64,000 bases of DNA from Rhizobium sp. TH2. GTDB taxonomy: Bacteria; Pseudomonadota; Alphaproteobacteria; Rhizobiales; Rhizobiaceae. The stretch covers positions 1,984,001 through 2,048,000 of the forward strand of contig NZ_CP062231.1 of assembly GCF_024707525.1 (NCBI RefSeq), written 5' to 3'. How positions within the stretch are numbered: position 1 is the stretch's first letter; every line of letters starts with the position of its first letter. This document shows positions 1 to 64,000 of this stretch, piece after piece. Made by a program: the position numbers and the translations under genes. Under the pieces are notes generated by a model. It saw only the letters and a list, made by a program, of their open reading frames with translations, made no database searches and was not told where the DNA came from.

Positions 1-425
1 GCACTCCATGCCATCATCGCGAAGGCCGCGCGGCGTACGAACTCGCGCTCGTCTTCGGCGAATTCTGTCAGAAGTTGGTCTTGAAGCCCGGCGTCACAGA
101 AGAGGTCAGAGACGCCATCGACAATTTCCCAGGAGTTGAAGTCCGAGGCCCAGACGCGGGCAATGTCCGCCGTAATCTTCTTTGGCTCGCCGGTGAAGGC
201 GGCCAGCAGGCGCGCTTCGCGGATGTCGCTCGCCCAGAGCGCCAGCGCGCGCACATGGTCACGCTTTATCTGTCGGGCAATCGACCGGAGTACCGTGTTG
301 GAAATCCCGAGCGCAGTCCCGGTGTCGATGCCAAAGCGGCCCATGCCCTCGATATTGGCCTCATCGCGCATGCCCTTGAGATGCGCGATGATCTCTTCCG
401 ATGTCGAGGACGGGCCGAGCGTCAT
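1..425 (-). CDS. DNA alkylation repair protein, AlkD-like (partial, runs off left edge)
   Basis: The reverse strand encodes at least 141 residues with no stop before the window edge, so the C-terminus is missing. The text RFGIDTGTALGIS followed by LRSIARQIKRDH and LALWASDIREARLLA is typical of the HEAT-repeat AlkC/AlkD glycosylase family, which excises alkylated bases such as 3- and 7-alkylpurines without base flipping. The start is an ATG whose bases overlap the TGA of the upstream dehydrogenase (ATGA), so the two are probably co-transcribed and translationally coupled. The family assignment rests on recognised text only; catalytic residues further downstream cannot be checked here. Confidence 0.8.
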   Translation of the reverse strand, partial: MTLGPSSTSEEIIAHLKGMRDEANIEGMGRFGIDTGTALGISNTVLRSIARQIKRDHVRALALWASDIREARLLAAFTGEPKKITADIARVWASDFNSWEIVDGVSDLFCDAGLQDQLLTEFAEDEREFVRRAAFAMMAWS

Positions 426-1294
426 TTCTTTTCAAGGCGCGCCAGCAGCGAGGACGTATCCCAGCGCTTGCCGCCCATCTGCTGCACATCGCCGTAAAAC
501 TGGTCGACCAGCGCCGTGACCGGCAGCTTGGCGCCGTTGCGCCGCGCCTCGTCCAGGCATATGGCAAGATCCTTGCGCATCCAGTCCACGGCGAAGCCGA
601 AATCGAACTTGCCCGCGTTCATCGTCTTGTGGCGATTGTCCATCTGCCATGAGCCGGCGGCACCCTTGCCGAGCACGGCCATCAGTTCCTCGACATCGAG
701 GCCCGCTCGCTTGGCGAAATGCACCCCCTCCGCAAGCCCCTGCACAAGGCCCGCGATGCAGATCTGGTTGACCATCTTGGCAAGCTGGCCGGACCCGGCC
801 GGACCCATCAGTCCCACCATCCTTGCATAGGCGTCGATCACCGGCCGTGCGCGTTCGAATACGTCAGGCTTGGCGCCGCACATCACCGTCAGCACGCCGT
901 TTTCGGCACCCGCCTGGCCGCCTGAAACCGGCGCATCGACGAAATGGCAGCCCCTGGCGGCGCAAGCGGCTTCGAGTTCGCGCGCCACATCCGCGCTTGC
1001 AGTCGTATTGTCGATCAGCGTCGCGCCCGGCTTCATGCCGGCTATGCAGCCTTCGTCCCCTATCGTGACCGACCGCAGATCGTCATCATTGCCGACGCAG
1101 GTAAAGACGAAATCGACGTCTTCGGCTGCATGTGCCGGCGTGGTAGCGACCAGCCCGCCATATTCGGCAGCCCAGTTGGCGGCTTTGATGGCCGTCCGGT
1201 TGTAGACGGTGACATCGTGCCCGCCCTTGACCTTGAGATGACCCGCCATCGGGTAACCCATTACGCCCAGACCGATAAAGGCAACTTTTGCCAT
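422..1294 (-). CDS. NAD(P)-dependent 3-hydroxyisobutyrate dehydrogenase-family oxidoreductase
   Basis: A complete 290-residue beta-hydroxyacid dehydrogenase. The Rossmann motif GLGVMG lies at residues 8-13, the substrate-binding motif DAPVSGG near residue 120, and the catalytic lysine of the family in GSGQLAKMVNQ at about residue 173. Members oxidise or reduce 3-hydroxyisobutyrate, tartronate semialdehyde or related short hydroxy acids; the sequence alone does not settle the substrate. Length and domain order (N-terminal Rossmann, C-terminal helical dimerisation domain) are normal. It is the first gene of a two-gene unit with the alkylation repair gene, overlapping by four bases. Confidence 0.9.
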   Translation of the reverse strand: MAKVAFIGLGVMGYPMAGHLKVKGGHDVTVYNRTAIKAANWAAEYGGLVATTPAHAAEDVDFVFTCVGNDDDLRSVTIGDEGCIAGMKPGATLIDNTTASADVARELEAACAARGCHFVDAPVSGGQAGAENGVLTVMCGAKPDVFERARPVIDAYARMVGLMGPAGSGQLAKMVNQICIAGLVQGLAEGVHFAKRAGLDVEELMAVLGKGAAGSWQMDNRHKTMNAGKFDFGFAVDWMRKDLAICLDEARRNGAKLPVTALVDQFYGDVQQMGGKRWDTSSLLARLEKK

Positions 1295-1405
1295 GCGATA
1301 TGCTCCTCTTTTCCAACGACGGTTTATTGCAATGGCGGCGTGGCGAAAAGAGGCTAGCTTGTCTGTCTGGCATTAAATGATAGGATTGGGGTATAGGAGC
1401 CCGAT

Positions 1406-1690
1406 ATGACGAAAAATGCTCGACTCATCCTCGATATTGACGCCGATCTTCACGATGCTTTTCTCGCGGCAGCGGAAGCAGAAAATCGTCCTGCGTCCGA
1501 TATCGTGCGGGATTTCATGTCTGACTACGTTGGTTCGCATGAGAAGCCCGATGCTGAGTACTGGGCTTTTGTCGAGAGAAAGGTCGAGGCGGCCCGTAAA
1601 TCGCTGAGGGCTGGCAAAGGACTGTCGAATGCTGAAGTCGAGGCAAAATTCGCCGCCAGGCGTGCCGCTATAGCCAACAAGAATGCCTAG
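1406..1690 (+). CDS. Type II antitoxin, ParD/RHH-like
   Basis: A small 94-residue acidic/basic protein starting MTKNARLILDIDADLHDAF. The N-terminal strand followed by an amphipathic helix and ASDIVRDFMSDYV resembles a ribbon-helix-helix DNA-binding fold, and the C-terminal helical tail rich in Ala, Glu and Lys would wrap a ParE/RelE toxin. It lies immediately upstream of a ParE-like reading frame, the usual antitoxin-toxin order. The ATG follows AGGAGCCCGAT, a good ribosome binding site. The partner toxin appears to have lost its start codon (see next entry), so this may now be a free-standing autoregulator or a remnant. Confidence 0.75.
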   Translation: MTKNARLILDIDADLHDAFLAAAEAENRPASDIVRDFMSDYVGSHEKPDAEYWAFVERKVEAARKSLRAGKGLSNAEVEAKFAARRAAIANKNA

Positions 1691-1969
1691 ATAAGATGGT
1701 CGGAAGAGGCCGAGGCCGATCGCGACGATATCCTGGCTTACATTGCCGAAGAGCATCCTGAAGCAGCGCTGCGCATGGACCAGCTCTTTGCTCGAGCTGC
1801 CAAGCGATTGAGTAGTTTCCCCATGCTTGGCCGTCTTGGCGAGGTGGCAGGCACGCGTGAATTCGTGCCGCACCCCAACTACCGTCTTGTCTATGAATTG
1901 ATCGACGACGAGATCTGGATATTGACGCTCGTCCATGTCGCGCGGCAATGGCCGCCAGTCATGGATTGA
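1683..1969 (+). pseudogene. ParE/RelE-type toxin with a damaged start
   Basis: The open frame from 1691 to 1969 reads IRWSEEAEADRDDILAYIAE and continues to VHVARQWPPVMD. This is a full ParE-fold protein (N-terminal hairpin helices, then GTREFVPHPNYRLVYEL and ILTLVHVARQ). The expected start is the ATG at 1683 inside the antitoxin's last codons, but that ATG reads only Met-Pro-Arg-stop. One extra base after CCTAG would restore MPRIRWSEE in frame, so a one-base deletion is the simplest explanation. The first in-frame ATG is at 1775 and would remove about 28 residues of the fold. Use of a rare start (ATA 1691, CTG or ATT further on) or a sequencing error cannot be excluded. Confidence 0.7.
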
Positions 1970-1970
1970 A

Positions 1971-2801
1971 TTAGACTAAAATCTTGCGCGCCACCACCAG
2001 ATGTCCCGGTATCGGCTCTCCGTCCTCAAGCCGCACTGTTATGCCGCCAAGTTCGGCCACCTCGAAGCCTGCCGAGGCAAGCACCTTCCTGACATAAGAC
2101 TCCGCATGCGCGAAACGCTGATGCGGGCCGACCATGAAGTCGCGGCCGTTGAGCACAGCGTCGGGAAGCGTTTCGGACGAGAATAAGAACAGGTCGCCTT
2201 TTTCAAGGTTGTCGGCGACGCCGAAGAACAATTCTTCGAGGAAGCCGACATAGGGGAGCACGTCGGTGGCGGTGACGATGTCGAAGGGGCCGTCCTCGTT
2301 GTCCTCAAGGAAGTCGGCGGCCTCGGCGACGTAAAGCGTCTCGTAGAGGTCCTTTTCGTGGGCCATCTCGACCATCTTCTCCGAGAGATCCAGCCCGACC
2401 ATCTCGCCGCAGATATCGCGCAACGCTCCACCCGTCAGCCCGGTGCCGCAGCCGAGGTCGAGCAGCTTCTTGAAGGGACCAAGTTTCAGCGTATCGATGC
2501 GTTCACGCACCATCAGCGGCACGCAGTATTCGAGCTGGTCGACGAGAATGTCTTCGAAGGCTGCCGCATGCTGGTCGAACAGAGTTTCGACATAGGCGTC
2601 CGGCGCCTTCGGTGGCGCGTCGCCGAGACCCATTGACGCGATGCGTACGGCAGCACCGCCATGGTCTTCGGGATCAAGCGCCAGCACCTTCTGATAGGCC
2701 TTTGCGGCCTTGTCGAAATCGCCGGCCTTTTCAAGCGCGAGCGCTTCGTTATAGGCGGCGGCCAACGCCGTCTCGTCGATCTTCTTCTTTTTCTTCGCCA
2801 T
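1971..2801 (-). CDS. TPR-containing SAM-dependent methyltransferase (COG4976 type)
   Basis: Starting from the ATG of MAKKKKKIDE the protein has 276 residues. Residues 12-60 form one to two tetratricopeptide-like helices (ALEKAGDFDKAAKAYQKVL). The SAM-binding motif I, LLDLGCGTG, is at residues 113-121, followed by VGLDLSEKMVEMA (motif II region) and DIVTATDVLPYVG (motif IV). This is the architecture of COG4976, predicted methyltransferases with an N-terminal TPR; the substrate is unknown. The frame stays open upstream of this ATG, but the lysine-rich start is the natural N-terminus of the family. It ends two bases from the convergent toxin remnant and lies downstream of usg on the same strand. 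Confidence 0.8.
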   Translation of the reverse strand: MAKKKKKIDETALAAAYNEALALEKAGDFDKAAKAYQKVLALDPEDHGGAAVRIASMGLGDAPPKAPDAYVETLFDQHAAAFEDILVDQLEYCVPLMVRERIDTLKLGPFKKLLDLGCGTGLTGGALRDICGEMVGLDLSEKMVEMAHEKDLYETLYVAEAADFLEDNEDGPFDIVTATDVLPYVGFLEELFFGVADNLEKGDLFLFSSETLPDAVLNGRDFMVGPHQRFAHAESYVRKVLASAGFEVAELGGITVRLEDGEPIPGHLVVARKILV

Positions 2802-2863
2802 CGCCCAAGCCTTCGTCACCCGTTTGCGCGGGTCATAGAGACGAGCTGGGTCAAATGCAACGG

Positions 2864-3130
2864 TCAGTGAAGGATGAAGTCGCCCTTCAGCGCCCGCCAC
2901 TCGGTCGGCGAGATCAGTTTCCAATGCACGTAGCGCACTGAGTGCAGCGGCCCCTCGATCTTCTCCTTCCAGAACTTCAGGAAGGATTTCATCTCGGGAA
3001 ATTCCGGGGCCAGATCGTAGTGTTGCCAGATGAATTTCTGCAGCAGCGACTGGTGGTCCGGCATGCGATAGAGGATTTCGGCGGTGGTCAGTCCATAGCC
3101 CTTGAGCCGCATTTCCATATCATTTGTCAT
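2864..3130 (-). CDS. usg: Usg family protein
   Basis: An 88-residue protein, MTNDMEMRLKGYGLTTAEIL onward, with the phrases YRMPDHQSLLQKFIWQ, FLKFWKEKIEGPLHSVRY and SPTEWRALKGDF. These are characteristic of Usg, a small conserved alphaproteobacterial protein first noticed next to trp genes; its biochemical function is unknown. The ATG at 3130 follows GAGGTTGCC. About 55 bases upstream lies a TTAA-N7-TTAAC sequence that matches the CtrA consensus. The neighbouring ABC permease ends 104 bases upstream on the same strand. Confidence 0.85.
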   Translation of the reverse strand: MTNDMEMRLKGYGLTTAEILYRMPDHQSLLQKFIWQHYDLAPEFPEMKSFLKFWKEKIEGPLHSVRYVHWKLISPTEWRALKGDFILH

Positions 3131-3183
3131 GGCAACCTCGTCTTGGTTGATTGCGTGAACATGACAATGAAACGACAACAACC

Positions 3184-3199
3184 TTAACCGAGCATTAAC
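3184..3199. promoter_or_regulatory. Candidate CtrA-type box upstream of usg
   Basis: TTAA, seven bases, TTAAC: the spacing and sequence match the alphaproteobacterial CtrA full-site consensus TTAA-N7-TTAAC. It sits 54 bases upstream of the usg start codon, between the ABC permease stop and usg. Whether CtrA binds is not known; the call is by motif only. Confidence 0.4.
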
Positions 3200-3233
3200 T
3201 ATAGGCCCGATATATGGCATGCTCGCGGCATGC

Positions 3234-4064
3234 CTACCTCTTGAGATGGCGCGTCAGCCGTTTTTCCAGCGCATTCCAGACGTTGCGGAGTAGCTCGACG
3301 ACCGAGAGGTAGAGGATCGCGGCCCACAGATAGATCTGGAAATCGAAGGTGCGGGAATATGCATATTTGGTTTCGCCCATCAGGTCGAAGACGGTGACGA
3401 CCGCGACGATCGCCGAGCCCTTCACCATCAGGATGATCTCGTTGCCATAGGGGCGAAGCGCCACCATCAAGGCCTGCGGAAGAATGACCTTCAAGAACGT
3501 CGGGATTGCATGGATGCCAAGAGCCTTGGCGGCTTCGCTCTGGCCGCGCGGCACACTGAGGATAGCGCCCCTCAGGATTTCTGCCTGATAGGCGGCGGTG
3601 TTGAGCACGAACGCGAGCAGCGCGCAGTAATAGGCATCCTTGAAGAACCACCACAGTCCGACGCTTTCGAAGGCATGCTTGAAACTGCCGAGCCCGTAAT
3701 AGATCAGGAACACCTGCATGATCAGCGGCGTGCCGCGAAACAGATAGACATAGCCATAGGCAATCGAGGACACGATGGACGATGCGCTCATACGTGCAAA
3801 CGCGATGGGTAACGAAAGGATTGCGCCAAGGACAAGCGAGGTTCCGACCAGTTTCAGCGTCAGCCCGAGGCCCCAGAGCATGCGGGGACCATATTTGGCG
3901 AATTTGTCGCCACTGAAATCCGTGACCATCCAAAAGGCGAGACCGGCGAACAGGGCAAGCCAGATTGCCATGAAGATGATTCCGGCGAGGCGGCTCGCCG
4001 TGAACGCCTTGAGGCCAAGTGGTGGCGGCGCCTGTGGTGGGATGATTGCTTCGGCGATACTCAA
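3234..4064 (-). CDS. Polar amino-acid ABC transporter permease (HisM type)
   Basis: A membrane permease of 276 residues from the TTG at 4064. GGAGG lies eight bases upstream of that TTG, and the codon overlaps the TGA of the preceding permease (TTGA), so translational coupling decides the start. Hydrophobic segments lie near residues 20-45, 60-85, 95-130, 150-170 and 235-260. The EAA loop that contacts the ATPase is seen as EAAKALGIHAIPTFLKVILP, and FRGTPLIMQVFLIYYGLG is the typical HisMQ motif. It should form the inner-membrane channel with the upstream permease for basic or polar amino acids. No ATP-binding subunit follows. Confidence 0.9.
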   Translation of the reverse strand: MSIAEAIIPPQAPPPLGLKAFTASRLAGIIFMAIWLALFAGLAFWMVTDFSGDKFAKYGPRMLWGLGLTLKLVGTSLVLGAILSLPIAFARMSASSIVSSIAYGYVYLFRGTPLIMQVFLIYYGLGSFKHAFESVGLWWFFKDAYYCALLAFVLNTAAYQAEILRGAILSVPRGQSEAAKALGIHAIPTFLKVILPQALMVALRPYGNEIILMVKGSAIVAVVTVFDLMGETKYAYSRTFDFQIYLWAAILYLSVVELLRNVWNALEKRLTRHLKR

Positions 4065-4930
4065 TGTCGTACCTCCGCGCGCCGGGCCTTGGTCTCGATC
4101 CATGAGAAGATGAAGGATGACAGGATCGCCAGCACCAGGAACAGGATGCACGCAAGGCCATAGAAGAAGAAGGCTTGCTTGGTAACTTTGGCGGCGATTC
4201 CGCTCTGGCGCAGGATGTCGGGCAGGCCGATCGCCGAGACCAGTGCCGTGTCCTTGAGCAGCGTCATCCAGAGATTGCCGAGCCCTGGCAGTGCGATGCG
4301 GACGAGCTGCGGAATAATCACCAGCCGCATTGTCTGCCCGCGGTGCAGTCCAAGTGCGTCTCCGCCTTCGTACTGGCCGTGCGGGATCGCCTTGAAGGCC
4401 GACTGCAGCACTTCCGAGCAATAGGCCGAGAAGACCACGCCGATCGCGACCATTCCGGCAATGAACGGATTGATCGCCACGGGCTCCGTGCGTCCGAACG
4501 GCCTGAGCGCTTGCTCGAGGATCAGCGGCAGGCCGAAATAGATGATGAAGAGTGTCAGAAGTTCGGGCAGGCCGCGGAAGATCGTCGTGTAGATGTCGCC
4601 GGCGGAGCGAAGGAAGGGTTCGTCGCTCTGTTTGGCGAGCGCAATGAAGAAGCCGATCACCAATCCCAGAGGAAGCGTGCAGATCGCGAGGCTGGCGGTG
4701 ACATAGAAGCCGCTGGCCACATCATCGCCCCAGCCCGTGTCGCCGCAGGCAAGAACGCCATTTGAAAAGAAAAGCTTGAAAATGCCGACGGGGCCGCAAA
4801 GAGGGTCGATCGTGGTCAGTATGGGATGAAGCACGGCCCAGATCGCGCCGGCAATCGAATCGAGGACGCCCCATAGCGGCGCCAGAAACGATGCGTCAGT
4901 CTCCGCCGCAACGGTGACTTCACTCTCCAT
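4061..4930 (-). CDS. Polar amino-acid ABC transporter permease (HisQ type)
   Basis: A 289-residue inner-membrane permease. After an N-terminal extension of about 60 residues come the family motifs FRGLPELLTLFIIYFGLP (about residues 118-135) and the EAA-like loop EGGDALGLHRGQTMRLVIIP. A final hydrophobic helix precedes WIETKARRAEVRH. The ATG at 4930 is preceded by GGGGGAAAGC. It follows the solute-binding protein gene by about 100 bases, separated by a strong hairpin, and overlaps the second permease by four bases. Confidence 0.9.
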   Translation of the reverse strand: MESEVTVAAETDASFLAPLWGVLDSIAGAIWAVLHPILTTIDPLCGPVGIFKLFFSNGVLACGDTGWGDDVASGFYVTASLAICTLPLGLVIGFFIALAKQSDEPFLRSAGDIYTTIFRGLPELLTLFIIYFGLPLILEQALRPFGRTEPVAINPFIAGMVAIGVVFSAYCSEVLQSAFKAIPHGQYEGGDALGLHRGQTMRLVIIPQLVRIALPGLGNLWMTLLKDTALVSAIGLPDILRQSGIAAKVTKQAFFFYGLACILFLVLAILSSFIFSWIETKARRAEVRH

Positions 4931-4973
4931 GCTTTCCCCCGTCCTGTTCCCGGACTTGTATCTTTTATCTCAA

Positions 4974-5005
4974 ACAAAAACGGCGGAAGGGCAACCCTTC
5001 CGCCG
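4974..5005 (-). terminator. Hairpin with U-tract between binding protein and permeases
   Basis: An 11-bp perfect stem (4981-4991 with 4995-5005) with a three-base loop, followed on the minus strand by TTTTTGTTTG. It looks like a Rho-independent terminator placed inside the transporter operon. Known parallels in binding-protein transporter operons suggest it lowers permease expression relative to the binding protein and protects the upstream mRNA 3' end. Confidence 0.75.
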
Positions 5006-5029
5006 TGCATTTATGACGATATGCGCGGA

Positions 5030-5809
5030 TTATCCGCCATAGACGTCGAAGTTGAAATACTTCGCGTTGATTTCCTTGTATTTGCCATTGTCGCGGATCG
5101 CCTTGATCGCGGCATTGAACTTTTCGCGCAGCGCGTCGTCGCCCTTGCGCACGGCGATGCCGGCACCTTCGCCATTGATCACGGGATCGATCGGCAGCGT
5201 GCCGAGAATCTTGCAGCAGGCGCCGTCCTCGCTCTTCAGCCATTCCGAGAGCACCACGACATCGTCGATCACCGCATCGACGCGGCCGTTGACGAGGTCG
5301 AGTTTGTACTCCTCGGCGGTCGGGTAGAGCTTGAGTTCGGCCTTCTTCATATGCGCTTCGCCATAGTTCGAATGCGTGGTCGAGGCCTGGGCGCCGAGGA
5401 TCTTGCCGTCGAGACCGGCTTCGGTCGCCTCGGTGATAGCAGAATCCTTCGGCACGGCGATCGCCGGCGGCGTGTTGTAATACTTGTTGGTGAAGTCGAC
5501 CTTCTCCTTGCGTTCCGCCGTGATCGACATAGAAGCCGTGATCGCATCGAATTTCTTGGCCTGGAGCGCCGGAATGATGCCTTCCCAATCCTGCGCCACG
5601 AAAGTGCATTCGGCCTTCATTTCGTCGCAGAGCGCCTTGGCGATATCGACATCGAAGCCGGTGAGGGTGCCGTCGGCCTGGAGATTGTTGAAGGGCGGAT
5701 AGGCGCCTTCCGTGCCGATCACGAGCTTGTCGGCGGCAAGCGTTGCACCAGCAAACGCACTCATTACGGATACGGTGGCTGCAAGGGCGAGACGTTTTGT
5801 CAGTCGCAT
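5030..5809 (-). CDS. Polar amino-acid ABC transporter substrate-binding protein (LAO/histidine/octopine type)
   Basis: A periplasmic binding protein of 259 residues from the ATG of MRLTKRLALA. A Sec signal peptide ends at AGATLAADK (about residue 24). The family-3 solute-binding signature is present: GTEGAYPPFNNL, GFDVDIAKALC, then ITAERKEKVDFTNKYY, as in lysine/arginine/ornithine, histidine and octopine binders. The frame is open further upstream, but the basic signal peptide fixes the start. It is the first gene of the importer unit with the two permeases; an ATPase must come from elsewhere in the genome. Confidence 0.9.
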   Translation of the reverse strand: MRLTKRLALAATVSVMSAFAGATLAADKLVIGTEGAYPPFNNLQADGTLTGFDVDIAKALCDEMKAECTFVAQDWEGIIPALQAKKFDAITASMSITAERKEKVDFTNKYYNTPPAIAVPKDSAITEATEAGLDGKILGAQASTTHSNYGEAHMKKAELKLYPTAEEYKLDLVNGRVDAVIDDVVVLSEWLKSEDGACCKILGTLPIDPVINGEGAGIAVRKGDDALREKFNAAIKAIRDNGKYKEINAKYFNFDVYGG

Positions 5810-6121
5810 TTTTCTTCCCCTAGTGTTGTTCCGGCCCATTCTTGTTTTAGCAGGTGCCGGTAGGCTCGCGGACGAATTCACGCGCGCAGGCTGAATATTC
5901 CTACGGTTCCCGCCACAAATGCAACAGGAAAGGCGCGGTCGTTACAAAATCTTTGCGGAAGCTTGTCAATGAGTCTGAACCCCATGTGAACCGCTGATTC
6001 AGGCGCGGTAAATACGGAACCAAATAGAAACGGCACCGTTCCCAACGGCTGGGACCACAAAATAGCCCTCAAACTGGGCAGGGTCTGGCCGGGATTCGAA
6101 ACATAACGAGAGGACAACCCC
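5810..6121. other. Divergent intergenic region between the binding protein and OmpA-family genes
   Basis: These 312 bases must hold the promoters for both flanking genes. I see a ribosome binding site (AGAGGACAACCCC) before the OmpA gene and a short dyad (GAACGG..CCGTTC near 6030-6045), but no clear known operator, riboswitch or small gene. Confidence 0.4.
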
Positions 6122-8191
6122 ATGGCTTTCAAGACAAGGCTTCTTGCCACGGCCGCGATACCCTTCATGGCGCTTGCGGGCTACAGCCTGCCGGTGTCGG
6201 CCGCGATGATCAAGCCGGCTGCCGAAATCCAGACTCAAAGCCCATTCATCGCCGTCCAGAGCGAAGAGGAAGAAGTAGTTCCGAAGAAGCGCCGCAAACA
6301 GCAGGAACAGCAAGACGGCGCTCAGGAGCAGGTAACTGATCCGGCCAATGCCGAGGCTGTTGAAGAGCCGGTTCGCAAGAATCGCAAGCAGCGCAAGCAG
6401 GCCGAAGAGCAGCAGACGCAGGAAATGCAGCCGGCCGATAACGCCGAGGCTGTTGAAGAGCCCGTTCGCAAGAACCGCAAGAAGCAAAAGCAGGCTGAAG
6501 AGCAGCAGACGCAGGAAATGCAGCCGGCCGATAATGCCGAGGCCGTAGAAGAGCCGGTTCGCAAGAACCGCAAGAAGCAGCAGCAGACTGAAGAACAGCA
6601 GGCGGACGAGGCCCAGCCGGCGGACAATGCCGAGGCTGTCGAAGAGCCTGTTCGCAAGAACCGCAAGAAGCAGAAGCAAGCCGAAGAACAGCAGATGGAC
6701 GAAGCGCAGCCTGCGGACAACGCCGAGGCTGTGGAAGAACCCGTTCGCAAGAATCGGAAGAAGCAGCAGGCCGATCAGGGTGTGTCCGACGAGGACATCG
6801 TCAATCAGAGCAAGCGCAAGAAGCAGGCCCAGCAGGATGACCAGACTGAAGAGCAGAACGCTGCCGACACCGAGGAACCGGTGCGCAAGAACCGCAAGAA
6901 GCAGCAGCAGGCTGACGACGCCCAGCAGGCCGAGGACGGGCAGCAGGACGCCAAGCCTGCCGGCGAAGTGACCGACGAAGACATCGTCAACATGAGCAAG
7001 GACCGCAAGAAGAAGCGCGACCGTGCCCAGGCCGAGACGCCCGAAGCGATCGAGAAGCGCGAGGAAGTCGCCAAGGATCCGTCCAAGACCACCGACACCG
7101 TCGTCCTGCCGGTCGAGAATGGCGCTGCCGTGCTCGACAGCGACAAAGACGCCGACAACAGCGGTGCCAACCGCGAGCGCCGCAAGCGCCAGCGTGAGCA
7201 GGTCGAGGAAGTCCGCGTGCCGAAGTCCGACAAGGATGCGCAGAACACCGACGTCAAGATCGTCATCAAGAACGACATCGACGTCAAGGGTGAGCGCATC
7301 GACGACTTCCGTGGCTACCGCCGCGATGACGGCAAGATCATCGGCAAGGGCGACGACGTGCGCGTGGTCTTCGACCTCGACGGCAAGATCGTCATCCGAA
7401 GCGATGATCGCAGACGCCTCGGCCGGGATGGAGATATCCGCTACGAGCGTCTCCGCGACGACCGCATCAAGGAAATCGTCATTCGTCCGAACGGCGACCG
7501 GATCGTCACCATCCGCAACCGTTGGGGTGAGATCATCCGCCGCTCGCGCATCGACAACCGCGACGTCGAGATCGTGATCTTCTATTCACCCGATCTCGAG
7601 CGCGGCCGCGATCGCCTCTACCTGCGCGACGCCGGCGACGAACTGCCGCCGATGCGTCTCGGCATCCCGGTCGAAGACTATATTGTCGACGTGTCCAGCG
7701 ATCCGGACCGCGACTATGACGAGTTCCTCTCCGAGCCGCCGGTCGAGCAGGTCGAGCGTGTCTATTCGGTCGACGAGGTGAAGAACTCCGCGCGTATCCG
7801 CGACAAGGTGCGCCGTATCGACCTCGATACGATCACCTTCGACACGGCCAGCGCCGAGATTTCACGAGACCAGGCCAAATCCCTGAGGAAGGTGGCGGAG
7901 GCGATCGGTGCCATCCTCGACCGCAATCCGGGCGAGACCTTCCTGATCGAGGGCCATACCGATGCCGTGGGTTCCGACGAGTCCAACCTCGTCCTGTCCG
8001 ACGAGCGCGCGGAATCGGTGGCAAGCGTGCTGTCGGAACTCTTCGAGATACCGGCCGAGAACCTTGTGACCCAGGGTTACGGCGAGCGTTACCTCAAGAT
8101 CGATACCGATGAGGACGAGCGCGAGAACCGCCGCGTCACCATCCGCCGCATCACGCCGCTGGTACGTCCGGCGGAAGTGTCCGAGAACTGA
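6122..8191 (+). CDS. OmpA-family outer membrane/peptidoglycan-associated protein with a charged repeat region
   Basis: A 689-residue protein. A Sec signal peptide (MAFKTRLLATAAIPFMALAG, cleavage near SLPVSAA) is followed by an extremely charged, Gln/Glu/Lys-rich region. This region has five tandem 31-residue units built on DNAEAVEEPVRKNRKKQ (residues 76-215) and further degenerate copies. A basic/acidic middle domain (residues 330-520) rich in RDDRIKEIVIRPNG-like strands follows. The C-terminal 115 residues are an OmpA peptidoglycan-binding domain (IEGHTDAVGSDESN, LVLSDERAESVASVLSE, TQGYGERYLK). It probably links the outer envelope to peptidoglycan. The repeats are expected to be disordered or to span the periplasm. 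A strong terminator follows. Confidence 0.85.
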   Translation: MAFKTRLLATAAIPFMALAGYSLPVSAAMIKPAAEIQTQSPFIAVQSEEEEVVPKKRRKQQEQQDGAQEQVTDPANAEAVEEPVRKNRKQRKQAEEQQTQEMQPADNAEAVEEPVRKNRKKQKQAEEQQTQEMQPADNAEAVEEPVRKNRKKQQQTEEQQADEAQPADNAEAVEEPVRKNRKKQKQAEEQQMDEAQPADNAEAVEEPVRKNRKKQQADQGVSDEDIVNQSKRKKQAQQDDQTEEQNAADTEEPVRKNRKKQQQADDAQQAEDGQQDAKPAGEVTDEDIVNMSKDRKKKRDRAQAETPEAIEKREEVAKDPSKTTDTVVLPVENGAAVLDSDKDADNSGANRERRKRQREQVEEVRVPKSDKDAQNTDVKIVIKNDIDVKGERIDDFRGYRRDDGKIIGKGDDVRVVFDLDGKIVIRSDDRRRLGRDGDIRYERLRDDRIKEIVIRPNGDRIVTIRNRWGEIIRRSRIDNRDVEIVIFYSPDLERGRDRLYLRDAGDELPPMRLGIPVEDYIVDVSSDPDRDYDEFLSEPPVEQVERVYSVDEVKNSARIRDKVRRIDLDTITFDTASAEISRDQAKSLRKVAEAIGAILDRNPGETFLIEGHTDAVGSDESNLVLSDERAESVASVLSELFEIPAENLVTQGYGERYLKIDTDEDERENRRVTIRRITPLVRPAEVSEN
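6347..6775 (+). repeat. 93-bp in-frame tandem repeat array in the OmpA-family gene
   Basis: Copies begin near 6347, 6440, 6533, 6626 and 6719; the last is truncated. Each encodes a 31-residue unit NAEAVEEPVRKNRK followed by Gln/Glu-rich text. A decayed copy (EEPVRKNRKKQQQADD) recurs at about 6868. Copies differ by synonymous and conservative changes, so the array is not a recent slippage product. Confidence 0.9.
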
Positions 8192-8216
8192 TCGGCACAA
8201 CGATTGGCTTGCGAGA

Positions 8217-8246
8217 ACGCCGGGACTGATGTCCCGGCGTTTTTGT
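8217..8246 (+). terminator. Rho-independent terminator after the OmpA-family gene
   Basis: A ten-bp perfect stem (8217-8226 with 8231-8240), loop TGAT, then TTTTTG on the plus strand, 26 bases after the stop codon. Confidence 0.9.
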
Positions 8247-8447
8247 TTGCGCATGTCGGAGGCAGAGTTTCTCCAACTCGCTGCCGGATATGGCATGCTT
8301 TGGACGGATGGGAGGGCTTATGTTCAGGCGCCGGTAACCACGTTTGCGCTTCTTGGCGGCTTTCCACAGCATTATGGTATGCTGACACGTTCAAATTTCG
8401 CGCAAGCTTCGGACTTTAAGAAGATGCGGAAATCTTGAGAGTCGGAC

Positions 8448-8900
8448 ATGACCCTGCTGTTCTGGTTCATCGTGTTGTCGGTGTTTCTCGGCTTCTTCTT
8501 CTGGGCGACCAATCTGCTCAGGACGGAAGCCGACGGAGAGCGATTCGACGCTGGCCTGGCGATACTTGAATTCGGCCGAGCCTATCCCGACGAGGCGATC
8601 CGCCATGTCCTGATGTCCGCGGATGGCGAAATGGTGTTCCTGCGCCTGTGGACCGGCCGCACCGGCGTCATGCGCCGCAATGGCAAACGAGACCTTTGCC
8701 ACCTGATCGATCCCTCCGAGCTGCGGCTATCCGCATCCCAGGACGGCAAAGCGTTGACGATCGAGTTCCCCGGCATGAAGGCCCTGAGCGGCACGTTCGA
8801 GTTCCGCTCACAGAAGGAGGCCGCCGAAGTGTCGCTCTGGATCCTCGGCAGCGTCAGCGCCGCTATTCAGCCGGAATTCCAGCTTCCAAGTCACGCCTGA
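8448..8900 (+). CDS. Membrane-anchored hypothetical protein
   Basis: A 150-residue protein that I do not recognise as a named family. Residues 3-22 ([20 protein letters not shown]) form one transmembrane helix. The remainder is a soluble mixed alpha/beta domain with several tryptophans and arginines ([34 protein letters not shown]). The topology suggests a small inner-membrane protein with one globular domain. The start ATG follows GAGAGTCGGAC. Its last 38 bases overlap convergently with trmFO. Confidence 0.6.
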
Positions 8901-10314
8901 CCGGTGCCGGCGGCAGGCCGAGCCATGCGCGGCAATCCTCGAGCGCCCGTTCAGCCACCAGCTGCTTCTTCGCAGCCGTCTTTTCCTTGCCCCTGAAACG
9001 CTTGCCATTGTCGGGGCGCGTGATCGCGCCGGGTGGCAGTTCCGGGAAAAGTCCGAAATTGATGTTCATCGGCTGGAACGAGCGCTTGCCCGGCTCGTCA
9101 TCCGAAACGAGATGTCCGCCGGTAATGTGATTGAGCAATGCGCCGAAGGCGCTGGTGACCGGCGGAAGCGCCAGTGGCTCACCCAGTCGCTCGGCGGCGG
9201 CGAAGCGCCCCGCCAATAGCCCGATACTCGAGCTTTCGACATAACCCTCGCAGCCGGTGATCTGGCCGGCAAACCGCAGCCCCGGCCGCGACTTGAGCTG
9301 CAGGCTCGTGTCGAGCAGAACCGGCGAATTGATATAAGTATTGCGATGCAGGCCGCCAAGACGCGCGAACTCGGCATTCGCCAGGCCCGGAATCATCCGC
9401 AGGATCTCGGTCTGCGCGCCATATTTCAGCTTCGTCTGGAAGCCGACCATGTTGTAGAGCGTGCCGAGTGCATTGTCCTGCCTGAGCTGTACGACGGCAT
9501 AAGCCTTGACGGTGGGGTTATGCGCATTGGTCAGGCCCATCGGCTTCATCGGGCCGTGGCGCAGCGTCTCCGGCCCGCGCTCGGCCATCACCTCGATCGG
9601 CAGGCAGCCGTCGAAATAGGGCACATGCTCCCAATCCTTGAACACGGTCTTGTCGCCGGCGATCAGCGCGTTGACGAAGGCCTCGTATTGCTGACGGTCC
9701 ATCGGGCAGTTGATATAGTCCTTGCCAGTGCCGCCCGGCCCGACCTTGTCATAGCGCGACTGATACCAGGCCACGTCCATGTCGATCGAATCGCGGTGGA
9801 CGATGGGCGCGATCGCATCAAAGAAGGAAAGCGAATCGGCGCCGTTCTCGCGGGCAATCGCTTCGCCCAGCGCGGGCGCGGTGAGGGGCCCCGTGGCGAT
9901 GATCACTTTGTCCCATTCCGCGGGTGGCAGGCCGGTGATCTCCTCGCGCACGACGGTGATCAGGGGATGCGCCATGACCTTGGCCGTCACGGCCTCGGCA
10001 AAACCCTCACGATCGACGGCGAGCGCGCCACCAGCCGGCACCTGGTTCGCATCGGCCGCCGCCATGATCAGCGATCCGGCGAGCCGGAGTTCGGCATGCA
10101 GCACGCCGACGGCATTGGAGGTCGCGTCATCGGAGCGGAAGGAATTGGAGCAGACAAGTTCGGCCAGGTTGTCGGTCTTGTGGGCATCCGTCATGCGAAG
10201 CCCACGCATCTCGTGGATGATGACTGGAATGCCGCGGCTTGCGATCTGCCAGGCAGCTTCCGAGCCGGCCAGGCCACCGCCGATGATATGGATAGGAGAG
10301 GGTGCTTTCGTCAT
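8863..10314 (-). CDS. trmFO: Methylenetetrahydrofolate-tRNA-(uracil-54-C5) methyltransferase TrmFO
   Basis: A 483-residue flavoprotein. The FAD-binding motif [15 protein letters not shown] lies at residues 8-22. The family phrases [20 protein letters not shown] and [15 protein letters not shown] are all present, as is [20 protein letters not shown] towards the C-terminus. TrmFO methylates U54 in the T-loop of tRNAs using 5,10-methylenetetrahydrofolate and FADH2, in place of the SAM-dependent TrmA. Length is normal for the alphaproteobacterial enzyme. It is transcribed alone downstream of the first DUF1127 gene and its terminator. Confidence 0.95.
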
Positions 10315-10377
10315 GGGCGGGCTATTAGCACCAAATCGTTGCTAGACCAATCCCGCTGGCAAGGCCCGGAATCGAAA

Positions 10378-10400
10378 ACGCCGCCTGGGAGGGGCGGCGT
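10378..10400 (-). terminator. Terminator of the first DUF1127 gene with a CCUCCCA loop
   Basis: An eight-bp stem (10378-10385 with 10393-10400) whose minus-strand loop reads CCTCCCA and is followed by TTTTCG. It ends the short DUF1127 transcript. The loop is an anti-Shine-Dalgarno sequence, as in the sRNA loci nearby. Confidence 0.8.
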
Positions 10401-10425
10401 CTTAAAACGTTCTCACGCAAATCCC

Positions 10426-10569
10426 TTAGCGGAAGGAGCGGGCCGCAATGTTGCGGATCTGGTAGCGGTTGACGCCGATGTCGTTGAGCGTGTCGTTCGA
10501 CAGGTTGGAGAGCTCGGACAGAGTGCGGCGATACTGGACCCAGTTAAGGGCGATACGAAGCGGGTTCAT
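10426..10569 (-). CDS. DUF1127 small protein
   Basis: A 47-residue arginine-rich protein from MNPLRIALNWVQYRRTL to IRNIAARSFR. The pattern YRRTLSELSNLSNDTLNDIG is the DUF1127 domain, common in small rhizobial proteins. Relatives in Rhodobacter (CcaF1) and Agrobacterium bind RNA or affect phosphate, carbon and stress responses. The ATG at 10569 follows GAGGAAACACCG. A minus-strand transcript ends at the hairpin just downstream. Confidence 0.85.
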   Translation of the reverse strand: MNPLRIALNWVQYRRTLSELSNLSNDTLNDIGVNRYQIRNIAARSFR

Positions 10570-10652
10570 CGGTGTTTCCTCTTTAGACTTGATTTGCTCC
10601 GGCTTTTTGCCGTGCTTCAAACTTGACGTCGTTATACGCGCATATAATTAGA

Positions 10653-10665
10653 TTGTGCAGTGCAA
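10653..10665. promoter_or_regulatory. Shared 13-base motif upstream of the first DUF1127 gene
   Basis: TTGTGCAGTGCAA, containing the TGCA-N-TGCA dyad, lies about 85 bases upstream of the start. The identical 13 bases occur at 11686-11698, upstream of the sRNA locus. It may be a regulator binding site; the factor is unknown. Confidence 0.4.
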
Positions 10666-10872
10666 ATAATATGCACCTGCTATGCGTTTAAGCATGCGTC
10701 GCACAGAAAACAGGCCGAGATGAAAATCGCGCCATAGGTTAACGCCTCAAGGAACTGAAAAAGTAGGGTTTCTTCGAAGTTGGACGAGGCAATCGGGCAG
10801 GGCGCAGATTGGCCGGCGAGCAGTCTCGATCGCGTTCGCACGTGCAGCATTGTCGACTTGCCTGCAGACAAC

Positions 10873-10900
10873 AAAAAACCGCCGGATTGCGCCGGCGGCT
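10873..10900 (-). terminator. Rho-independent terminator of the second DUF1127 transcript
   Basis: A seven-bp CCGCCGG/CCGGCGG stem (nine with flanking pairs), loop of six, followed on the minus strand by TTTTTTG. Confidence 0.85.
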
Positions 10901-10966
10901 TTTCTGTCTTGGGAGGACGTGTTGGTTTGGGGATCAAATCCCCGCATCGATCCCCCTCAAGGGATC
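10873..10966 (-). ncRNA. Structured 3' UTR of the second DUF1127 gene, possible processed sRNA
   Basis: On the minus strand, downstream of the DUF1127 stop at 10980, there is a GATCCC/GGGATC hairpin (10949-10966), then a GGGG/CCCC hairpin (10929-10943). An unpaired GTCCTCCCA (10910-10918) follows, then a terminator with a seven-bp GC stem (10879-10885 with 10892-10898) and a T-run. Rhodobacter CcsR RNAs are processed from the 3' region of a DUF1127 mRNA and carry CCUCCUCCC loops. By analogy this 3' UTR may yield an sRNA; that is inference. Confidence 0.5.
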
Positions 10967-10979
10967 GTTCAGTCAGTGA

Positions 10980-11123
10980 TTAGCGAACGGCCTGGCGGGC
11001 AACGTTGCGGATATCCTGGCGAGCGATGCCGAGGTCGGCAAGTTCGCGATTGGTCATGCGGCCGAGTTCGGTAACGGTCTGACGATACTTGACCCAGTTG
11101 TTGTAAGCGCGAGAGATGTTCAT
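10980..11123 (-). CDS. DUF1127 small protein
   Basis: A 47-residue protein from the ATG at 11123 (MNISRAYNNWVKYRQTV) to IRNVARQAVR. It contains the DUF1127 pattern WVKYRQTVTELGRMTNRELADLG. A second ATG two codons upstream (11129) sits only three bases from AAGGA, whereas 11123 has about nine, so 11123 is preferred. Like its paralogue 400 bases away it is a single-gene transcript with its own terminator, and the two proteins are clearly related (WV-YR-T--EL---). DUF1127 proteins are short basic proteins linked to RNA binding and stress adaptation. Confidence 0.85.
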   Translation of the reverse strand: MNISRAYNNWVKYRQTVTELGRMTNRELADLGIARQDIRNVARQAVR

Positions 11124-11444
11124 TTGCATTTTCCTTTCGATCTGGCTTCCGGTCCGGATTGACCACCGCCTCTTGAATTCGATGATTGGAAGATAGTATT
11201 GCGCTGCAGCATTTACCAGCGCATTGACGGCAGTGCACCTATGCATTCCGTGCAAATCACTGCCTTAAGTCTCTATAATATTTAACAAAAAATTCACAGT
11301 TCGGCCGCTTTCGCGGCAGTATTGCGGCGAACTTGCGGCAATTGCCCAACGGTTAGGCACATCAGCGATATCGCATATTCGGCGGGAAGATCTTTGGCTG
11401 ACGCCGGGGCATGATCTGGGCGTCGCAAGGCTTGGCCCAGACTC

Positions 11445-11562
11445 AAAACGCCCACCGGGGGAGGAGATCCGGCGGGCGTCGTTGAGTATGACTGACAACT
11501 GGGAGGAGGAGTGTTGCCAGTCAAATCGGAGAAGCGCTGGGAGGAGGAGTGCGCGTTCTCCG
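11445..11562 (-). ncRNA. Three-hairpin anti-Shine-Dalgarno sRNA, alpha-r14 (NfeR1) type
   Basis: On the minus strand three consecutive hairpins each expose a CU-rich loop. Hairpin 1 (11561-11528) has stem GGAGAA..GCGC/GCGC..TTCTCC. Hairpin 2 (11523-11489) has an 11-bp stem TGACTGGCAAC/GTTGTCAGTCA with one G-U. Hairpin 3 (11479-11448) has a GC-rich stem followed by TTTTG and serves as terminator. Loops 1 and 2 are identical (ACTCCTCCTCCCA); loop 3 reads ATCTCCTCCC. This matches the rhizobial alpha-r14 family (NfeR1/Smr14C2), trans-acting RNAs whose aSD loops pair with ribosome binding sites. The 5' end is estimated from the first stem. It lies upstream of tRNA-Leu and tig. Confidence 0.85.
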
Positions 11563-11609
11563 AATATCTTACGCTCTTCCGAGCGGGCTCTTCATCGGGT
11601 CTCCCCGGC

Positions 11610-11633
11610 AGCGGCTCGCCAAGGCCGCTTTTT
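11610..11633 (+). terminator. Plus-strand terminator-like hairpin facing away from the sRNA
   Basis: AGCGGC (11610-11615) pairs with GCCGCT (11624-11629), with an eight-base loop and then TTTTT on the plus strand. No plus-strand gene precedes it, so it could end an antisense transcript across the aSD sRNA, or be fortuitous. Confidence 0.4.
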
Positions 11634-11685
11634 GTCGATCAGCTTGCGCCTTTCGATGAGACCAATCTAGTACGACTTTTCCGAT

Positions 11686-11698
11686 TTGTGCAGTGCAA
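11686..11698. promoter_or_regulatory. Second copy of the TTGTGCAGTGCAA motif
   Basis: Identical in 13 of 13 bases to 10653-10665, about 125 bases upstream of the predicted sRNA 5' end on the minus strand. Confidence 0.4.
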
Positions 11699-11783
11699 TA
11701 TAGACATGGTCTCCATGCATCTGCCGCATGGCTCGGATAGGGCGTCTGCGATCAATTCATATATTCACTTTGACGCAAATAAG

Positions 11784-11799
11784 TTAATGAAATATTAAC
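11784..11799. promoter_or_regulatory. Candidate CtrA-type box upstream of tRNA-Leu/tig
   Basis: TTAA, seven bases, TTAAC, matching the CtrA full-site consensus. It lies in an AT-rich stretch 130 bases before tRNA-Leu. Motif evidence only. Confidence 0.35.
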
Positions 11800-11927
11800 A
11801 TCCAGCGGCTAGCGCGAGGCTTTCGCCGATTCCAGTCGCGTAATCCGACAAGATTTTCCTTTGCATACAACAGGGGCGGTGCTAATGACGGCCCGCTTCG
11901 ACCGGCTCGCCGGTCGATTGCATGGAT

Positions 11928-12012
11928 GCGGGTGTGGCGGAATTGGTAGACGCACCAGATTTAGGTTCTGGCGCCGAGAGGCGTGGGGGTTCGAGTCCCT
12001 TCACCCGCACCA
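11928..12012 (+). tRNA. tRNA-Leu (anticodon UAG)
   Basis: A complete 85-base cloverleaf. The acceptor stem GCGGGTG pairs with CACCCGC, followed by discriminator A and an encoded CCA. The D arm is GGCGGAATTGGTAGACGC. The anticodon stem CCAGA/TCTGG carries loop TTTAGGT with anticodon TAG. The long variable arm and T loop (GGTTCGAGTCC) are typical of class II tRNA-Leu. It precedes tig and decodes CUA and related leucine codons. Confidence 0.97.
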
Positions 12013-12263
12013 TTTCCCAGTTTGCGCGATGCCGCCAACCAACCCATCGCGCGGGTCCGACTTTGCTCCGCTTCGCCGCACCAGCCCCCCCCCAATGGCG
12101 CGAATCGGGCAAAAATAAGCCTGAATGATGGGCCAGACTCCCATTTCGCTTGCAAAACTTTTGTGAATTTGCATAAAGCCGTCCCCACGAATGGGCGGTT
12201 GCGGCTCATTTAAACGACGGGCTGGCCGGACTTCGCCGCCCGCGAAGAGATAAAGGTAGGAAC

Positions 12264-13760
12264 ATGCAGGTTATTGAAACGCTCGCTGAAGGGCTGAAGC
12301 GCGAACTGAAGGTCGTTATTCCGGCCAAGGACATGGAAGCTCGGATGAACGAGCGCCTCCAGGAGGTCAAGGACCGCGTCCGTATCAACGGCTTCCGTCC
12401 AGGCAAGGTACCGCCTGCGCATCTCAAGAAAATGTACGGCAAATCGGTTATGGCCGAGCTCGTCAACGAGATCATCCAGAAGCAGCCGACGGAAATCCTC
12501 TCCGGCCGCGGCGAGAAGTCCGCGACCCAGCCCGAAATCGCGATGACCGAGGACGAGAAGCAGGCCGACAAGATCCTCAACGCCCAGGCCGATTTCGAAT
12601 TCACGCTCTCCTATGAAGTGATCCCGGCGATCGAACTCAAGGATGTGAGCGGCATCAAGGTGACCCGCGAAGTCGTCGAAATCCCGGAATCGGAAGTCGA
12701 TGAGCAGATCGCCAAGATCGCCGAGAGCACCCGCTCCTACGAAGAAAAGAAGGGCAAGGCTGCCGACGGCGACCGCGTCACCATGGATTACGAAGGCAAG
12801 GTCGATGGCGTTCCCTTCGAAGGCGGCAAGGATTCCAACGCCGAACTCGTGATCGGCTCCGGCCGCTTCATCCCGGGCTTCGAAGACCAGCTCGTTGGCC
12901 TCAAGGCTGGCGACGAAAAGACCATCACCGTGACCTTCCCCGCCGACTATCCGGCCGCGAACCTCGCCGGCAAGGACGCCACCTTCGACGTCTCCGTCAA
13001 GGCGATTGCCGCCCCGGACAAGCTCGAGATCAACGATGAACTCGCTTCCAAGCTCGGCCTCGAATCCGAAGCCAAGCTCCGCGAAATCGTCCGTGGCCAG
13101 ATCGAGAACCAGTTCGGCACGATGACCCGCCAGAAGCTGAAGCGCCAGCTGCTCGACCAGATGGACCAGCTCTACGCCTTCGACACGCCGCAGAAGCTCG
13201 TCGACGCCGAGTTCGAACAGATATGGCGCCAGATCAACACCGATCTCGCCCAGTCCGGCAAGACCTTCGAGGATGAAGACACGACCGAGGAAAAGGCGCG
13301 TGATGAGTATCGCAAGCTCGCCGAACGCCGCGTCAAGCTCGGCCTCGTTCTCTCCGAAATCGGCGAGAAGGGTGGCGTCGAGGTTTCCGAGGACGAGATG
13401 AACAAGGCGCTTTACGCCCAAATCTCGCAGTTCCCGGGCCAGGAAAAGGAAATCATCGAATATTTCCGCAACACGCCGGGCGCGATCGCGGGCCTGCGCG
13501 CGCCGATCTTCGAAGAAAAGGTCGTCGATCAGCTCCTGACCGAGATCCAGGTCACCGACAAGACCGTGACCAAGGAAGAGCTGCTGGCTGACGAGGAAGG
13601 CGACGCAAAGCCTGCCAAGGAAGCCAAATCAGCGCCGAAGAAGAAGGCCGCTGCCAAGACCGAGGCGAAGGCTGACGACGCTGCTGAAGCAGCTGCGGAC
13701 GATGCTGCACCCAAGAAGAAAGCCGCCCCGAAGAAGAAGGCTGCCGACAAGGCCGAGTGA
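12264..13760 (+). CDS. tig: Trigger factor
   Basis: A 498-residue ribosome-associated chaperone. The ribosome-docking signature GFRPGKVP is at residues 43-50. The FKBP-type prolyl isomerase domain ([20 protein letters not shown], then [20 protein letters not shown]) spans about residues 165-245, and the C-terminal chaperone arms follow. The last 60 residues are a low-complexity Ala/Lys tail ([20 protein letters not shown]), common in rhizobial trigger factors. AAAGGTAGGAAC precedes the ATG. It binds nascent chains at the exit tunnel. The gene is monocistronic, with a terminator downstream. Confidence 0.97.
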
Positions 13761-13802
13761 TCGGCCGCAGGGTAGTTTCCCGGCACAAGGTAATACAAGC
13801 GT

Positions 13803-13832
13803 GGCCGCCTCTCGGGGCGGCCATTGCTTTTC
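13803..13832 (+). terminator. Terminator after tig
   Basis: A seven-bp GGCCGCC/GGCGGCC stem (13803-13809 with 13816-13822) followed by ATTGCTTTTC. The U-tract is interrupted but placed correctly 43 bases after the stop. Confidence 0.7.
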
Positions 13833-13866
13833 ATAGATTGCTTTAAAAGAATGATCTAACTATTTG

Positions 13867-15234
13867 TCAGAGCATAAAATCTCCGACATCGAGCGTCGCA
13901 ACTGTTTCGCCTTCGATCAGTAGCAGATCGCCCTTTCCGAAATCGATCGCGACCCCTCCCAGACCATCCGACATCTTGCCGAGAAGCTTCATAAAGTTCT
14001 GGATATCGAAGCTCCGGAGATTGATCACATCGGCGCCGATCCCGAAGTCGGTGATCGTGTCATGGTTCGAATTCTTGCGGAAAACGAATGTGTCGTCGCC
14101 GCCGTTGCCGGTCAGGTCGTTGTCGGCCGCATTGCCGGTGAGGGTGTCGCCGCCGCCGCCGCCCACGGCATTCTCGATCAGCGATTCCATCTTACCCCGA
14201 TAGAGCAACGCATTGTAGATATTGCCACTCGCCATGTGCTGGCCTGGGCCATCAAAGTTGCCGAGGTCGGCGAGCTGCGACTGGCTGAAGAGCGACGATT
14301 TTCCGGGCCGCAGATCGACCACCACCCTGTCGTCATAGTCACTGAGATCGTAGGTATCTTCCCCGCCGCCATCCCAGATCGTCGCGAAGATGCGATTGAC
14401 CGCACTGCCATTGACGTTGGGCTCGATGCCCACCGCGCCGTTCACAAGCGTATTGCCGCTGTCGGGCGCCCATTTGTAGACGGTGGCACCGTTGTTGGTC
14501 GAGAAATCGGCGCCATACATGTGCTGCAGCGCTGCGATATCGAGCATCATGAAGGTTTGCGGATAGCTGGAAATCTCGTTGGTCAGGAACGAGTGATGGA
14601 CACCAGCATAGCTGTGATACGTCATCACCGAATATTCGTGCGAGTCGTACCGGCCGTGGAGTTCGGTCTTGATCTTGTCGTAGCTTTCGGCCTTGTGAGG
14701 ATGCTTGAGGCCCAGAGCGTGGCCTGTTTCATGCATCATGACGGCAAACTCATAACTGCCGATCTCCGCGTCGGGATAGAAGCTGTCCGTCTTGGTGCGG
14801 CCGAGCCAGACATCTCCGCCAACGGAAGCGTTCCCGGGATAGTTGGCATAGGCGGTTGGATTGGCCTCGCTCGATTCGGCATAGCGCAGCACCGCCGTCC
14901 TGTCGTCGGCGCCTTCCGAGATGTTCAGGTTCGTAAGGCCCTCAACGCAGAAACCGTCATTGGCAATGACGCCATCGCTTTCCGCATCCAGAATGCGCCG
15001 CACGGCGATCTCGATCTCGCTCGAGACGACGTGGAAATTCTTGTTCTTCTCCGGCCCGTAGCTGTAATCGTTCGCGGCATCCGGAAAGGCATAGGTGATA
15101 TCAGCGGTTTTCCATTCGAATCCCGAGAGCACGCCGTCGGTGAACTCGTTGCCGGATTTTGAAACCTGCCCTGCGGCCGTGCGCGCCGCCGCGTGGGACT
15201 GATGCTCGACGGTTTGCCTGTCCGTTCCGGTCAT
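13867..15234 (-). CDS. Serralysin-like M10 metallopeptidase with C-terminal RTX domain
   Basis: A 455-residue secreted protease candidate. The zinc motif HETGHALGLKHP (HExxHxxGxxHP) is at about residues 165-176, and the Met-turn SVMTYHSYAG lies about 35 residues later. A C-terminal beta-roll with GNAADNDLTGNGGDDTFVF nonapeptide-like repeats (residues 350-390) ends in a short hydrophobic tail. There is no Sec signal, and family members leave by type I secretion using the C-terminus; no T1SS genes lie in this window. GAGGAAAATCCC precedes the ATG. It is divergent from the caspase gene with 242 bases between them. Confidence 0.88.
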   Translation of the reverse strand: MTGTDRQTVEHQSHAAARTAAGQVSKSGNEFTDGVLSGFEWKTADITYAFPDAANDYSYGPEKNKNFHVVSSEIEIAVRRILDAESDGVIANDGFCVEGLTNLNISEGADDRTAVLRYAESSEANPTAYANYPGNASVGGDVWLGRTKTDSFYPDAEIGSYEFAVMMHETGHALGLKHPHKAESYDKIKTELHGRYDSHEYSVMTYHSYAGVHHSFLTNEISSYPQTFMMLDIAALQHMYGADFSTNNGATVYKWAPDSGNTLVNGAVGIEPNVNGSAVNRIFATIWDGGGEDTYDLSDYDDRVVVDLRPGKSSLFSQSQLADLGNFDGPGQHMASGNIYNALLYRGKMESLIENAVGGGGGDTLTGNAADNDLTGNGGDDTFVFRKNSNHDTITDFGIGADVINLRSFDIQNFMKLLGKMSDGLGGVAIDFGKGDLLLIEGETVATLDVGDFML

Positions 15235-15476
15235 GGGATTTTCCTCGTTGCGAAATACGCGTCAGGCCTGGATGTCGGGTGCAGCCGTAGGGGCAGCGTC
15301 CCGGCACGGTCTTCGCGCGGCACTCCTATTCTTGTGAGGCAGGTTTCGCACGGCATGCTGGCGCGAATCTTTTTGCGCCAAGCCAGAATATCGGTGATCC
15401 GCGAACCGTTTCTGATAGAAATAGGGCAATTTCTACGCCCTGCTCTGGTACAGCGCCAAATCCCCGGGGGACTTTC

Positions 15477-17051
15477 ATGCCGATCTGCCTGCGTTTTCTG
15501 ATGCTTGGCCTGATTCTCGCCGTGCCCGGTCTGGCTCAGGCGGCCAATTCCTTCGCACTGGTGATCGGCATCAACGAGTACAAGGCTGTGCCGAGCCTCG
15601 ATGGCGCCCGCAACGATGCCGAGGATATTGCCACGGCCCTCAGCCGCAAAGGCACGACACGAATCATATCGCTCATGGACCGGCAGGCGACCAAGCAGAA
15701 TATCGTCAACGCCTGGACGACGCTTCTCAATGATGCGCGCGAGGGCGACACGATCTTCGTGACCTATGCCGGCCACGGCGCGCAGATCAAGCAGATCATC
15801 CAGGGCGACGAGAACGACGGGCTGGACGAGTTCTGGGTTCTGCCGGGCTTCGACCCCAAGAACCTCAAGGAGACGTGGAAGGAATCGGTCTTCGACAATG
15901 AATTGCATCAATGGTTCACCGAGGCGGGCACGCGCGGCATCAAGGTCGTCTTTGTCTCCGATTCGTGCCACGCAGGCGGCATGAACCGGGCGGTGAGGGG
16001 CAAGCTCCGCTATGTCGAGTTCGGCGACAGCCGCGTGCTCGGCGAATTGCTGGCCATGGTCAGCGGCAGCGCCGGCAGTAGTGTCGTAACCGAGCCCGAG
16101 TCGCGCACCCCGGCAAACGTGACCATGCTGGCTGCAACCTCGGAAGCGCTTCCGGTGCCGGAGGTGGTGATCGAAGGTCGCTCGCGCGGCGCGCTCTCCT
16201 GGGCTTTCGCACGGGCGGTGGAGGGCAAGGCCGACCGCAATGCCGACGGCACCGTCACCCGAATCGAGCTTGAGGACTATGTGCTGGCAACGGTGAGGAT
16301 GCGCTCCGAATCATTGCAGACGCCCGTATTCACCCCGGTGGCCGCCCGTGACGCGAACGAGGCGCTGTTCGGCGTCACGCAGATGCCGGAAATGGCGTCT
16401 TCGTCGGTCCGTCCGGCCGAAAAGACCGGTCGCCGGCCGATGGTCCGGGCGCGCGAACTGGGATTCGACCCGTTGCTGCCGCTCACCGTCAAGGGCACGG
16501 ACGTGATGCCTGAAGACATCGAGAAAGGCGTACATACCTATGAATGGGATGCTGCGACCGGCCTGTTCCGCTCGCCGAATGGCGACATCGTCGCCGAGAA
16601 AGTCAGCCCTTTCACGGTCAATGACATCGTTTCCAAGTTCATTCTGCTCGATTTCCTGAAAGCCATCGCCTCGCAGAATCCGGGCCGGATTATCGTGTCC
16701 CCGGAGCAGCAGATATATCTGGCCAATGAGCATATCAAATTCGATGCGATTCGCGGTGACTATAAGAATATGTTGGTCTTCAATCTCGCCAACACCGGTG
16801 AGATACAGTTCTTGGACATGGTCCTGAATGGAGAGCCGCAGTTTAAGACGCCCCTGAAGGAAATGAAAATTGTCGAACCGTTCGGTTCGGATCACCTTGT
16901 CGTCATTTCTTCTAACGAATCGCTGGAGGCGATCGGACGAATACTGGAGCGTGGCGTCGCACCGAAAGAATTACTGGCCTCTCTTTCACAGAGGATAGAT
17001 GGTACTGATTCGTCTATTGGCATACTTCCACTTTACACAAGAGAAAATTAG
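15477..17051 (+). CDS. Exported caspase-family (C14) protein with DUF4384-like C-terminus
   Basis: A 524-residue protein with a Sec signal peptide (LRFLMLGLILAVPGLAQAAN). The caspase-fold domain covers residues 24-270: SFALVIGINEYKAVPSLDGA at its start, the catalytic His in FVTYAGHGAQI (about residue 100) and the catalytic Cys in FVSDSCHAGGM (about residue 164), so the dyad is intact. The last 190 residues (LVFNLANTGEIQF, EPFGSDHLVVISSNESLEA) resemble DUF4384, often found behind bacterial caspase domains. Its periplasmic or surface location is unusual for a caspase-like protease. The gene's 3' end is more AT-rich than its start. Substrate unknown; it sits between a protease and a giant repeat protein. 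Confidence 0.88.
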   Translation: MPICLRFLMLGLILAVPGLAQAANSFALVIGINEYKAVPSLDGARNDAEDIATALSRKGTTRIISLMDRQATKQNIVNAWTTLLNDAREGDTIFVTYAGHGAQIKQIIQGDENDGLDEFWVLPGFDPKNLKETWKESVFDNELHQWFTEAGTRGIKVVFVSDSCHAGGMNRAVRGKLRYVEFGDSRVLGELLAMVSGSAGSSVVTEPESRTPANVTMLAATSEALPVPEVVIEGRSRGALSWAFARAVEGKADRNADGTVTRIELEDYVLATVRMRSESLQTPVFTPVAARDANEALFGVTQMPEMASSSVRPAEKTGRRPMVRARELGFDPLLPLTVKGTDVMPEDIEKGVHTYEWDAATGLFRSPNGDIVAEKVSPFTVNDIVSKFILLDFLKAIASQNPGRIIVSPEQQIYLANEHIKFDAIRGDYKNMLVFNLANTGEIQFLDMVLNGEPQFKTPLKEMKIVEPFGSDHLVVISSNESLEAIGRILERGVAPKELLASLSQRIDGTDSSIGILPLYTREN

Positions 17052-17168
17052 CCTGCCTCATTAAGAGAAATATTTAAAAGTGTAACTTTTGCGGTAACCA
17101 CCAGTAAGCTTTAAGTAAGGTTTGACACATAGGATCGGCCCGAAGTTGGAAAATAAGGGGCCAATTTA

Positions 17169-20100
17169 ATGTCTAAATCTCGTGCAGCTGCGGCCAGTAC
17201 AACGATAACGGTCAATGACCTGTCTACCGTTGTGGGTACAAATAAGACCGATCTTATTATCTTGAAAAAATCCGACGCCGACGAGCTCGATCTCGGCGGG
17301 GGTTACGACAAGCTCGAGCTCCAGGGTGATGGCAATACCATCACCATCACGTCCGTTGAATCGGTAAAGGGTTCGACGGGCTCCGATCTGATCCTTCTCG
17401 ACGGTGCTATCACCAACGGCTCCATCAATCTTGGTGGCGACGATGATAGACTCACCTTCTCGGACGACGGTGGCACGGTGACTGTGTCGAACATCGAGAC
17501 GATCGTCGGCGGTGATGCGACCGAATACGTCATCTTCAGCCAGGCAGCCAAGAATGTCGACATCGACCTCGGTGCCGGCGAAGACAAGGTGCTTCTCGGC
17601 AAGTTCAACAACGAGTTCACCATCGGCAATGTCGAAATCCTGACGGGCAACATCCTGTCCGACATCATTACGCTCGCCACCGAATTCACTGGCACCAAAA
17701 TCGACCTCCTGGCCGGTAACGACCAGTTGTCGCTCGCCGATGCTGGCGCCACGATCACCGTTGCCAATATCGAAACGGTCATCGGTGCCGACGGCAACGA
17801 TGTGGTGACGGTCTCCACGGCCTTCGCAAAGGGTGTCATCGACCTCGGCGACAGCGTCGATGAACTGCGTCTTGGCGATTTTGCCAACAGCGTCGCGGTT
17901 GCCGAAATCGAATCGATCGTTGGTGGCTCGCTCGTCGACCAGGTTACCTTCACCGATGCAACGGCAACCACCAAGGTCGACCTCGGCCTCGGCAAGGATA
18001 TCGTCCGCCTCGGCAACTTCGTCAACGTCATCACCGTTCTCAATGTCGAAAGCGTTCTCGGCGGCACCGGTGCGGACCAGGTGTTCATCGATGGCACGGT
18101 TGCCGGCGCTTCCTACGATCTCGGCGCTGGCGCCGATGCTCTGACGCTCGATGACACCGGCACCACGATCTCGGTCGCCAATGTCGAAACGCTGACCGGC
18201 GACGCCGGCGACGACTTCGTCACTTTCTTCGGCGCGGCCAATCTTCTGGTCGACCTGAAGGGCGGCACTGGCGACAGACTGCAGCTCGGCAAGTTCGCCA
18301 ACAACGTTACTGTGATGGGCGTTGAAACCATCACCGGCAACGCGGCCGTTGACCAGGTCACCACCGATGGCGCCTTTGTCGGCAAGATCGATCTCGGCCT
18401 CGGCGACGACAAGCTCACGCTCGACGACAACGTCAATATCGTCACCATCTCCGGCATCGAAACCGTTATCGGCGGTACGGATGTCGATACGTTCGTTGCA
18501 GTTGGCGCGCTGACCCGCACCAGCATCAACGGCGGCGACGGTGCCGACGTTCTCACGCTTGCTGACGCTGTCAACTCGCTCACCGTCAAGGATGTCGAGG
18601 CGATCACCGGAGGCATTTCTTCCGATTACGTTATCCTCGACACGGCAACCACCGCTGGCGGCGCCTACGTTGTCGATCTCGGCGCGGGCCTCGGCAAGGA
18701 CACGCTCGTCCTGGCCAATCAGGACAACACGATCTCCGTTTCCGGCGCTGAATCGATCCTCGGCAAGGCTTCCGCCGATACGATCGTCATCACCGACAAT
18801 CCGGCTGGCGCACTGATCGATCTGGCTGGCGGATCGGACGTCCTAGACATCAGCGACTCGGGCGGCACTTTCACGATCTTCAACGTTGAGAGCGTCACCT
18901 CCGGTTCTGGCAACAATACCGACGTCGTCACGGTCAGTACGCTGCTCACGGGCGGCTACATCGATCTCGGCGACGGCCTCGACAAGGTCACGCTCGGTTC
19001 TTTCGCAAACGATGTGACGTTCAAGGGCGTTGAAGAAATCGTTGGCGGCAAGGTTGTCGATATCGTCCATATAGATGATCAGTTGACGGGCTCGGTCATC
19101 AACCTCGGCACCGGCTTCGACCATCTCGACCTGTCGACCGCCGATGCAACCAACACCGCCAGCATCGCGAATGTCGAAACCCTGACCGGTTCGGGCTTCG
19201 ATGATCTCATCACCGTGACCGCCGACCAGACCAAGATGGAAGTCGATCTCGGCATCGGTGGCGATACGCTCATCCTCAACGCCAGCGTGACCGCAACCGT
19301 TTCCAACACTGAAACGATCACCGGCAACCTCGGCGCCCAGAAGATCGTCTTCCTGGACGACTTCCAGGGTGACATCGATCTCGGCCTCGGCAAGGACGAA
19401 GTCAAGCTCGCCGCGGGCGGCACCAACGACGTTACCCTCACGGGCGTCGAAAGCATCACCGGCTCGGCCGATGCGGACGTGGTCACGCTTGTCACCGGTG
19501 CGGCCGGCGACCCGTCGCTGCTCGGCATCAGCATCGACGGCGGCCTCGGCAACGACGATCTGACGCTGGCTGCTGGCGGTGGTATCGTCTCGGTCAAGGC
19601 CGTTGAAACCATCACCGGTGACATCGGCAACGACACCGTGATCTTCACGGGCGCTGCATCGACGGAAGTTGATCTCGATGCCGGCACCGACAAGGTGCAA
19701 CTCGGCAACTTCGTCAACGCCGTCACGCTGACGGGTGTTGAATCGGTTCTCGGCGGCAACTCGGCCGACACTGTCACGTTGGGTGGCGAATACCAGGGCG
19801 GCGAAATCGATCTCGGCAAGGGTATCGACCAGTTGATCTTCGATGACGAGAATACCACTATCACCGCCTGGAACGTTGAAACCATCACCTCCGGGACCGG
19901 CGACAACACCGTGACCTTCGGTGCGGCAACGGCTGGTGCCACGGTCGTCTTCGGTGCAGGCACCGACGAACTGATCACGGCTGCCGGCGGTGGTACCGTC
20001 ACGGTCAGCGATGCCGAAACCATCACCGGTATGGCTGGCATCGACGTGATCTCGCTCGGCACGACCGCAGCGGTCGAAATCGACCTCGGTGGCGGCACCG

Positions 20101-21821
20101 CTGACGTTCTTAACCTGAACGCAGCCGGCAACACGGTCTCCGTGGTTGGCGTCGAAGTCATCAACGGCAGCGGCGTCGCCGATCTCGTCGTCCTCAATGA
20201 CAGCACCGGTTATGCCGGCGGCGTCATCAAGCTCGGCGCTGGTGCGGACGTTCTCGACACGGGTGCCAGCGGTGCAACGGTTACACTCTACGGTACCGAA
20301 AGCATTATCGGTGGCGTTGGCAACGAAAGCATCACTTTCGGCGAAGCCTTCGACGGCACGATGGATCTCAAGGCAGGCGACGACACGATCAAGTTCGGCA
20401 ACTACAACAACAACGCAACGCTTGTTGGTGTGGAAACCGTGACCGGTGGTACGCTGGCCGACACGATCGTGCTGACCGGTGCCTGGACGGGCGGCGTGAT
20501 CGATCTCGGGGCCGGTAACTCCGACTCGCTGACTTTCGCAACCGGGGCAACGCTGACGGTGACGGGTGCCGAAACCATCTCCGGTTCGGCCGCCGTCGAT
20601 GAAATCACGCTGACTGGCGCGAGCATCATCAAGCTGCTCGATCTCGATGGCGGCACGGACATCGTTACCTGGTCCACGGACTCGGTGACGGCAACCATGC
20701 TGGATGTCGAATCGATCGTCGGCGGTGCGACCTCCGATGCGATCACCTTCGCCGGTGGCATCGTCGGTGGCAACATCGACCTTGGCGGTGGCGACGACAG
20801 GCTGGTCCTGTTCAACGCGGCCAACGACCTGACGGTCGCCAATATCGAAACGATCATCGGCGGCACTGGCGCCGACAAGATCGAAGTGGCCGGAACCAGC
20901 TATGCCGGTACCATCCTGCTCGATGCCGGCAGTGACGAACTGATCCTGGGCGCCGCCGGTAACACGGTGACGGTCAGCGGTATCGAAACCATCACCGGCG
21001 GTGGCGGCGACGATCGCATCACCTTCATCGGTGTGGCGAACGGCGTCGAGATCGACCTCGATGCTGGTACCGACAAGGTCACGCTCGACAACTACCTGAA
21101 CGTCCTGACGATCAGCAACGTCGAGTCGATCGTCGGCGGCACGTCCAACGACACTGTCACCGTCGACACGGCCACCACGGCGGGCAGCTTCAACCTCGGC
21201 GCCGGCAATGACAGCCTGGAGTTCGATCTTGCAGTCACTGCGACCTTCACCTCGATCGAAACCATCACCGGCAGCGCCGCTGATGACTCGATCACGCTGA
21301 CGGCGAACTACTCCGGCACGACGATCGACGCTGATGCGGGCACCGACTATGTGTTCTTTGCGGCAGCCGGCACGGCAACGATCTCCAACGCGGAAGTCGT
21401 TATCGGCGGTGCGGGTTCGAACGTCATCATCCTGAATGGCACGCAGGATGCGAGCATCGACCTCGGCACCGGTGATGACAAGATCACCTTCAGCCAGGGC
21501 CTGCAGGACGTCAGCGGTGGCACGGGTTCGGATCTGTTCATCTTCACGGCTGCCAACCAGTCCGCGACGGGTACCGCAGATACGATCTATGACTTCACTG
21601 CCAACACCGACAAGCTGGTCTTCTCCGGTCTGCAGACCGGCGGCACCTTCACCTACCTCGAAGGCGCCGCATTTGCCTCCAGCGGCCATACCGAAATTCG
21701 TTTCGACAATGGCACCCATACGCTGCAGGTTGACCTTGATGGCAACGGTTCGGCCGACATGGAAGTCAAGCTGAACCTGGTCAATGCAAACGACCTGACC
21801 ACCAACGACTTCTCCTTTTAA
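17169..21821 (+). CDS. Giant RTX-like beta-roll repeat protein, probably type I secreted
   Basis: A 1550-residue protein built from about 30 units of roughly 47-50 residues. Each unit has the form DLGAGxDxLxL, then NTVTVxNVExITGG, then GxDxVTF. The Gly/Asp-rich turns are RTX-like and suggest a Ca2+-stabilised parallel beta-roll or solenoid. There is no Sec signal. The C-terminus contains a separate 100-residue segment (TADTIYDFTANTDKLVFSG) and ends LNLVNANDLTTNDFSF, like type I secretion signals. Length and acidity fit an S-layer or adhesin role; no enzymatic domain is visible. AAGGGGCCAATTTA precedes the ATG and a strong terminator follows. DUF6165 and glycosyltransferase genes come next. 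Confidence 0.85.
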   Translation: MSKSRAAAASTTITVNDLSTVVGTNKTDLIILKKSDADELDLGGGYDKLELQGDGNTITITSVESVKGSTGSDLILLDGAITNGSINLGGDDDRLTFSDDGGTVTVSNIETIVGGDATEYVIFSQAAKNVDIDLGAGEDKVLLGKFNNEFTIGNVEILTGNILSDIITLATEFTGTKIDLLAGNDQLSLADAGATITVANIETVIGADGNDVVTVSTAFAKGVIDLGDSVDELRLGDFANSVAVAEIESIVGGSLVDQVTFTDATATTKVDLGLGKDIVRLGNFVNVITVLNVESVLGGTGADQVFIDGTVAGASYDLGAGADALTLDDTGTTISVANVETLTGDAGDDFVTFFGAANLLVDLKGGTGDRLQLGKFANNVTVMGVETITGNAAVDQVTTDGAFVGKIDLGLGDDKLTLDDNVNIVTISGIETVIGGTDVDTFVAVGALTRTSINGGDGADVLTLADAVNSLTVKDVEAITGGISSDYVILDTATTAGGAYVVDLGAGLGKDTLVLANQDNTISVSGAESILGKASADTIVITDNPAGALIDLAGGSDVLDISDSGGTFTIFNVESVTSGSGNNTDVVTVSTLLTGGYIDLGDGLDKVTLGSFANDVTFKGVEEIVGGKVVDIVHIDDQLTGSVINLGTGFDHLDLSTADATNTASIANVETLTGSGFDDLITVTADQTKMEVDLGIGGDTLILNASVTATVSNTETITGNLGAQKIVFLDDFQGDIDLGLGKDEVKLAAGGTNDVTLTGVESITGSADADVVTLVTGAAGDPSLLGISIDGGLGNDDLTLAAGGGIVSVKAVETITGDIGNDTVIFTGAASTEVDLDAGTDKVQLGNFVNAVTLTGVESVLGGNSADTVTLGGEYQGGEIDLGKGIDQLIFDDENTTITAWNVETITSGTGDNTVTFGAATAGATVVFGAGTDELITAAGGGTVTVSDAETITGMAGIDVISLGTTAAVEIDLGGGTADVLNLNAAGNTVSVVGVEVINGSGVADLVVLNDSTGYAGGVIKLGAGADVLDTGASGATVTLYGTESIIGGVGNESITFGEAFDGTMDLKAGDDTIKFGNYNNNATLVGVETVTGGTLADTIVLTGAWTGGVIDLGAGNSDSLTFATGATLTVTGAETISGSAAVDEITLTGASIIKLLDLDGGTDIVTWSTDSVTATMLDVESIVGGATSDAITFAGGIVGGNIDLGGGDDRLVLFNAANDLTVANIETIIGGTGADKIEVAGTSYAGTILLDAGSDELILGAAGNTVTVSGIETITGGGGDDRITFIGVANGVEIDLDAGTDKVTLDNYLNVLTISNVESIVGGTSNDTVTVDTATTAGSFNLGAGNDSLEFDLAVTATFTSIETITGSAADDSITLTANYSGTTIDADAGTDYVFFAAAGTATISNAEVVIGGAGSNVIILNGTQDASIDLGTGDDKITFSQGLQDVSGGTGSDLFIFTAANQSATGTADTIYDFTANTDKLVFSGLQTGGTFTYLEGAAFASSGHTEIRFDNGTHTLQVDLDGNGSADMEVKLNLVNANDLTTNDFSF
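17300..21500 (+). repeat. About 30 degenerate coding repeats (around 145 bp each)
   Basis: The core VE(T/S)(I/V)TGG recurs about 30 times at regular spacing through the beta-roll gene. Units share protein pattern but differ freely in DNA, so they are an old amplified domain, not slippage-prone copies. Confidence 0.85.
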
Positions 21822-21844
21822 GAAGAAGTTTCTAAATCGAACGA

Positions 21845-21874
21845 AAGGGCGCGGCGCAAGTCGCGCCCTTTTTG
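21845..21874 (+). terminator. Terminator after the beta-roll gene
   Basis: A nine-bp AAGGGCGCG/CGCGCCCTT stem (21845-21853 with 21862-21870) followed by TTTTG, 24 bases after the stop. Confidence 0.9.
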
Positions 21875-21947
21875 CGTTTTCCAATCCCGTAGTCTTTCAG
21901 CTAAAGTCGGGAAAGCTTGATTCTTACGACTTTGGGGAAGATACACG

Positions 21948-22337
21948 ATGATAGAAGTGCCTGTTTCATGGGGCGAACTGGTCGACAAGATCACCATATT
22001 GCAGATCAAGTCCGACCGGATGAAGGATGAGGCCAAGCTGCGGAATGTCCGCAAGGAGCTGACGCTGCTGACGGATCGGCTTGGCGCCAATGCCGGCAAT
22101 GCGGAAGTGTCCCGCCTGACCAAGGCGCTCTATGATGTCAATGCCGCGCTCTGGGATATCGAGGACGACATTCGCGATTGCGAGAATGCCGGCGATTTCA
22201 GCGAAAAATTCGTGTCTCTCGCACGTTCCGTCTACATTACCAACGATAAGCGGGCTGAGCTGAAACGTGACGTCAACCTGGCTTTGGGTTCGGGACTTGT
22301 CGAGGAGAAGTCCTATCAGGCATACAAGATCCAGTGA
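21948..22337 (+). CDS. DUF6165 family protein
   Basis: A 129-residue protein beginning MIEVPVSWGELVDKITILQI, which is the hallmark of DUF6165. The rest is mostly alpha-helical and charged (KDEAKLRNVRKELTLLTDRL, DIEDDIRDCENAGDFSEKFV), ending KSYQAYKIQ. The function is not known. In my recollection such genes tend to lie near TPR-glycosyltransferase or polysaccharide genes, as here. It lies between the beta-roll gene and the triple TPR-glycosyltransferase gene, all on the plus strand. GGGGAAGATACACG precedes the ATG. Confidence 0.75.
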   Translation: MIEVPVSWGELVDKITILQIKSDRMKDEAKLRNVRKELTLLTDRLGANAGNAEVSRLTKALYDVNAALWDIEDDIRDCENAGDFSEKFVSLARSVYITNDKRAELKRDVNLALGSGLVEEKSYQAYKIQ

Positions 22338-22397
22338 AGCGACGGGAACCCACGTTCCGGCAAGCGCGGGACAAGGGACGGTCAATAGCGTCCGGCC

Positions 22398-25300
22398 GTG
22401 ATTTATCGGGCATGTGATCTGGGAGACGGCTTGTTGAAAGCGCAAATGCAGGCGGAAGCAGTGCAAATGACGGTGGACGACTGCCGCAAGCTGCTTAGCG
22501 AGGGGCGTCTCGGCGAAAGTCTCGATGCACTGGAGATGCTCAGAGCCAACGGACTCGAGAGCGCACCGCTCTATCACTATCTCGCCGTCACGCTGCATCT
22601 TCTCGGCCGCTCCGGCGAGGCGCTGCCGCATTTCGAGCGGTCTGTCGAGCTAGATCCGGCGCAGGCGAGCGTCCACCAGAACCAGGCCATAGCCCTGCTG
22701 GCGACGGGCGATGTCGAGCGCGCGATCGAGGCCGCCAAGCAGGCAATCGCCATCCGGGGCGACAATGTCGGTGCCTATGTCAATCTCGCGCTCGCCCAGA
22801 GCCGGTTGAAACTCTACGCCGATGCCTGGGAAACCATATCGCGTGGTTTGGAATTGGCGCCCGATCACCCCGGCCTGCTCAGCCAGGCCGGGCATATTGC
22901 TATCGAGGCGCGCAACTATCCGCTGGCCGAGAGCTACATCGCGCGCGCGCTGACCCGGGCGCCTGACAATGCCGAGATCAATTACAACGCCGGTGTTCTC
23001 TATCAGGCGCAGTCGCGCGACACCGACGCCTTGCTAGCGTACGACAAGACGCTCAGGAGCCAAGCGTGGCACGAAGGCGCCTTTGCCAACAAGGGCGTCG
23101 TGCTGCGCAATCTTGGTCGCATCGGCGAGTCGATCCGGCATTTCCGCAAGGGATTGACCCACTGGCCGGAATGGGCGGTGCTCAAATACAATCTGGCGAT
23201 CACCGACATGCTGGCCGGCAACTGGTCGCAGGCCTGGGCCGATTTCGAGCTCCGCGCCGATGTCGCGGGTTCGCGCGACAAGTCACCGAAAGTCGAAAGC
23301 CCGGTCTGGAATGGCGAGGACATCAAGGACGAGGTCCTGCTCGTTGTTCATGAGCAGGGTTTTGGCGATACGTTCCAGTTCATCTGCTTCCTGCCGCAGG
23401 CAGCGGAACGGGCGGGTCAGGTGATCTTCGTCTGTCAGAACCGCCTTCACTCCATTCTGTCGCGGCTCGATATGTTCAAGGCCGGTGGCATTACACTTGT
23501 TTCCGACGACGCCGCGCTGCCCGCGCACGATGTCCATGTCCCGCTGATGTCACTCGCCCGAATATTCGGCGCAACGCCGGACCGAGTGCCGAGACCCGCT
23601 GTCAAGATCGCCCTCGAGGAGCAGCGTGTCCGCCAGTGGGCGGCACTGGGCACTTCGACGGGCAAGAAATGGCGTGTCGGCCTTTCCTGGCAAGGCAACC
23701 CCAATGCGTCGATCGACAAGGACCGTTCGGTGCCGCTTTCGGCCTTCGCGCCACTGGCCGGGCTGTCTGATAAGGCGGATTTCATTTCACTGCAGCAGCA
23801 TTTCGGCCATGACCAGCCGTCGCCCGAAGGCCTCGATATCGTGGTGCCCCCGCTGGAGTTCGATTCCGGTCGCGACGCTTTCGTCGATAGCGCCGCGCTT
23901 ATGATGTCGCTGGATCTCGTGATCACCTCCGATACCGCCATCGCTCATCTCGCCGGCATGCTCGGCCGGCCGGTCTGGCTGCTGCTCAAGGCGATTCCGG
24001 ATTGGCGCTGGGGCGTCGAAGGTGTCCTGACGCCGTGGTATCCCACCATGCGTCTCATCCGGCAGCGGGCTTTCGGCGATTGGTCCGGGCTGATCGATGA
24101 GGCTACGAAGGATCTCGACCGGCTGATCGGGGATGTTTCCGTTCAACCCTCGATAGCGTCTGAAAATGGCGCCAAGGCCGTAGAGTTCCATACGCAGGGC
24201 AAATTCCGGGAGGCGAGGGAGCTTTACGAATCCGCCGCCGGCGGGCGCAAGGGTGATGCGCCGTTCCTGAATTTCTACGCGATGGCGGTATTGGAAGACG
24301 GCCGTCGCAGCCGCAATCATGCGCGGCTTGCGCTGCCGCTGGCGGCACATTCTGTAGCCTTGAGCCCGAGAAATGGTGATCTCTGGAGCAATTACGCCGT
24401 CCTGCTCGATGGTCTCGGCAGCCCCAACGACAGTAAGCGCGCCGTGCGTTTCGCGCTCGATGTCCAGCCGGACCATACGCCATCCTTGATTTCGCTGGCA
24501 AAAAAGGAGTCCGCAGGCGGCAATTCCGAAGCGGCTCTTGAAATGCTCGACAAGGTCGTCGCAGCCGAGCCCAATTCGGCTTCGGCGCATTCGGCGCGCG
24601 CGGCCGTGCTGACCGACATGGAGCAGCTTGGAGATGCCGAGACCGCCATGCGCCGGGCGCTCGATCTCGATCCCAACAATGCGCGGCTCTGGGTGCAACT
24701 CGGTGCGATCCAGTCGGCCGCGAAGCGTCACAGGAATTCGGCTGACAGCTGGGAACGCGCACTTGCCTGCGACCCTGGGAATGCTGACGCCTTCAGCAAT
24801 CTTGGCGTGTATGAGCGGAATCACGGTGAGCTGGAGATCGCCTGCTGGTTCTCGCGCCGCGCCGTCGAATGCGATCCGAACCATGCCGAGGCCTGGAACA
24901 ATCTCGGCATATCCGAACTCGAGGCCGGCCGCGACGATTTCGCGCTCGCGGCTTTCCGCCGGGCGATCGCCGTGCGGCCGGATTACGCCGATGCGCATCT
25001 GGCGCTCGGCATGGCGCTGCTCAACGGTGGCGATTTCACCAATGGCTTCAAGCATTACGAGGGGCGCCTGCGATCCGATAAGCTCGGCATCGCCGTGGGG
25101 CGGCCGAACGTGCCTTACTGGCGCGGCGGCGATCCGAAGGGCCTGTCGATCCTGCTGATGGCGGAGCAGGGGTTCGGCGACGCCTTTCAGTTCTCACGCT
25201 ATGCCCGCTGGCTGAAGGATCGCGGCGCGACCAAGATCCTGATCGGCTGCCGCAGCAAGATCGCCCATCTTCTCGCCACTATCCCCGGCGTCGATGGCGT

Positions 25301-27452
25301 GATCGGCGACGGCGACAAGGTGCCGCCCGTCGATGCCATGGCCTATATGATGAGCCTGCCGTTCCTGACCGGCATGCAGCTCGATACGATCCCCGCCTAC
25401 GAGACCTATCTGACCGCCGACCCGTCGCGTGTGACCCGCTGGGCGGAATGGCTGGCGCGAAAGCCCGGCTACCGCGTCGGCGTGGTGTGGCAGGGCAATC
25501 CCGATCCCAAGGTCGACAAGGGCCGTTCCTATCCGCTGGAGCGTCTGGAACCCTTGGCAAAAATCCCCGGCGTCCGGCTGATCGCCTTGCAGAAGGGTGC
25601 CGGCGAGGAGCAGATCGCGGCTCTCGACGGCCGCTTTGAAATCGAGCAGCCCGGCGCGGACTTCGATTCCGGCCCGAACGCCTTCGCCGACACGGCGGCG
25701 ATGATGATGAACCTGGATCTCATCGTCACCTCGGACACGGCCGTCGCCCATCTCGCCGGCGCGCTTGGCAAGCCGTGCTGGGTGATCCTGAAATCGCATC
25801 CGGAATGGCGCTGGCTGACCGGGCGGTCCGATAGCCCATGGTATCCGCAAACCCGTGTCTTCCGCCGCGTTCGCAATGAGGTCGAGGATGCCCCCTTCGC
25901 CGGCGTCGTCGGGCGCCTTGCGGAAGCGCTTGCGAAGCTCGTTTCGGGCGATCTGGCGCAGCGTCATGTGAAGGAAATGCCTGATGGCATCGAGGTCAAG
26001 CCGTTCGATCCAGCCGCCAGTTTCAACAATGCGCTCGCGGCCCAGCGCAAGGATGATTATGACACGGCTACGCATCTCTATGGCGATGTGCTCGGAATAA
26101 AAAAGCTCTTGCCCGGCGCACTGAACATGCTGGGCGCCATGGCGCTGCAGAAGGACCGCAATCATCGTGCCGTCGTCTTCTTCGATGGCGCCGAGCGGGC
26201 CGGGCTGAAATCGGCCGACCTGATGACCAATTACGCGATCGGGCTCCGGCGCGTCGGCGACATAGGCAAGGCGATTGAAAAGCTGGAATCGGTCATATCG
26301 ACGACGCCGACGGCCGAATCCCATCTGTCGCTTGCCAACATCCATCGCGATGAATGCAATTTTGAGCAATCGCTCACCAATTACCGGGCGGCGCTTGCCC
26401 TCAGGCCGGATTTCTCCAAGGCCCATCGCGGCATCGGCAACCTGATGCGCGACATGCACCGCCCCGCGGAATCGCTTGCCGCATTCGAAAAGGCGAGGGC
26501 GCTCGACCCCAAGGATCCAGATCTGGTCCTCGATCATGCCCATGCGAAGCTCTTCGACGGTGATTTCATCGGCGGCTTCAGGGATTATGAGGCGCGCTGG
26601 CAGAGCAAGGAAATGCGGCCACGCACCTTCAGGGAGCCGCGCTGGAACGGCGAGAACGCGCCAGGCAAGGTGCTGATGATCCACGGCGAGCAGGGTTTCG
26701 GCGACAATATCCAGTTTGCCCGATTCGTCAGCGAGGCGACCCGTCGCGTTGGTCGTGTGGTGCTGGAAGTCCGTGGTCCACTGGTGGAGCTGATGAAGCA
26801 CCTGCAGACCGAGCGCCCGATCACCATCGTCGAACAGGGCGCGCCAATCGGCAAGTTTGATTTCCAGATACCGATGCTGAGCCTGCCGGTAGCGTTCGGA
26901 ACCACGGTCGATACAGTGCCGCCACCGGCGCGTTTCGAGCTCGACCCGGAGCGGATCCAGCATTGGAAATCGCAACTTCCGTCCGGTGGTCTCAAGATCG
27001 GCCTGATCTGGCAGGGCAATCCCAAGGCACGCGCCGATGCCGGCCGCTCGCCGCCGCTGGCCGCACTGGCACCGCTCTTCTCGCTGCCCGGCAGCCATTT
27101 CATCAGCCTGCAGAAGTCCGACGGGCTCGACCAGCTCCGCAACGCGGATTTCGCCGACAAGCTCATCTCACCCGGCGAGGCGCTCGGCGATTTCCATGAG
27201 ACCGCCCATGCCATCGCGGCACTCGACTATGTCGTGTCGTCCTGCACCGCGACGCTGCATCTGGCTGCCACACTGGGCGTGCCGGTGTTCGGCATGCTGA
27301 AATACCACGCCGACTGGCGCTGGCTGAACGAGACCGACAGAAGCCCCTGGTATCCGTCGCTCAAACTGTTCCGTCAACAGAAGGTCCATGAGTGGGAGCC
27401 CGTGGTGAACGCCATTCGCGCTAACCTGGCCGAGCAGATGGTCGGTGCATGA
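22398..27452 (+). CDS. Giant TPR protein with three glycosyltransferase (GT-B, family 9-like) modules
   Basis: Up to 1684 residues made of three successive TPR + glycosyltransferase modules. TPR blocks lie at about residues 17-290, 600-880 and 1200-1390. Each is followed by a GT domain starting W(N/R)G and containing EQGFGD (HEQGFGDTFQF, AEQGFGDAFQF, GEQGFGDNIQF), then WQGNP with RS.PL, then the nucleotide-sugar-end motif (SDTAIAHLAGMLG, SDTAVAHLAGALG, SCTATLHLAATLG) and WRW..PWYP. This layout suits a soluble processive or multi-site transferase acting on proteins or glycans. The start is unclear: GTG 22398, TTG 22431/22434 with GGGAG upstream, or ATG 22446. Its stop overlaps the next gene's ATG (ATGA). 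Confidence 0.8.
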   Translation: MIYRACDLGDGLLKAQMQAEAVQMTVDDCRKLLSEGRLGESLDALEMLRANGLESAPLYHYLAVTLHLLGRSGEALPHFERSVELDPAQASVHQNQAIALLATGDVERAIEAAKQAIAIRGDNVGAYVNLALAQSRLKLYADAWETISRGLELAPDHPGLLSQAGHIAIEARNYPLAESYIARALTRAPDNAEINYNAGVLYQAQSRDTDALLAYDKTLRSQAWHEGAFANKGVVLRNLGRIGESIRHFRKGLTHWPEWAVLKYNLAITDMLAGNWSQAWADFELRADVAGSRDKSPKVESPVWNGEDIKDEVLLVVHEQGFGDTFQFICFLPQAAERAGQVIFVCQNRLHSILSRLDMFKAGGITLVSDDAALPAHDVHVPLMSLARIFGATPDRVPRPAVKIALEEQRVRQWAALGTSTGKKWRVGLSWQGNPNASIDKDRSVPLSAFAPLAGLSDKADFISLQQHFGHDQPSPEGLDIVVPPLEFDSGRDAFVDSAALMMSLDLVITSDTAIAHLAGMLGRPVWLLLKAIPDWRWGVEGVLTPWYPTMRLIRQRAFGDWSGLIDEATKDLDRLIGDVSVQPSIASENGAKAVEFHTQGKFREARELYESAAGGRKGDAPFLNFYAMAVLEDGRRSRNHARLALPLAAHSVALSPRNGDLWSNYAVLLDGLGSPNDSKRAVRFALDVQPDHTPSLISLAKKESAGGNSEAALEMLDKVVAAEPNSASAHSARAAVLTDMEQLGDAETAMRRALDLDPNNARLWVQLGAIQSAAKRHRNSADSWERALACDPGNADAFSNLGVYERNHGELEIACWFSRRAVECDPNHAEAWNNLGISELEAGRDDFALAAFRRAIAVRPDYADAHLALGMALLNGGDFTNGFKHYEGRLRSDKLGIAVGRPNVPYWRGGDPKGLSILLMAEQGFGDAFQFSRYARWLKDRGATKILIGCRSKIAHLLATIPGVDGVIGDGDKVPPVDAMAYMMSLPFLTGMQLDTIPAYETYLTADPSRVTRWAEWLARKPGYRVGVVWQGNPDPKVDKGRSYPLERLEPLAKIPGVRLIALQKGAGEEQIAALDGRFEIEQPGADFDSGPNAFADTAAMMMNLDLIVTSDTAVAHLAGALGKPCWVILKSHPEWRWLTGRSDSPWYPQTRVFRRVRNEVEDAPFAGVVGRLAEALAKLVSGDLAQRHVKEMPDGIEVKPFDPAASFNNALAAQRKDDYDTATHLYGDVLGIKKLLPGALNMLGAMALQKDRNHRAVVFFDGAERAGLKSADLMTNYAIGLRRVGDIGKAIEKLESVISTTPTAESHLSLANIHRDECNFEQSLTNYRAALALRPDFSKAHRGIGNLMRDMHRPAESLAAFEKARALDPKDPDLVLDHAHAKLFDGDFIGGFRDYEARWQSKEMRPRTFREPRWNGENAPGKVLMIHGEQGFGDNIQFARFVSEATRRVGRVVLEVRGPLVELMKHLQTERPITIVEQGAPIGKFDFQIPMLSLPVAFGTTVDTVPPPARFELDPERIQHWKSQLPSGGLKIGLIWQGNPKARADAGRSPPLAALAPLFSLPGSHFISLQKSDGLDQLRNADFADKLISPGEALGDFHETAHAIAALDYVVSSCTATLHLAATLGVPVFGMLKYHADWRWLNETDRSPWYPSLKLFRQQKVHEWEPVVNAIRANLAEQMVGA

Positions 27453-28951
27453 CGCCGGCGGCCGGCCAGGCGCTTTTCCGCGAGGCGACCGACCTTCACA
27501 AGGCGCAGGATTTCGATGCGGCCATCTCGCTCTACCGCCAGCTTCTGGATACAGGCGCTGAAACCGCCGAGACCTTGACCTATCTCGCTTCCGCCCTGCG
27601 CTCAGCCGGGCGGCAACTGGAGGCAGTCGAGGTCTATAGGCGGCTCGAACCCCTGGCCGCCGATCGGGCGGACTTCTGGTTCAATCGCGGCAATGCGCTC
27701 AATGACATCGGCCGCCATGCCGAAGCCTCGGCTTGCTATTCGCGCGCGCTGGACATGGAGCCCCACAACGCCAGTGTCATCTCGAACCAGGCGATTGCAC
27801 TGGCGGAACTCGGGCGGGAGGAAGAAGCCGCGGCTCTTTACCGGCGTGCCTTGGAACTCGATCCCGGCCAGAAACTCGCGGCGCACAATCTCGCCAACCT
27901 GCTGTCAGACTGGGGAGAGCTCGAAGAAGCCGCGGCGCTGCTGCGCCAGATCGCGGCGAATTGGCCGGAACTGGCAGAGGGGCACTACAATCTCGGCCAC
28001 GTGCTGCTCAAACTCGGCGACTACGCCAATGGCTTCGCGGAATATGAATGGCGCTGGGATACACCGGGTTTCTTCAAGAAGCCTGACTACAAGGGTATCC
28101 CTGTCTGGGGCGGCGAGCCCTTTGCAGGGCGGACGTTGATCGTCCATTCGGAGCAGGGGCTTGGCGATACGATCCAATTCGCCAAACTGCTCGGGCTTGC
28201 CAAGTCGCTGGGTGGAGATATCGTTTTTCATGTGCCGGAAAAACTCGAGGCCCTGCTTAAATCCCTGCCATTCCCAATCGAAGTGGTTGGCCAGCACAGT
28301 GCCTCCGGCGGCGATCTCCAGATTCCGCTGATGAGCTTGATGAATCGGCTCAAGCTCACGCCGGGCTCGATCCCGGTCATGCAGTCGTATCTGGCCGCAA
28401 ATGTCGAGAGGGTGGCGCACTGGCGCCAAAAGCTGCATCTCGGCGGCTCGGAAAAGGCGATCGGCTTCGTCTGGCAGGGCAATCCCAATTCGCCAGCCGA
28501 ACGCGGACGCAGCTTGAAGTCGCCGGAGGAACTGGCGCCATTCTCGGCGCTTTCCGGCACAAGGCTGATCGCGCTCCAGAAACTCGGACCCGATGACCTC
28601 GAGCCCGCCGATACACCATCCGGATGGCGCGTCAAAGGCCTGTCCTTCACCATGGAGCATCCCGGAGCGGATATGGATGACGGCGCGGACGCGTTCCTCG
28701 ATACGGCAGCAATCATGAGCGCACTCGACCTCGTCGTATCGGTCTGTACCGCGTCGCTGCATCTCTCGGGCGCACTCGGCCGTCCGGCGATCGCGCTACT
28801 CAGGTCGGCACCCGACTGGCGCTGGATGATGCGAGGGGAAGACACACCCTGGTATCCCGCCATGACGCTTTGCCGGCAGAAGCCAGGTGAAGCCTATGCG
28901 CCAGCGATCGCGCGGGCGGTTGAGAAGGCCCGCGATATACTCAAGCAGTGA
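27449..28951 (+). CDS. TPR protein with one glycosyltransferase (family 9-like) module
   Basis: A 500-residue single-module version of the preceding protein. TPR helices lie at residues 5-200 (YNLGHVLLKLGDYANGFAEY). The GT part runs from VWGGEPFAGRTLIVHSEQGL (about residue 218) through EQGLGDTIQF, WQGNPNSPAERGRS, CTASLHLSGALG and WRWMMRGEDTPWYP. Its CTA text resembles module 3 of the upstream protein rather than modules 1 and 2, which suggests duplication within the cluster. Start and upstream stop overlap by four bases, so translation is coupled. It converges on the GT4 gene with an 11-base overlap. Confidence 0.82.
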   Translation: MTPAAGQALFREATDLHKAQDFDAAISLYRQLLDTGAETAETLTYLASALRSAGRQLEAVEVYRRLEPLAADRADFWFNRGNALNDIGRHAEASACYSRALDMEPHNASVISNQAIALAELGREEEAAALYRRALELDPGQKLAAHNLANLLSDWGELEEAAALLRQIAANWPELAEGHYNLGHVLLKLGDYANGFAEYEWRWDTPGFFKKPDYKGIPVWGGEPFAGRTLIVHSEQGLGDTIQFAKLLGLAKSLGGDIVFHVPEKLEALLKSLPFPIEVVGQHSASGGDLQIPLMSLMNRLKLTPGSIPVMQSYLAANVERVAHWRQKLHLGGSEKAIGFVWQGNPNSPAERGRSLKSPEELAPFSALSGTRLIALQKLGPDDLEPADTPSGWRVKGLSFTMEHPGADMDDGADAFLDTAAIMSALDLVVSVCTASLHLSGALGRPAIALLRSAPDWRWMMRGEDTPWYPAMTLCRQKPGEAYAPAIARAVEKARDILKQ

Positions 28952-30134
28952 CCCGCTTGACCACGCGCTTCATCTGGTCCGCCGTCCGTGACCAGCTGAA
29001 GCCCGCGAGTTTCGCCGCACCACGTTCGCCACGACGTCGTGCGTCGGTGCGGTCGCGATAGGCCTGTTCGAGCTTGTCATCGATCTCGTCGACGCTTGAA
29101 TCGCCCCAGCCGGCGACGGAGCCCACCGCTCCACCTTCACCCGCAACAGTGGCCTGTTGTTCCAGCGCGTAGCAATTGTTGCCGTCGATCAGGTCCATAT
29201 GACCGGTATTGGCCGAAATGATCGTCGGCACGCCGCAGGCCATCGCTTCCATCGCCACCAGATTGGTGCCGCCCTCTGAGCGGTTGGGGAACAGCGCCAC
29301 ATCCATCTCGCGCAGGATCGGCGGCATCAGGGCATTGGGCACCGAGCCGAGGTCGAGGAACTGGTTGTCGACGAGGCCATTGTCACGCGCCCATTGCGCG
29401 AGATCCGGCTTGCCGTTCTCGCCGAAAGTGAGCTTGGCGGCACGGCTCGAATGGTCGAGCGTCGCCGCCAGCTTCGGCCAGGGGCTATGCCATGCGGTGA
29501 CGAGCAGCGCCTCGGGGTGACGTTTGGCGAAGCGCGCAAACCCCGCCATCACCAGATCCTGCCCCTTGCGCAGTTCCAGCTTGCCGCCCGAGAACACCAT
29601 GAACCGACCTGCGAGCACGCCTTGCCGCTGCGCGGGATGGAACAGCGCCGGATCGACGCCCTGGATCACGGTCGTGACATTGGTCAGCCCGTGCGCACGC
29701 AGAATCTGTTCGTTCCAGGTCGAACCGCATACAACGAGGGGGAAAGCCCGCGCGCGATCCAGCACTGCCTCCGAGAGATGCGGCACCTCGAAGAAGACCA
29801 CGCCGATCGATGGCTTGCCCACGAGTTCCGTATTCGCCGGTCCCTTCGACGTTCCGAAATCATTGCCCAGCGCCACGAGCACCGGTGCCTCGACGCTGAC
29901 CTTCTGCTCGGCGCGCGCCTTGAGCTGTTCGATGAACTGCCGGCTCTGGATCTCGAAGGACCTTAATGAAAGCCGCCGCAGCGGATCGACCACGATCTGG
30001 TCCGGGGGCATTGGAAAGGAGGTTCGCGGCTCGATGTCGGGATCGCCCGCCCAGTTGAGCGCGAGGTTCAGTCCGTAGACGCCCCAGCCGAAAAAACTCG
30101 AAATTCCCCAATGGAGGACGACCGGTTGGCGCAT
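28941..30134 (-). CDS. Glycosyltransferase family 4 (GT-B) protein
   Basis: A 397-residue protein. The N-terminal acceptor domain begins LHWGISSFFGWGVYGLNLAL. The C-terminal domain has the retaining GT4 pattern: FSGGKLELRKGQDLVMAGF, then FPNRSEGGTNLVAMEAMACG, where the E-x7-E nucleotide-sugar-binding pattern is visible. No membrane segment is evident. It should transfer a sugar from an NDP or GDP donor; acceptor unknown. It converges on the TPR-GT cluster and probably belongs to the same surface glycan or glycoprotein system. Confidence 0.82.
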   Translation of the reverse strand: MRQPVVLHWGISSFFGWGVYGLNLALNWAGDPDIEPRTSFPMPPDQIVVDPLRRLSLRSFEIQSRQFIEQLKARAEQKVSVEAPVLVALGNDFGTSKGPANTELVGKPSIGVVFFEVPHLSEAVLDRARAFPLVVCGSTWNEQILRAHGLTNVTTVIQGVDPALFHPAQRQGVLAGRFMVFSGGKLELRKGQDLVMAGFARFAKRHPEALLVTAWHSPWPKLAATLDHSSRAAKLTFGENGKPDLAQWARDNGLVDNQFLDLGSVPNALMPPILREMDVALFPNRSEGGTNLVAMEAMACGVPTIISANTGHMDLIDGNNCYALEQQATVAGEGGAVGSVAGWGDSSVDEIDDKLEQAYRDRTDARRRGERGAAKLAGFSWSRTADQMKRVVKRVTA

Positions 30135-30204
30135 TGTTCCCTCAGACCACGATTCTCATGATCCGACATTAGAGACTTGCCGCCTCGAATGCGAGGGCAG
30201 GAAA

Positions 30205-31305
30205 TCAGTTCTGAAGCGTCATTTCGGGATTGCGAAGGTCGAGCGTTTCGTTGTCAGGCAGGAATTTCGGACCGATCTGGCGGATGTGGCCATCAGGCTT
30301 GTAGTCGCGCAGCTTCGCTTCCTTGACTGGCGGCGTGACAGTGACATCTGACTTAAGCTGGCCGCGCAGCTCCGGCTTGATCCACACGATCGAGCTCTGT
30401 TTTTTCTCGGGCACCTTTTCCGGATTGTTGATGAAGGCTTCGCGCTTCATCATCTCCTTGTAGTAGAGCGAGAAATCGCAGCCGCAAGCCTTGTTCTTGG
30501 TGCTCGTCTGCGTACGGTAACGATAGGCGTTGTCGAGTTCGTCATATGGCCGGCCGGTGAATGCCGAGCGCATCGCGTCGCTCTCCTGGCGGATCGAGTG
30601 ATAGAAGAGTTCGGTCTCGGTGCCGGGGCACATCATCGAACAGACCTGTGCGTCGCGCTGGAAGCTCATCGGTGAGGCCTGGGATGAGACCGGGAAATAA
30701 GCACCGTCGCAGGTGCGCACGCACATCGTCCGGTACGAACCATTGATCGCACTGCCGCCAAGATCGACAAATTGCTGGTTGTCATAATTGGCTTCGGAAG
30801 GCACGCGGATCGTTTCGACGCCGTCAGGCGTCTCGCTCACGAAGGAATCCTCCGGCGACACGCCAGGCGAAGTGCTGGCAAGAAATGTCTCGTCGCCGCA
30901 GCTGTTTTCGTCGATCGCCGCCAGCACTTCCTGACGGCGGGCGTCCTCGGTCTCGCCGGTCATCAGGCTGATGCGCTTTTCATGGAGAATGGCGAGATTG
31001 GTTTCCATCCGCGCCATCTTGTCTTCGAGCTCCTGGCACTCATCGGGATTGTCGCCGCCCATGACGAATAGGCTGCCCTGGGAGCAGCCGGTGTCGCGCA
31101 ATTGCGAGCGCAGGTCACGGATGCTCATCTTCTGCTCGGCGATGGCGCGGGCATATTTCCGCACCTTGGCGGGTGCGCTGTATGTCTCTGACAGCACGGT
31201 CAGTTCGCTGTTCAGCCTGTCGCAGACGGGCGATGCGGCAGCACCTCCGGCCAAAGCCAGAGCGAGCGCAAACGGCAGTGCGGCGGTCATCATTGTCTTG
31301 AGCAT
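30205..31305 (-). CDS. DUF2865 domain-containing exported protein
   Basis: A 366-residue protein with a Sec signal (MLKTMMTAALPFALALALAGGAAASP). A helical segment with Cys (CDRLNSELTVLSETY, then LRDTGCSQGSLFVMGG) is followed by a Cys-rich domain, YRTMCVRTCDGAYFPVS with QVCSMMCPGTETELFYH and CGCDFSLYY. That set matches DUF2865, a periplasmic family of Rhizobiales with unknown function and several probable disulfides. It has its own promoter region and is divergent from the LpxH-like gene. Confidence 0.8.
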   Translation of the reverse strand: MLKTMMTAALPFALALALAGGAAASPVCDRLNSELTVLSETYSAPAKVRKYARAIAEQKMSIRDLRSQLRDTGCSQGSLFVMGGDNPDECQELEDKMARMETNLAILHEKRISLMTGETEDARRQEVLAAIDENSCGDETFLASTSPGVSPEDSFVSETPDGVETIRVPSEANYDNQQFVDLGGSAINGSYRTMCVRTCDGAYFPVSSQASPMSFQRDAQVCSMMCPGTETELFYHSIRQESDAMRSAFTGRPYDELDNAYRYRTQTSTKNKACGCDFSLYYKEMMKREAFINNPEKVPEKKQSSIVWIKPELRGQLKSDVTVTPPVKEAKLRDYKPDGHIRQIGPKFLPDNETLDLRNPEMTLQN

Positions 31306-31462
31306 GGGGCAATCGGGGTGATCGGTACGGATCTAATGTAACCTATGATGCAAAAAGCTGAAAACGCCTTTAACTTTCAGAGTTAATCGGCCCTCACGCA
31401 CCCTTTGTCATAAAGGTGATACGTGACTCTGCTTTCCCGTTGATGACAAAACGAGGATCGCC

Positions 31463-32302
31463 ATGCTTGACGAACTTGACAATCGCGACGCCCTAAAGGT
31501 CCGGACCTTGTTCATCTCCGACATCCATCTGGGCTCCAAGGCCTCGAAGGCGGATTTCCTCTTGGATTTTCTCCGGGTCCATGAAGCGGAGACAATCTTC
31601 CTGGTCGGCGACATCGTCGATGGCTGGCGGCTGAAGCGCTCCTGGTACTGGCCGCAGAACTGCAACGACGTGGTCCAGAAGCTGCTGCGCAAGGGGCGCA
31701 AGGGCGCGCGGATCGTCTACGTGCCCGGCAACCACGATGACTTCATGCGCGAGTTTCCCGGCATCCATTTCGGAGGCATCGAAGTCGCCCGCAACATGAT
31801 CCACGTCGCCGCCGACGGCAAGCGCTACCTCGTGCTGCATGGCGACGAGTTCGACGTCGTGGTCCGCAATGCCCGTTTCATCGCCCATCTCGGCGACTGG
31901 GCTTACGACACGGCAATTGCGCTCAATATCTGGATTGCCCGGGCGCGCCGGCTGCTCGGCCTGCCTTACTGGTCGTTCTCGGCCTGGGCCAAGCTGCAGG
32001 TCAAGCGCGCGGTGAATTTCATCGGCGAGTTCCAGCGTGTCGTCGCCGACGAGGCGCGACGCAACGATGTCGATGGCGTCATTTGCGGCCATATCCATCA
32101 TGCCGTCATAGAGGATATCGACGGCATCACCTATATCAATACCGGTGACTGGGTGGAAAGCTGCACTGCGGTGGTCGAGCATTTCGACGGCCGCATGGAA
32201 CTGATCCGCTGGCAGAATGTCGAACTACCCAAAACACTTGCCGGACCGATGGTTCCGATCATGATACCGCAGGCCCGCGAAGCGGAAATCCAGGCGGCCT
32301 GA
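31463..32302 (+). CDS. UDP-2,3-diacylglucosamine diphosphatase-like metallophosphoesterase
   Basis: A 279-residue calcineurin-like phosphoesterase. All five metal motifs are seen: FISDIHLGS (DxH), VGDIVDG (GDxxD), PGNHDD (GNHD), HGDEFD and CGHIHH (GHxH), with IYINTGDWVES towards the end. The spacing and the WRLKRSWYWPQ insertion match the COG2908 group that includes LpxH, which hydrolyses UDP-2,3-diacylglucosamine to lipid X. Rhizobia may use other enzymes (LpxI) for lipid A, so the exact substrate is uncertain. CGAGGATCGCC precedes the ATG. Confidence 0.8.
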   Translation: MLDELDNRDALKVRTLFISDIHLGSKASKADFLLDFLRVHEAETIFLVGDIVDGWRLKRSWYWPQNCNDVVQKLLRKGRKGARIVYVPGNHDDFMREFPGIHFGGIEVARNMIHVAADGKRYLVLHGDEFDVVVRNARFIAHLGDWAYDTAIALNIWIARARRLLGLPYWSFSAWAKLQVKRAVNFIGEFQRVVADEARRNDVDGVICGHIHHAVIEDIDGITYINTGDWVESCTAVVEHFDGRMELIRWQNVELPKTLAGPMVPIMIPQAREAEIQAA

Positions 32303-32329
32303 AACATATCCAGGCCGCCCTTGGCATGA

Positions 32330-33592
32330 TCAGGGGAACAGGCCGCGCGTCGCCTTGGCCTTTGCGACCTTGTCGACGCCGATCGCCATCGCCGCTGTCC
32401 GGTGCGAGATGTCGTCCTTCTCGACCCGCTCCATGACACGGCTGAACGCGTCGTCGAGCAGGCCCCGGAGGCGGGTGAGCACTTCCGACTTGCCCCAGAA
32501 CAGCTGCTGCAGATCCTGCACCCACTCGAAATAGGACACGATCACGCCGCCGGAATTGCACAGGATGTCGGGGATGACGAAGATCTCCTTACGCCGCTGG
32601 TCGAGCACCGCGTCCGCATCCGGCGTGGTTGGACCATTGGCGGCCTCGGCGAGAATGCGGCATTGCAGCTTTGCCGCCACGTCCGCATCGATCACCCTCT
32701 CGATGGCAGCCGGCACGAGGATGTCGCAGGGCTGCACGAGAAGCTGGGCCGGGTCGAAGGCAAGCTCGTTCGAGAAGCCTTTCAGCGAGCCGTTCCTGGC
32801 CGCGTATTCCACCATAGCGTTCACATCGAGACCGCGCTTGTCGAAATAGCACGACGTGTGGTCCGAGGCGCCGATGATCTTGACGCCCTGTCGCGCAAGC
32901 TCAATGGCCGCGAACGAGCCGACATTGCCGAAGCCCTGGATGACGGCGGTCGAATCCGAGGGCTTCAGCTGCAAGCGCTCCATCGACCGGAAGATGAGAT
33001 GCGCGACGCCCAGGCCCGTCGCCTCGCGCCGGCCTTCGGTGCCGCCCGAAGAGACGGGCTTGCCGGTGACGATCTCGTTGACGGTGCGTCCCTGATACAT
33101 GGAATAGGTATCCATGAACCACGCCATGACCTGTTCGTTGGTGCCCATGTCGGGCGCCATGACGTCGATATGCGGGCCGACGAACGGGATCATTTCCTGC
33201 ATGTAGCGGCGCGAGAGCGCTTCGAGTTCGCGGCGCGACAGGCTGTTGACATCGACCGTGATGCCGCCTTTGGCCCCACCATAGGGCAGACCGGCCAGCG
33301 CGCATTTCCAGCTCATCCAGATCGCCAGCGCCGAGACTTCGCCGATATCGACATTCGGGGCAAAGCGCGTGCCGCCCTTGGTCGGCCCGAGCGTCAGGTG
33401 ATGCTGCACCCGGTAGCCCTGGAACACGGCCATTTCGCCATTGTCCATGTTGATCGGCACGGAGATCGTGATGGCACGTTTGGGGTAGAGCAGGCGGTCG
33501 CGATGACCGTCTGGAATCTGCAGATAATCGGCGACGCTGTTGAACTGGCTCCGGGCCATTTCGAAGACCGGACCGGTATAAATGTTATTCAC
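32330..33592 (-). CDS. Glu/Leu/Phe/Val dehydrogenase family protein (glutamate dehydrogenase-like)
   Basis: A 420-residue protein from the GTG at 33592. GGGAGG is seven bases upstream, and the nearby ATG (33594) hits an immediate stop, so the GTG is the supported start. Dimerisation-domain motifs LGPTKGGTRFAP and LPYGGAKGGITVD contain the catalytic lysines. The nucleotide-binding fold follows (AVIQGFGNVGSFAAIELARQ), then EAANGPTTPDAD and DILCNSGGVIVSYFEW. It interconverts glutamate and 2-oxoglutarate, or related amino acids, with NAD(P). Monocistronic; converges on the LpxH-like gene. Confidence 0.9.
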   Translation of the reverse strand: MNNIYTGPVFEMARSQFNSVADYLQIPDGHRDRLLYPKRAITISVPINMDNGEMAVFQGYRVQHHLTLGPTKGGTRFAPNVDIGEVSALAIWMSWKCALAGLPYGGAKGGITVDVNSLSRRELEALSRRYMQEMIPFVGPHIDVMAPDMGTNEQVMAWFMDTYSMYQGRTVNEIVTGKPVSSGGTEGRREATGLGVAHLIFRSMERLQLKPSDSTAVIQGFGNVGSFAAIELARQGVKIIGASDHTSCYFDKRGLDVNAMVEYAARNGSLKGFSNELAFDPAQLLVQPCDILVPAAIERVIDADVAAKLQCRILAEAANGPTTPDADAVLDQRRKEIFVIPDILCNSGGVIVSYFEWVQDLQQLFWGKSEVLTRLRGLLDDAFSRVMERVEKDDISHRTAAMAIGVDKVAKAKATRGLFP

Positions 33593-33856
33593 ATGTGCCT
33601 CCCGCGGCGAGGAATTTGGCCTATCCACTGGTTGTATCTGCGTGGATGAAGTCGGAAGAATTTGGGGGCGGGATCGCGATCGATCCCGCATCGCACAAAG
33701 TGCGAGATTTTGGCGAAAATCAATATGGAATGTGCAGGATTGGAAAAATCAAATCGATAAAATTCAAATCGTATGACTTTCTACGGCAAAAATCGTTTAG
33801 TTTTTGCATTTTCCTGAAATGAGGAAAGCTGAATATTGGCTGCGTCGAGTACAATT

Positions 33857-34693
33857 TTAGCGCGATGTACTCGATGTCGCTTCAATAAACCCGGCAATCT
33901 TTTCGACCATGTCGGGAGAGAACAGTCCGTCGTTATGACCGGCGCCCGCGATCACCTCGAAACTGACATCGGTCTTGGCGATGGCCACGAGCGCCTTGCC
34001 CGATGCGATCGGCACCAGCGTGTCGCGATCGCCATGGAATATGATGATCGGCACTGTCACCGCACCGATATCGAGATCTGTCCGGAAGGGCGATTTGAGC
34101 AGCAGCGAAATCGGCAGGTAGGGTATCTTTTCCTGGACCAGCGACAGCATGGATTTGAATGGCGAAACCAGCACCGCGCCAGCCACCTTGCGATGCGCGG
34201 CGACACGGATCGCCGGCGAGGTTCCGAGCGATTGTCCGAAGACGATGACGGGATGGCCGGGATAGGCTTTCACCGCCCAGTCATGGACGGCCAATGCGTC
34301 CTGCTGCATCATTTCGCCGTCGGCGGCACCCGATGATCGCGGATAACCACGCGCCGCCGGCGCGATCACGCCGTAACCCGACGCGATCCAGCCGGCATAG
34401 AGAAAGCTATAGCTCTCGGGATAGCTGCCATTGCCGTGAAAGGTAATGACGATGGGTTTTCCGGACTGCGGGGCGTGCAGGAGCAGGAAAAGCTCGGCGC
34501 CATCGCTGGCCCTGATTTTCCGCGTTTCCAGCCCGGCCGCCGAGGCGAACCCATCGAGTTCAGGCGGAAAGGGCATGTAAGCGCCGGGAAACAGGAACCG
34601 CGCCTGATTGACATAGAGAAGCAGGCCGATGGCCAGATAGGCCGCCACCGCGAGCCCGGCTGCGATCTTCACCAGCAGGTAGATTACCGACAT
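33857..34693 (-). CDS. Alpha/beta hydrolase (Bem46/ABHD13-like), membrane-anchored
   Basis: From the ATG of MSVIYLLVKIAAGLAVAAYL the protein has 278 residues. One N-terminal transmembrane helix anchors it. The catalytic triad is visible: Ser in VFGQSLGTSPAI (GxSxG), Asp in IFHGDRDTLVP and His in AGAGHNDGLF. The oxyanion region is ITFHGNGSYPESY. This is the pattern of the Bem46/FrsA-like serine hydrolases; the substrate is unknown. It diverges from the MFS transporter gene. Confidence 0.85.
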   Translation of the reverse strand: MSVIYLLVKIAAGLAVAAYLAIGLLLYVNQARFLFPGAYMPFPPELDGFASAAGLETRKIRASDGAELFLLLHAPQSGKPIVITFHGNGSYPESYSFLYAGWIASGYGVIAPAARGYPRSSGAADGEMMQQDALAVHDWAVKAYPGHPVIVFGQSLGTSPAIRVAAHRKVAGAVLVSPFKSMLSLVQEKIPYLPISLLLKSPFRTDLDIGAVTVPIIIFHGDRDTLVPIASGKALVAIAKTDVSFEVIAGAGHNDGLFSPDMVEKIAGFIEATSSTSR

Positions 34694-34890
34694 GCATGCG
34701 CTTTCATAGAGACCCTGATGTTGCATGATTGCATGGCCCGGACACTATCCGCAAATGCGTGTAGCGATGTCCTTGGCGTACGTGCCTCCAGGTGGTAGCG
34801 GTGAATCACCGGGCGGGTGAAGCCATTCGCCGAGTCTCTCATCCCGATGCGACGTGCATCGGGACAGTCCGGGAAGTTCCAGGCACTGAA

Positions 34891-36096
34891 ATGCTGCAAT
34901 CGACGAATGCCCTCTCGCGTGCTGACGCGCCGCGCCTCTTTGCGTGGCGGGCGGCACTGCTGTTCTGCGCGCCTATGATGGTCAACGGCATTGGGCTGTT
35001 GTATTTCCCGGTCTATCTCGAAGAGCTCAAGATGTCGGATATCGAGATCGGCATCATCGTCTCGATCCCCTTTCTCGTCCGCATGATCGGCATGCCCCTG
35101 GGTGCCTTCCTCGCCGATCGCGTCAGCGACCGGGCGGTCATTCTCATCTGGTCGGCGGTGGTGTCCTTCATCACCACAGTGATGATGTTCTTCACCCATT
35201 CCTTCTGGCCGGTCATATTCTTCTATGGCGTCCAAAGCCTGTTCTACGCGCCATATGTGCCGATTGCCGAGGCGCTGCTGGTTACCGGCGTTCGGCGCTG
35301 GGCCTTCGACTACGGCTATCTGCGCATGTGGGGCTCGGTCGCCTTCGTCTTTTCGACATTGGCCGGCGGCTGGCTGCTGGATCTCTATGGCGGCTCGATG
35401 GTCCTGCCATCCATGGCATTTTTCTTTGTCCTCACCATCCTGGTCGCAGCGTCCGCCCCGCGCTTGGGCAGGCCGGTGCCTGTCGCCGCTGACCAGACGG
35501 CAAACACCCTGGGCAACAAAAGCCCGTTCTGGCGTCTCGATTTCCTGCTCGTCATCATCGGCGCTTCACTGGTGCAGGGCAGCCACGGCATGCTGTTCGG
35601 TTTCGCCACGAACTATTGGACGGCACATGGCATAACGGGGATGCAGATCAGCTTCCTGTGGACCGCCGGCGTGGTGGCGGAGATCCTGCTCTTCTTCATC
35701 TCCGGGCGTTATCTCGCGCGCTTCAGCATCTGGTCGCTGATCCTGTTCGGCTCGGTGGCCGCCGTCGCTCGCTGGAGCCTGTTTCCGATGATCCACGGCT
35801 TCTGGCCGCATCTGGCGCTGCAGAGCATGCATGCCTTCACCTTCGCCATCATCCATGTCGGCATCCAGCGTTTCATGATGGCAAGGGTGGGCGACGAGCG
35901 CGGCGCCTCCGCGCAAGGCTTCTATCAATTCTTCGTCTGTCTCTTCAACGTCCTGACGGCCTGGTCGTCGGGCTTCATCTTCCAGGCCTATGGCGTCGAG
36001 GGTTTCCACGCCATGACGCTCGTGGCCGTCGCCGGCGTCGGCTTCGTCGTCGCCGCGATGATGCTTCAGCCCCAGAGCGCGCGCTCGGGCGGATAG
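34891..36096 (+). CDS. MFS transporter, PPP/HcaT-like
   Basis: About 401 residues from the ATG at 34891 with 10-12 hydrophobic helices. The sequence FPVYLEELKMSDIEIGIIVS and GYLRMWGSVAFVFSTLAGGW are typical of the 3-phenylpropionate permease-like MFS group (MFS_1_like). The frame is open further upstream from a GTG, but the ATG with CCAGGCACTGAA ahead of it gives a normal N-terminus. Substrate unknown; probably a small organic acid or sugar. The last 31 bases overlap convergently with the epimerase gene. Confidence 0.83.
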   Translation: MLQSTNALSRADAPRLFAWRAALLFCAPMMVNGIGLLYFPVYLEELKMSDIEIGIIVSIPFLVRMIGMPLGAFLADRVSDRAVILIWSAVVSFITTVMMFFTHSFWPVIFFYGVQSLFYAPYVPIAEALLVTGVRRWAFDYGYLRMWGSVAFVFSTLAGGWLLDLYGGSMVLPSMAFFFVLTILVAASAPRLGRPVPVAADQTANTLGNKSPFWRLDFLLVIIGASLVQGSHGMLFGFATNYWTAHGITGMQISFLWTAGVVAEILLFFISGRYLARFSIWSLILFGSVAAVARWSLFPMIHGFWPHLALQSMHAFTFAIIHVGIQRFMMARVGDERGASAQGFYQFFVCLFNVLTAWSSGFIFQAYGVEGFHAMTLVAVAGVGFVVAAMMLQPQSARSGG

Positions 36097-37055
36097 ACGA
36101 GCGAAGCTTCGTAGCGCAGCGGCGGTTCGCAATCCCTGGCGAGCAGCAGCGGGCCATCGAGATCGACAAAGGCCGCATCCTGCGCCAGCAGCACCGCCGG
36201 TGCCATGGCGAGCGACGACCCGACCATGCAGCCGACCATGATAGAGAAACCAAGTCGCTCGGCCTCCCGCTTCATGACGACGGCCTCGGTCAGCCCACCT
36301 GACTTGTCGAGCTTGATATTGACCGCGTCATACTTGCCCCGGAGATGTTCGAGATCGGCGGTCTCATGAGCGCTTTCGTCGGCGCAGAGCGGAACATGGT
36401 GGCGGATGCGACCGAGGATCGCATCATTACCTGCGGGCAGGGGCTGTTCGATAAGGTCCACGCCGCAATCGGCCGACACTTTGAGATAGTGCTCGATATT
36501 GTCGGATGTCCAACCTTCATTGGCATCGAGAATGAGCCTACAATTCGGCGCGGCGGCTCGAACCGCCTTGATCCGGCTTTCGTCATCAGTCGTTCCGAGC
36601 TTGATCTTGAGCAGCGCCCGGCCCGCGTGTTTGGCGGCGCTCTCGGCCATTACCTCGGGCTCGCCGAGCGAAATCGTATAGGCGGTCGTCAGTGCCTTGG
36701 GGGCGGCCAGTCCCAGCGCGCGCGCCACCGGCACACCAGCGAGCTTGGATTCGAGATCCCAGAAGGCACAGTCGATGGCGTTGCGGGCCGCCCCCGGCTT
36801 CATGCGCTTGACCAGTTCGTGACGGCTGCCGCTATCGGCGACGAAATCGCGCTGCGCCAGGATTTGCTCTTCCACGCTGGCGAGCGTCTCTCCGTAGCGC
36901 CTGTAGGGCACGCACTCGCCGCGGCCGGTCACGCCCCGGTCCGAGATCGTACAGACGATCACCTGCGCCTCGGTCCGCGATCCCCTTGAAATGGTGAAAA
37001 CACCTGCGATCGGATAGGTCAGGATTGTTGTTTCGAGGTGACGCGTCACGGCCAA
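36066..37055 (-). CDS. Enolase-superfamily dipeptide epimerase / N-acyl-amino acid racemase
   Basis: A 329-residue muconate-lactonizing-subgroup enolase superfamily enzyme. Catalytic features: KxK in ALLKIKLG, the metal ligands in LILDANEGW, DLIEQPLP and CADESAHE, and the second lysine in VNIKLDKSGGL. The C-terminal SIMVGCMVGSSLAMAP matches L-Ala-D/L-Glu epimerases (YcjG) and the DgcA N-acetyl-D-Glu racemases. These would serve peptidoglycan peptide recycling or D-glutamate catabolism; the two options cannot be separated here. It is not next to a DgcN-like gene. Confidence 0.85.
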   Translation of the reverse strand: MAVTRHLETTILTYPIAGVFTISRGSRTEAQVIVCTISDRGVTGRGECVPYRRYGETLASVEEQILAQRDFVADSGSRHELVKRMKPGAARNAIDCAFWDLESKLAGVPVARALGLAAPKALTTAYTISLGEPEVMAESAAKHAGRALLKIKLGTTDDESRIKAVRAAAPNCRLILDANEGWTSDNIEHYLKVSADCGVDLIEQPLPAGNDAILGRIRHHVPLCADESAHETADLEHLRGKYDAVNIKLDKSGGLTEAVVMKREAERLGFSIMVGCMVGSSLAMAPAVLLAQDAAFVDLDGPLLLARDCEPPLRYEASLVYPPERALWG

Positions 37056-37204
37056 TGCTCCCAGATCGATGCTTCTTCCACTGCTTTATCTTGAACCCTC
37101 GCCCGGAATGATGCCAGATGCCACCCAGCCAGTCGAATCGTCTTGTTTTAGCACAGTAAAACAGTTTGATCGCCGGCACTGAATGTGAACGCGTAGAGGA
37201 TGCT

Positions 37205-38347
37205 ATGGCGGAGACGGCGCTCAGGGCCGGACTCGAGGTCGATTATCCGGCGGAGGGCGCGAACCTGCGGCTCTACGGCGCGTGGCTGAACGCGACCATC
37301 GCTGCGGTCGACAAGCAACTCAAGGACATCGAGAAGCGTGGTTTTTCCGGTCCCGTCCGTCTTGATCTGACCGGGATCGAAAGCCTCGATACCGGTGGCG
37401 CCTGGCTGATCCGGCGGCTTGCCACGGCGCTCGGACGCAGTTCCAAGGACGTAAAGGTCGCAGGTGGCCATCAGGAGATGATGGACCTGATTTCTGCGCT
37501 GCCCGAGGAACTGCCGGTAGCCGCGGACGAGGACGGAAAGCGGACGCTGTTCGACCGGACGTTTACGCCACTCGGCGCGCAGGTCATGAATATCGCCGAT
37601 GACGCTGTCCAGGCGTTCAACATCATCGGATCGGCCGTTCGTGGCGCGCAACTCAAGCTCGGCCGGGGCAGCGGCCTGTCACCGGCGGCGGTCTTCACCC
37701 AGCTCGAGCAGATGGCGGTCAATGCCGTGCCGATCATCGCGCTGATGTCGTTCCTGATCGGCGCGATCATCGCCCAGCAGGGCGCTTTCCAGCTTCGTTA
37801 CTTCGGCGCGGAAGTCTTCGTCGTCGATCTTGTCGGTATCCTCCAGCTTCGTGAGATCGGTGTGTTGCTGACCGCGATCATGGTCGCCGGCCGGACGGGA
37901 AGCGCGATCACCGCCGAGATCGGTTCGATGAAGATGCGCGAGGAGATCGACGCTCTGCAGGTCATGGGCCTCAACCCCGTGGGTGTCCTGATTTTCCCAC
38001 GCCTGCTCGCGCTCGCACTGGCATTGCCCTTGCTGACGGTCATCGCCAATTTCGCTGCACTTGCTGGTGCCGCGGTCGTGGCGAATGTCTATTCCGGCGT
38101 GACCTATCCGGTGTTTCTCTCTCGCCTGCAGGGCGCCATAGATCTGTCGACGGTGATTTCAGGAATATTGAAGGCACCCTTCATGGCAGTGATCATCGGC
38201 GTCGTGGCGTCCGTAGAAGGGTTGAAAGTCGGCGGCAGCGCCGAGTCGCTCGGCCAACACGTCACCGCATCGGTGGTCAAGGCCATCTTCGTCGTCATCC
38301 TCGTGGACGGGCTGTTTGCCATGTTCTACGCGGCGATCGATTTCTGA
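37205..38347 (+). CDS. MlaE-family lipid ABC permease with N-terminal STAS domain
   Basis: A 380-residue protein from the ATG at 37205 (GAGGATGCT upstream). Residues 15-110 form a STAS-like domain (LDLTGIESLDTGGAWLIRRL). Residues 130-380 are the MlaE permease (ALMSFLIGAIIAQQGAFQLR, MVAGRTGSAITAEIGSMKMR, EEIDALQVMGLNP). The STAS fusion replaces the separate MlaB subunit of E. coli. The complex moves phospholipids or other lipids between inner and outer membranes. It is the first gene of a four-gene operon with the ATPase, MCE protein and lipoprotein. Confidence 0.92.
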   Translation: MAETALRAGLEVDYPAEGANLRLYGAWLNATIAAVDKQLKDIEKRGFSGPVRLDLTGIESLDTGGAWLIRRLATALGRSSKDVKVAGGHQEMMDLISALPEELPVAADEDGKRTLFDRTFTPLGAQVMNIADDAVQAFNIIGSAVRGAQLKLGRGSGLSPAAVFTQLEQMAVNAVPIIALMSFLIGAIIAQQGAFQLRYFGAEVFVVDLVGILQLREIGVLLTAIMVAGRTGSAITAEIGSMKMREEIDALQVMGLNPVGVLIFPRLLALALALPLLTVIANFAALAGAAVVANVYSGVTYPVFLSRLQGAIDLSTVISGILKAPFMAVIIGVVASVEGLKVGGSAESLGQHVTASVVKAIFVVILVDGLFAMFYAAIDF

Positions 38348-38357
38348 GGCGGGCCCA

Positions 38358-39176
38358 GTGATCCTGGAAAAACAAACGGCGGACACAAAAGAGCGCGAGG
38401 TCGTGCTGTCGGTGCGCGGCATCACGGTCGGCTTCGGCAGCCACGTCGTGCTCGACAATCTCGATCTCGATATCTATCGCGGTGAGATCCTCGGCTTCGT
38501 CGGTGCGTCCGGCGTTGGCAAATCGGTACTGATGCGATCGATATTGCGGTTGATACCGAGGCGGGCGGGCGAAATCCGAGTCCTCGGCGCCGACTATGGC
38601 AGCCTGGCCGACAACGAGCGCTTCGAGCTCGACATGAAGATGGGCGTGCTTTTCCAGCATGGCGCGCTGTTTTCGGCGCTCACCGTGAAGGAGAACATCC
38701 AGTTCCCGATGCGGGAATATCTCGACATGCCGCAGTCGCTGATGGACGAGCTTGCCAAGCTGAAGATCGAACTCGTGGGTCTCGCGCCGGAAGCGGCCGA
38801 CAAATACCCCTCGGAACTCTCGGGCGGTATGATCAAGCGCGCCGCACTCGCCCGCGCGCTGGCACTCGATCCGGCGCTGGTCTTCCTCGACGAGCCGACA
38901 TCGGGCCTCGATCCTATCGGCGCCGCCGAATTCGACGAACTGATCGCCAAGCTGCGCGACACGCTGGGCCTGACCGTCTACATGGTCACCCACGATCTCG
39001 ACAGCCTGTTTTCCGTGTGTGACCGGATTGCCGTTCTCGGACAAAAACGTGTATTGGTCGCCGGAACAATAGACGACATGCTTGATTGCCAGGATGAATG
39101 GGTACAGTCCTATTTTCAAGGCAAACGCGCCCGCTCAATACCGAAGCACGATAAGACGAAGCCAACCAGAGTATAG
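38358..39176 (+). CDS. MlaF-type ABC transporter ATPase
   Basis: A 272-residue ATPase from the GTG at 38358, ten bases after the permease stop. Walker A is GASGVGKS, the Q-loop LFQHGALFSALTV, the signature LSGGM, Walker B LVFLDEPTSGLDPIGA and the switch His VTHDLDS. The C-terminal tail contains DEWVQSYFQGKRAR, typical of MlaF. It should form the cytoplasmic engine of the lipid transporter. An ATG alternative is not available near the start. Confidence 0.92.
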   Translation: MILEKQTADTKEREVVLSVRGITVGFGSHVVLDNLDLDIYRGEILGFVGASGVGKSVLMRSILRLIPRRAGEIRVLGADYGSLADNERFELDMKMGVLFQHGALFSALTVKENIQFPMREYLDMPQSLMDELAKLKIELVGLAPEAADKYPSELSGGMIKRAALARALALDPALVFLDEPTSGLDPIGAAEFDELIAKLRDTLGLTVYMVTHDLDSLFSVCDRIAVLGQKRVLVAGTIDDMLDCQDEWVQSYFQGKRARSIPKHDKTKPTRV

Positions 39177-39200
39177 GCCGGACAAGAGACACATTAATCC

Positions 39201-40571
39201 ATGGAAACAAGGGCCAATTATGCGATCGTCGGCTTCTTTACAGTGCTTGTGGTGCTGGCTGCATTCGGCTTTGTTTACTGGATGCAGGCCTATGGCCGTG
39301 AAGGCAGGATGGAGCCGCTGAAGATCGTGATCGAAGGTTCGGCAAACGGCCTGAGCGTCGGCTCACCCGTCCGCTTCAACGGTATTCCGATCGGCTCGAT
39401 TCGCCAGCTGACCTTCGATGACAAGGACCCCCGATATTCGGTGGCCGTCACCGAAGTCCTGCCCACGGCACCAATTTATCCCGGCACCCGTGCGGTGGTC
39501 GAACTCCAGGGTCTGACAGGTGCGGCCTATATCGAACTCTCCGGTGGCGATACGTCGAAGGAGAAACTTCTCGTCACCCAGGCCAATGGCGGCGAGGAGG
39601 CGAAGATCATCGCTGCGCAGTCGGGCCTCACAAATCTCGTATCGTCCGCCAGCGACATCATGCTGAAAACCGAGGGCGCCATCGACGAGATCACCGGCTT
39701 CGTGAAGGATAATCGCGCGCCGCTGTCCAAGACAATCGCCAATGTCGAGACCTTTTCCGGCGCGCTGCGCGACAATGCGCCGGGTATCGACAAATTCCTC
39801 GAAAGCGTCAGCCAACTCTCCGGCACGATCAAGAATCTCTCGGGCCGCCTCGATTCGACGCTTGCCTCGGTGGATGGCCTGGTCAAGGCGATCGATCCAA
39901 AGAAGATCGACAATATCCTCAAGAATGCCGAAAAGGTCAGCGGCGACCTCGCTCTCGCGTCCGGCGACATGGCGTCAACCGTCAAGAGCTTCAAGGAAAC
40001 GGCGGATGCCTACAAGGTGGTCGGCGAGAAAGTCTCCAAGACGCTCGACAATGTCGACAAGCTGATGGCCGAGATCGACCCTAAGGAGGTTGGCGCCTCG
40101 CTCGATGACATCCGCGTCGCGGTGGCTGATGCGCGCACCGCGATCTCCAGCTTCAAGAATATATCCGCCGACATCGAGAAGCGCCGGCCGGAGATCGACA
40201 AGACGATCGCCAATGTCAGCCAGACCGCCGAGAAGATCAACAAGGCGTCCAGCCGGGTTGACGGTATCCTCGCCAAGGTCGACAGCTTCCTGGGTTCGGG
40301 CGATTCCAAGTCGCTGTTCGCCGATGCGCGGGCGACGCTGCAATCCTTCAAAAAGGTGGCTGACACGCTGAACGCCAGGATTGGTCCGATCGCGGATAAT
40401 CTGCAGAAATTCACCGGTTCGGGCCTCAAAAATGTCGAAGCGCTGGTCGACGACACGCGCCGTACGATGCAAACCCTGAACAATGCTGTATCGCGGCTCG
40501 ATCAGGACCCGCAGCGCTTGATTTTCGGCGGCGAGGAAGTCAAGGAATATAAGGGTCGGGTGCGGCGTTGA
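39201..40571 (+). CDS. MlaD-family MCE protein
   Basis: A 456-residue protein. An N-terminal transmembrane helix (NYAIVGFFTVLVVLAAFGFV) anchors it, and one MCE domain follows (IEGSANGLSVGSPVRFNGIP, then PGTRAVVELQGLTGAAYIEL). A long helical region from about residue 150 has repeated coiled-coil-like segments (LDNVDKLMAEIDPKEVGAS). Such proteins form hexameric rings that carry lipids across the periplasm. It is longer than E. coli MlaD (about 180 residues) because of the helical extension, as in other rhizobial and PqiB/YebT-like forms. Its stop overlaps the next gene's possible TTG. Confidence 0.92.
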   Translation: METRANYAIVGFFTVLVVLAAFGFVYWMQAYGREGRMEPLKIVIEGSANGLSVGSPVRFNGIPIGSIRQLTFDDKDPRYSVAVTEVLPTAPIYPGTRAVVELQGLTGAAYIELSGGDTSKEKLLVTQANGGEEAKIIAAQSGLTNLVSSASDIMLKTEGAIDEITGFVKDNRAPLSKTIANVETFSGALRDNAPGIDKFLESVSQLSGTIKNLSGRLDSTLASVDGLVKAIDPKKIDNILKNAEKVSGDLALASGDMASTVKSFKETADAYKVVGEKVSKTLDNVDKLMAEIDPKEVGASLDDIRVAVADARTAISSFKNISADIEKRRPEIDKTIANVSQTAEKINKASSRVDGILAKVDSFLGSGDSKSLFADARATLQSFKKVADTLNARIGPIADNLQKFTGSGLKNVEALVDDTRRTMQTLNNAVSRLDQDPQRLIFGGEEVKEYKGRVRR

Positions 40572-40582
40572 GGGGGCTTGCC

Positions 40583-41191
40583 TTGGGTAATTCGATGAGC
40601 GGCATGCAACGCCTGGTGACAGCCCTGGTGCTGGCCACGTCTGCGATGTCGCTGACCGGCTGCCTTGGCGGCAGTGCCGACAAGGACACGTTCTCGCTCT
40701 CCGCGATGCCCGAGGTCACCGGCCCGTCCGCCAAGAACCGCCAGATCCTGATCCCCGAGCCGACAGCGCTCAAGGCGCTCGATTCCGAACAGGTCGTCAT
40801 CCGCCTCTCCGGCGTCGAGATCCAGTATCTCTCCAAGGCCCGCTGGAGCGACCGCCTGCCGAAGATGGTGCAGGCCAAGCTGGTCGAGGCGTTCGAAAAC
40901 ACCGGCCGTCTCGGCGGCGTCGGCAAGCCGGGCGAGGGGCTGGCGATCGACTTCCAGATCGTCACCGATATCCGTGCCTTCCAGGTCGAAACCAATGGCG
41001 CGACCCACGCGAGCATCGAAATCTCGGCAAAGCTGCTGAACGATCGCAACGGCACGGTGAGGTCGCAGAAGGTGTTCGCTGCCACGGTGCCTGTCAGCGG
41101 ATCGGATAATCGCTCTTATGTCGCGGCGCTGGATGCTGCCTTCGCCCAGGTTACAAGCGAGATCGTTATCTGGACTTTGAAGCAGATTTGA
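40583..41191 (+). CDS. ABC-type transport auxiliary lipoprotein
   Basis: A roughly 203-residue lipoprotein. The signal LVTALVLATSAMSLTGC carries a lipobox ending in Cys. The mature part contains VVIRLSGVEIQYLSKARWSD and VQAKLVEAFENTGRLGGVG, as in the ABC_trans_aux family (PqiC-like) of lipid transport systems. Starts possible: TTG 40568 overlapping the mlaD stop, TTG 40583 with AGGGGG six bases upstream (chosen), or ATG 40595. It is the last gene of the Mla-type operon and should sit in the outer membrane, facing the periplasm. Confidence 0.85.
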   Translation: MGNSMSGMQRLVTALVLATSAMSLTGCLGGSADKDTFSLSAMPEVTGPSAKNRQILIPEPTALKALDSEQVVIRLSGVEIQYLSKARWSDRLPKMVQAKLVEAFENTGRLGGVGKPGEGLAIDFQIVTDIRAFQVETNGATHASIEISAKLLNDRNGTVRSQKVFAATVPVSGSDNRSYVAALDAAFAQVTSEIVIWTLKQI

Positions 41192-41242
41192 AGGCGGCGC
41201 ACCTCCGCAATTCTACGCGATCTTATCTGTTTACGCCGTCAG

Positions 41243-41293
41243 CCTGTTGACCTTGCCCCTGGGACCGATCCCATAAGCGGGACGGTCAACAGG
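41243..41293. promoter_or_regulatory. Long inverted repeat upstream of the MerR-ATPase gene
   Basis: CCTGTTGACC (41243-41252) and its exact inverse GGTCAACAGG (41284-41293) flank 31 bases. TTGACC (41247-41252) followed after 19 bases by CATAAG resembles the stretched spacer of MerR-controlled promoters. The repeat lies 15-65 bases before the GTG start, a natural position for autoregulation. Confidence 0.5.
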
Positions 41294-41307
41294 ACAAGAG
41301 GTGAGTC

Positions 41308-42342
41308 GTGAACCGTTCCGCCCAATTCTTGAATGCGTCCGAAGCCGCTGGGCGGCTCGGCGTCTCCGCGAAAGCGCTGCGTCTCTATGAGCAGCGCGGC
41401 ATACTCGCGCCCAAACGTACTGAAGCGGGCTGGCGGGTCTACGGTCCCGAGCAAATGGCGCGTGCCGCCGAGATTGTCGCGCTCCGGGGTCTTGGCCTGA
41501 GCCTTGCCCAGGTGGCGCGCGTCCTGAGAGGCGACCACGATTGCCTAGAATCAGCATTGGCTGCGCATCAGGAAAGGCTCGAAGGGCAGATCAGGCAAGC
41601 AGCTGATACCGTCGAAAGAGTGCGCGCCGTCCGGATGGATATCGCTGCCGGCCGCCTTCCCTCCGTCGCAGACCTCACGCGGCTTATCCGTCCAGAGGCC
41701 GAAATCGTCGCTGCATTCGATCTTCCGTGGCCGTGGGGCGGCGAAAGGTTTGAACTCTCCGACATCCGCCCGCTCAACTACATTATCGGCCCCTTGGGCA
41801 GTGGCAAGACACGGCTGGCGCAGGCAATTGCAGCCGCATTGCCCGATGCAGCGTTCATTGGCTTGGACAGGCTGGATAACGGCGGCCGCGAGGCCGTGCG
41901 TCTGCTTGAGGCCGACCCGGGGTTGAACACGTGCGTCAGCCGGATCAAGGATTGGCTCATCGAAGACGGCGCGACGGTGTCGCCTGCGCTAACGGCACTT
42001 CTCGTTGCAATGGAAGTCCAAGCCGCGTCCGTTCTCGTCATCGACATGGTGGAGCAGGGGCTCGATCATACCACGCAGGAAGCGCTTGCTGCCTATCTCA
42101 AGCGTCAAGGTGCCGAGGCAAAGCCGTTGTTCCTGATGACCCGCTCCAGCGCGATCCTCGACCTCGGCTCTGTGACGGCGGACGAGGCGATCATTCTCTG
42201 CCCCGCAAACCACAGTCCGCCTGTCAGGGTGGCGCCATATCCGGGCGCGCCCGGATATGAGGCCGTCGCCACCTGCCTCGCCACGCCGGAGGTGCGTGCG
42301 CGGACCGAAGGCGTCATTGCCTGGCGGCCGGCCGTCGCATGA
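41308..42342 (+). CDS. MerR-family regulator fused to a P-loop ATPase domain
   Basis: A 344-residue protein starting at a GTG with AGAGGTGAG upstream. Residues 5-75 are a MerR helix-turn-helix (AAGRLGVSAKALRLYEQRGI, then GWRVYGPEQMARAAEIVALR). A helical linker follows to residue 130. The second half is an ATPase with Walker A IIGPLGSGKT (about residues 159-168) and a Walker-B-like LVIDMVEQGLDHTTQ, which recalls the DEPxxGLD text of ABC/AAA_21 ATPases. Most MerR proteins carry a short metal or ligand domain, so this fusion is uncommon. It may sense nucleotide state or couple DNA binding to ATP. Effector unknown. Confidence 0.75.
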   Translation: MNRSAQFLNASEAAGRLGVSAKALRLYEQRGILAPKRTEAGWRVYGPEQMARAAEIVALRGLGLSLAQVARVLRGDHDCLESALAAHQERLEGQIRQAADTVERVRAVRMDIAAGRLPSVADLTRLIRPEAEIVAAFDLPWPWGGERFELSDIRPLNYIIGPLGSGKTRLAQAIAAALPDAAFIGLDRLDNGGREAVRLLEADPGLNTCVSRIKDWLIEDGATVSPALTALLVAMEVQAASVLVIDMVEQGLDHTTQEALAAYLKRQGAEAKPLFLMTRSSAILDLGSVTADEAIILCPANHSPPVRVAPYPGAPGYEAVATCLATPEVRARTEGVIAWRPAVA

Positions 42343-42370
42343 CCGCTGCGGTTAGTTGCCTAAACGGAAA

Positions 42371-42398
42371 AGCCCCGGACAATGGAATGCCCGGGGCT
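42371..42398 (-). terminator. Terminator shared by the GPR-like and MerR-ATPase genes
   Basis: An eight-bp AGCCCCGG/CCGGGGCT stem (42371-42378 with 42391-42398), with TTTTCC on the minus strand. It lies between convergent genes and fits the end of the GPR-like transcript best. Confidence 0.8.
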
Positions 42399-42430
42399 CA
42401 CCAATTTGCAGCTTTGCCTGCGCGATTGCC

Positions 42431-45400
42431 TTACGAGAAGCGTCCGGCGGCGTGTGCGAGCATCGTATAGACCTTGCCCGTATCCGAGGTGAGATAGGAC
42501 TGGGTCAGCACGCGGTCGCGATCGTTGCGGGCGACGTCAGCAAGCAGCTTTTCGAAGTCGCTGATATAACGATCGACGGCCACGCGGAACTCCGCCTCGT
42601 TGTCGTATTTGCGTTTGATGTCGTCGAACGTCTGCTGGCCCTTGAGCGTGTAGAGCCGGCGCGTGAACACGTCGCGCTCGCCGCGCTGGTAGCGGCGCCA
42701 GAGATCGACCGAGGCGTCGTGATCGATCGCGCGGGCGATATCGACCGAAAGCGAGTTGAGCGATTCCACGACATGGCGCGGATTGCGGGCCTCGGGTTGC
42801 TGGACAGTGGCCTGGCTCGTAGCTGCGCGACGTGGTTGCGGTTCGTCCTCACCGTCGTCATCACCCATCGAGGCGTTGCGGAGCAGGTCGGTGATCCAGC
42901 CCTGTCCCTCGGAAAGGCGCGGGGCTTCCTGGCGAGCGGCGCGCTCGACCGGCTGGGCACGCTCGGTGCCGGCGGCACGCACCGGCTGGCTTGCCGCAGG
43001 GGGTGTTGCGACCGGCTGCCGCTCGATGCCGAGGCTGCCGCGTAATCCGGTCGGCTCGGCACGGCTCTGGTCCGCTTCGGGCTGGCGGCGTACCGGCTGT
43101 TCCGGCTCTACCCGGCGAGCAGGCTGCTCGGGCTCCGGTCGGCGAACCGGTTCGGCGCGCAAAACTGGCTCTTCGACAGGCGCCTGATAGGTTTCAATCG
43201 GTTCGGGTTGGCGCGCGACTGCGGTCTGCACCGGCTGCTGCACCACAGGGGCTTGGCGGCGAACGACGGGTTCCGGCTCACGCAGTGATGTCGGTCCGAA
43301 ATTGTCGTCGCGCAGCTGTTCCGAACGGCCGCGCGGTGTCTCAAGATGCGCCGATGACACGCCGATAATGCCGGAAAGTTCCTGCAGCGCCTTGACCTGT
43401 TCGGCGACGGCGCGCCGCATCTGGGCAGCGCTCTCCTTGGCTTCCTCGGGCAGGTCGAACGCCCCACGCTTGAGTTCGGCGCGCGTGTCGTTCAGTTCCT
43501 TGCGGATTTCGCCGGCGGTGCGGCGGATTTCCTCGGTGGCACCGGTGAAGCGGTTGACCGCATCCTCGACGGCTTCCTTGAGCGCATCGCGCATCTGGCT
43601 GGCGGTGGAGATCGAACGCTTGCCGGTTTCACCGAGCAGACGATCGACATCCGAGAGCGAGTTCGAAACGCTGGCCCGGAGCCGCGAGGCGACGTCCTCT
43701 GCGCGTTCATTGGCCCTGCCGAGCGTGCTTTCGACGGCAGCGGAGGCCTCTTCCGCGGCACCCGTCACGGCGGCCTTCATGTTGTCGGCGATGTCGGATG
43801 CGCGCTTCTCGGTATCGGCAAGGATCTTGCCGATGTCGACGAACGAGGCCTGCACCGAACCCTTGAGGTTGGAGTACACCTGGCCCGAACGGCTCTCCGC
43901 CCGGTCGAATGCGGCTTCCACCAGTCCGGCGAGCGACCGCATCGTGTTCTCGATCTCCTCGGAACGATGCACGAGGCCGACGGCCAAGGATTGCAGCGCG
44001 TCCTCGCGCTCTTCGAGCGTTGTGACGAGGTTCGATTGTGCGGCACCGAGCAGGTCGGATGCCTGGCCCAGAACCTTGGAATGGTCGTCGAACCGGCCGA
44101 CAATGTTGGCGATCTGCTGCAGCGTATCGCCCGATACCGACGACAGCCTGTCGGCCTTGCCCTCAAGAAGGCGGGTCGAGGCATGGATCGAGTCGGACAC
44201 CTTGTTGGTGGATTCCGCGAAGCGGTACGCCACGGCGCTCAGGCTCTGGTCGACGGCGCCGAGATTGGTCGTGGCGTCCTCCACCAGCTTCTGGATGCCC
44301 GTGTTGCTCTGGTCGAGTGCGCCGATCAGCCCGGTAACCGTGTCCTTGAGCGTCTGTTCGGTCGAGTTGAGCGCACGTGCGCTCTCTTCTGTACGAGCGG
44401 TAATCGCCGCGACAAGGTTGGAATTTTCCGACCTGAGTTGTGCGGCGCCCTGGAGCGCGGCGGCGCCGATCTTTTCGGCGGCTTCGCGGCCGAGATCGGC
44501 AAAGCTGTCGAGCGCCGGCTGCGCCTTCTCGTCGATCAGGCGTGCGAGTTCCGTGGAGCGTGCCGCCAGCATCGAGTTGAGTTCGCGGGTGCGGTCATCG
44601 AGCGTGGCACGGATCGTCTCGTGGCGGGCACCGAGCGCCTTTTCGGTCGCGTCAAGGCTTTGCTGGACAGCGGCGGCTTCTGTGGTGACCTTGGCGCTGG
44701 TTTCGGCCAGCATCGAGGCAAATGCGTCGGCATCGCCGGTGAGACGTCCCGAAAGTGTTTCGGCCCGCTCGGCCATTGCGCGGGCGAACTCTTCCGAGCG
44801 GCTCGTCGCGGTGCTCGCAAAACCCTCGGAATGGCTGTTGAGCTTGCCTGCGAATTCCTCGGCCCGCTCGGCCAGCGTCCGGGCGAATTCTTCGGAATGG
44901 CTCGCGAGACTGTTGGAGAAGCCGGCGCTACGGGCGGCCATTTCGTCGGTATATTCGAGGCCCTTGCTCGCGACGTTCTCGATCGCGCGCTGTGCCGTCT
45001 CGTCCATATTGGTGGTCGCGTCGATCACTGCGCTGCGCAGCGAGGTCGCGAGGCCAGAGGCCTTGCCATCAATCATCTTCGACACGTTGTCGAGGCCGAT
45101 GCCGAGCGCCTTGTCCATGGTCGAGAGCCGCTCGTCGATCTTCGCCGTGCGCGTGTCGAACGTCTCCGCGATAAGCGTCGCGGCGGTTTCGGTGGCGCTG
45201 TCGAAGCCTTGGATGCGCTGGTCGATGAGGCTGGACAGTTCACGGCCTGCCAGGTCGATCTTGTCGGCGAAGCGGCCGGCGTCGTCGCGCAGACCGGTGT
45301 CGAGCCGGGTAATGCTCGACTCGATCCTGCCGCCGGTGGCGTCGAAGCGTTCGGCCATCTGGGCGAGCGTGCTGTCGAGCCGGGTGCCGAAGGAGTCGGC

Positions 45401-48400
45401 CGCGCGGGCGATCTCGCCGACACTGTCGCCGAAGCGTCCGGCAATCGCCGCAGTCGTCGTCTGCATGATCTGGTCGAGATTGGTCGCACTTTCGGCAACG
45501 GCTTCCTTGAGGGCGATTTCGCGCTCCTCGAGCTTCATATCCAGCGTCATGATATTGCTGAGCATGTTGCCGGCACCGGACTGCAGGCGCTCGTCGAGCG
45601 ATTCAGCACTCGCCTCGATCGTCTGGCGGATCGCCTCGCGATTGGCAACGATCTGTGCGATCAGCGTCTCGGCCTGCCGGTTCAGCGCAATGGTGCTCTG
45701 TTCGATGCCTGCCTTTGCGACGCTGCCGCCGGTCTCGATCACGTCGCGCAGCGCCTCGCGGCTGGCGTCGAGTTGCGAGATCAGGCTTCCCGTCTGTTCC
45801 GATAGCGTCAGCGCCGAGTGATCGAGCGCGATCCGCAGTGCCTCGTGGTCGTTCTCCAGTCGCGATTGCACGGCGCCGGATGTCGCCATCAGCTTCTCTT
45901 CGAGCAGGGCGGCGGCTTTTTCGATTGCTTCGCCCAGCGCCATTTCGCGCTCGGTCAGCGTGGTTTCGAGCTTCCTGGTATTGCTGGCCAGTGCCAGTGC
46001 GCTGGCCTGCATCCGGCCATCGACCGTGTCGGCGGTGGCGTCCAGCACTTGGCGCAGGCTCTTCTCACGCGCCTCGATCTTCTCGGCAAAGCTCATCGCG
46101 CTCTCGCCGAGGCCTTCGGCGCTCTTGGCCATCGCATCGGAAAGGGCATTGGTGTGTTCGACGATGACGCCGGTCATGCCGACGGCGGCGTTCTGGACCG
46201 AGTCGTTGATCGATTTCGCGCTGCGCTCGACATGCTCGCGCAGCTTCTGCTCGCCTTCCTCGAAGGACATTTCCAGCATATTGGCGCCCATCGCGATCGA
46301 GGTGCCGATATTCGTCGCCTGGTCGGCGAGCGTCTCGTCGATCTGCTTGCGGCCTTCGTCGAGCGCGATGGTGATCGCGTTGGTGCGGTCTTCCAGCGTT
46401 GAACGGATCAGTTCGTGCGTGTTGGCGAGCTGGAAGGAGAGGTCGGAACTGCCGTTCTCCAAGACGCTGCCGATTTCCTGCGTCGTGGTCGACAGGGCAT
46501 GGGCGATCTCGCCACTGGTGGCGGCAAGCGCTGTCGAAAGCTGGCCCGTGACCGTCGCGACGGTGGCGGCGATCTGATCTGTCGCGGACGACGCCCGTCC
46601 GGTGATTTCCTCGGCGGCAAGGCCGATAGACGCTGAAAGCCCCGTCGTAGCGGAGAGAACGGAATTGTCGATTGCGCTGCTCGCCGTCGAAGCCTTCTCG
46701 TTGATTTCGCTGGCGACCTGGTGAAGGGAAGCCGAAATGCCTGACGTGGCGGCCAATACGGATTCACTAATCCTGCCACTGGCTTCCGTCGACCGCGCGG
46801 TGATCTCGCTGGTGACCTGATCCAGTGAAGCCGAAATGCCCGATGTGGCGGACAAAACGGATTCGCCGATACTGCCACTTGCCTCCGTTGCCCGCACTTT
46901 GATCTCATTGGCGACCTGTTCCACGGATGTGGAGAGCCCTGACGCCGCCAAAAGAACGGACTCGGAAAGTCCTGATGTCGCCGAGAGTACGGATTGATCA
47001 ATCCTTCTGCTGGCTTCCGCGGCCTTTTCGCCGATCTCGCTGGCCACGAGGTCAAGCGAGGCCGAAATGCCTGATGTCGCCGACAATACGGATTCGGTGA
47101 TACTGTCGCCGGCCGCCGCTGCGCGGTCGGTGATCTCGTTGGCGACCTGATCGACGGAGATGGAAAAACCCGATGTCGCCAGGGCCACGGATTCATTGAT
47201 CCTGTTGGTGGCTTCCGTCGCCTTTTCGAGAATCTCGGTGCCGGCCATATCGACTGAAATCGAAACACCGGATGTCGCCGACATGACGGATTCGCTGATC
47301 CGGTCGCTGGCCGAAGCCGCCCGGCTGCCGATCTCGTCGGCGGCAAGCTCGACCGAAGTGGAAAGCCCCGATGTGGCCGTCAGCAGGGCTTCGTTGATCT
47401 CGTTGCTGGCGCCGGTCGCACGGCTGCCGATCTCACCGGCGGCGGCCTGCACCGTCGATGTGATCCGGTCCGCGGCGGCGGTTACCGCGCCGCTCATATT
47501 GCTGTCGGTCATGGCGAGCGCGTCGGCGATGCGGCGCGTCGACTCGTCCGTCACCTGTTTCAGATTGCTGGCGCCGCTGTTGATGAGGTCGGATACCGCT
47601 GCGGCGCGCGCCTGCAGGCTCTCGTCCAGCTTTTCCTGATGTTCGGTAAAGGTAGCCGCGATGGTGATCGCATTTTCGCCAAGCGTGCGGGCAAGCCGCG
47701 TGCGGGCATCCTCGACATTGCCGGTGATGAGTTCGGTGCCGCGCGCAACCGCCGTTTCCAGCCGCTGCTGATTGTCGCTGAAAGCCGCCTCGATCCGCGC
47801 CGATTTGTCGTCGAGCACGCTTGCGATCTTTTCGTGACCGGAATTGACGGCGACCGTGATCGCTTCGGCGCTGTCCGTGATCTTGGCGATCATATCGTCG
47901 GCCTTGCCGCCGAAGCCCACCTCGATCTGCTGGTGCGCCTTGCCGAGGACGTCCGATATCGCCACAAACCGGCTTTCGAGTGCCGTCTCGATAATATCCT
48001 GGCCCGTGCTGAGCGCGGTCTCCAGCGCGATCGACTGGCCGGCGAAGGACGACGTCATGCGGTCGACCGAGGAGGCGAGGATACTGTCGAGCGCATCGCA
48101 CGCGCCGCCCACCGTATCGTTGATCCGTGCCAGGCTCTCGGAAAGCTTCGCGTCGAGCGTGCCCGAGCGCTGGTCGAAGGCGGCGGCGAATTCATTGAGG
48201 CGGCCGTCGAAAGCCGACGACACCACCTCGACGGAGGACCGCAGCTTCTCTTCAAAGAAGCTCGAACGGACATCGAGATCCATCACCGCGTCGTCGGCAG
48301 CCGACTGCATCGACTGGCGGAAGGTCGAACCCTTTTCGTCAAGCGCGGAATTCAGTGAGTTCAGGACATCATCGAGGCCCGAAGTGATCGCCTGACCGCC

Positions 48401-49603
48401 CGATGTGAGGGACTCGCTGATCTGCTTGGTGCGCGCGATCAGCGTCTCGTTGAGTTGCTTGGTGCGCTCCTGCAGCGCATTGTTCAGCTTGTCGGTGTTG
48501 GCGTCGAGCAGCGAGGCGCGGGTCTCGAAATCGGACAGAAGTGCCTTGCCGCGCTCGCGCAGCGTCGAGGACAGCGCGTCGATGCGATTGTCGAAATCGT
48601 TCGCCAGGGCGACGCCGCTGGCGCTCAATGCCGACAGCAGGTTCTCGGTCTTGACCGAAAGCAGGCTTTCGATCGAGTTCGACGCCATGCCCGAGCGTTC
48701 CATGAAGATCGCCGCCTGAGTGTCGATCATCTTCGCGACGGCTTCGCCGGAGGTGGCGATATTGCGCGAGATGTTGAGGCTTGCGGCCGCGAGCTCTTCC
48801 TTCAGCTGTTCATGGGCGCCGGAGATCGACGAGCGCACCCGCTCGGCATGCCCGACGATCGCCTCGCGCTCGGAGCCGAGCTCCTGCACGAGGGTGCGGA
48901 CCCGCATTTCATTGTCCGTATAACTGCGCTCCAGCGCGTTGACCTCGGAATGAACCAGCGTCTCGAGTTCGGAGGCACGCGCAATGGTGCGCTCGATGCC
49001 TTCGTTCATGGCGGTCACCTGGCGGCGCACCGCCTGGCCGACGCTCATGATGCGATCGGTCGCGGCACTCTCGGGCTCCGCGAGCCTGAGTGCGACCTCG
49101 GCCATCGAACGGGCGGCCTGGCGCAATTCCCGTGCACGGGCGATCATATTGGCGAAAGCGAAGAAGATCGCGATCGGAAACAATGTCGCAACCAGCACGC
49201 CAAAGGCGCCGGGCAGGGCGGCCAGTTGCTGGAACGAACGGATTTCCCAAATAGCCGGCGCATAGAACAGGTGCGCGGCACCAATGCCGAGCAGAACCCA
49301 GATTACGGAAGCGATGGCCGCCATGCGCATCGGGGATTTGGAGGAGGCGTCCATTCCACCCAGCAATTGCGGTTGGAGATTGGAACGCTGGTCGTTGGCG
49401 GCGCGGAGCTGCGGCGACTTCGGCGCCTGTTCGGGTGCCAGTGACCGGGCGTTGTCTTCCTGGGAAGCACGCGCCTCGTCGGGGCTGCGGCCGGACTGGG
49501 CCTCGCCCTTGCGGCCGTCGTCCTGGAAGTCGATGGCAAGGGCATCCTCAAGCGCCTTGTAGGCGTTTTCCTCAACCGCTTCGTTGTCGCGCTTCGTCGC
49601 CAT
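42431..49603 (-). CDS. gpr: Giant apolipoprotein-like growth pole ring protein (GPR/RgsE family)
   Basis: A 2390-residue protein from the ATG at 49603 (GAGG nine bases upstream). After a 90-residue acidic cytoplasmic segment come two transmembrane helices (ASVIWVLLGIGAAHLFYAPA and VATLFPIAIFFAFANM), then nearly 2000 residues of continuous amphipathic helix. A core of nine 33-residue repeats, VLSATSGISASLDQVASEI, occupies about 46500-47450. A proline-rich linker and a conserved C-terminal domain (LWRRYQRGERDVFTRRLYTL) end the protein. This matches Agrobacterium GPR and Sinorhizobium RgsE, essential ring-forming proteins at the growing pole in Rhizobiales. The 2115-residue Agrobacterium protein is slightly shorter. 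Confidence 0.9.
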   Translation of the reverse strand: MATKRDNEAVEENAYKALEDALAIDFQDDGRKGEAQSGRSPDEARASQEDNARSLAPEQAPKSPQLRAANDQRSNLQPQLLGGMDASSKSPMRMAAIASVIWVLLGIGAAHLFYAPAIWEIRSFQQLAALPGAFGVLVATLFPIAIFFAFANMIARARELRQAARSMAEVALRLAEPESAATDRIMSVGQAVRRQVTAMNEGIERTIARASELETLVHSEVNALERSYTDNEMRVRTLVQELGSEREAIVGHAERVRSSISGAHEQLKEELAAASLNISRNIATSGEAVAKMIDTQAAIFMERSGMASNSIESLLSVKTENLLSALSASGVALANDFDNRIDALSSTLRERGKALLSDFETRASLLDANTDKLNNALQERTKQLNETLIARTKQISESLTSGGQAITSGLDDVLNSLNSALDEKGSTFRQSMQSAADDAVMDLDVRSSFFEEKLRSSVEVVSSAFDGRLNEFAAAFDQRSGTLDAKLSESLARINDTVGGACDALDSILASSVDRMTSSFAGQSIALETALSTGQDIIETALESRFVAISDVLGKAHQQIEVGFGGKADDMIAKITDSAEAITVAVNSGHEKIASVLDDKSARIEAAFSDNQQRLETAVARGTELITGNVEDARTRLARTLGENAITIAATFTEHQEKLDESLQARAAAVSDLINSGASNLKQVTDESTRRIADALAMTDSNMSGAVTAAADRITSTVQAAAGEIGSRATGASNEINEALLTATSGLSTSVELAADEIGSRAASASDRISESVMSATSGVSISVDMAGTEILEKATEATNRINESVALATSGFSISVDQVANEITDRAAAAGDSITESVLSATSGISASLDLVASEIGEKAAEASRRIDQSVLSATSGLSESVLLAASGLSTSVEQVANEIKVRATEASGSIGESVLSATSGISASLDQVTSEITARSTEASGRISESVLAATSGISASLHQVASEINEKASTASSAIDNSVLSATTGLSASIGLAAEEITGRASSATDQIAATVATVTGQLSTALAATSGEIAHALSTTTQEIGSVLENGSSDLSFQLANTHELIRSTLEDRTNAITIALDEGRKQIDETLADQATNIGTSIAMGANMLEMSFEEGEQKLREHVERSAKSINDSVQNAAVGMTGVIVEHTNALSDAMAKSAEGLGESAMSFAEKIEAREKSLRQVLDATADTVDGRMQASALALASNTRKLETTLTEREMALGEAIEKAAALLEEKLMATSGAVQSRLENDHEALRIALDHSALTLSEQTGSLISQLDASREALRDVIETGGSVAKAGIEQSTIALNRQAETLIAQIVANREAIRQTIEASAESLDERLQSGAGNMLSNIMTLDMKLEEREIALKEAVAESATNLDQIMQTTTAAIAGRFGDSVGEIARAADSFGTRLDSTLAQMAERFDATGGRIESSITRLDTGLRDDAGRFADKIDLAGRELSSLIDQRIQGFDSATETAATLIAETFDTRTAKIDERLSTMDKALGIGLDNVSKMIDGKASGLATSLRSAVIDATTNMDETAQRAIENVASKGLEYTDEMAARSAGFSNSLASHSEEFARTLAERAEEFAGKLNSHSEGFASTATSRSEEFARAMAERAETLSGRLTGDADAFASMLAETSAKVTTEAAAVQQSLDATEKALGARHETIRATLDDRTRELNSMLAARSTELARLIDEKAQPALDSFADLGREAAEKIGAAALQGAAQLRSENSNLVAAITARTEESARALNSTEQTLKDTVTGLIGALDQSNTGIQKLVEDATTNLGAVDQSLSAVAYRFAESTNKVSDSIHASTRLLEGKADRLSSVSGDTLQQIANIVGRFDDHSKVLGQASDLLGAAQSNLVTTLEEREDALQSLAVGLVHRSEEIENTMRSLAGLVEAAFDRAESRSGQVYSNLKGSVQASFVDIGKILADTEKRASDIADNMKAAVTGAAEEASAAVESTLGRANERAEDVASRLRASVSNSLSDVDRLLGETGKRSISTASQMRDALKEAVEDAVNRFTGATEEIRRTAGEIRKELNDTRAELKRGAFDLPEEAKESAAQMRRAVAEQVKALQELSGIIGVSSAHLETPRGRSEQLRDDNFGPTSLREPEPVVRRQAPVVQQPVQTAVARQPEPIETYQAPVEEPVLRAEPVRRPEPEQPARRVEPEQPVRRQPEADQSRAEPTGLRGSLGIERQPVATPPAASQPVRAAGTERAQPVERAARQEAPRLSEGQGWITDLLRNASMGDDDGEDEPQPRRAATSQATVQQPEARNPRHVVESLNSLSVDIARAIDHDASVDLWRRYQRGERDVFTRRLYTLKGQQTFDDIKRKYDNEAEFRVAVDRYISDFEKLLADVARNDRDRVLTQSYLTSDTGKVYTMLAHAAGRFS
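46540..47450 (-). repeat. Nine 33-residue (99-bp) helical repeats in the GPR-like gene
   Basis: Units read like ASDRISESVMSATSGVSISV followed by DEIGSRA. Thirty-three residues equals three 11-residue turns of an apolipoprotein-like amphipathic helix. One unit carries an 11-residue insertion (SESVLLAASGL), as if one 11-mer had been duplicated. Confidence 0.85.
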
Positions 49604-50047
49604 TCCCGTTCGCCTCATTCATTCTGTGAGCCGCGAAGGGAACCGGCTGAACCGGCGCCTGCTCCCCCGGGGCGGCTTATCCGTCGCGACGGGGGCTTAT
49701 CCATCAATGGATCCATTCGATGAAACGCCGTACTGTCGCATGGAAAGAAGTGCTCTGCCTCAAGGCAAGCCACTCCAGACCTCGTAACTTAGTGGCACAG
49801 AAGCCGTTTTGATACAATCGCTTGGGTTTTCAAAGGTATGATGGTTAACAGAAAATTAACGCTCGTGCCATGAAGTGAAGTCTGAAAACGCAATGAAAAT
49901 AGCGATTTAAAACGTATTAACCATGAGTGTAGTTTCCCGCCCGTGAAATTGCCGCAATTAAGCATTTTTCCGTTAGCGGATGTGATGATCAGTCTATTCG
50001 AAAAGTGGCTGTCCCACAATCAAACATAACAAGGGAATACCCAGACA
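49604..50047. other. Divergent intergenic region between GPR-like and Hpt genes
   Basis: These 444 bases contain no credible gene. The right half is AT-rich and includes the CtrA-type boxes listed separately; both divergent promoters should lie here. Confidence 0.5.
49841..49924. promoter_or_regulatory. CtrA-type boxes between the GPR-like and Hpt genes
   Basis: ATGGTTAA (49841-49848, the inverse of TTAACCAT) overlaps a full TTAA-N7-TTAAC site (49845-49860). A further TTAACCAT lies at 49917-49924. Full and half-site forms both match published alphaproteobacterial CtrA motifs. They are 240 bases from the GPR start and 125-200 from the Hpt start. Confidence 0.55.
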
Positions 50048-50419
50048 ATGGCAGCGTTGAGTATCGCATTCGAAGCCCCCGACAATTACCGGGGTTACAC
50101 TCCTTCCCAGCATCGCCCGATCGACCTCGTTCATCTCGCCAAGCAGACATCCGGTGACAAGGCCCTCGAACTCGAGGTTCTTCACACATTCGCCCGGCAG
50201 GCGCGCAGTTGCATGAATGAACTGGCCTGCGGCGAGGCAGACATCATCACCCAGGCTGCCCATAAGCTCAAGGGTGCGGCGCTGGCCATCGGAGCGTTCA
50301 ACGTCTCCTCGGCCGCCGAGAAGGTGGAGAGCAGGGCGGGTGATGCGGCCGGTATCATCCAGCTCGGCAATGCGATCACGGAAGCCGAGAACTTCATCAA
50401 CACGCTTTCGCGCTCCTGA
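50048..50419 (+). CDS. Hpt (histidine phosphotransfer) domain protein
   Basis: A 123-residue single-domain protein. The phosphoacceptor His is in ITQAAHKLKGAALAIGAF (about residue 72), the HxxKGxxxxxG pattern of Hpt domains, within a four-helix bundle. No receiver or kinase domain is attached, so it must relay phosphate between a hybrid kinase and a response regulator encoded elsewhere. It is divergent from the polar-growth gene with CtrA-type boxes between, which hints at a cell-cycle link. AAGGGAATACCCAGACA precedes the ATG. Confidence 0.85.
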   Translation: MAALSIAFEAPDNYRGYTPSQHRPIDLVHLAKQTSGDKALELEVLHTFARQARSCMNELACGEADIITQAAHKLKGAALAIGAFNVSSAAEKVESRAGDAAGIIQLGNAITEAENFINTLSRS

Positions 50420-50471
50420 CAATGGACGGCAGCGGGGTGTATTCGCCCCGCATCACGCGTCCGCGACGTGA

Positions 50472-50906
<435 letters not shown>

Positions 50907-50940
50907 TAGGGAGAGAGCGGCAATTCCCTGACCTATCGGT

Positions 50941-51026
50941 CAAAAAAAGCCTCGCTCTGTTCTTGAGCGAGGCTAGTGAGACGCATCGTCAACAGGCGAG
51001 GGAGGAGACACCTGCAGCCACTCACA
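50941..51026 (-). ncRNA. Two-hairpin sRNA candidate with a UCUCCUCCCU loop (alpha-r8/MmgR-like)
   Basis: On the minus strand CAGGTG (51014-51009) pairs with CGCCTG (50998-50993) around loop TCTCCTCCCT, inside an outer GTGAG/CTCAC stem (51025-51021 with 50980-50976). A ten-bp stem (50948-50957 with 50965-50974) and TTTTTTTG follow. No gene fits this region, and the DUF922 gene ends 213 bases upstream. Short rhizobial RNAs with a single CUCCUCCC hairpin plus terminator (MmgR, alpha-r8) look like this. I assign the family from memory, with moderate confidence. Confidence 0.65.
50948..50974 (-). terminator. Strong minus-strand terminator
   Basis: A ten-bp AGCCTCGCTC/GAGCGAGGCT stem with a seven-base loop, followed by seven Ts on the minus strand. 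It ends the sRNA candidate and may also serve the ferredoxin gene on the other side. Confidence 0.9.
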
Positions 51027-51238
51027 TGCGCCTTGGGAAACCACAGAAAACCAAACTACCAAGAAACACTCGAACTGCTACTCGCGATTGATATGAGAAC
51101 GCTAATTCAGCGACACCGCAAGTGCAATGGGCGAATATAAAGGGTCAATTCACAGGATTGGGCGCAGGTTTGGCACAAGGTTGGCGGCTCGTTGCGGGAA
51201 AAACACGCAAATCATCCGGAAATGCCGGGGGCGCCGGA

Positions 51239-51898
51239 TTAATTCACCGGCCGAATTGCGACTCGGTAGCGCAGCAATCGAATCATCCGATTCTCGAAAT
51301 TGGCTGCCTCGATGCGGTCGAAGCGCTGCTGATCCTTGTCATGGGCGATCAGGGCTTCCTGTGAGACGCGATTAACCCTGGCCTTCAGCGTCGCGCAGTC
51401 CCGTGTCGTGGGCAAGGCGACTATGGTCTTTTCCAACTGCCTTGCATGCGTGCGTGCGATCTCCGCATGCCGTTCCTCGTGGCGCTTGATATCGGATGCC
51501 AGGGTGTCCCAGAGAAGTGCCATTTCCTTGGTCGCCTTGCGGCGGTTGGACCAGCGCGGCAGCACGAGCTTGGTCGATAGCGAGACCTTGGCGCCGCCGA
51601 TATGGCAGCGACCGTCCTTGCCGATGAAGGTCGCCGAACCGTTGAACTTGATCTGCGTGGCGCCGGGATGCCTGCGGCCGCTCGTCTGCGACAGAGGTCC
51701 ACGACGGCTCATCTCCCGGTCGAGATCGGACGCGGTGCTGCCGCCGATCGAGAAATAGGTGATCGATTTGCGGATGATGGTCTCGCTGGCCGCCGGCAGG
51801 GCGATCGCCGAAAGCGCCAGCGCCACAATGACTGTCTTGAGATGGTCCTGATACCACTTCATGTTTCGCTCCGGCTTACTTTCATATCCTTGTGACAT
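51239..51898 (-). CDS. DUF922 exported protein, putative Zn-dependent protease
   Basis: A 219-residue protein from the ATG at 51898, which has GGAGGAG upstream. An internal ATG at 51862 gives a cleaner signal peptide (MKWYQDHLKTVIVALALSAI, cleavage near LPAASE). The mature part begins ITYFSIGGSTASDLDREMSR and has HEERHAEIARTHARQLE, an HExxH-type motif, as in DUF922 (COG5661, predicted secreted metalloproteases). Activity is unproven for this family. It is divergent from folP with only 18 bases between the two start codons as drawn. Confidence 0.8.
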   Translation of the reverse strand: MSQGYESKPERNMKWYQDHLKTVIVALALSAIALPAASETIIRKSITYFSIGGSTASDLDREMSRRGPLSQTSGRRHPGATQIKFNGSATFIGKDGRCHIGGAKVSLSTKLVLPRWSNRRKATKEMALLWDTLASDIKRHEERHAEIARTHARQLEKTIVALPTTRDCATLKARVNRVSQEALIAHDKDQQRFDRIEAANFENRMIRLLRYRVAIRPVN

Positions 51899-51916
51899 TG
51901 TCTCCTCCGGCGCAAT

Positions 51917-52840
51917 ATGCAATCAGCACGAAAATTCGCTCGCACCATGAAAGGCGCAGAATTGCCCACGCCCTTCGATCCGGTGGCCTGGAAGCTCGCG
52001 CATGGCCGGCAGATCACGCTCGGCCCCCGAGGCCTCATCATGGCCATCATCAACGTGACGCCGGACTCGTTTTCCGATGGCGGGCTCAATGCGTCGTCGT
52101 CGGATGCCATCGGGCACGCCTTACAGGCTGTCGACGACGGCGCCGATATCATCGATATCGGCGGCGAATCCACCCGGCCGGGTGCGGCTGAAGTCTCTAC
52201 TGCAGAGGAGCAGGATCGCGTTCTGCCGGTGATAGAGGCGGTGGCGGCCAGATCCGATGTGCTGATTTCGATCGATACCTACCGGGCGTCCACGGCCGAG
52301 CTCGCCGTCACTGCCGGCGCCCATATCGTCAACGATGTCCATGGCTTGCAGCGCGATCAGGCGCTAGCCGGCCTTGTCGCCCGCACATCCGCTGGCGTCT
52401 GCATCATGCATACGGGCCGGGGCCGCGAAAAGCTGCCTGATGTGATCGAAGACCAGTTCGAATTCCTCCGCCATTCGCTCGAGATTGCTGAGGCCGCCGG
52501 CATCGCCGATCAAGCGATCGTGCTAGACCCCGGTTTCGGCTTCAACAAAGAGACCCCGCGCGAAAATATCGAACTGGCGGCCCGGTTCGCCGAGCTTCAC
52601 GCGCTTGGTTTCCCGCTGCTGGCCGGCACGTCGCGAAAACGCTTCCTCGGCGCGCTGACAGGCCGCGAGGCGCCTGATCGTGATATCGCCACGGCCGCGA
52701 CCAGCGCGCTGTTGCGTTACGCTGGCGCGGCGATATTCCGCGTCCACAATGTCGCAATCAACAGGGATGCGTTGATCGTAGCGGATGCTATGCTGCGCGC
52801 CAGAAACGACCGGCAAATAAGTGGCCGGCAGGGAGACTGA
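51917..52840 (+). CDS. folP: Dihydropteroate synthase
   Basis: A 307-residue TIM-barrel enzyme. Signatures: IMAIINVTPDSFSDGG, DIIDIGGESTRPGA, DPGFGFNK and LAGTSRKRFLG, all intact. It condenses 6-hydroxymethyl-dihydropterin pyrophosphate with p-aminobenzoate. The start is uncertain between ATG 51917 and ATG 51947; neither has a strong ribosome binding site. It heads the folate operon folP-folB-folK, with folB starting one base after its stop. Confidence 0.95.
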   Translation: MQSARKFARTMKGAELPTPFDPVAWKLAHGRQITLGPRGLIMAIINVTPDSFSDGGLNASSSDAIGHALQAVDDGADIIDIGGESTRPGAAEVSTAEEQDRVLPVIEAVAARSDVLISIDTYRASTAELAVTAGAHIVNDVHGLQRDQALAGLVARTSAGVCIMHTGRGREKLPDVIEDQFEFLRHSLEIAEAAGIADQAIVLDPGFGFNKETPRENIELAARFAELHALGFPLLAGTSRKRFLGALTGREAPDRDIATAATSALLRYAGAAIFRVHNVAINRDALIVADAMLRARNDRQISGRQGD

Positions 52841-52841
52841 C

Positions 52842-53216
52842 ATGACTGGGACCTACACAATCCTGCTCGCCAACTGTGCCTTCTTCGCCCGCCACGGGCT
52901 CATGCGCGAGGAAGAGGTGCTCGGTCAGCGTTTCTTTGTCGATGCCGAACTCGAAGTGCAGCCCGCGGGACCGCTGGAAGACGATTCGATCGAGTCGACC
53001 GTGGATTACGGCGTGGCCTTCAAGGTGATCGAGGAGATCGTCATCGGGCGTCGCTATTTCCTGATCGAGGCACTGGCGATGGAAATTGCCCGCTCGCTCG
53101 AAAAGCGTTTCCCTGAAATTCGCCGCGCCAAGATCACGCTGCGCAAGCCGAACGCGCCGGTCGCCGGCGTGCTCGATTACGTTCAGGTCACTATCGAGCA
53201 TCATGCAGGACAATAA
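52842..53216 (+). CDS. folB: Dihydroneopterin aldolase
   Basis: A 124-residue enzyme from MTGTYTILLANCAFFARHGL. The family features are ARHGLMREEEVLGQRFFVD, the TVDYGVAF segment and YFLIEALAMEIA with the catalytic-site Glu. It converts dihydroneopterin to 6-hydroxymethyl-dihydropterin plus glycolaldehyde. GGGAGACTGAC precedes the ATG. Its end overlaps folK by 14 bases. Confidence 0.93.
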   Translation: MTGTYTILLANCAFFARHGLMREEEVLGQRFFVDAELEVQPAGPLEDDSIESTVDYGVAFKVIEEIVIGRRYFLIEALAMEIARSLEKRFPEIRRAKITLRKPNAPVAGVLDYVQVTIEHHAGQ

Positions 53217-53727
53217 TCGCATATCCACGGCACTTCTGGGCCTTGGCGGCAATATCGGCGATCCGGTCGCCGCCATGTCGTCGGCACTTCAAATGCTGGA
53301 ACAGCATCCGGACTGCCGGGTGACGCAGGTTTCGCGCCTCTACAAGACGCCGCCATGGGGCAAGACCGACCAGGAATGGTTTTTCAATGCTGCCGCCGAG
53401 GTTGAGACCACGCTTTCCCCGGTGCCCCTGCTGGGGCTGGCGCTCGGCATCGAGCAGGTCAATCGCCGGGTACGCGCCGAGCGCTGGGGGCCGCGGACGC
53501 TCGACATCGACATCCTCGATTTCGGTGGACTGGCGATCAAGTCCGACCAGCTGACCACCCCGCATCCTCGCATGACCGAACGCGCCTTCGTTCTGATGCC
53601 GCTCGCCGACTTCGCCCCTGATTTCACAGTCAATGGGAAGACAGTCCGGGAATGGCTTGCCGAGGTCGATGCGTCAGGCATTGAAGTCGCTGACGAAAGT
53701 CGCCATTGGTGGAAAGCCACAAAATGA
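53203..53727 (+). CDS. folK: 2-amino-4-hydroxy-6-hydroxymethyldihydropteridine diphosphokinase
   Basis: A 174-residue kinase starting at ATG 53203 inside the end of folB. ALLGLGGNIGDP, VSRLYKTPPWG, FFNAAAEVET and the active-site signature RWGPRTLDIDILDFG are all present, then PHPRMTERAFVLMPL. It transfers pyrophosphate from ATP to the pterin for FolP. The 14-base overlap suggests coupled translation within folP-folB-folK. Confidence 0.95.
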   Translation: MQDNNRISTALLGLGGNIGDPVAAMSSALQMLEQHPDCRVTQVSRLYKTPPWGKTDQEWFFNAAAEVETTLSPVPLLGLALGIEQVNRRVRAERWGPRTLDIDILDFGGLAIKSDQLTTPHPRMTERAFVLMPLADFAPDFTVNGKTVREWLAEVDASGIEVADESRHWWKATK

Positions 53728-53730
53728 AAA

Positions 53731-53749
53731 AGCCGGGCATTGCCCGGCT
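53731..53749 (-). terminator. Bidirectional terminator between folK and the exported protein gene
   Basis: An eight-bp AGCCGGGC/GCCCGGCT stem with a three-base loop (53731-53738 with 53742-53749), and TTTTTCATTTTG on the minus strand. It ends the minus-strand gene and probably folK too. Confidence 0.85.
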
Positions 53750-53772
53750 CCCGTCATTCAATTGACCGATAT

Positions 53773-54318
53773 TCAGTCGACCGAGCCGACCGCGATCTCG
53801 TCGGTTTCCCGGTTCAGGTTCATGCCGATGACCGGAACCATCGTGTTGTCGACCTTGACCGAAATCGTGACAGTCATCGTGTTCTTGCCCTGGAGACGGG
53901 CGATCATCGCGCCGTTCAGCTTGGCGCGCGTAATGCCGACGACGATCTTCTGGCCGGTCACGTTGCCAGAGACGATATCGAGGCCCTTGCCTTCCGCGCC
54001 GTCGAGGAACTTGCCCTTGTAGGTGCGGCCGGCACTCCGGATCGTCGCCTTCATCGGCTGCTTGAAGATGCCGACGCGGCAGGAGCCGTCGAGCGTCATC
54101 CCGCTGCCGTTATTGTCGGACGAGCCTGCGAGCGTGCAGGTGAACTTCGTGCCCTTGTACTTGCCGGCGACGATTTCGCCCGGTCCGGTCCACTGGCCCT
54201 GGACGCCTTCGAAGAAGGCCTTGTCGCGATTGGCTGCCTCGGCAGGTCCGATAGCGGCCAGGGTTGTGATGGCAACTGCCGCGAAGCCTGTGGCAATCAT
54301 CTTGAGGCGCGATAACAT
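53773..54318 (-). CDS. Exported hypothetical protein
   Basis: A 181-residue protein with a Sec signal peptide (MLSRLKMIATGFAAVAITTL, cleavage after PAEAA). The mature protein is predicted all-beta: VQGQWTGPGEIVAGKYKGTK, FTCTLAGSSDNNGSG, DGSCRVGIFKQPMKATIRS and ISVKVDNTMVPVIGMNL, with two cysteines that could pair. It resembles a lipocalin- or calycin-like periplasmic protein of Rhizobiales, but I cannot assign a named family. It is monocistronic. Confidence 0.65.
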   Translation of the reverse strand: MLSRLKMIATGFAAVAITTLAAIGPAEAANRDKAFFEGVQGQWTGPGEIVAGKYKGTKFTCTLAGSSDNNGSGMTLDGSCRVGIFKQPMKATIRSAGRTYKGKFLDGAEGKGLDIVSGNVTGQKIVVGITRAKLNGAMIARLQGKNTMTVTISVKVDNTMVPVIGMNLNRETDEIAVGSVD

Positions 54319-54520
54319 AGAACTTCCCCTGGGCCAGCGATCAACTCGATGGCAAGTCTTCGCCGAGAATGGTTAATGCGTGGTTTCTATTAGACATGAA
54401 GTACACTGCTTGCAATCCTAAGAACCGATAGCCGGTCCGGGATTGAATCCGCTATTGCAAAATAGCTACACTTTTTCGGGTGCAATTTCCAGAGTTGAAT
54501 CAACGACAAGCTGAGACGCG

Positions 54521-55558
54521 CTATTTGCCGCCGGATGTATTCGTCAGGTCGCCGATGAAATCCGACACGCCCGGACGCCTGAGAGCCTTGAAGGGCAGGG
54601 GCCGCAGCAGGTCCATCGCGGCGATGCCGATGCGCGCCGTCATCAGCCCGTTGATCACGCCTTCGCCTAATCGCGCCGACACTTTCGACGCAAGGCCATG
54701 TCCGAGAAGCTGCTGCACGATGCCGTCGCCGACGGCGATCGAACCGGTCACGGCAAGATGGGCGATGACATCACGGAACAGCCTGAACATGCCGAGCCGC
54801 CCCGGACGCGTGCCATAGGTTTCCGCCACCGCACGGATCAGCCGCGCCGATTCGAAAATCACATAGCCGAGGTCGACCAGTGCGCGCGGGCTGACGGCGG
54901 TCACCACCGAGACCCGCTTGGCGGCGTTGAGCACCAGTTGCCGCGCCTTGCGGTCGGCCGGTGCCAGCAGTTCCAGCTCGGCGAGGCTCATCAGGCCCTG
55001 TGAATCGATGATCTCGTCTGCAGTGCGGGCAAGCGCGGCACGCCCGGCCGCTGTTTCCGGGATACTTTCCGACAATCTGACAAGCTTGGCGACCACCGCT
55101 CGGGCATGCGCTGGCTTGCGGTCGAGACCCGCTTTTTCCGCCTCGTCCTTCAGCACCTGTACCGAAGCCAGCCGGCGGATGGCGATGAGTTCGCGCGCAG
55201 CCATGCCGAGCACTGCCAGAACACCGGCCGCCGTCACGCCGATCGCCGTATAGCCCAACCAATCCGCCCGCGTGAACAGGTCGCGGATCAGTTGATCGAG
55301 CCAAAGCCCGAATGCGACAGACAGGATGAGACCGAGCGCTCCAGCGAATATGCTGAAGAAGGGAAAGCTGCGCCTCGACCGGGCGACTGGTGCCAGCGCG
55401 GGATCATCTTCGGGGCTCTTGAGGAAGGGATCGTCCTCCTCCGGCGTGAGCATGATGCCGCTCTCGAAAGCCTCCGGCCTCCGGCGCGGGGTCGCCGACG
55501 ATGGCCCCATGGGCTCGTCGAAGGAAAAACTCTGCGGCTTGCGCGGTTCCTTGCTCAT
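54521..55558 (-). CDS. TIGR01620 (YcjF-like, DUF697) membrane protein
   Basis: A 345-residue protein. A charged N-terminus is followed by two transmembrane helices (FFSIFAGALGLILSVAFGLW and TAIGVTAAGVLAVLGMAARE). The DUF697 domain follows: SVVTAVSPRALVDLGYVIFE and GRLGMFRLFRDVIAHLAVTG. This is the TIGR01620 group, the alphaproteobacterial form of YcjF. Its ATG overlaps the TGA of the ycjX-like gene (ATGA), so both are made together. YcjF/YcjX pairs are linked to envelope or phage-shock-like stress responses, but the mechanism is unknown. Confidence 0.88.
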   Translation of the reverse strand: MSKEPRKPQSFSFDEPMGPSSATPRRRPEAFESGIMLTPEEDDPFLKSPEDDPALAPVARSRRSFPFFSIFAGALGLILSVAFGLWLDQLIRDLFTRADWLGYTAIGVTAAGVLAVLGMAARELIAIRRLASVQVLKDEAEKAGLDRKPAHARAVVAKLVRLSESIPETAAGRAALARTADEIIDSQGLMSLAELELLAPADRKARQLVLNAAKRVSVVTAVSPRALVDLGYVIFESARLIRAVAETYGTRPGRLGMFRLFRDVIAHLAVTGSIAVGDGIVQQLLGHGLASKVSARLGEGVINGLMTARIGIAAMDLLRPLPFKALRRPGVSDFIGDLTNTSGGK

Positions 55559-57030
55559 GCCAGCCGGTCTCCGATCAGGAACTGCAACGCACGGTCGAGC
55601 CTGATATGCGGCAGCGACAGCTTGATGCCGCCGCCGGTCTCCTCGATCGCGGGTGGCCGGAAGCGGACGATGTTGATATGCGGCAGTTCGGGCGCACCGC
55701 TTTCAGGGTTCTCAGCGCGGAAATAGATATCCGTCTTTTCAGGCAGGTCGCCGGGAAAGATCGCCGTCTTGCGCTTGCCGTCGAAGACTTCACCGTTGAT
55801 CTCCTCGCCAAGAATGGGTGTGCCGACGATGACGGGAAGCGTCTCGCCGTCGCGATTGACGACAGCCTCGCGGGTTGCCCGGATCGAGGCCAGCGCGATG
55901 ACATCGATCGACGCCCCCGAACGGCCGATCTTGTCCGTCGCACGCTCGACGATCCGCCGCGTCAGCGCCTCCAGCCTATCGTGGCTTTCGTGGTGCAGAT
56001 GATCGGCCTTGGTTGCCGCGACCAGCACCTTGTCGATGCGGCGGGTGAAGAAGGTGGAGAGCCAGGAATTCGTGCCCGGCCGGAACGAGCCCAGCACATC
56101 GGCCAGGGCATTTTCGAGATCCGCCAGCGCCTCCGGCCCACGGTTAAGCGCCTGCAAAGTGTCGGTGAGCACGATCTGCCGGTCCAGCCGTGCGAAATGC
56201 TCCTTGAAGAAGGGTTTCACGACATGGGTCTTGTAAGCCTCGAAGCGCCGCTCCATCATCGCCGCCAGGCTGCCCCGCGCCTGCTTGCCCTCACGGAAAT
56301 TGACCAGTGGCGCGAAGGTCAACGCCGGCGATCCCTCGAGATCGCCGGGCATCAGGAAGCGGCCCGGCGCGAGCGCCGAGAAGGAATGCTTGTCCTCCTT
56401 GCAGGCCTTGAGATAGGCGGTGAATTCGACGGCCAGGTCGCGCGCCAGCATTTCATCGGCCTGGGCATCCGCTGCGATGCCATCCGCGAGCTTCAACCAT
56501 TTTTCGCCCAGCGGCGCGCGTCGCCCTCCACGGGCCAGTGTCACGGCGTGTTCGGAAAATGTCCTGAAATCCTGGTCCAGCAACGGCAGGTCCATCAACC
56601 ATTCGCCGGGATAATCGACAATGTCGATCGACAGCTTGCCCGCCGAAAGCAGCCGGGTCCAGGCCGATGCGCTCTCATATTCGATCGTCAGCCTGAGTTC
56701 GGATATCGCGCGCGTCGAATCCGGCCATAGCCGCTTTTCCACCAGCGCACGGATGTGATCTTCATATTGGAAGCGCGGCACGGCGTCATCGGGCTGTTCC
56801 TCTAGCCGAACGGACTTGATGCGACCGGAGCGTTGCGCTTCGAGAAGCGGCAGGCGCCCACCATTCAAAAGGTTGTGGATCAGGGCGGAGATGAACACCG
56901 TCTTGCCGGCGCGGGAGAGCCCGGTCACGCCCAGCCGCAAGGTGGGATTGATTAAACCCGTTGCCCGGTCGGCGAGATTTTCAAGCGCGATCAGCGCTTC
57001 GTCGGCGATATTGATGGGCGAGGGCGGCAA
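55555..57030 (-). CDS. ycjX: YcjX-like P-loop protein (DUF463)
   Basis: A 491-residue nucleotide-binding protein. Walker A is GLSRAGKT at about residues 37-44, and TVFISALIHNLLNGGRLPLL is the DUF463 signature that follows. IDIVDYPGEWLMDLPLL is the Walker-B/switch region and VAATKADHL resembles an NKxD guanine motif. The start is a TTG (57030) with a weak ribosome binding site; no better in-frame start is visible. The TIGR01620 gene follows with a four-base overlap. Confidence 0.88.
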   Translation of the reverse strand: MPPSPINIADEALIALENLADRATGLINPTLRLGVTGLSRAGKTVFISALIHNLLNGGRLPLLEAQRSGRIKSVRLEEQPDDAVPRFQYEDHIRALVEKRLWPDSTRAISELRLTIEYESASAWTRLLSAGKLSIDIVDYPGEWLMDLPLLDQDFRTFSEHAVTLARGGRRAPLGEKWLKLADGIAADAQADEMLARDLAVEFTAYLKACKEDKHSFSALAPGRFLMPGDLEGSPALTFAPLVNFREGKQARGSLAAMMERRFEAYKTHVVKPFFKEHFARLDRQIVLTDTLQALNRGPEALADLENALADVLGSFRPGTNSWLSTFFTRRIDKVLVAATKADHLHHESHDRLEALTRRIVERATDKIGRSGASIDVIALASIRATREAVVNRDGETLPVIVGTPILGEEINGEVFDGKRKTAIFPGDLPEKTDIYFRAENPESGAPELPHINIVRFRPPAIEETGGGIKLSLPHIRLDRALQFLIGDRLA

Positions 57031-57082
57031 TCGCGATGTCCGTCGAGAGAAATCTGAGCCCGCAATATAGGCACGAAATCGT

Positions 57083-57601
57083 TCAGGTCAAAGACGGAAC
57101 GATGAGGCGCAGGGCCTCGCCCGCATGCAGCATCTTGTGCGGCAATGGCTTGGGAAAGGAGAGCGCCAGCAGCCCCGCCGTGGGATAGCCCATGGCGATC
57201 GGGGCGATGATGGCGCTCGGCCGCGCAAGATGATGGGCGAGCGCCTCGATCATCGGATTGTGCCCGATGATCATCAGCGATCCGACGTCACGATGCGCCA
57301 CGATGTGGCCGAGATAGGCGTCCGAACCACCGGAGTAAAGCTGTTCGTCCTCCTGCGATCTCAGGTCGCGAAACACGTCGAGAAAGGCGGCCGTCGTCTC
57401 GCGGCACCTCAGCGCAGGCGAAGATATCAGCACATCTGGTCTTATTCCGGCCATCAGCGCCTGCGCCGCCACATCGCGCGCCTCGAACCGTCCGCGTTCG
57501 TCGAGCGGTCGTTCGAAATCGCTTGTATTGGGCGTGGCCCAGCCGGCGTGCGCGTGCCTCATGAGATAGAGGCGGAATGTTTCGGCGCTATCAGGCGGCA
57601 T
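57083..57601 (-). CDS. Histidine phosphatase family protein, SixA-like
   Basis: A 172-residue phosphohistidine-type enzyme. The catalytic RHG-like motif is LYLMRHAHAG (His16 as nucleophile). ISSPALRCRETTAAF and the second His in MIIGHNPMIEALAHHL complete the active site. SixA proteins dephosphorylate phosphohistidine on Hpt or PTS proteins. An Hpt gene lies 7 kb away, but no functional link is shown. It lies 52 bases upstream of the ycjX start on the same strand. Confidence 0.88.
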   Translation of the reverse strand: MPPDSAETFRLYLMRHAHAGWATPNTSDFERPLDERGRFEARDVAAQALMAGIRPDVLISSPALRCRETTAAFLDVFRDLRSQEDEQLYSGGSDAYLGHIVAHRDVGSLMIIGHNPMIEALAHHLARPSAIIAPIAMGYPTAGLLALSFPKPLPHKMLHAGEALRLIVPSLT

Positions 57602-57875
57602 GGATCAAATCCGGTGCGGGAAGGACAAATGTGTCCCGTTTTGCGTAAACGGGGCGTCCTGAAACGTCAATCGCGCTGGTGCCTCGGGCTGGCCCCACGG
57701 GGCGGTTCTGACCTGTGAGAAGTAGGGGTCGATTCTGAATACTGATAAAAAAATAATCACTTAGCGCAAGTTTGTAACAGTTTTAAAAATAACCTTACCT
57801 GCGCTTTCGGCTTGAATTAACACATTTGTAGGGCTATAGGGCAGCGCGTGCGGGATGTTCTTCAGGAGAATCGCG

Positions 57876-58295
57876 TTGAGTGAGAATATCGATCTTGCCG
57901 ACTATGTCCCCTCGGAAAACGAGGAGTTCATGAACACCAGACAGCGGGCCTATTTCAGGTCCAAGCTGGTCGCATGGAAGAATGAGATCTTGCGCGAGGC
58001 ACGCGAGACTCTCGATCACCTTGCGGAAGAAAGCGCCAACCACCCCGATCTGGCCGACCGGGCGTCTTCCGAAACCGACAGGGCCATCGAGCTTCGGGCT
58101 CGCGACCGCCAACGCAAACTGATCTCCAAGATCGACGCGGCGATGCAGCGGATCGACGACGGCACCTACGGTTACTGTGAGGAAACCGGCGAGCCGATCA
58201 GCCTCAAGCGGCTGGATGCGCGGCCGATAGCGACATTGTCGATCGAGGCGCAGGAGCGTCACGAGCGCCGTGAAAAGGTCTATCGCGACGAGTGA
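57876..58295 (+). CDS. dksA: RNA polymerase-binding transcription factor DksA (zinc-poor type)
   Basis: A 139-residue protein from the TTG at 57876, with AGGAG eight bases upstream; an ATG at 57855 would add seven residues. The coiled-coil domain (YFRSKLVAWKNEILREARET, then ASSETDRAIELRARDRQRKL) carries the acidic tip motif DLADRASSETD. The zinc-finger region GYCEETGEPISLKRLDARPI keeps only one of four cysteines, the others being Thr, Ser and Ala as in Zn-independent DksA2-type proteins. It modulates rRNA and stress promoters with ppGpp. A terminator follows. Confidence 0.93.
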   Translation: MSENIDLADYVPSENEEFMNTRQRAYFRSKLVAWKNEILREARETLDHLAEESANHPDLADRASSETDRAIELRARDRQRKLISKIDAAMQRIDDGTYGYCEETGEPISLKRLDARPIATLSIEAQERHERREKVYRDE

Positions 58296-58315
58296 CTTGG
58301 TGATGTAACGGGCCG

Positions 58316-58336
58316 CCCTCGAAAGAGGGTGTTTTT
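58316..58336 (+). terminator. Terminator after dksA
   Basis: A five-bp CCCTC/GAGGG stem with a GAAA tetraloop (58316-58329), followed by TGTTTTTG, 20 bases after the stop. Confidence 0.8.
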
Positions 58337-58570
58337 GTTTGCTTCTATTGGTACCGGGCGTGCAGAACTTCGGGCATCGCACTGGAATCTCCAAAATAGA
58401 TCGATATTGTATAAAAGCGCGGTTTCTCTGGGTTGCCGTGTCGATCCAACGCGCCTGAGGGTGGCTAATCTGTCAATGCCGTTCCAAGACTGGACGGATA
58501 AATTTGCCGCGCCGGGCTGTCCTCTTGGGATGAAACCGCTATCATCCCGGCAACCATGAGGGAGGATACC

Positions 58571-59854
58571 ATGAGCAAGGACAATCCAGGCTTCGCAACG
58601 CTCGCCATCCATGCCGGCGCGCAGCCCGATCCCACCACCAAGGCGCGAATCACGCCGATCTACCAGACCACCGCCTATGTCTTCGACAATTCCGACCATG
58701 CCGCCGCTCTCTTCGGCCTGCAGCAGTTCGGCAATATTTATACCCGCATCATGAACCCGACGAGCGCCGTGCTGGAAGAGCGCGTCGCCGCACTAGAAGG
58801 CGGCACGGCGGCCCTCGCGACTGCATCCGGTCATGGCGCCCAGCTTCTTGTCTTCCACAATATCATGCGCCCGGGCGACAATTTCATCGCCGCGCGCCGC
58901 CTCTATGGCGGTTCGATCAATCAGTTCGGCACTGCTTTCAAGAATTTCGACTGGAACGTCCGCTGGTTCGACACTTCAGATCCCTCGACCATGGAGGCGC
59001 TGATCGATGACAAGACCAAGGCGGTCTTCATCGAGAGCCTCGCCAATCCTGGCGGCACATTCGTCGATATCGTCGCCATCGCCGAGGTCGCTCATCGGCG
59101 TGGCCTGCCGCTGATCGTCGATAACACCATGGCCACGCCCTATCTCATCCGGCCCCTGGAGCATGGCGCTGACATCATCGTCCATTCGCTGACCAAATTC
59201 ATCGGCGGCCATGGCAATTCCATGGGCGGCGCCATCGTTGATGGCGGCACCTTCGATTGGTCCAAGTCGGGCAAGTATCCGATGCTCTCCGAACCGCGCG
59301 CGGAATATGGTGGCGTCGTGCTGCACCAGGCTTTCGGCAATTTCGCCTTCGCGATCGCAGCCCGCGTACTGGGCCTTCGCGATTTCGGGCCTTCGCTCGC
59401 ACCGATGAACGCTTTCCTCATTCTCACCGGCGTCGAGACGCTGCCGCTCAGGATGCAACGCCACTGCGACAATGCGCTGGGCGTCGCCAAATGGCTCAAG
59501 ACACATCCGAAGGTCGCCTGGGTCAACTATTCCGGCCTCGAGGACGACCCCAATCACGCACTGCAGGTGAAATACTCTCCAAAGGGCGCCGGATCGGTCT
59601 TCACCTTCGGCCTCAAGGACGGCTACGAGGCGGGCAAGAATTTCGTCGAGAACCTGAAGCTCTTCTCGCATCTCGCCAATATCGGCGACACCCGCTCGCT
59701 TGTCATCCACCCGGCCTCGACCACCCATCGCCAGCTCTCTCCAGAACAGCAGATCGCTGCCGGCGCGGGTCCGGATGTGGTGCGGCTGTCGGTGGGCATC
59801 GAAGACCTCTCGGATATCATCGCCGATCTCGAACAGGCTCTGGAGCACGCATGA
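58571..59854 (+). CDS. metY: O-acetylhomoserine aminocarboxypropyltransferase (O-acetylhomoserine sulfhydrylase)
   Basis: A 427-residue PLP enzyme from the ATG at 58571 (GAGGGAGGATACC upstream). ARITPIYQTTAYVFD, NIYTRIMNPTSAVLEERVAA and the PLP-lysine motif HSLTKFIGGHGNSMGG (Lys about residue 209) are typical of the Cys/Met metabolism family. DNTMATPYLIRPLEHGAD supports MetY rather than MetB. It makes homocysteine from O-acetylhomoserine and sulfide. The 275-base leader contains hairpins, but I could not match it to a SAM riboswitch. Confidence 0.92.
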   Translation: MSKDNPGFATLAIHAGAQPDPTTKARITPIYQTTAYVFDNSDHAAALFGLQQFGNIYTRIMNPTSAVLEERVAALEGGTAALATASGHGAQLLVFHNIMRPGDNFIAARRLYGGSINQFGTAFKNFDWNVRWFDTSDPSTMEALIDDKTKAVFIESLANPGGTFVDIVAIAEVAHRRGLPLIVDNTMATPYLIRPLEHGADIIVHSLTKFIGGHGNSMGGAIVDGGTFDWSKSGKYPMLSEPRAEYGGVVLHQAFGNFAFAIAARVLGLRDFGPSLAPMNAFLILTGVETLPLRMQRHCDNALGVAKWLKTHPKVAWVNYSGLEDDPNHALQVKYSPKGAGSVFTFGLKDGYEAGKNFVENLKLFSHLANIGDTRSLVIHPASTTHRQLSPEQQIAAGAGPDVVRLSVGIEDLSDIIADLEQALEHA

Positions 59855-60198
59855 CGGACAAGGCAGTCGGCTTCGACGCGACCAAGATCACTCCGGAAAT
59901 TGGCGCACCGGCGCCAGACCGGCTGATCTCGGGCAATCCTCAATTCACCACCTGGAACATCGAGGAGGCCGAAGGCGGCATCTATTCCGGCATCTGGCAG
60001 GCGACGCCGGGTAAGTGGCGCATCGTCTATGACGAATGGGAATATTTCCACGTCCTCGAAGGCCATTCCGTGGTGACCGAGGATGGCGGCGAGGAAATTC
60101 ACCTAAGGGCAGGCGACCGGCTGATACTTCGCCCGGGCTTCAAGGGGACGTGGGAAGTAATTGAAACCACACGGAAAGATTATGTGATCAGGGTATGA
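59851..60198 (+). CDS. Cupin-domain protein
   Basis: A 115-residue single cupin barrel. The cupin motifs are seen as WRIVYDEWEYFHVLEGHSVV (motif 1, partly degenerate in its metal ligands) and LRAGDRLILRPGFKGTWEVI (motif 2). It resembles the small cupin_3/DUF861 proteins. Its ATG overlaps the metY stop codon (ATGA), so it is coupled to metY. The ligand or reaction is unknown; sulfur or amino-acid metabolism is a guess from context. Confidence 0.8.
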   Translation: MTDKAVGFDATKITPEIGAPAPDRLISGNPQFTTWNIEEAEGGIYSGIWQATPGKWRIVYDEWEYFHVLEGHSVVTEDGGEEIHLRAGDRLILRPGFKGTWEVIETTRKDYVIRV

Positions 60199-60201
60199 GG
60201 C

Positions 60202-60588
60202 CTACCAGGACACGCTCACCCCAAGCTCTCGCATTTTCTCATCCGTTGAAAGTAGAACCAGTTCTTCGATGATACCTTGAGCCGCGAGTATTCGGTCAAA
60301 CGGATCACGGTGATCACCGGGCAGGAAAGCACTTCGGATCATATGGTCGATCGTGATCGGCAGATGGAGGAAGCCCTCTTCCGCAACAATCTGGGCAAGG
60401 TTTGGTATGATGGTCTCTGCTGTGGGTAGTTTGCCCTTGGCGAATTTGGTGGCAATCTCCCAGGCGGACGCAGCGCTGACAAAGATTGTATTGTCGACTT
60501 CCGCAATCGTTCGCCGCGCGGTAGCGGACAGGCTTGGATCATCAGCCAACCACCAGAGCAATGCATGCGTATCCAGAAGCACCCTCAT
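60202..60588 (-). CDS. vapC: PIN-domain toxin (VapC type)
   Basis: A 128-residue ribonuclease. The PIN acidic residues are visible in RVLLDTHALLWWLADD (Asp6), SAWEIATKFAKG (Glu) and GDHRDPFDRILAAQ (two Asp), followed by LLSTDEKM. VapC toxins cleave tRNA or rRNA when freed from their antitoxin. It overlaps the antitoxin stop by four bases (ATGA) and ends four bases from the convergent cupin gene. Confidence 0.88.
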   Translation of the reverse strand: MRVLLDTHALLWWLADDPSLSATARRTIAEVDNTIFVSAASAWEIATKFAKGKLPTAETIIPNLAQIVAEEGFLHLPITIDHMIRSAFLPGDHRDPFDRILAAQGIIEELVLLSTDEKMRELGVSVSW

Positions 60589-60833
60589 GCACCATTGAGT
60601 TCCTCGAGATCCTTCTCGGAAAGCGGCTCGAAAAACTCAGGTCCCACCGATAGAACGCCCTTGAAACGGCCAGGACGACGATCGGGCACTGCTTTGCGCT
60701 TGGCAGCTTGACCTTCAGCTACTGCTGAGCCTTTTGCGCTCTTGATCTCGACGAAGCGCCCGGATTTTGCGTCGCGTGCAATCCATGTCTGCGAGCCAGT
60801 CGATTTCGATTCTTGGCGCCCAGATCTAGCCAT
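60585..60833 (-). CDS. Antitoxin partner of the PIN toxin
   Basis: An 82-residue basic protein starting MARSGRQESKSTGSQTWIAR. The N-terminal half (DAKSGRFVEIKSAKG) resembles the DNA-binding part of Phd/AbrB-like antitoxins, and the C-terminal tail PGRFKGVLSVGPEFFEPLSE is the segment that usually occupies a PIN active site. GGAGAAACGAGC precedes the ATG. Its position directly upstream and overlap with vapC define it as the antitoxin. Confidence 0.8.
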   Translation of the reverse strand: MARSGRQESKSTGSQTWIARDAKSGRFVEIKSAKGSAVAEGQAAKRKAVPDRRPGRFKGVLSVGPEFFEPLSEKDLEELNGA

Positions 60834-60898
60834 GCTCGTTTCTCCATGAGCGAACGAACTAAGCGTCGCACAACCGGGTCGTGCTGGCAAGACGCCTC

Positions 60899-61366
60899 TT
60901 ACGGGCCATCCTTTCTAAACGCCTTGGCAAACTCCGGCGATGAAACAAACGCCAGCGCCTCGCGGATTTCTTCCGACCTCTTCTTCCCGAACACCCGATC
61001 GAACCTTGACTGCGCATCGCGCCAATTGGCAAGCAAGTCTTGCTGTGTTTTCTTCCCGAACACTGTCAGCCGCGCGCGCTTGACGCGCCGGTCGTCCGCA
61101 TCGGGCACCAGTTCCACATAGCCGTCGCGGATCAGCGGCTTCAGCGTGTGGCCGAGCGCCGAGAGGTCCATGACCATGGCCTCGGCAAGCTGCTTCAGCG
61201 CCGGTTCGCCGGTCGATGCGATCTGCGAGAGTAGCGCGAACTGGGTGCCCTTCAGGCCGCTGCCTTCCATGCAATCGTCATAGAGCTGGCCGAGCTGGCG
61301 CGCCGCGCGGCGTATCGCGGTGTTCGAGCAGTGCATCCAGATACTGTCGTCCGTTTTTTCCGCCAT
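60899..61366 (-). CDS. MarR-family transcriptional regulator
   Basis: A 155-residue winged-helix protein from the ATG at 61366 (MAEKTDDSIWMHCSNTA). The MarR fold is seen in GTQFALLSQIASTGEPALKQ, DLSALGHTLKPLIRDGYVEL and the wing VPDADDRRVKRARLTVFGKK. A longer reading from 61423 would run through the palindromic operator, so the shorter start is preferred. It is divergent from the SDR gene and probably represses it and itself. Confidence 0.88.
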   Translation of the reverse strand: MAEKTDDSIWMHCSNTAIRRAARQLGQLYDDCMEGSGLKGTQFALLSQIASTGEPALKQLAEAMVMDLSALGHTLKPLIRDGYVELVPDADDRRVKRARLTVFGKKTQQDLLANWRDAQSRFDRVFGKKRSEEIREALAFVSSPEFAKAFRKDGP

Positions 61367-61394
61367 CACGTTGTCCACCGCCGGGCCAGAGAAA

Positions 61395-61474
61395 TTACTG
61401 GCATATGCAATTAATTTATCCATCCCTCTTGCAATGCGCAAGAGTGCAGGCAATATAGTGGCATATACCAGTAA
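61395..61474. promoter_or_regulatory. Paired operator-like repeats between MarR and SDR genes
   Basis: TTACTGGCATATGC (61395-61408) and GCATATACCAGTAA (61461-61474) are inverted copies with one mismatch in 14 bases. One lies next to the MarR start and one 20 bases before the SDR start, as expected for a divergent MarR operator pair. Confidence 0.65.
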
Positions 61475-61494
61475 ATGCCAGAAGGAGATCAGAT

Positions 61495-62310
61495 ATGGCT
61501 AGAACTGCAAACCTGGGAACAGCACTCGTCACCGGCGCCTCGGCGGGCATCGGCGCGACATATGCGGAGCGGCTCGCGGGCAGGGGCTACGACCTATTGC
61601 TCGTGGCGCGCGACGTGACCCGCCTCAACAAACTCGCCGACACGCTGAGCGCTAGACACAGTGTGAAGGTCGAAGTGCTGGGCGCTGACCTCTCGAACCA
61701 ATCCGACGTGAAGCGGGTTGAGGCGAAGCTCCGTGCCGACGAGGCGATCACGCTGCTGGTCAACAATGCCGGCATCGGCCCGAAAGGCCCGCTCCTCAAT
61801 GACGATATCGACTATCTCGACCGGATGATCGCGATTAATATCACCGCCGCCAATCGGCTGGCAGTCGCCGCTGCCCAGGCTTTCGTCGCACGCGGCGGGA
61901 GCGGCATCATCAACATAGCATCCGGCGTCGCCATCGCGCCCGAGCTTTTCAACGGCACCTATAGCGGCACCAAGTCCTTCGTACTCGGCATGACGCAGTC
62001 GCTCGCCCGCGAACTCGATGGTAAGGGCGTCAGGATTCAGGCGGTACTGCCCGGTATCACTGCAACCGAATTGTTCGACCGTGTCGGCGGTTCCGTCGGC
62101 AACTACCCCAAGGAGATCGTCATGCATGTCGAGGACCTCGTCGATGCCGCGCTTGCCGGCTACGATCTTGGCGAACTCGTCACCATCCCGTCGATGGAAG
62201 ACCAGCATCTGCTGCAGGCCTTCGAGGCCGCGCGCGGCGCGCTCGGTGGCCAGATATCCCGCGACAAGTCTGCAAGCCGCTACGGCGTCACTGCCAAGGC
62301 CGCTGCTTGA
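61495..62310 (+). CDS. SDR-family oxidoreductase
   Basis: A 271-residue classical short-chain dehydrogenase. The nucleotide motif TGASAGIG is at residues 13-20, NNAG at 90-93, and the catalytic Ser143, Tyr156 and Lys160 are in IASGVAI and NGTYSGTKSF. AAGGAGATCAGAT precedes the ATG. Substrate unknown; the divergent MarR gene suggests induction by a small aromatic or lipophilic compound. Confidence 0.9.
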   Translation: MARTANLGTALVTGASAGIGATYAERLAGRGYDLLLVARDVTRLNKLADTLSARHSVKVEVLGADLSNQSDVKRVEAKLRADEAITLLVNNAGIGPKGPLLNDDIDYLDRMIAINITAANRLAVAAAQAFVARGGSGIINIASGVAIAPELFNGTYSGTKSFVLGMTQSLARELDGKGVRIQAVLPGITATELFDRVGGSVGNYPKEIVMHVEDLVDAALAGYDLGELVTIPSMEDQHLLQAFEAARGALGGQISRDKSASRYGVTAKAAA

Positions 62311-62395
62311 TCCTTCTTCAGGGCGCCATCTGGCTTGGCGGCGGCGCCCTCAAGCTCGCGGCTCCGCTTTGTGAGCGAACCACGGGCTTCGTTCG

Positions 62396-63643
62396 TCACC
62401 ACTCTAGATCCAATCTTTCCAGCCCATGGAAATGATAAACATCCTTGACCACGGGCTGGGCCGCAAGCCGCATTCCTGGCAATCGCTCGAACAGAATCGG
62501 TAGCGCGATCTGCATCTCAAGTCGCGCCAGTGGCGCCCCGATGCAGAAATGGATGCCGGCGCCGAAGGAGAGGCTGATTCCCTCGTTGCGCGCGGGCTGG
62601 AAGGCGAGGGGGTCCGAAAACTTCTTCGGATCGAGATTGGCGGCCGCGAGGATCAATCCCACCTCGTCGCCCTTGCGGAATTTCATCCCGTCGAATTCGA
62701 GATCCTCCAGCACCCAGCGCTTGAAAATGTGCACGGGTGCCGAAATGCGGAAACTTTCCTCCGCCGTCAGGACAGTCGATGCCGAATCGGCGAACAAGGC
62801 CTTGGCATCGCAGCCGTTCTTCAGAATCACACTCACTGCATTGCCAATCTGGTGAACCGTGGCCTCATGCCCGGCATTGAGCAGCACGATCGCGGTGGAG
62901 ACCAGTTCTTCCTCGGTCAGGTATTGCCCGTCGCGCGCCGGCGATAGCATCAGCGTCAGCAGGTCGTCGCGCGGGTCCTTGCGCCGCTCCTCGGCAAGCC
63001 GGATGATATAGTCGCCGAATTCCCGGGCAGCCTTGTTGGCGCGGTGCTCATCCTCGTCCGTCTTTCCGAACATGTACATGCGCACATAGTCATGGCTCCA
63101 GTCGAGCAACTGCCGGCACATGTCGTCGGGAACGCCGATCATCCGTGCGATCACGGTGACGGGAATGATCTCGGCGAATCTTGCGAGAAGCTCCGTGCCG
63201 CCATCTTTCTCGAAACCGTCGATCAGCCGGTGCGAAAGCGCCGCGATCTCAGGCCGCAACCGCTCGATATTGCGTGAGACAAAGGCACGGTTGACCAGCG
63301 TCCTCAGCCGCGTGTGCTCTGGCGGCTCGATCGACAGCAGCGACTTGGATTCGGCCCGGTCGAAATCCGCCAGATGTGGCGAGGGTTCAGGCAGACCGAG
63401 TTCCTCCCGGCTCGCCACATGGGTGATCTGCCGCCCGAACCGCCGGTCGCGCAGGATCGCGTTCACATTGTCGTAGCCAGTGAAGTACCATTGCTTTTCC
63501 TCTTCCCAGACAAAGGTGGGCGAAGTCGTGTGCATGGCCGCATAGGCCCGGTTCGGGTCGCGATAGAAGGCGGGATCGCGGGCATCGAGCGAGAGATGCC
63601 GGGTGGCGGGATCGAATTTGAAATAGGCGGGGATCTGGGTCAT
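62396..63643 (-). CDS. Cytochrome P450
   Basis: A 415-residue soluble bacterial P450 from MTQIPAYFKFDPATRHLSLD. The heme-binding loop FGAGIHFCIGAPLARLE holds the Cys ligand at about residue 366. The K-helix ExxR is in TAEESFRISAP, and the I-helix reads LLNAGHEATVHQIG, with Ala at the usual catalytic Thr and Thr one place later. Substrate not predictable. A [2Fe-2S] ferredoxin gene is present 12 kb away, but no reductase is adjacent. Confidence 0.9.
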   Translation of the reverse strand: MTQIPAYFKFDPATRHLSLDARDPAFYRDPNRAYAAMHTTSPTFVWEEEKQWYFTGYDNVNAILRDRRFGRQITHVASREELGLPEPSPHLADFDRAESKSLLSIEPPEHTRLRTLVNRAFVSRNIERLRPEIAALSHRLIDGFEKDGGTELLARFAEIIPVTVIARMIGVPDDMCRQLLDWSHDYVRMYMFGKTDEDEHRANKAAREFGDYIIRLAEERRKDPRDDLLTLMLSPARDGQYLTEEELVSTAIVLLNAGHEATVHQIGNAVSVILKNGCDAKALFADSASTVLTAEESFRISAPVHIFKRWVLEDLEFDGMKFRKGDEVGLILAAANLDPKKFSDPLAFQPARNEGISLSFGAGIHFCIGAPLARLEMQIALPILFERLPGMRLAAQPVVKDVYHFHGLERLDLEW

Positions 63644-63685
63644 CGCAAAGCGGTAGCGCGAATCCACCAATACCGGCAAGATTGC

Positions 63686-64000
63686 TTATACCTGATCCAC
63701 TCGCAAATCCCGCGCCATCAGCGACGGGTCGCCCCAGGTCGATAGCCAGATCATCAACCCGGTCAGCGTCGAGATCACTGCATAGGCCATGTGGTCGAGC
63801 GAGCCTCGGCCCTCTTGCATCTCGATCGCATGGTCGCGATGTTCGAGTTCTTCGTCCTTGATCGCATCAATGGCCGTGAAAAGCGCCGGGTCGCGATCTC
63901 TCAAGAAATGCAACTGCTCGATCAGATGCTTGTGGACGGTGGTTTCCACCGCCTCGGTGCAGACCCAGATCATGTTGCGGCCGAGGAGTGCTGTCGCGAA
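63686..64000 (-). CDS. Coq7-family (demethoxyubiquinone hydroxylase-like) protein, partial
   Basis: The reading frame is open to the right edge of the window (FATALLGRNMIWVCTEAVE), so the N-terminus is missing. The visible 104 residues contain the di-iron ligand pattern CTEAVETTVHKH and DEELEHRDHAIE (ExxH), as in Coq7/DUF455-like hydroxylases, plus a hydrophobic segment MAYAVISTLTGLMIWLSTWG. Coq7 hydroxylates demethoxyubiquinone in ubiquinone synthesis. A divergent member with another role is possible. Confidence 0.75.
   Translation of the reverse strand, partial: FATALLGRNMIWVCTEAVETTVHKHLIEQLHFLRDRDPALFTAIDAIKDEELEHRDHAIEMQEGRGSLDHMAYAVISTLTGLMIWLSTWGDPSLMARDLRVDQV

Follow-up and report, generated by a model that had tools for sequence, protein, structure and literature searches.

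A probable SmelC398-type anti-Shine-Dalgarno sRNA with a predicted pseudoknot leader beside tRNA-Leu and tig in Rhizobium sp. TH2

The minus strand beside tRNA-Leu and tig in Rhizobium sp. TH2 carries an sRNA gene of the ar14 family, which most likely is the counterpart of SmelC398 from S. meliloti. The account that we regard as probable as a whole is that of a SmelC398-type ar14 sRNA activated by a regulator of the LsrB/VtlR type, whose RNA of about 216 nt would begin with a pseudoknot and continue with loops that block Shine-Dalgarno sequences. For the window, by which is meant the whole 64-kb stretch of DNA that was analyzed, the family, the structure of the body, the identity of the copy, the promoter boxes, and the covariation of the pseudoknot across relatives were all read from sequence; the experimental support, namely the activation of NfeR1 by LsrB and the pairing of the NfeR1 loops with a target, comes from S. 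meliloti (PMC10746234). Earlier work had established the sRNA family with its loops and mechanism and its proximity to DUF1127 genes. Within the open papers and Rfam searched, three points are new: assigning this copy to SmelC398, the vacant NfeR1 slot, and a covarying pseudoknot in the leader.

The sRNA body, its loops, and their putative targets

A sequence-only reading of this DNA had described three minus-strand hairpins with CU-rich loops, had placed them in the alpha-r14 family, and had named a covariance-model search as the way to check this. The Rfam ar14 model (RF02344) matched with 111 bits, against a gathering cut-off of 58.8, over model positions 1-123 of 123, and the fold returned the three hairpins at the same place (Table 1); thus, both the family and the hairpins were confirmed. 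Each hairpin holds an unpaired CCUCCUCCC-type loop on a divergent stem, as in ar14, and the third loop reads CUCCUCCC. The first two loops are indeed the same 13 bases on unrelated stems, and the third hairpin is, as had been proposed and as is the case in ar14, a Rho-independent terminator with a strong stem and a TTTT tail. The body folds with -59.1 kcal/mol, compared with -30.0 +/- 3.7 for its shuffles (z -7.8), and none of the 200 shuffles was equally stable. A generic scan of positions 11300-11930 listed no sigma-70 promoter and no minus-strand terminator, because the promoter CTGCAC-N17-CTAGAT and the short TTTT tail both fall below the rules of the scan.

Table 1. Features of the sRNA locus (positions in the window)
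Feature	Position	Strand	Basis
ar14 sRNA body, with a CUCCUCC anti-Shine-Dalgarno loop in each of its three hairpins	11443..11568	-	RF02344 match and fold
Hairpin 1, 13-base loop 11550-11538, ACTCCTCCTCCCA / ACUCCUCCUCCCA	11526..11563	-	fold and motif search
Hairpin 2, loop 11512-11500, ACTCCTCCTCCCA / ACUCCUCCUCCCA, stem unrelated to hairpin 1	11489..11523	-	fold and motif search
Hairpin 3, terminator, loop 11468-11459, ATCTCCTCCC / AUCUCCUCCC, tail TTTT	11443..11485	-	RF02344 match and fold
5' leader of the predicted primary transcript, predicted TSS ~11658	11569..11658	-	promoter, fold, covariation
Leader hairpin L1, loop 11620-11618 (GGC), 5' side of predicted pseudoknot	11610..11629	-	descriptor and fold
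Leader hairpin L2	11596..11607	-	descriptor and fold
3' side of predicted pseudoknot (GCC)	11586..11588	-	descriptor and partner test
Leader hairpin L3, GGAA tetraloop	11572..11585	-	fold
Predicted alpha-type sigma-70 promoter CTGCAC-N17-CTAGAT	11665..11693	-	sequence; similar -10 in relatives by eye
13-mer TTGCACTGCACAA overlapping the -35 region	11686..11698	-	exact-match genome search
LysR-type (LsrB/VtlR-like) box TGCG-N6-GCAT, -70 to -57 from the predicted TSS	11715..11728	-	motif search
LysR-type box TGCA-N6-GCAT ahead of DUF1127 gene 1	11241..11254	-	sequence; coordinates hand-converted
Other exact copy of TTGCACTGCACAA, ahead of DUF1127 gene 2	10653..10665	-	exact-match genome search
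DUF1127 gene 1, 48 aa	10980..11126	-	PF06568, 54.9 bits
DUF1127 gene 2, 49 aa	10426..10575	-	PF06568, 46.1 bits
tRNA-Leu	11928..12012	+	
tig	12264..13760	+	

The 13-base loop sequence occurs twice in the window, in hairpins 1 and 2 only, where base composition leads one to expect 0.003 occurrences, a count that rules out a chance origin of the loops. All three loops have the 8-mer CTCCTCCC in common, which is found once more in the window, at 51007, and CTCCTCCTCCCA occurs 8 times in the genome, compared with 0 for its reversed control. The claim that the loops are conserved while the stems differ also held, with 98% conservation of the loop motif versus 68% of the stems in 55 first-copy sequences (that of the window among them) that have the full motif triplet, a contrast inflated by the selection of these sequences through the motif itself.

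The genome (6.44 Mb, 4 contigs) possesses six ar14 genes above the cut-off, four on a 5.9-Mb contig and two on a 223-kb contig, and ar14 exceeds the cut-off in 37 of 61 genomes (its own and 60 relatives). The two genes on the plasmid-sized 223-kb contig lie at 99690 and 211693, and one of them starts 36 bases past a DUF1127 match, which is the gene order of Rhodobacter ccaF1-CcsR. Another paralog (C1:3254004-3254141, minus strand, 59 bits) has an extra CTCCTCCTCCCA hairpin just upstream, outside the Rfam match, and is preceded by TGCATCTGGTGCAT, consistent with a LysR box. The window itself holds a second sRNA, Atu_C7 (RF02501, 50.4 bits, cut-off 45; 50944-51084, minus strand), with a hairpin that also displays CUCCUCCC (51007), an anti-Shine-Dalgarno-like loop 39 kb from ar14.

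Silencing of mRNAs through their ribosome binding sites, which the sequence-only reading had suggested, is the mechanism published for the family, and reporter assays with NfeR1 loop mutants demonstrate an mRNA target (PMC10746234). By analogy with NfeR1, the window sRNA would silence in trans through its loops. The same reporter assays make it extremely improbable that the loops mimic the ribosome or 16S rRNA instead of acting on particular mRNAs, an idea that derives its appeal from the presence in the loop of CCUCC, the core of the 16S anti-Shine-Dalgarno sequence (PMC10783764). In the genome, GGGAGGA-N3-9-ATG occurs 185 times and the reversed pattern 16 times, as expected of good ribosome sites. 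From the first 30 GGGAGGA-ATG places, 20 ORFs in Pfam included 9 ABC-transport components (7 binding proteins and 2 permeases), a share that has no matched background and could reflect nothing more than a high frequency of strong ribosome sites in genes of this kind. This share agrees with the class of targets of NfeR1, and the targets are to be taken as putative. AbcR1/AbcR2 resemble the window sRNA in their LsrB-bound promoter and ABC-transporter targets (PMC10746234); however, they form a different RNA family, which is absent from the three Rfam matches of the window.

The trmFO locus and the identity of the copy

The tRNA-Leu and tig genes flank the sRNA as had been claimed. The locus was compared with 80 named trmFO loci, each read over the 2.2 kb upstream of trmFO, of which 60 have ar14 motif arrays and DUF1127 together: all arrays precede DUF1127 in 28, all DUF1127 genes come first in 29, and the two are interleaved in 3. 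The rest comprise 1 locus with arrays only, 13 with DUF1127 only (among them L095, whose motifs, about 76 bases apart, escaped the array rule), and 6 with neither. Two Aurantimonas loci, L133 and L136, have five and four tandem exact anti-Shine-Dalgarno motif units, respectively, behind one DUF1127 gene.

Relatives that keep the flanking genes and lack the loops, which the sequence-only reading had named as evidence against it, do exist. A scan with Rfam of 11 loci devoid of motif arrays found ar14 at the gathering score in none, and 8 of them (L086, L089, L094, L100, L103, L104, L105, and L142) retain DUF1127 and trmFO, with a tRNA present. These array-less loci represent the loss of the entire sRNA gene, not the decay of loops within a retained gene.

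Two arrays are found in 12 of the 28 array-first loci, about 270-320 bp apart from first motif to first motif, the one nearer to tRNA-Leu being copy A and the one adjoining DUF1127 copy B. The window locus has one array only, and examination of 6 loci from the 8 genomes of the same genus revealed no second motif triplet within 1.5 kb; in one of them, L045, two isolated motifs are present in addition. Among the best 45 of 87 ar14 sequences, the window sequence is closer to copy A than to copy B in 12 of 12 loci for which both appear, for example with scores of 64.7 versus 55.1 in L101, 62.9 versus 45.9 in L077, and 63.6 versus 30.1 in L091.

Five Sinorhizobium/Ensifer loci (L077, L078, L101, L102, and L116) connect the copies with named RNAs. 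Their copy B has a LysR box at -74/-75 and TGC-N11-GCA at -117/-119, a spacing that matches the published layout of the NfeR1 promoter, with LsrB at -72 to -60 and NtrC at -101 to -116 (PMC10746234), and so copy B represents the NfeR1 slot. Their copy A has a predicted length of 208-224 nt and is separated from copy B by a gap of 161-168 bases. SmelC398 (sra38 / Sm7), detected in S. meliloti by RNA-seq in 2010, is a 217-nt RNA at 1667766-1667982 on the minus strand, 152 nt upstream of SmelC397/NfeR1 (PMC2873474). Because the layout and lengths of the two copies agree with those of SmelC398 and NfeR1, SmelC398 is the most likely counterpart of the window RNA: the place relative to NfeR1 and the strand order are the same, and 217 nt compare with the 216 predicted here. 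Order, the promoter with its 13-mer and LysR box, the leader, and the length of about 217 nt all fit, with a predicted start site and with SmelC398 known from one table row. The published length leaves room for a leader, and this row mentions neither leader nor pseudoknot (PMC2873474).

The alternative that the window gene is an NfeR1 ortholog, leaderless, 123 nt long, and controlled by LsrB and NtrC, appears quite improbable. NfeR1 (SmelC397, Smr14C2), the founder of alpha-r14, shares with it the ar14 family, three anti-Shine-Dalgarno hairpins with the same loops, a LysR box at about -70, and a sigma-70 promoter, and the window gene is the sole ar14 at the tig/trmFO locus of its genome. However, NfeR1 is 123 nt long and has an NtrC site, whereas for the window copy a leader of about 90 nt is predicted, its box and promoter lie about 90 nt further upstream, no LysR box is found at -72..-60 of the body start, and the minus strand from 11443 to 11928 contains no NtrC-type TGC-N11-GCA. 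The greater closeness to copy A in all 12 loci and the missing second triplet in the same-genus loci point in the same direction. The sequence-only reading, which had named alpha-r14/NfeR1, was therefore right about the family but not about orthology with NfeR1: by promoter, position, and sequence, the window copy is most likely the SmelC398-type neighbor, and the NfeR1 slot is empty in this genome. As only one of six copies in S. meliloti is reliably seen by Northern blot (review, PMC7143759), copy A may be present in low amount.

The leader and its predicted pseudoknot

Ahead of the body lies a predicted leader of about 90 bases, the length of which varies in relatives from almost none (S. 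kostiense, L085) to about 190 bases (L224). In many leaders, the hairpins L1 and L2 are followed by an A-rich linker, by a segment complementary to the L1 loop, and by a third hairpin; the linker is conserved as GGAAAGRCCC, and the third hairpin has a GNRA-type loop in many rows. A descriptor of L1, L2, the linker, and the pairing segment reached a score of at least 36 in 34 of 57 leaders, compared with 4.69 expected from shuffles, and 23 remained below this threshold.

The pseudoknot was also tested on 50 leaders, in which L1 and L2 were picked by stem score alone, blind to the knot, and partners were permuted among leaders. A helix of at least 4 bp between the loop and the 3' segment formed in 24 of 50, compared with 8.7 on average and 19 at most in 1000 permutations, none of which attained the observed mean helix length, with the reservation that related leader sequences are not independent events. 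Two further figures come from alignments (A2 and A3) whose rows were partly selected by the pairing itself and are inflated by this: 42 rows gave 25 helices versus a permuted mean of 8.8 and a maximum of 16, and 13 chosen rows, window excluded, had the helix paired to 94.2%, with one position occupied by U-A in 7 rows and by C-G in 5, and a covariation of 0.269 versus at most 0.090 when slid. Within one genus (g79), three compensated forms occur, GACC:GGUC, GGUC:GACC, and GGCC:GGCC (L204, L205, and L206). In the window the pseudoknot has 3 bp only (GGC:GCC), and in L082 the pairing is broken. The plain fold of the window leader is weak (z -1.46), and a plain minimum-free-energy test of the leaders was mildly positive. 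The covariation across relatives supports the view that the copy-A leader appears to carry an evolutionarily conserved pseudoknot, and the compensatory changes suggest present selection on it.

A weak model built from the 13 rows without the window (R1) gave two matches in the window genome, of which the window leader was the better (23.4 bits, E 0.017; next 18.9), and no match in the same-genus genome G003. Searched with stricter filters in 121 genomes, R1 gave four matches above 60 bits, all of them training rows (L161, L164, L205, and L231). The lower matches inspected (L244-L246 and L248-L255) had no motif downstream; since one of these, at 27.6 bits, outscores the window, diverged copies of the leader may exist elsewhere.

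Other identities for this segment were discarded. Rfam found no family in the leader at E<=1; an 8-codon frame seen by eye in the window is absent from L038 and L045; and a plus-strand terminator at 11610-11629 is the mirror of L1, with a T run that, by eye, is missing in several relatives. For SmelC397, SmelC398, and sra38, no description of a leader was found in the open papers or Rfam.

Since the body folds in the same way with and without the leader, the latter probably influences stability, processing, or the binding of a partner, and it would most likely shield the 5' end or guide processing into the 123-nt body. Its compact pseudoknot, conserved linker, and GNRA-type third hairpin, together with the lack of a match in Rfam, might recall a riboswitch-like aptamer or sensor that controls the stability or folding of the downstream anti-Shine-Dalgarno RNA. 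This seems unlikely, as the loop covaries with its partner and leaves few invariant bases for a ligand, the scan listed no minus-strand terminator, the body is unaffected by the leader, and the leader is lost in L085. A bolder and rather doubtful proposal, to which we give slightly more weight, is that the copy-A leader is a new class of structured RNA, a pseudoknot sensing a ligand or a protein (e.g., a DUF1127 protein under the same control) and switching the anti-Shine-Dalgarno sRNA among stored, processed, and active forms.

Promoter boxes, DUF1127 neighbors, and proposed mode of action

The copy-A promoter consists of the LysR box, 16 bases, TTGCACTGCACAA over the -35 element, and then the -10 element; a second LysR-box match overlaps the first, at 11719-11706. 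Because this LsrB/VtlR-type promoter lies upstream of leader and body, the primary transcript is predicted at about 216 nt, and the 110-125 nt anticipated by the sequence-only reading are unlikely for the primary RNA. Both DUF1127 genes lie downstream of the sRNA on the same strand, with related promoter boxes, and the only two exact copies of TTGCACTGCACAA in the 6.4-Mb genome precede copy A and DUF1127 gene 2.

The pattern TATTGCACTGCACAA was found in 75 of 247 genomes of the family and its reversed form in 0. A reading of 91 of the 92 places showed that an ar14-like motif follows 27 of them (two of which, L152 and L188, are probably due to chance), a DUF1127 gene follows 18, and something else follows 46. 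A LysR box at fixed spacing accompanies 25 of 27 in the ar14 class, 7 of 18 in the DUF1127 class (13 loosely), and 0 of 46 in the others (3 loosely). LsrB activates NfeR1 in S. meliloti (PMC10746234) and VtlR controls DUF1127 genes in Brucella (PMC12595884); the window box may belong to an LsrB/VtlR regulon.

The 13-mer TTGCACTGCACAA may be the site of a separate regulator that is shared with the sRNA promoter. At the places L200, L201, L203, L207, L228, and L229 and their like it also precedes phasin-like genes and, in others, DeoR-type regulators. Longer reads at L200 and L207 match Phasin_2 in Pfam, so that TTGCACTGCACAA also precedes some phasin genes; Pfam gave no match for three short phasin-like pieces. 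The window genome has one PHB_acc_N gene, and a link of TTGCACTGCACAA to the PHB regulator PhaR/AniA is no more than a hunch; a literature search for the motif of PhaR/AniA returned unrelated papers.

The promoters of the DUF1127 class, which have the 13-mer and in many cases the LysR box as well, and the nearly equal counts of the two gene orders at the trmFO loci would suit a different origin of the leader, as the relic of a lost DUF1127 gene: from an ancestral promoter-DUF1127-ar14 order, the coding part would have gone and the 5' UTR would have fused to ar14. This is conceivable, if less probable than not, and it accounts for the origin of the leader but not for the compensatory changes, which suggest present selection.

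A close known arrangement is that of the CcsR1-4/CcaF1 operon and the "cuckoo"/CIN1 RNAs, in which CcsR-like RNAs adjoin a DUF1127 gene (PMC10253847). The window locus, too, has DUF1127 genes beside a CcsR-like CCUCCUCCC RNA. In that operon the DUF1127 gene is followed by four CcsR RNAs under one RpoH promoter, whereas in the window ar14 comes first, with its own predicted promoter, and the DUF1127 genes follow. With the CcsR1 model (RF02791) the window body scores 28.4 bits, below the cut-off of 65.3, and falls outside that family. Elsewhere in the window, a large protein (6122-8191, plus strand) has several near-identical PADNAEAVEEPVRKNRKK-type repeats, and a serralysin-like metalloprotease (M10 C-terminal domain) adjoins a caspase-domain protein (13867-15234, minus strand, and 15477-17051, plus strand).

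Returning to the SmelC398-type account, an LsrB/VtlR-type LysR regulator would activate the promoter, with a start at about 11658. The primary RNA would comprise the 5' pseudoknot leader followed by the three hairpins, whose redundant CUCCUCC-type loops would cover the Shine-Dalgarno regions of many mRNAs, those of ABC transporters included, and block their translation. The small DUF1127 proteins encoded downstream would be under the same regulation and are possible RNA-binding partners. Since the Rhodobacter DUF1127 protein CcaF1, with RNase E, is involved in processing of the ccaF1-CcsR transcript (PMC10253847), the co-regulated DUF1127 proteins are the first candidates for partners.

Their common LysR boxes make it likely that the sRNA and the DUF1127 proteins form one regulon, and DUF1127 proteins thereby become testable as partners of anti-Shine-Dalgarno RNAs outside Rhodobacter. 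Genomes like that of the window have the copy-A form alone at this locus. If copy A is routinely made with its knotted leader, one of the two sinorhizobial sRNAs at this locus would have a regulatory part that has not been studied.
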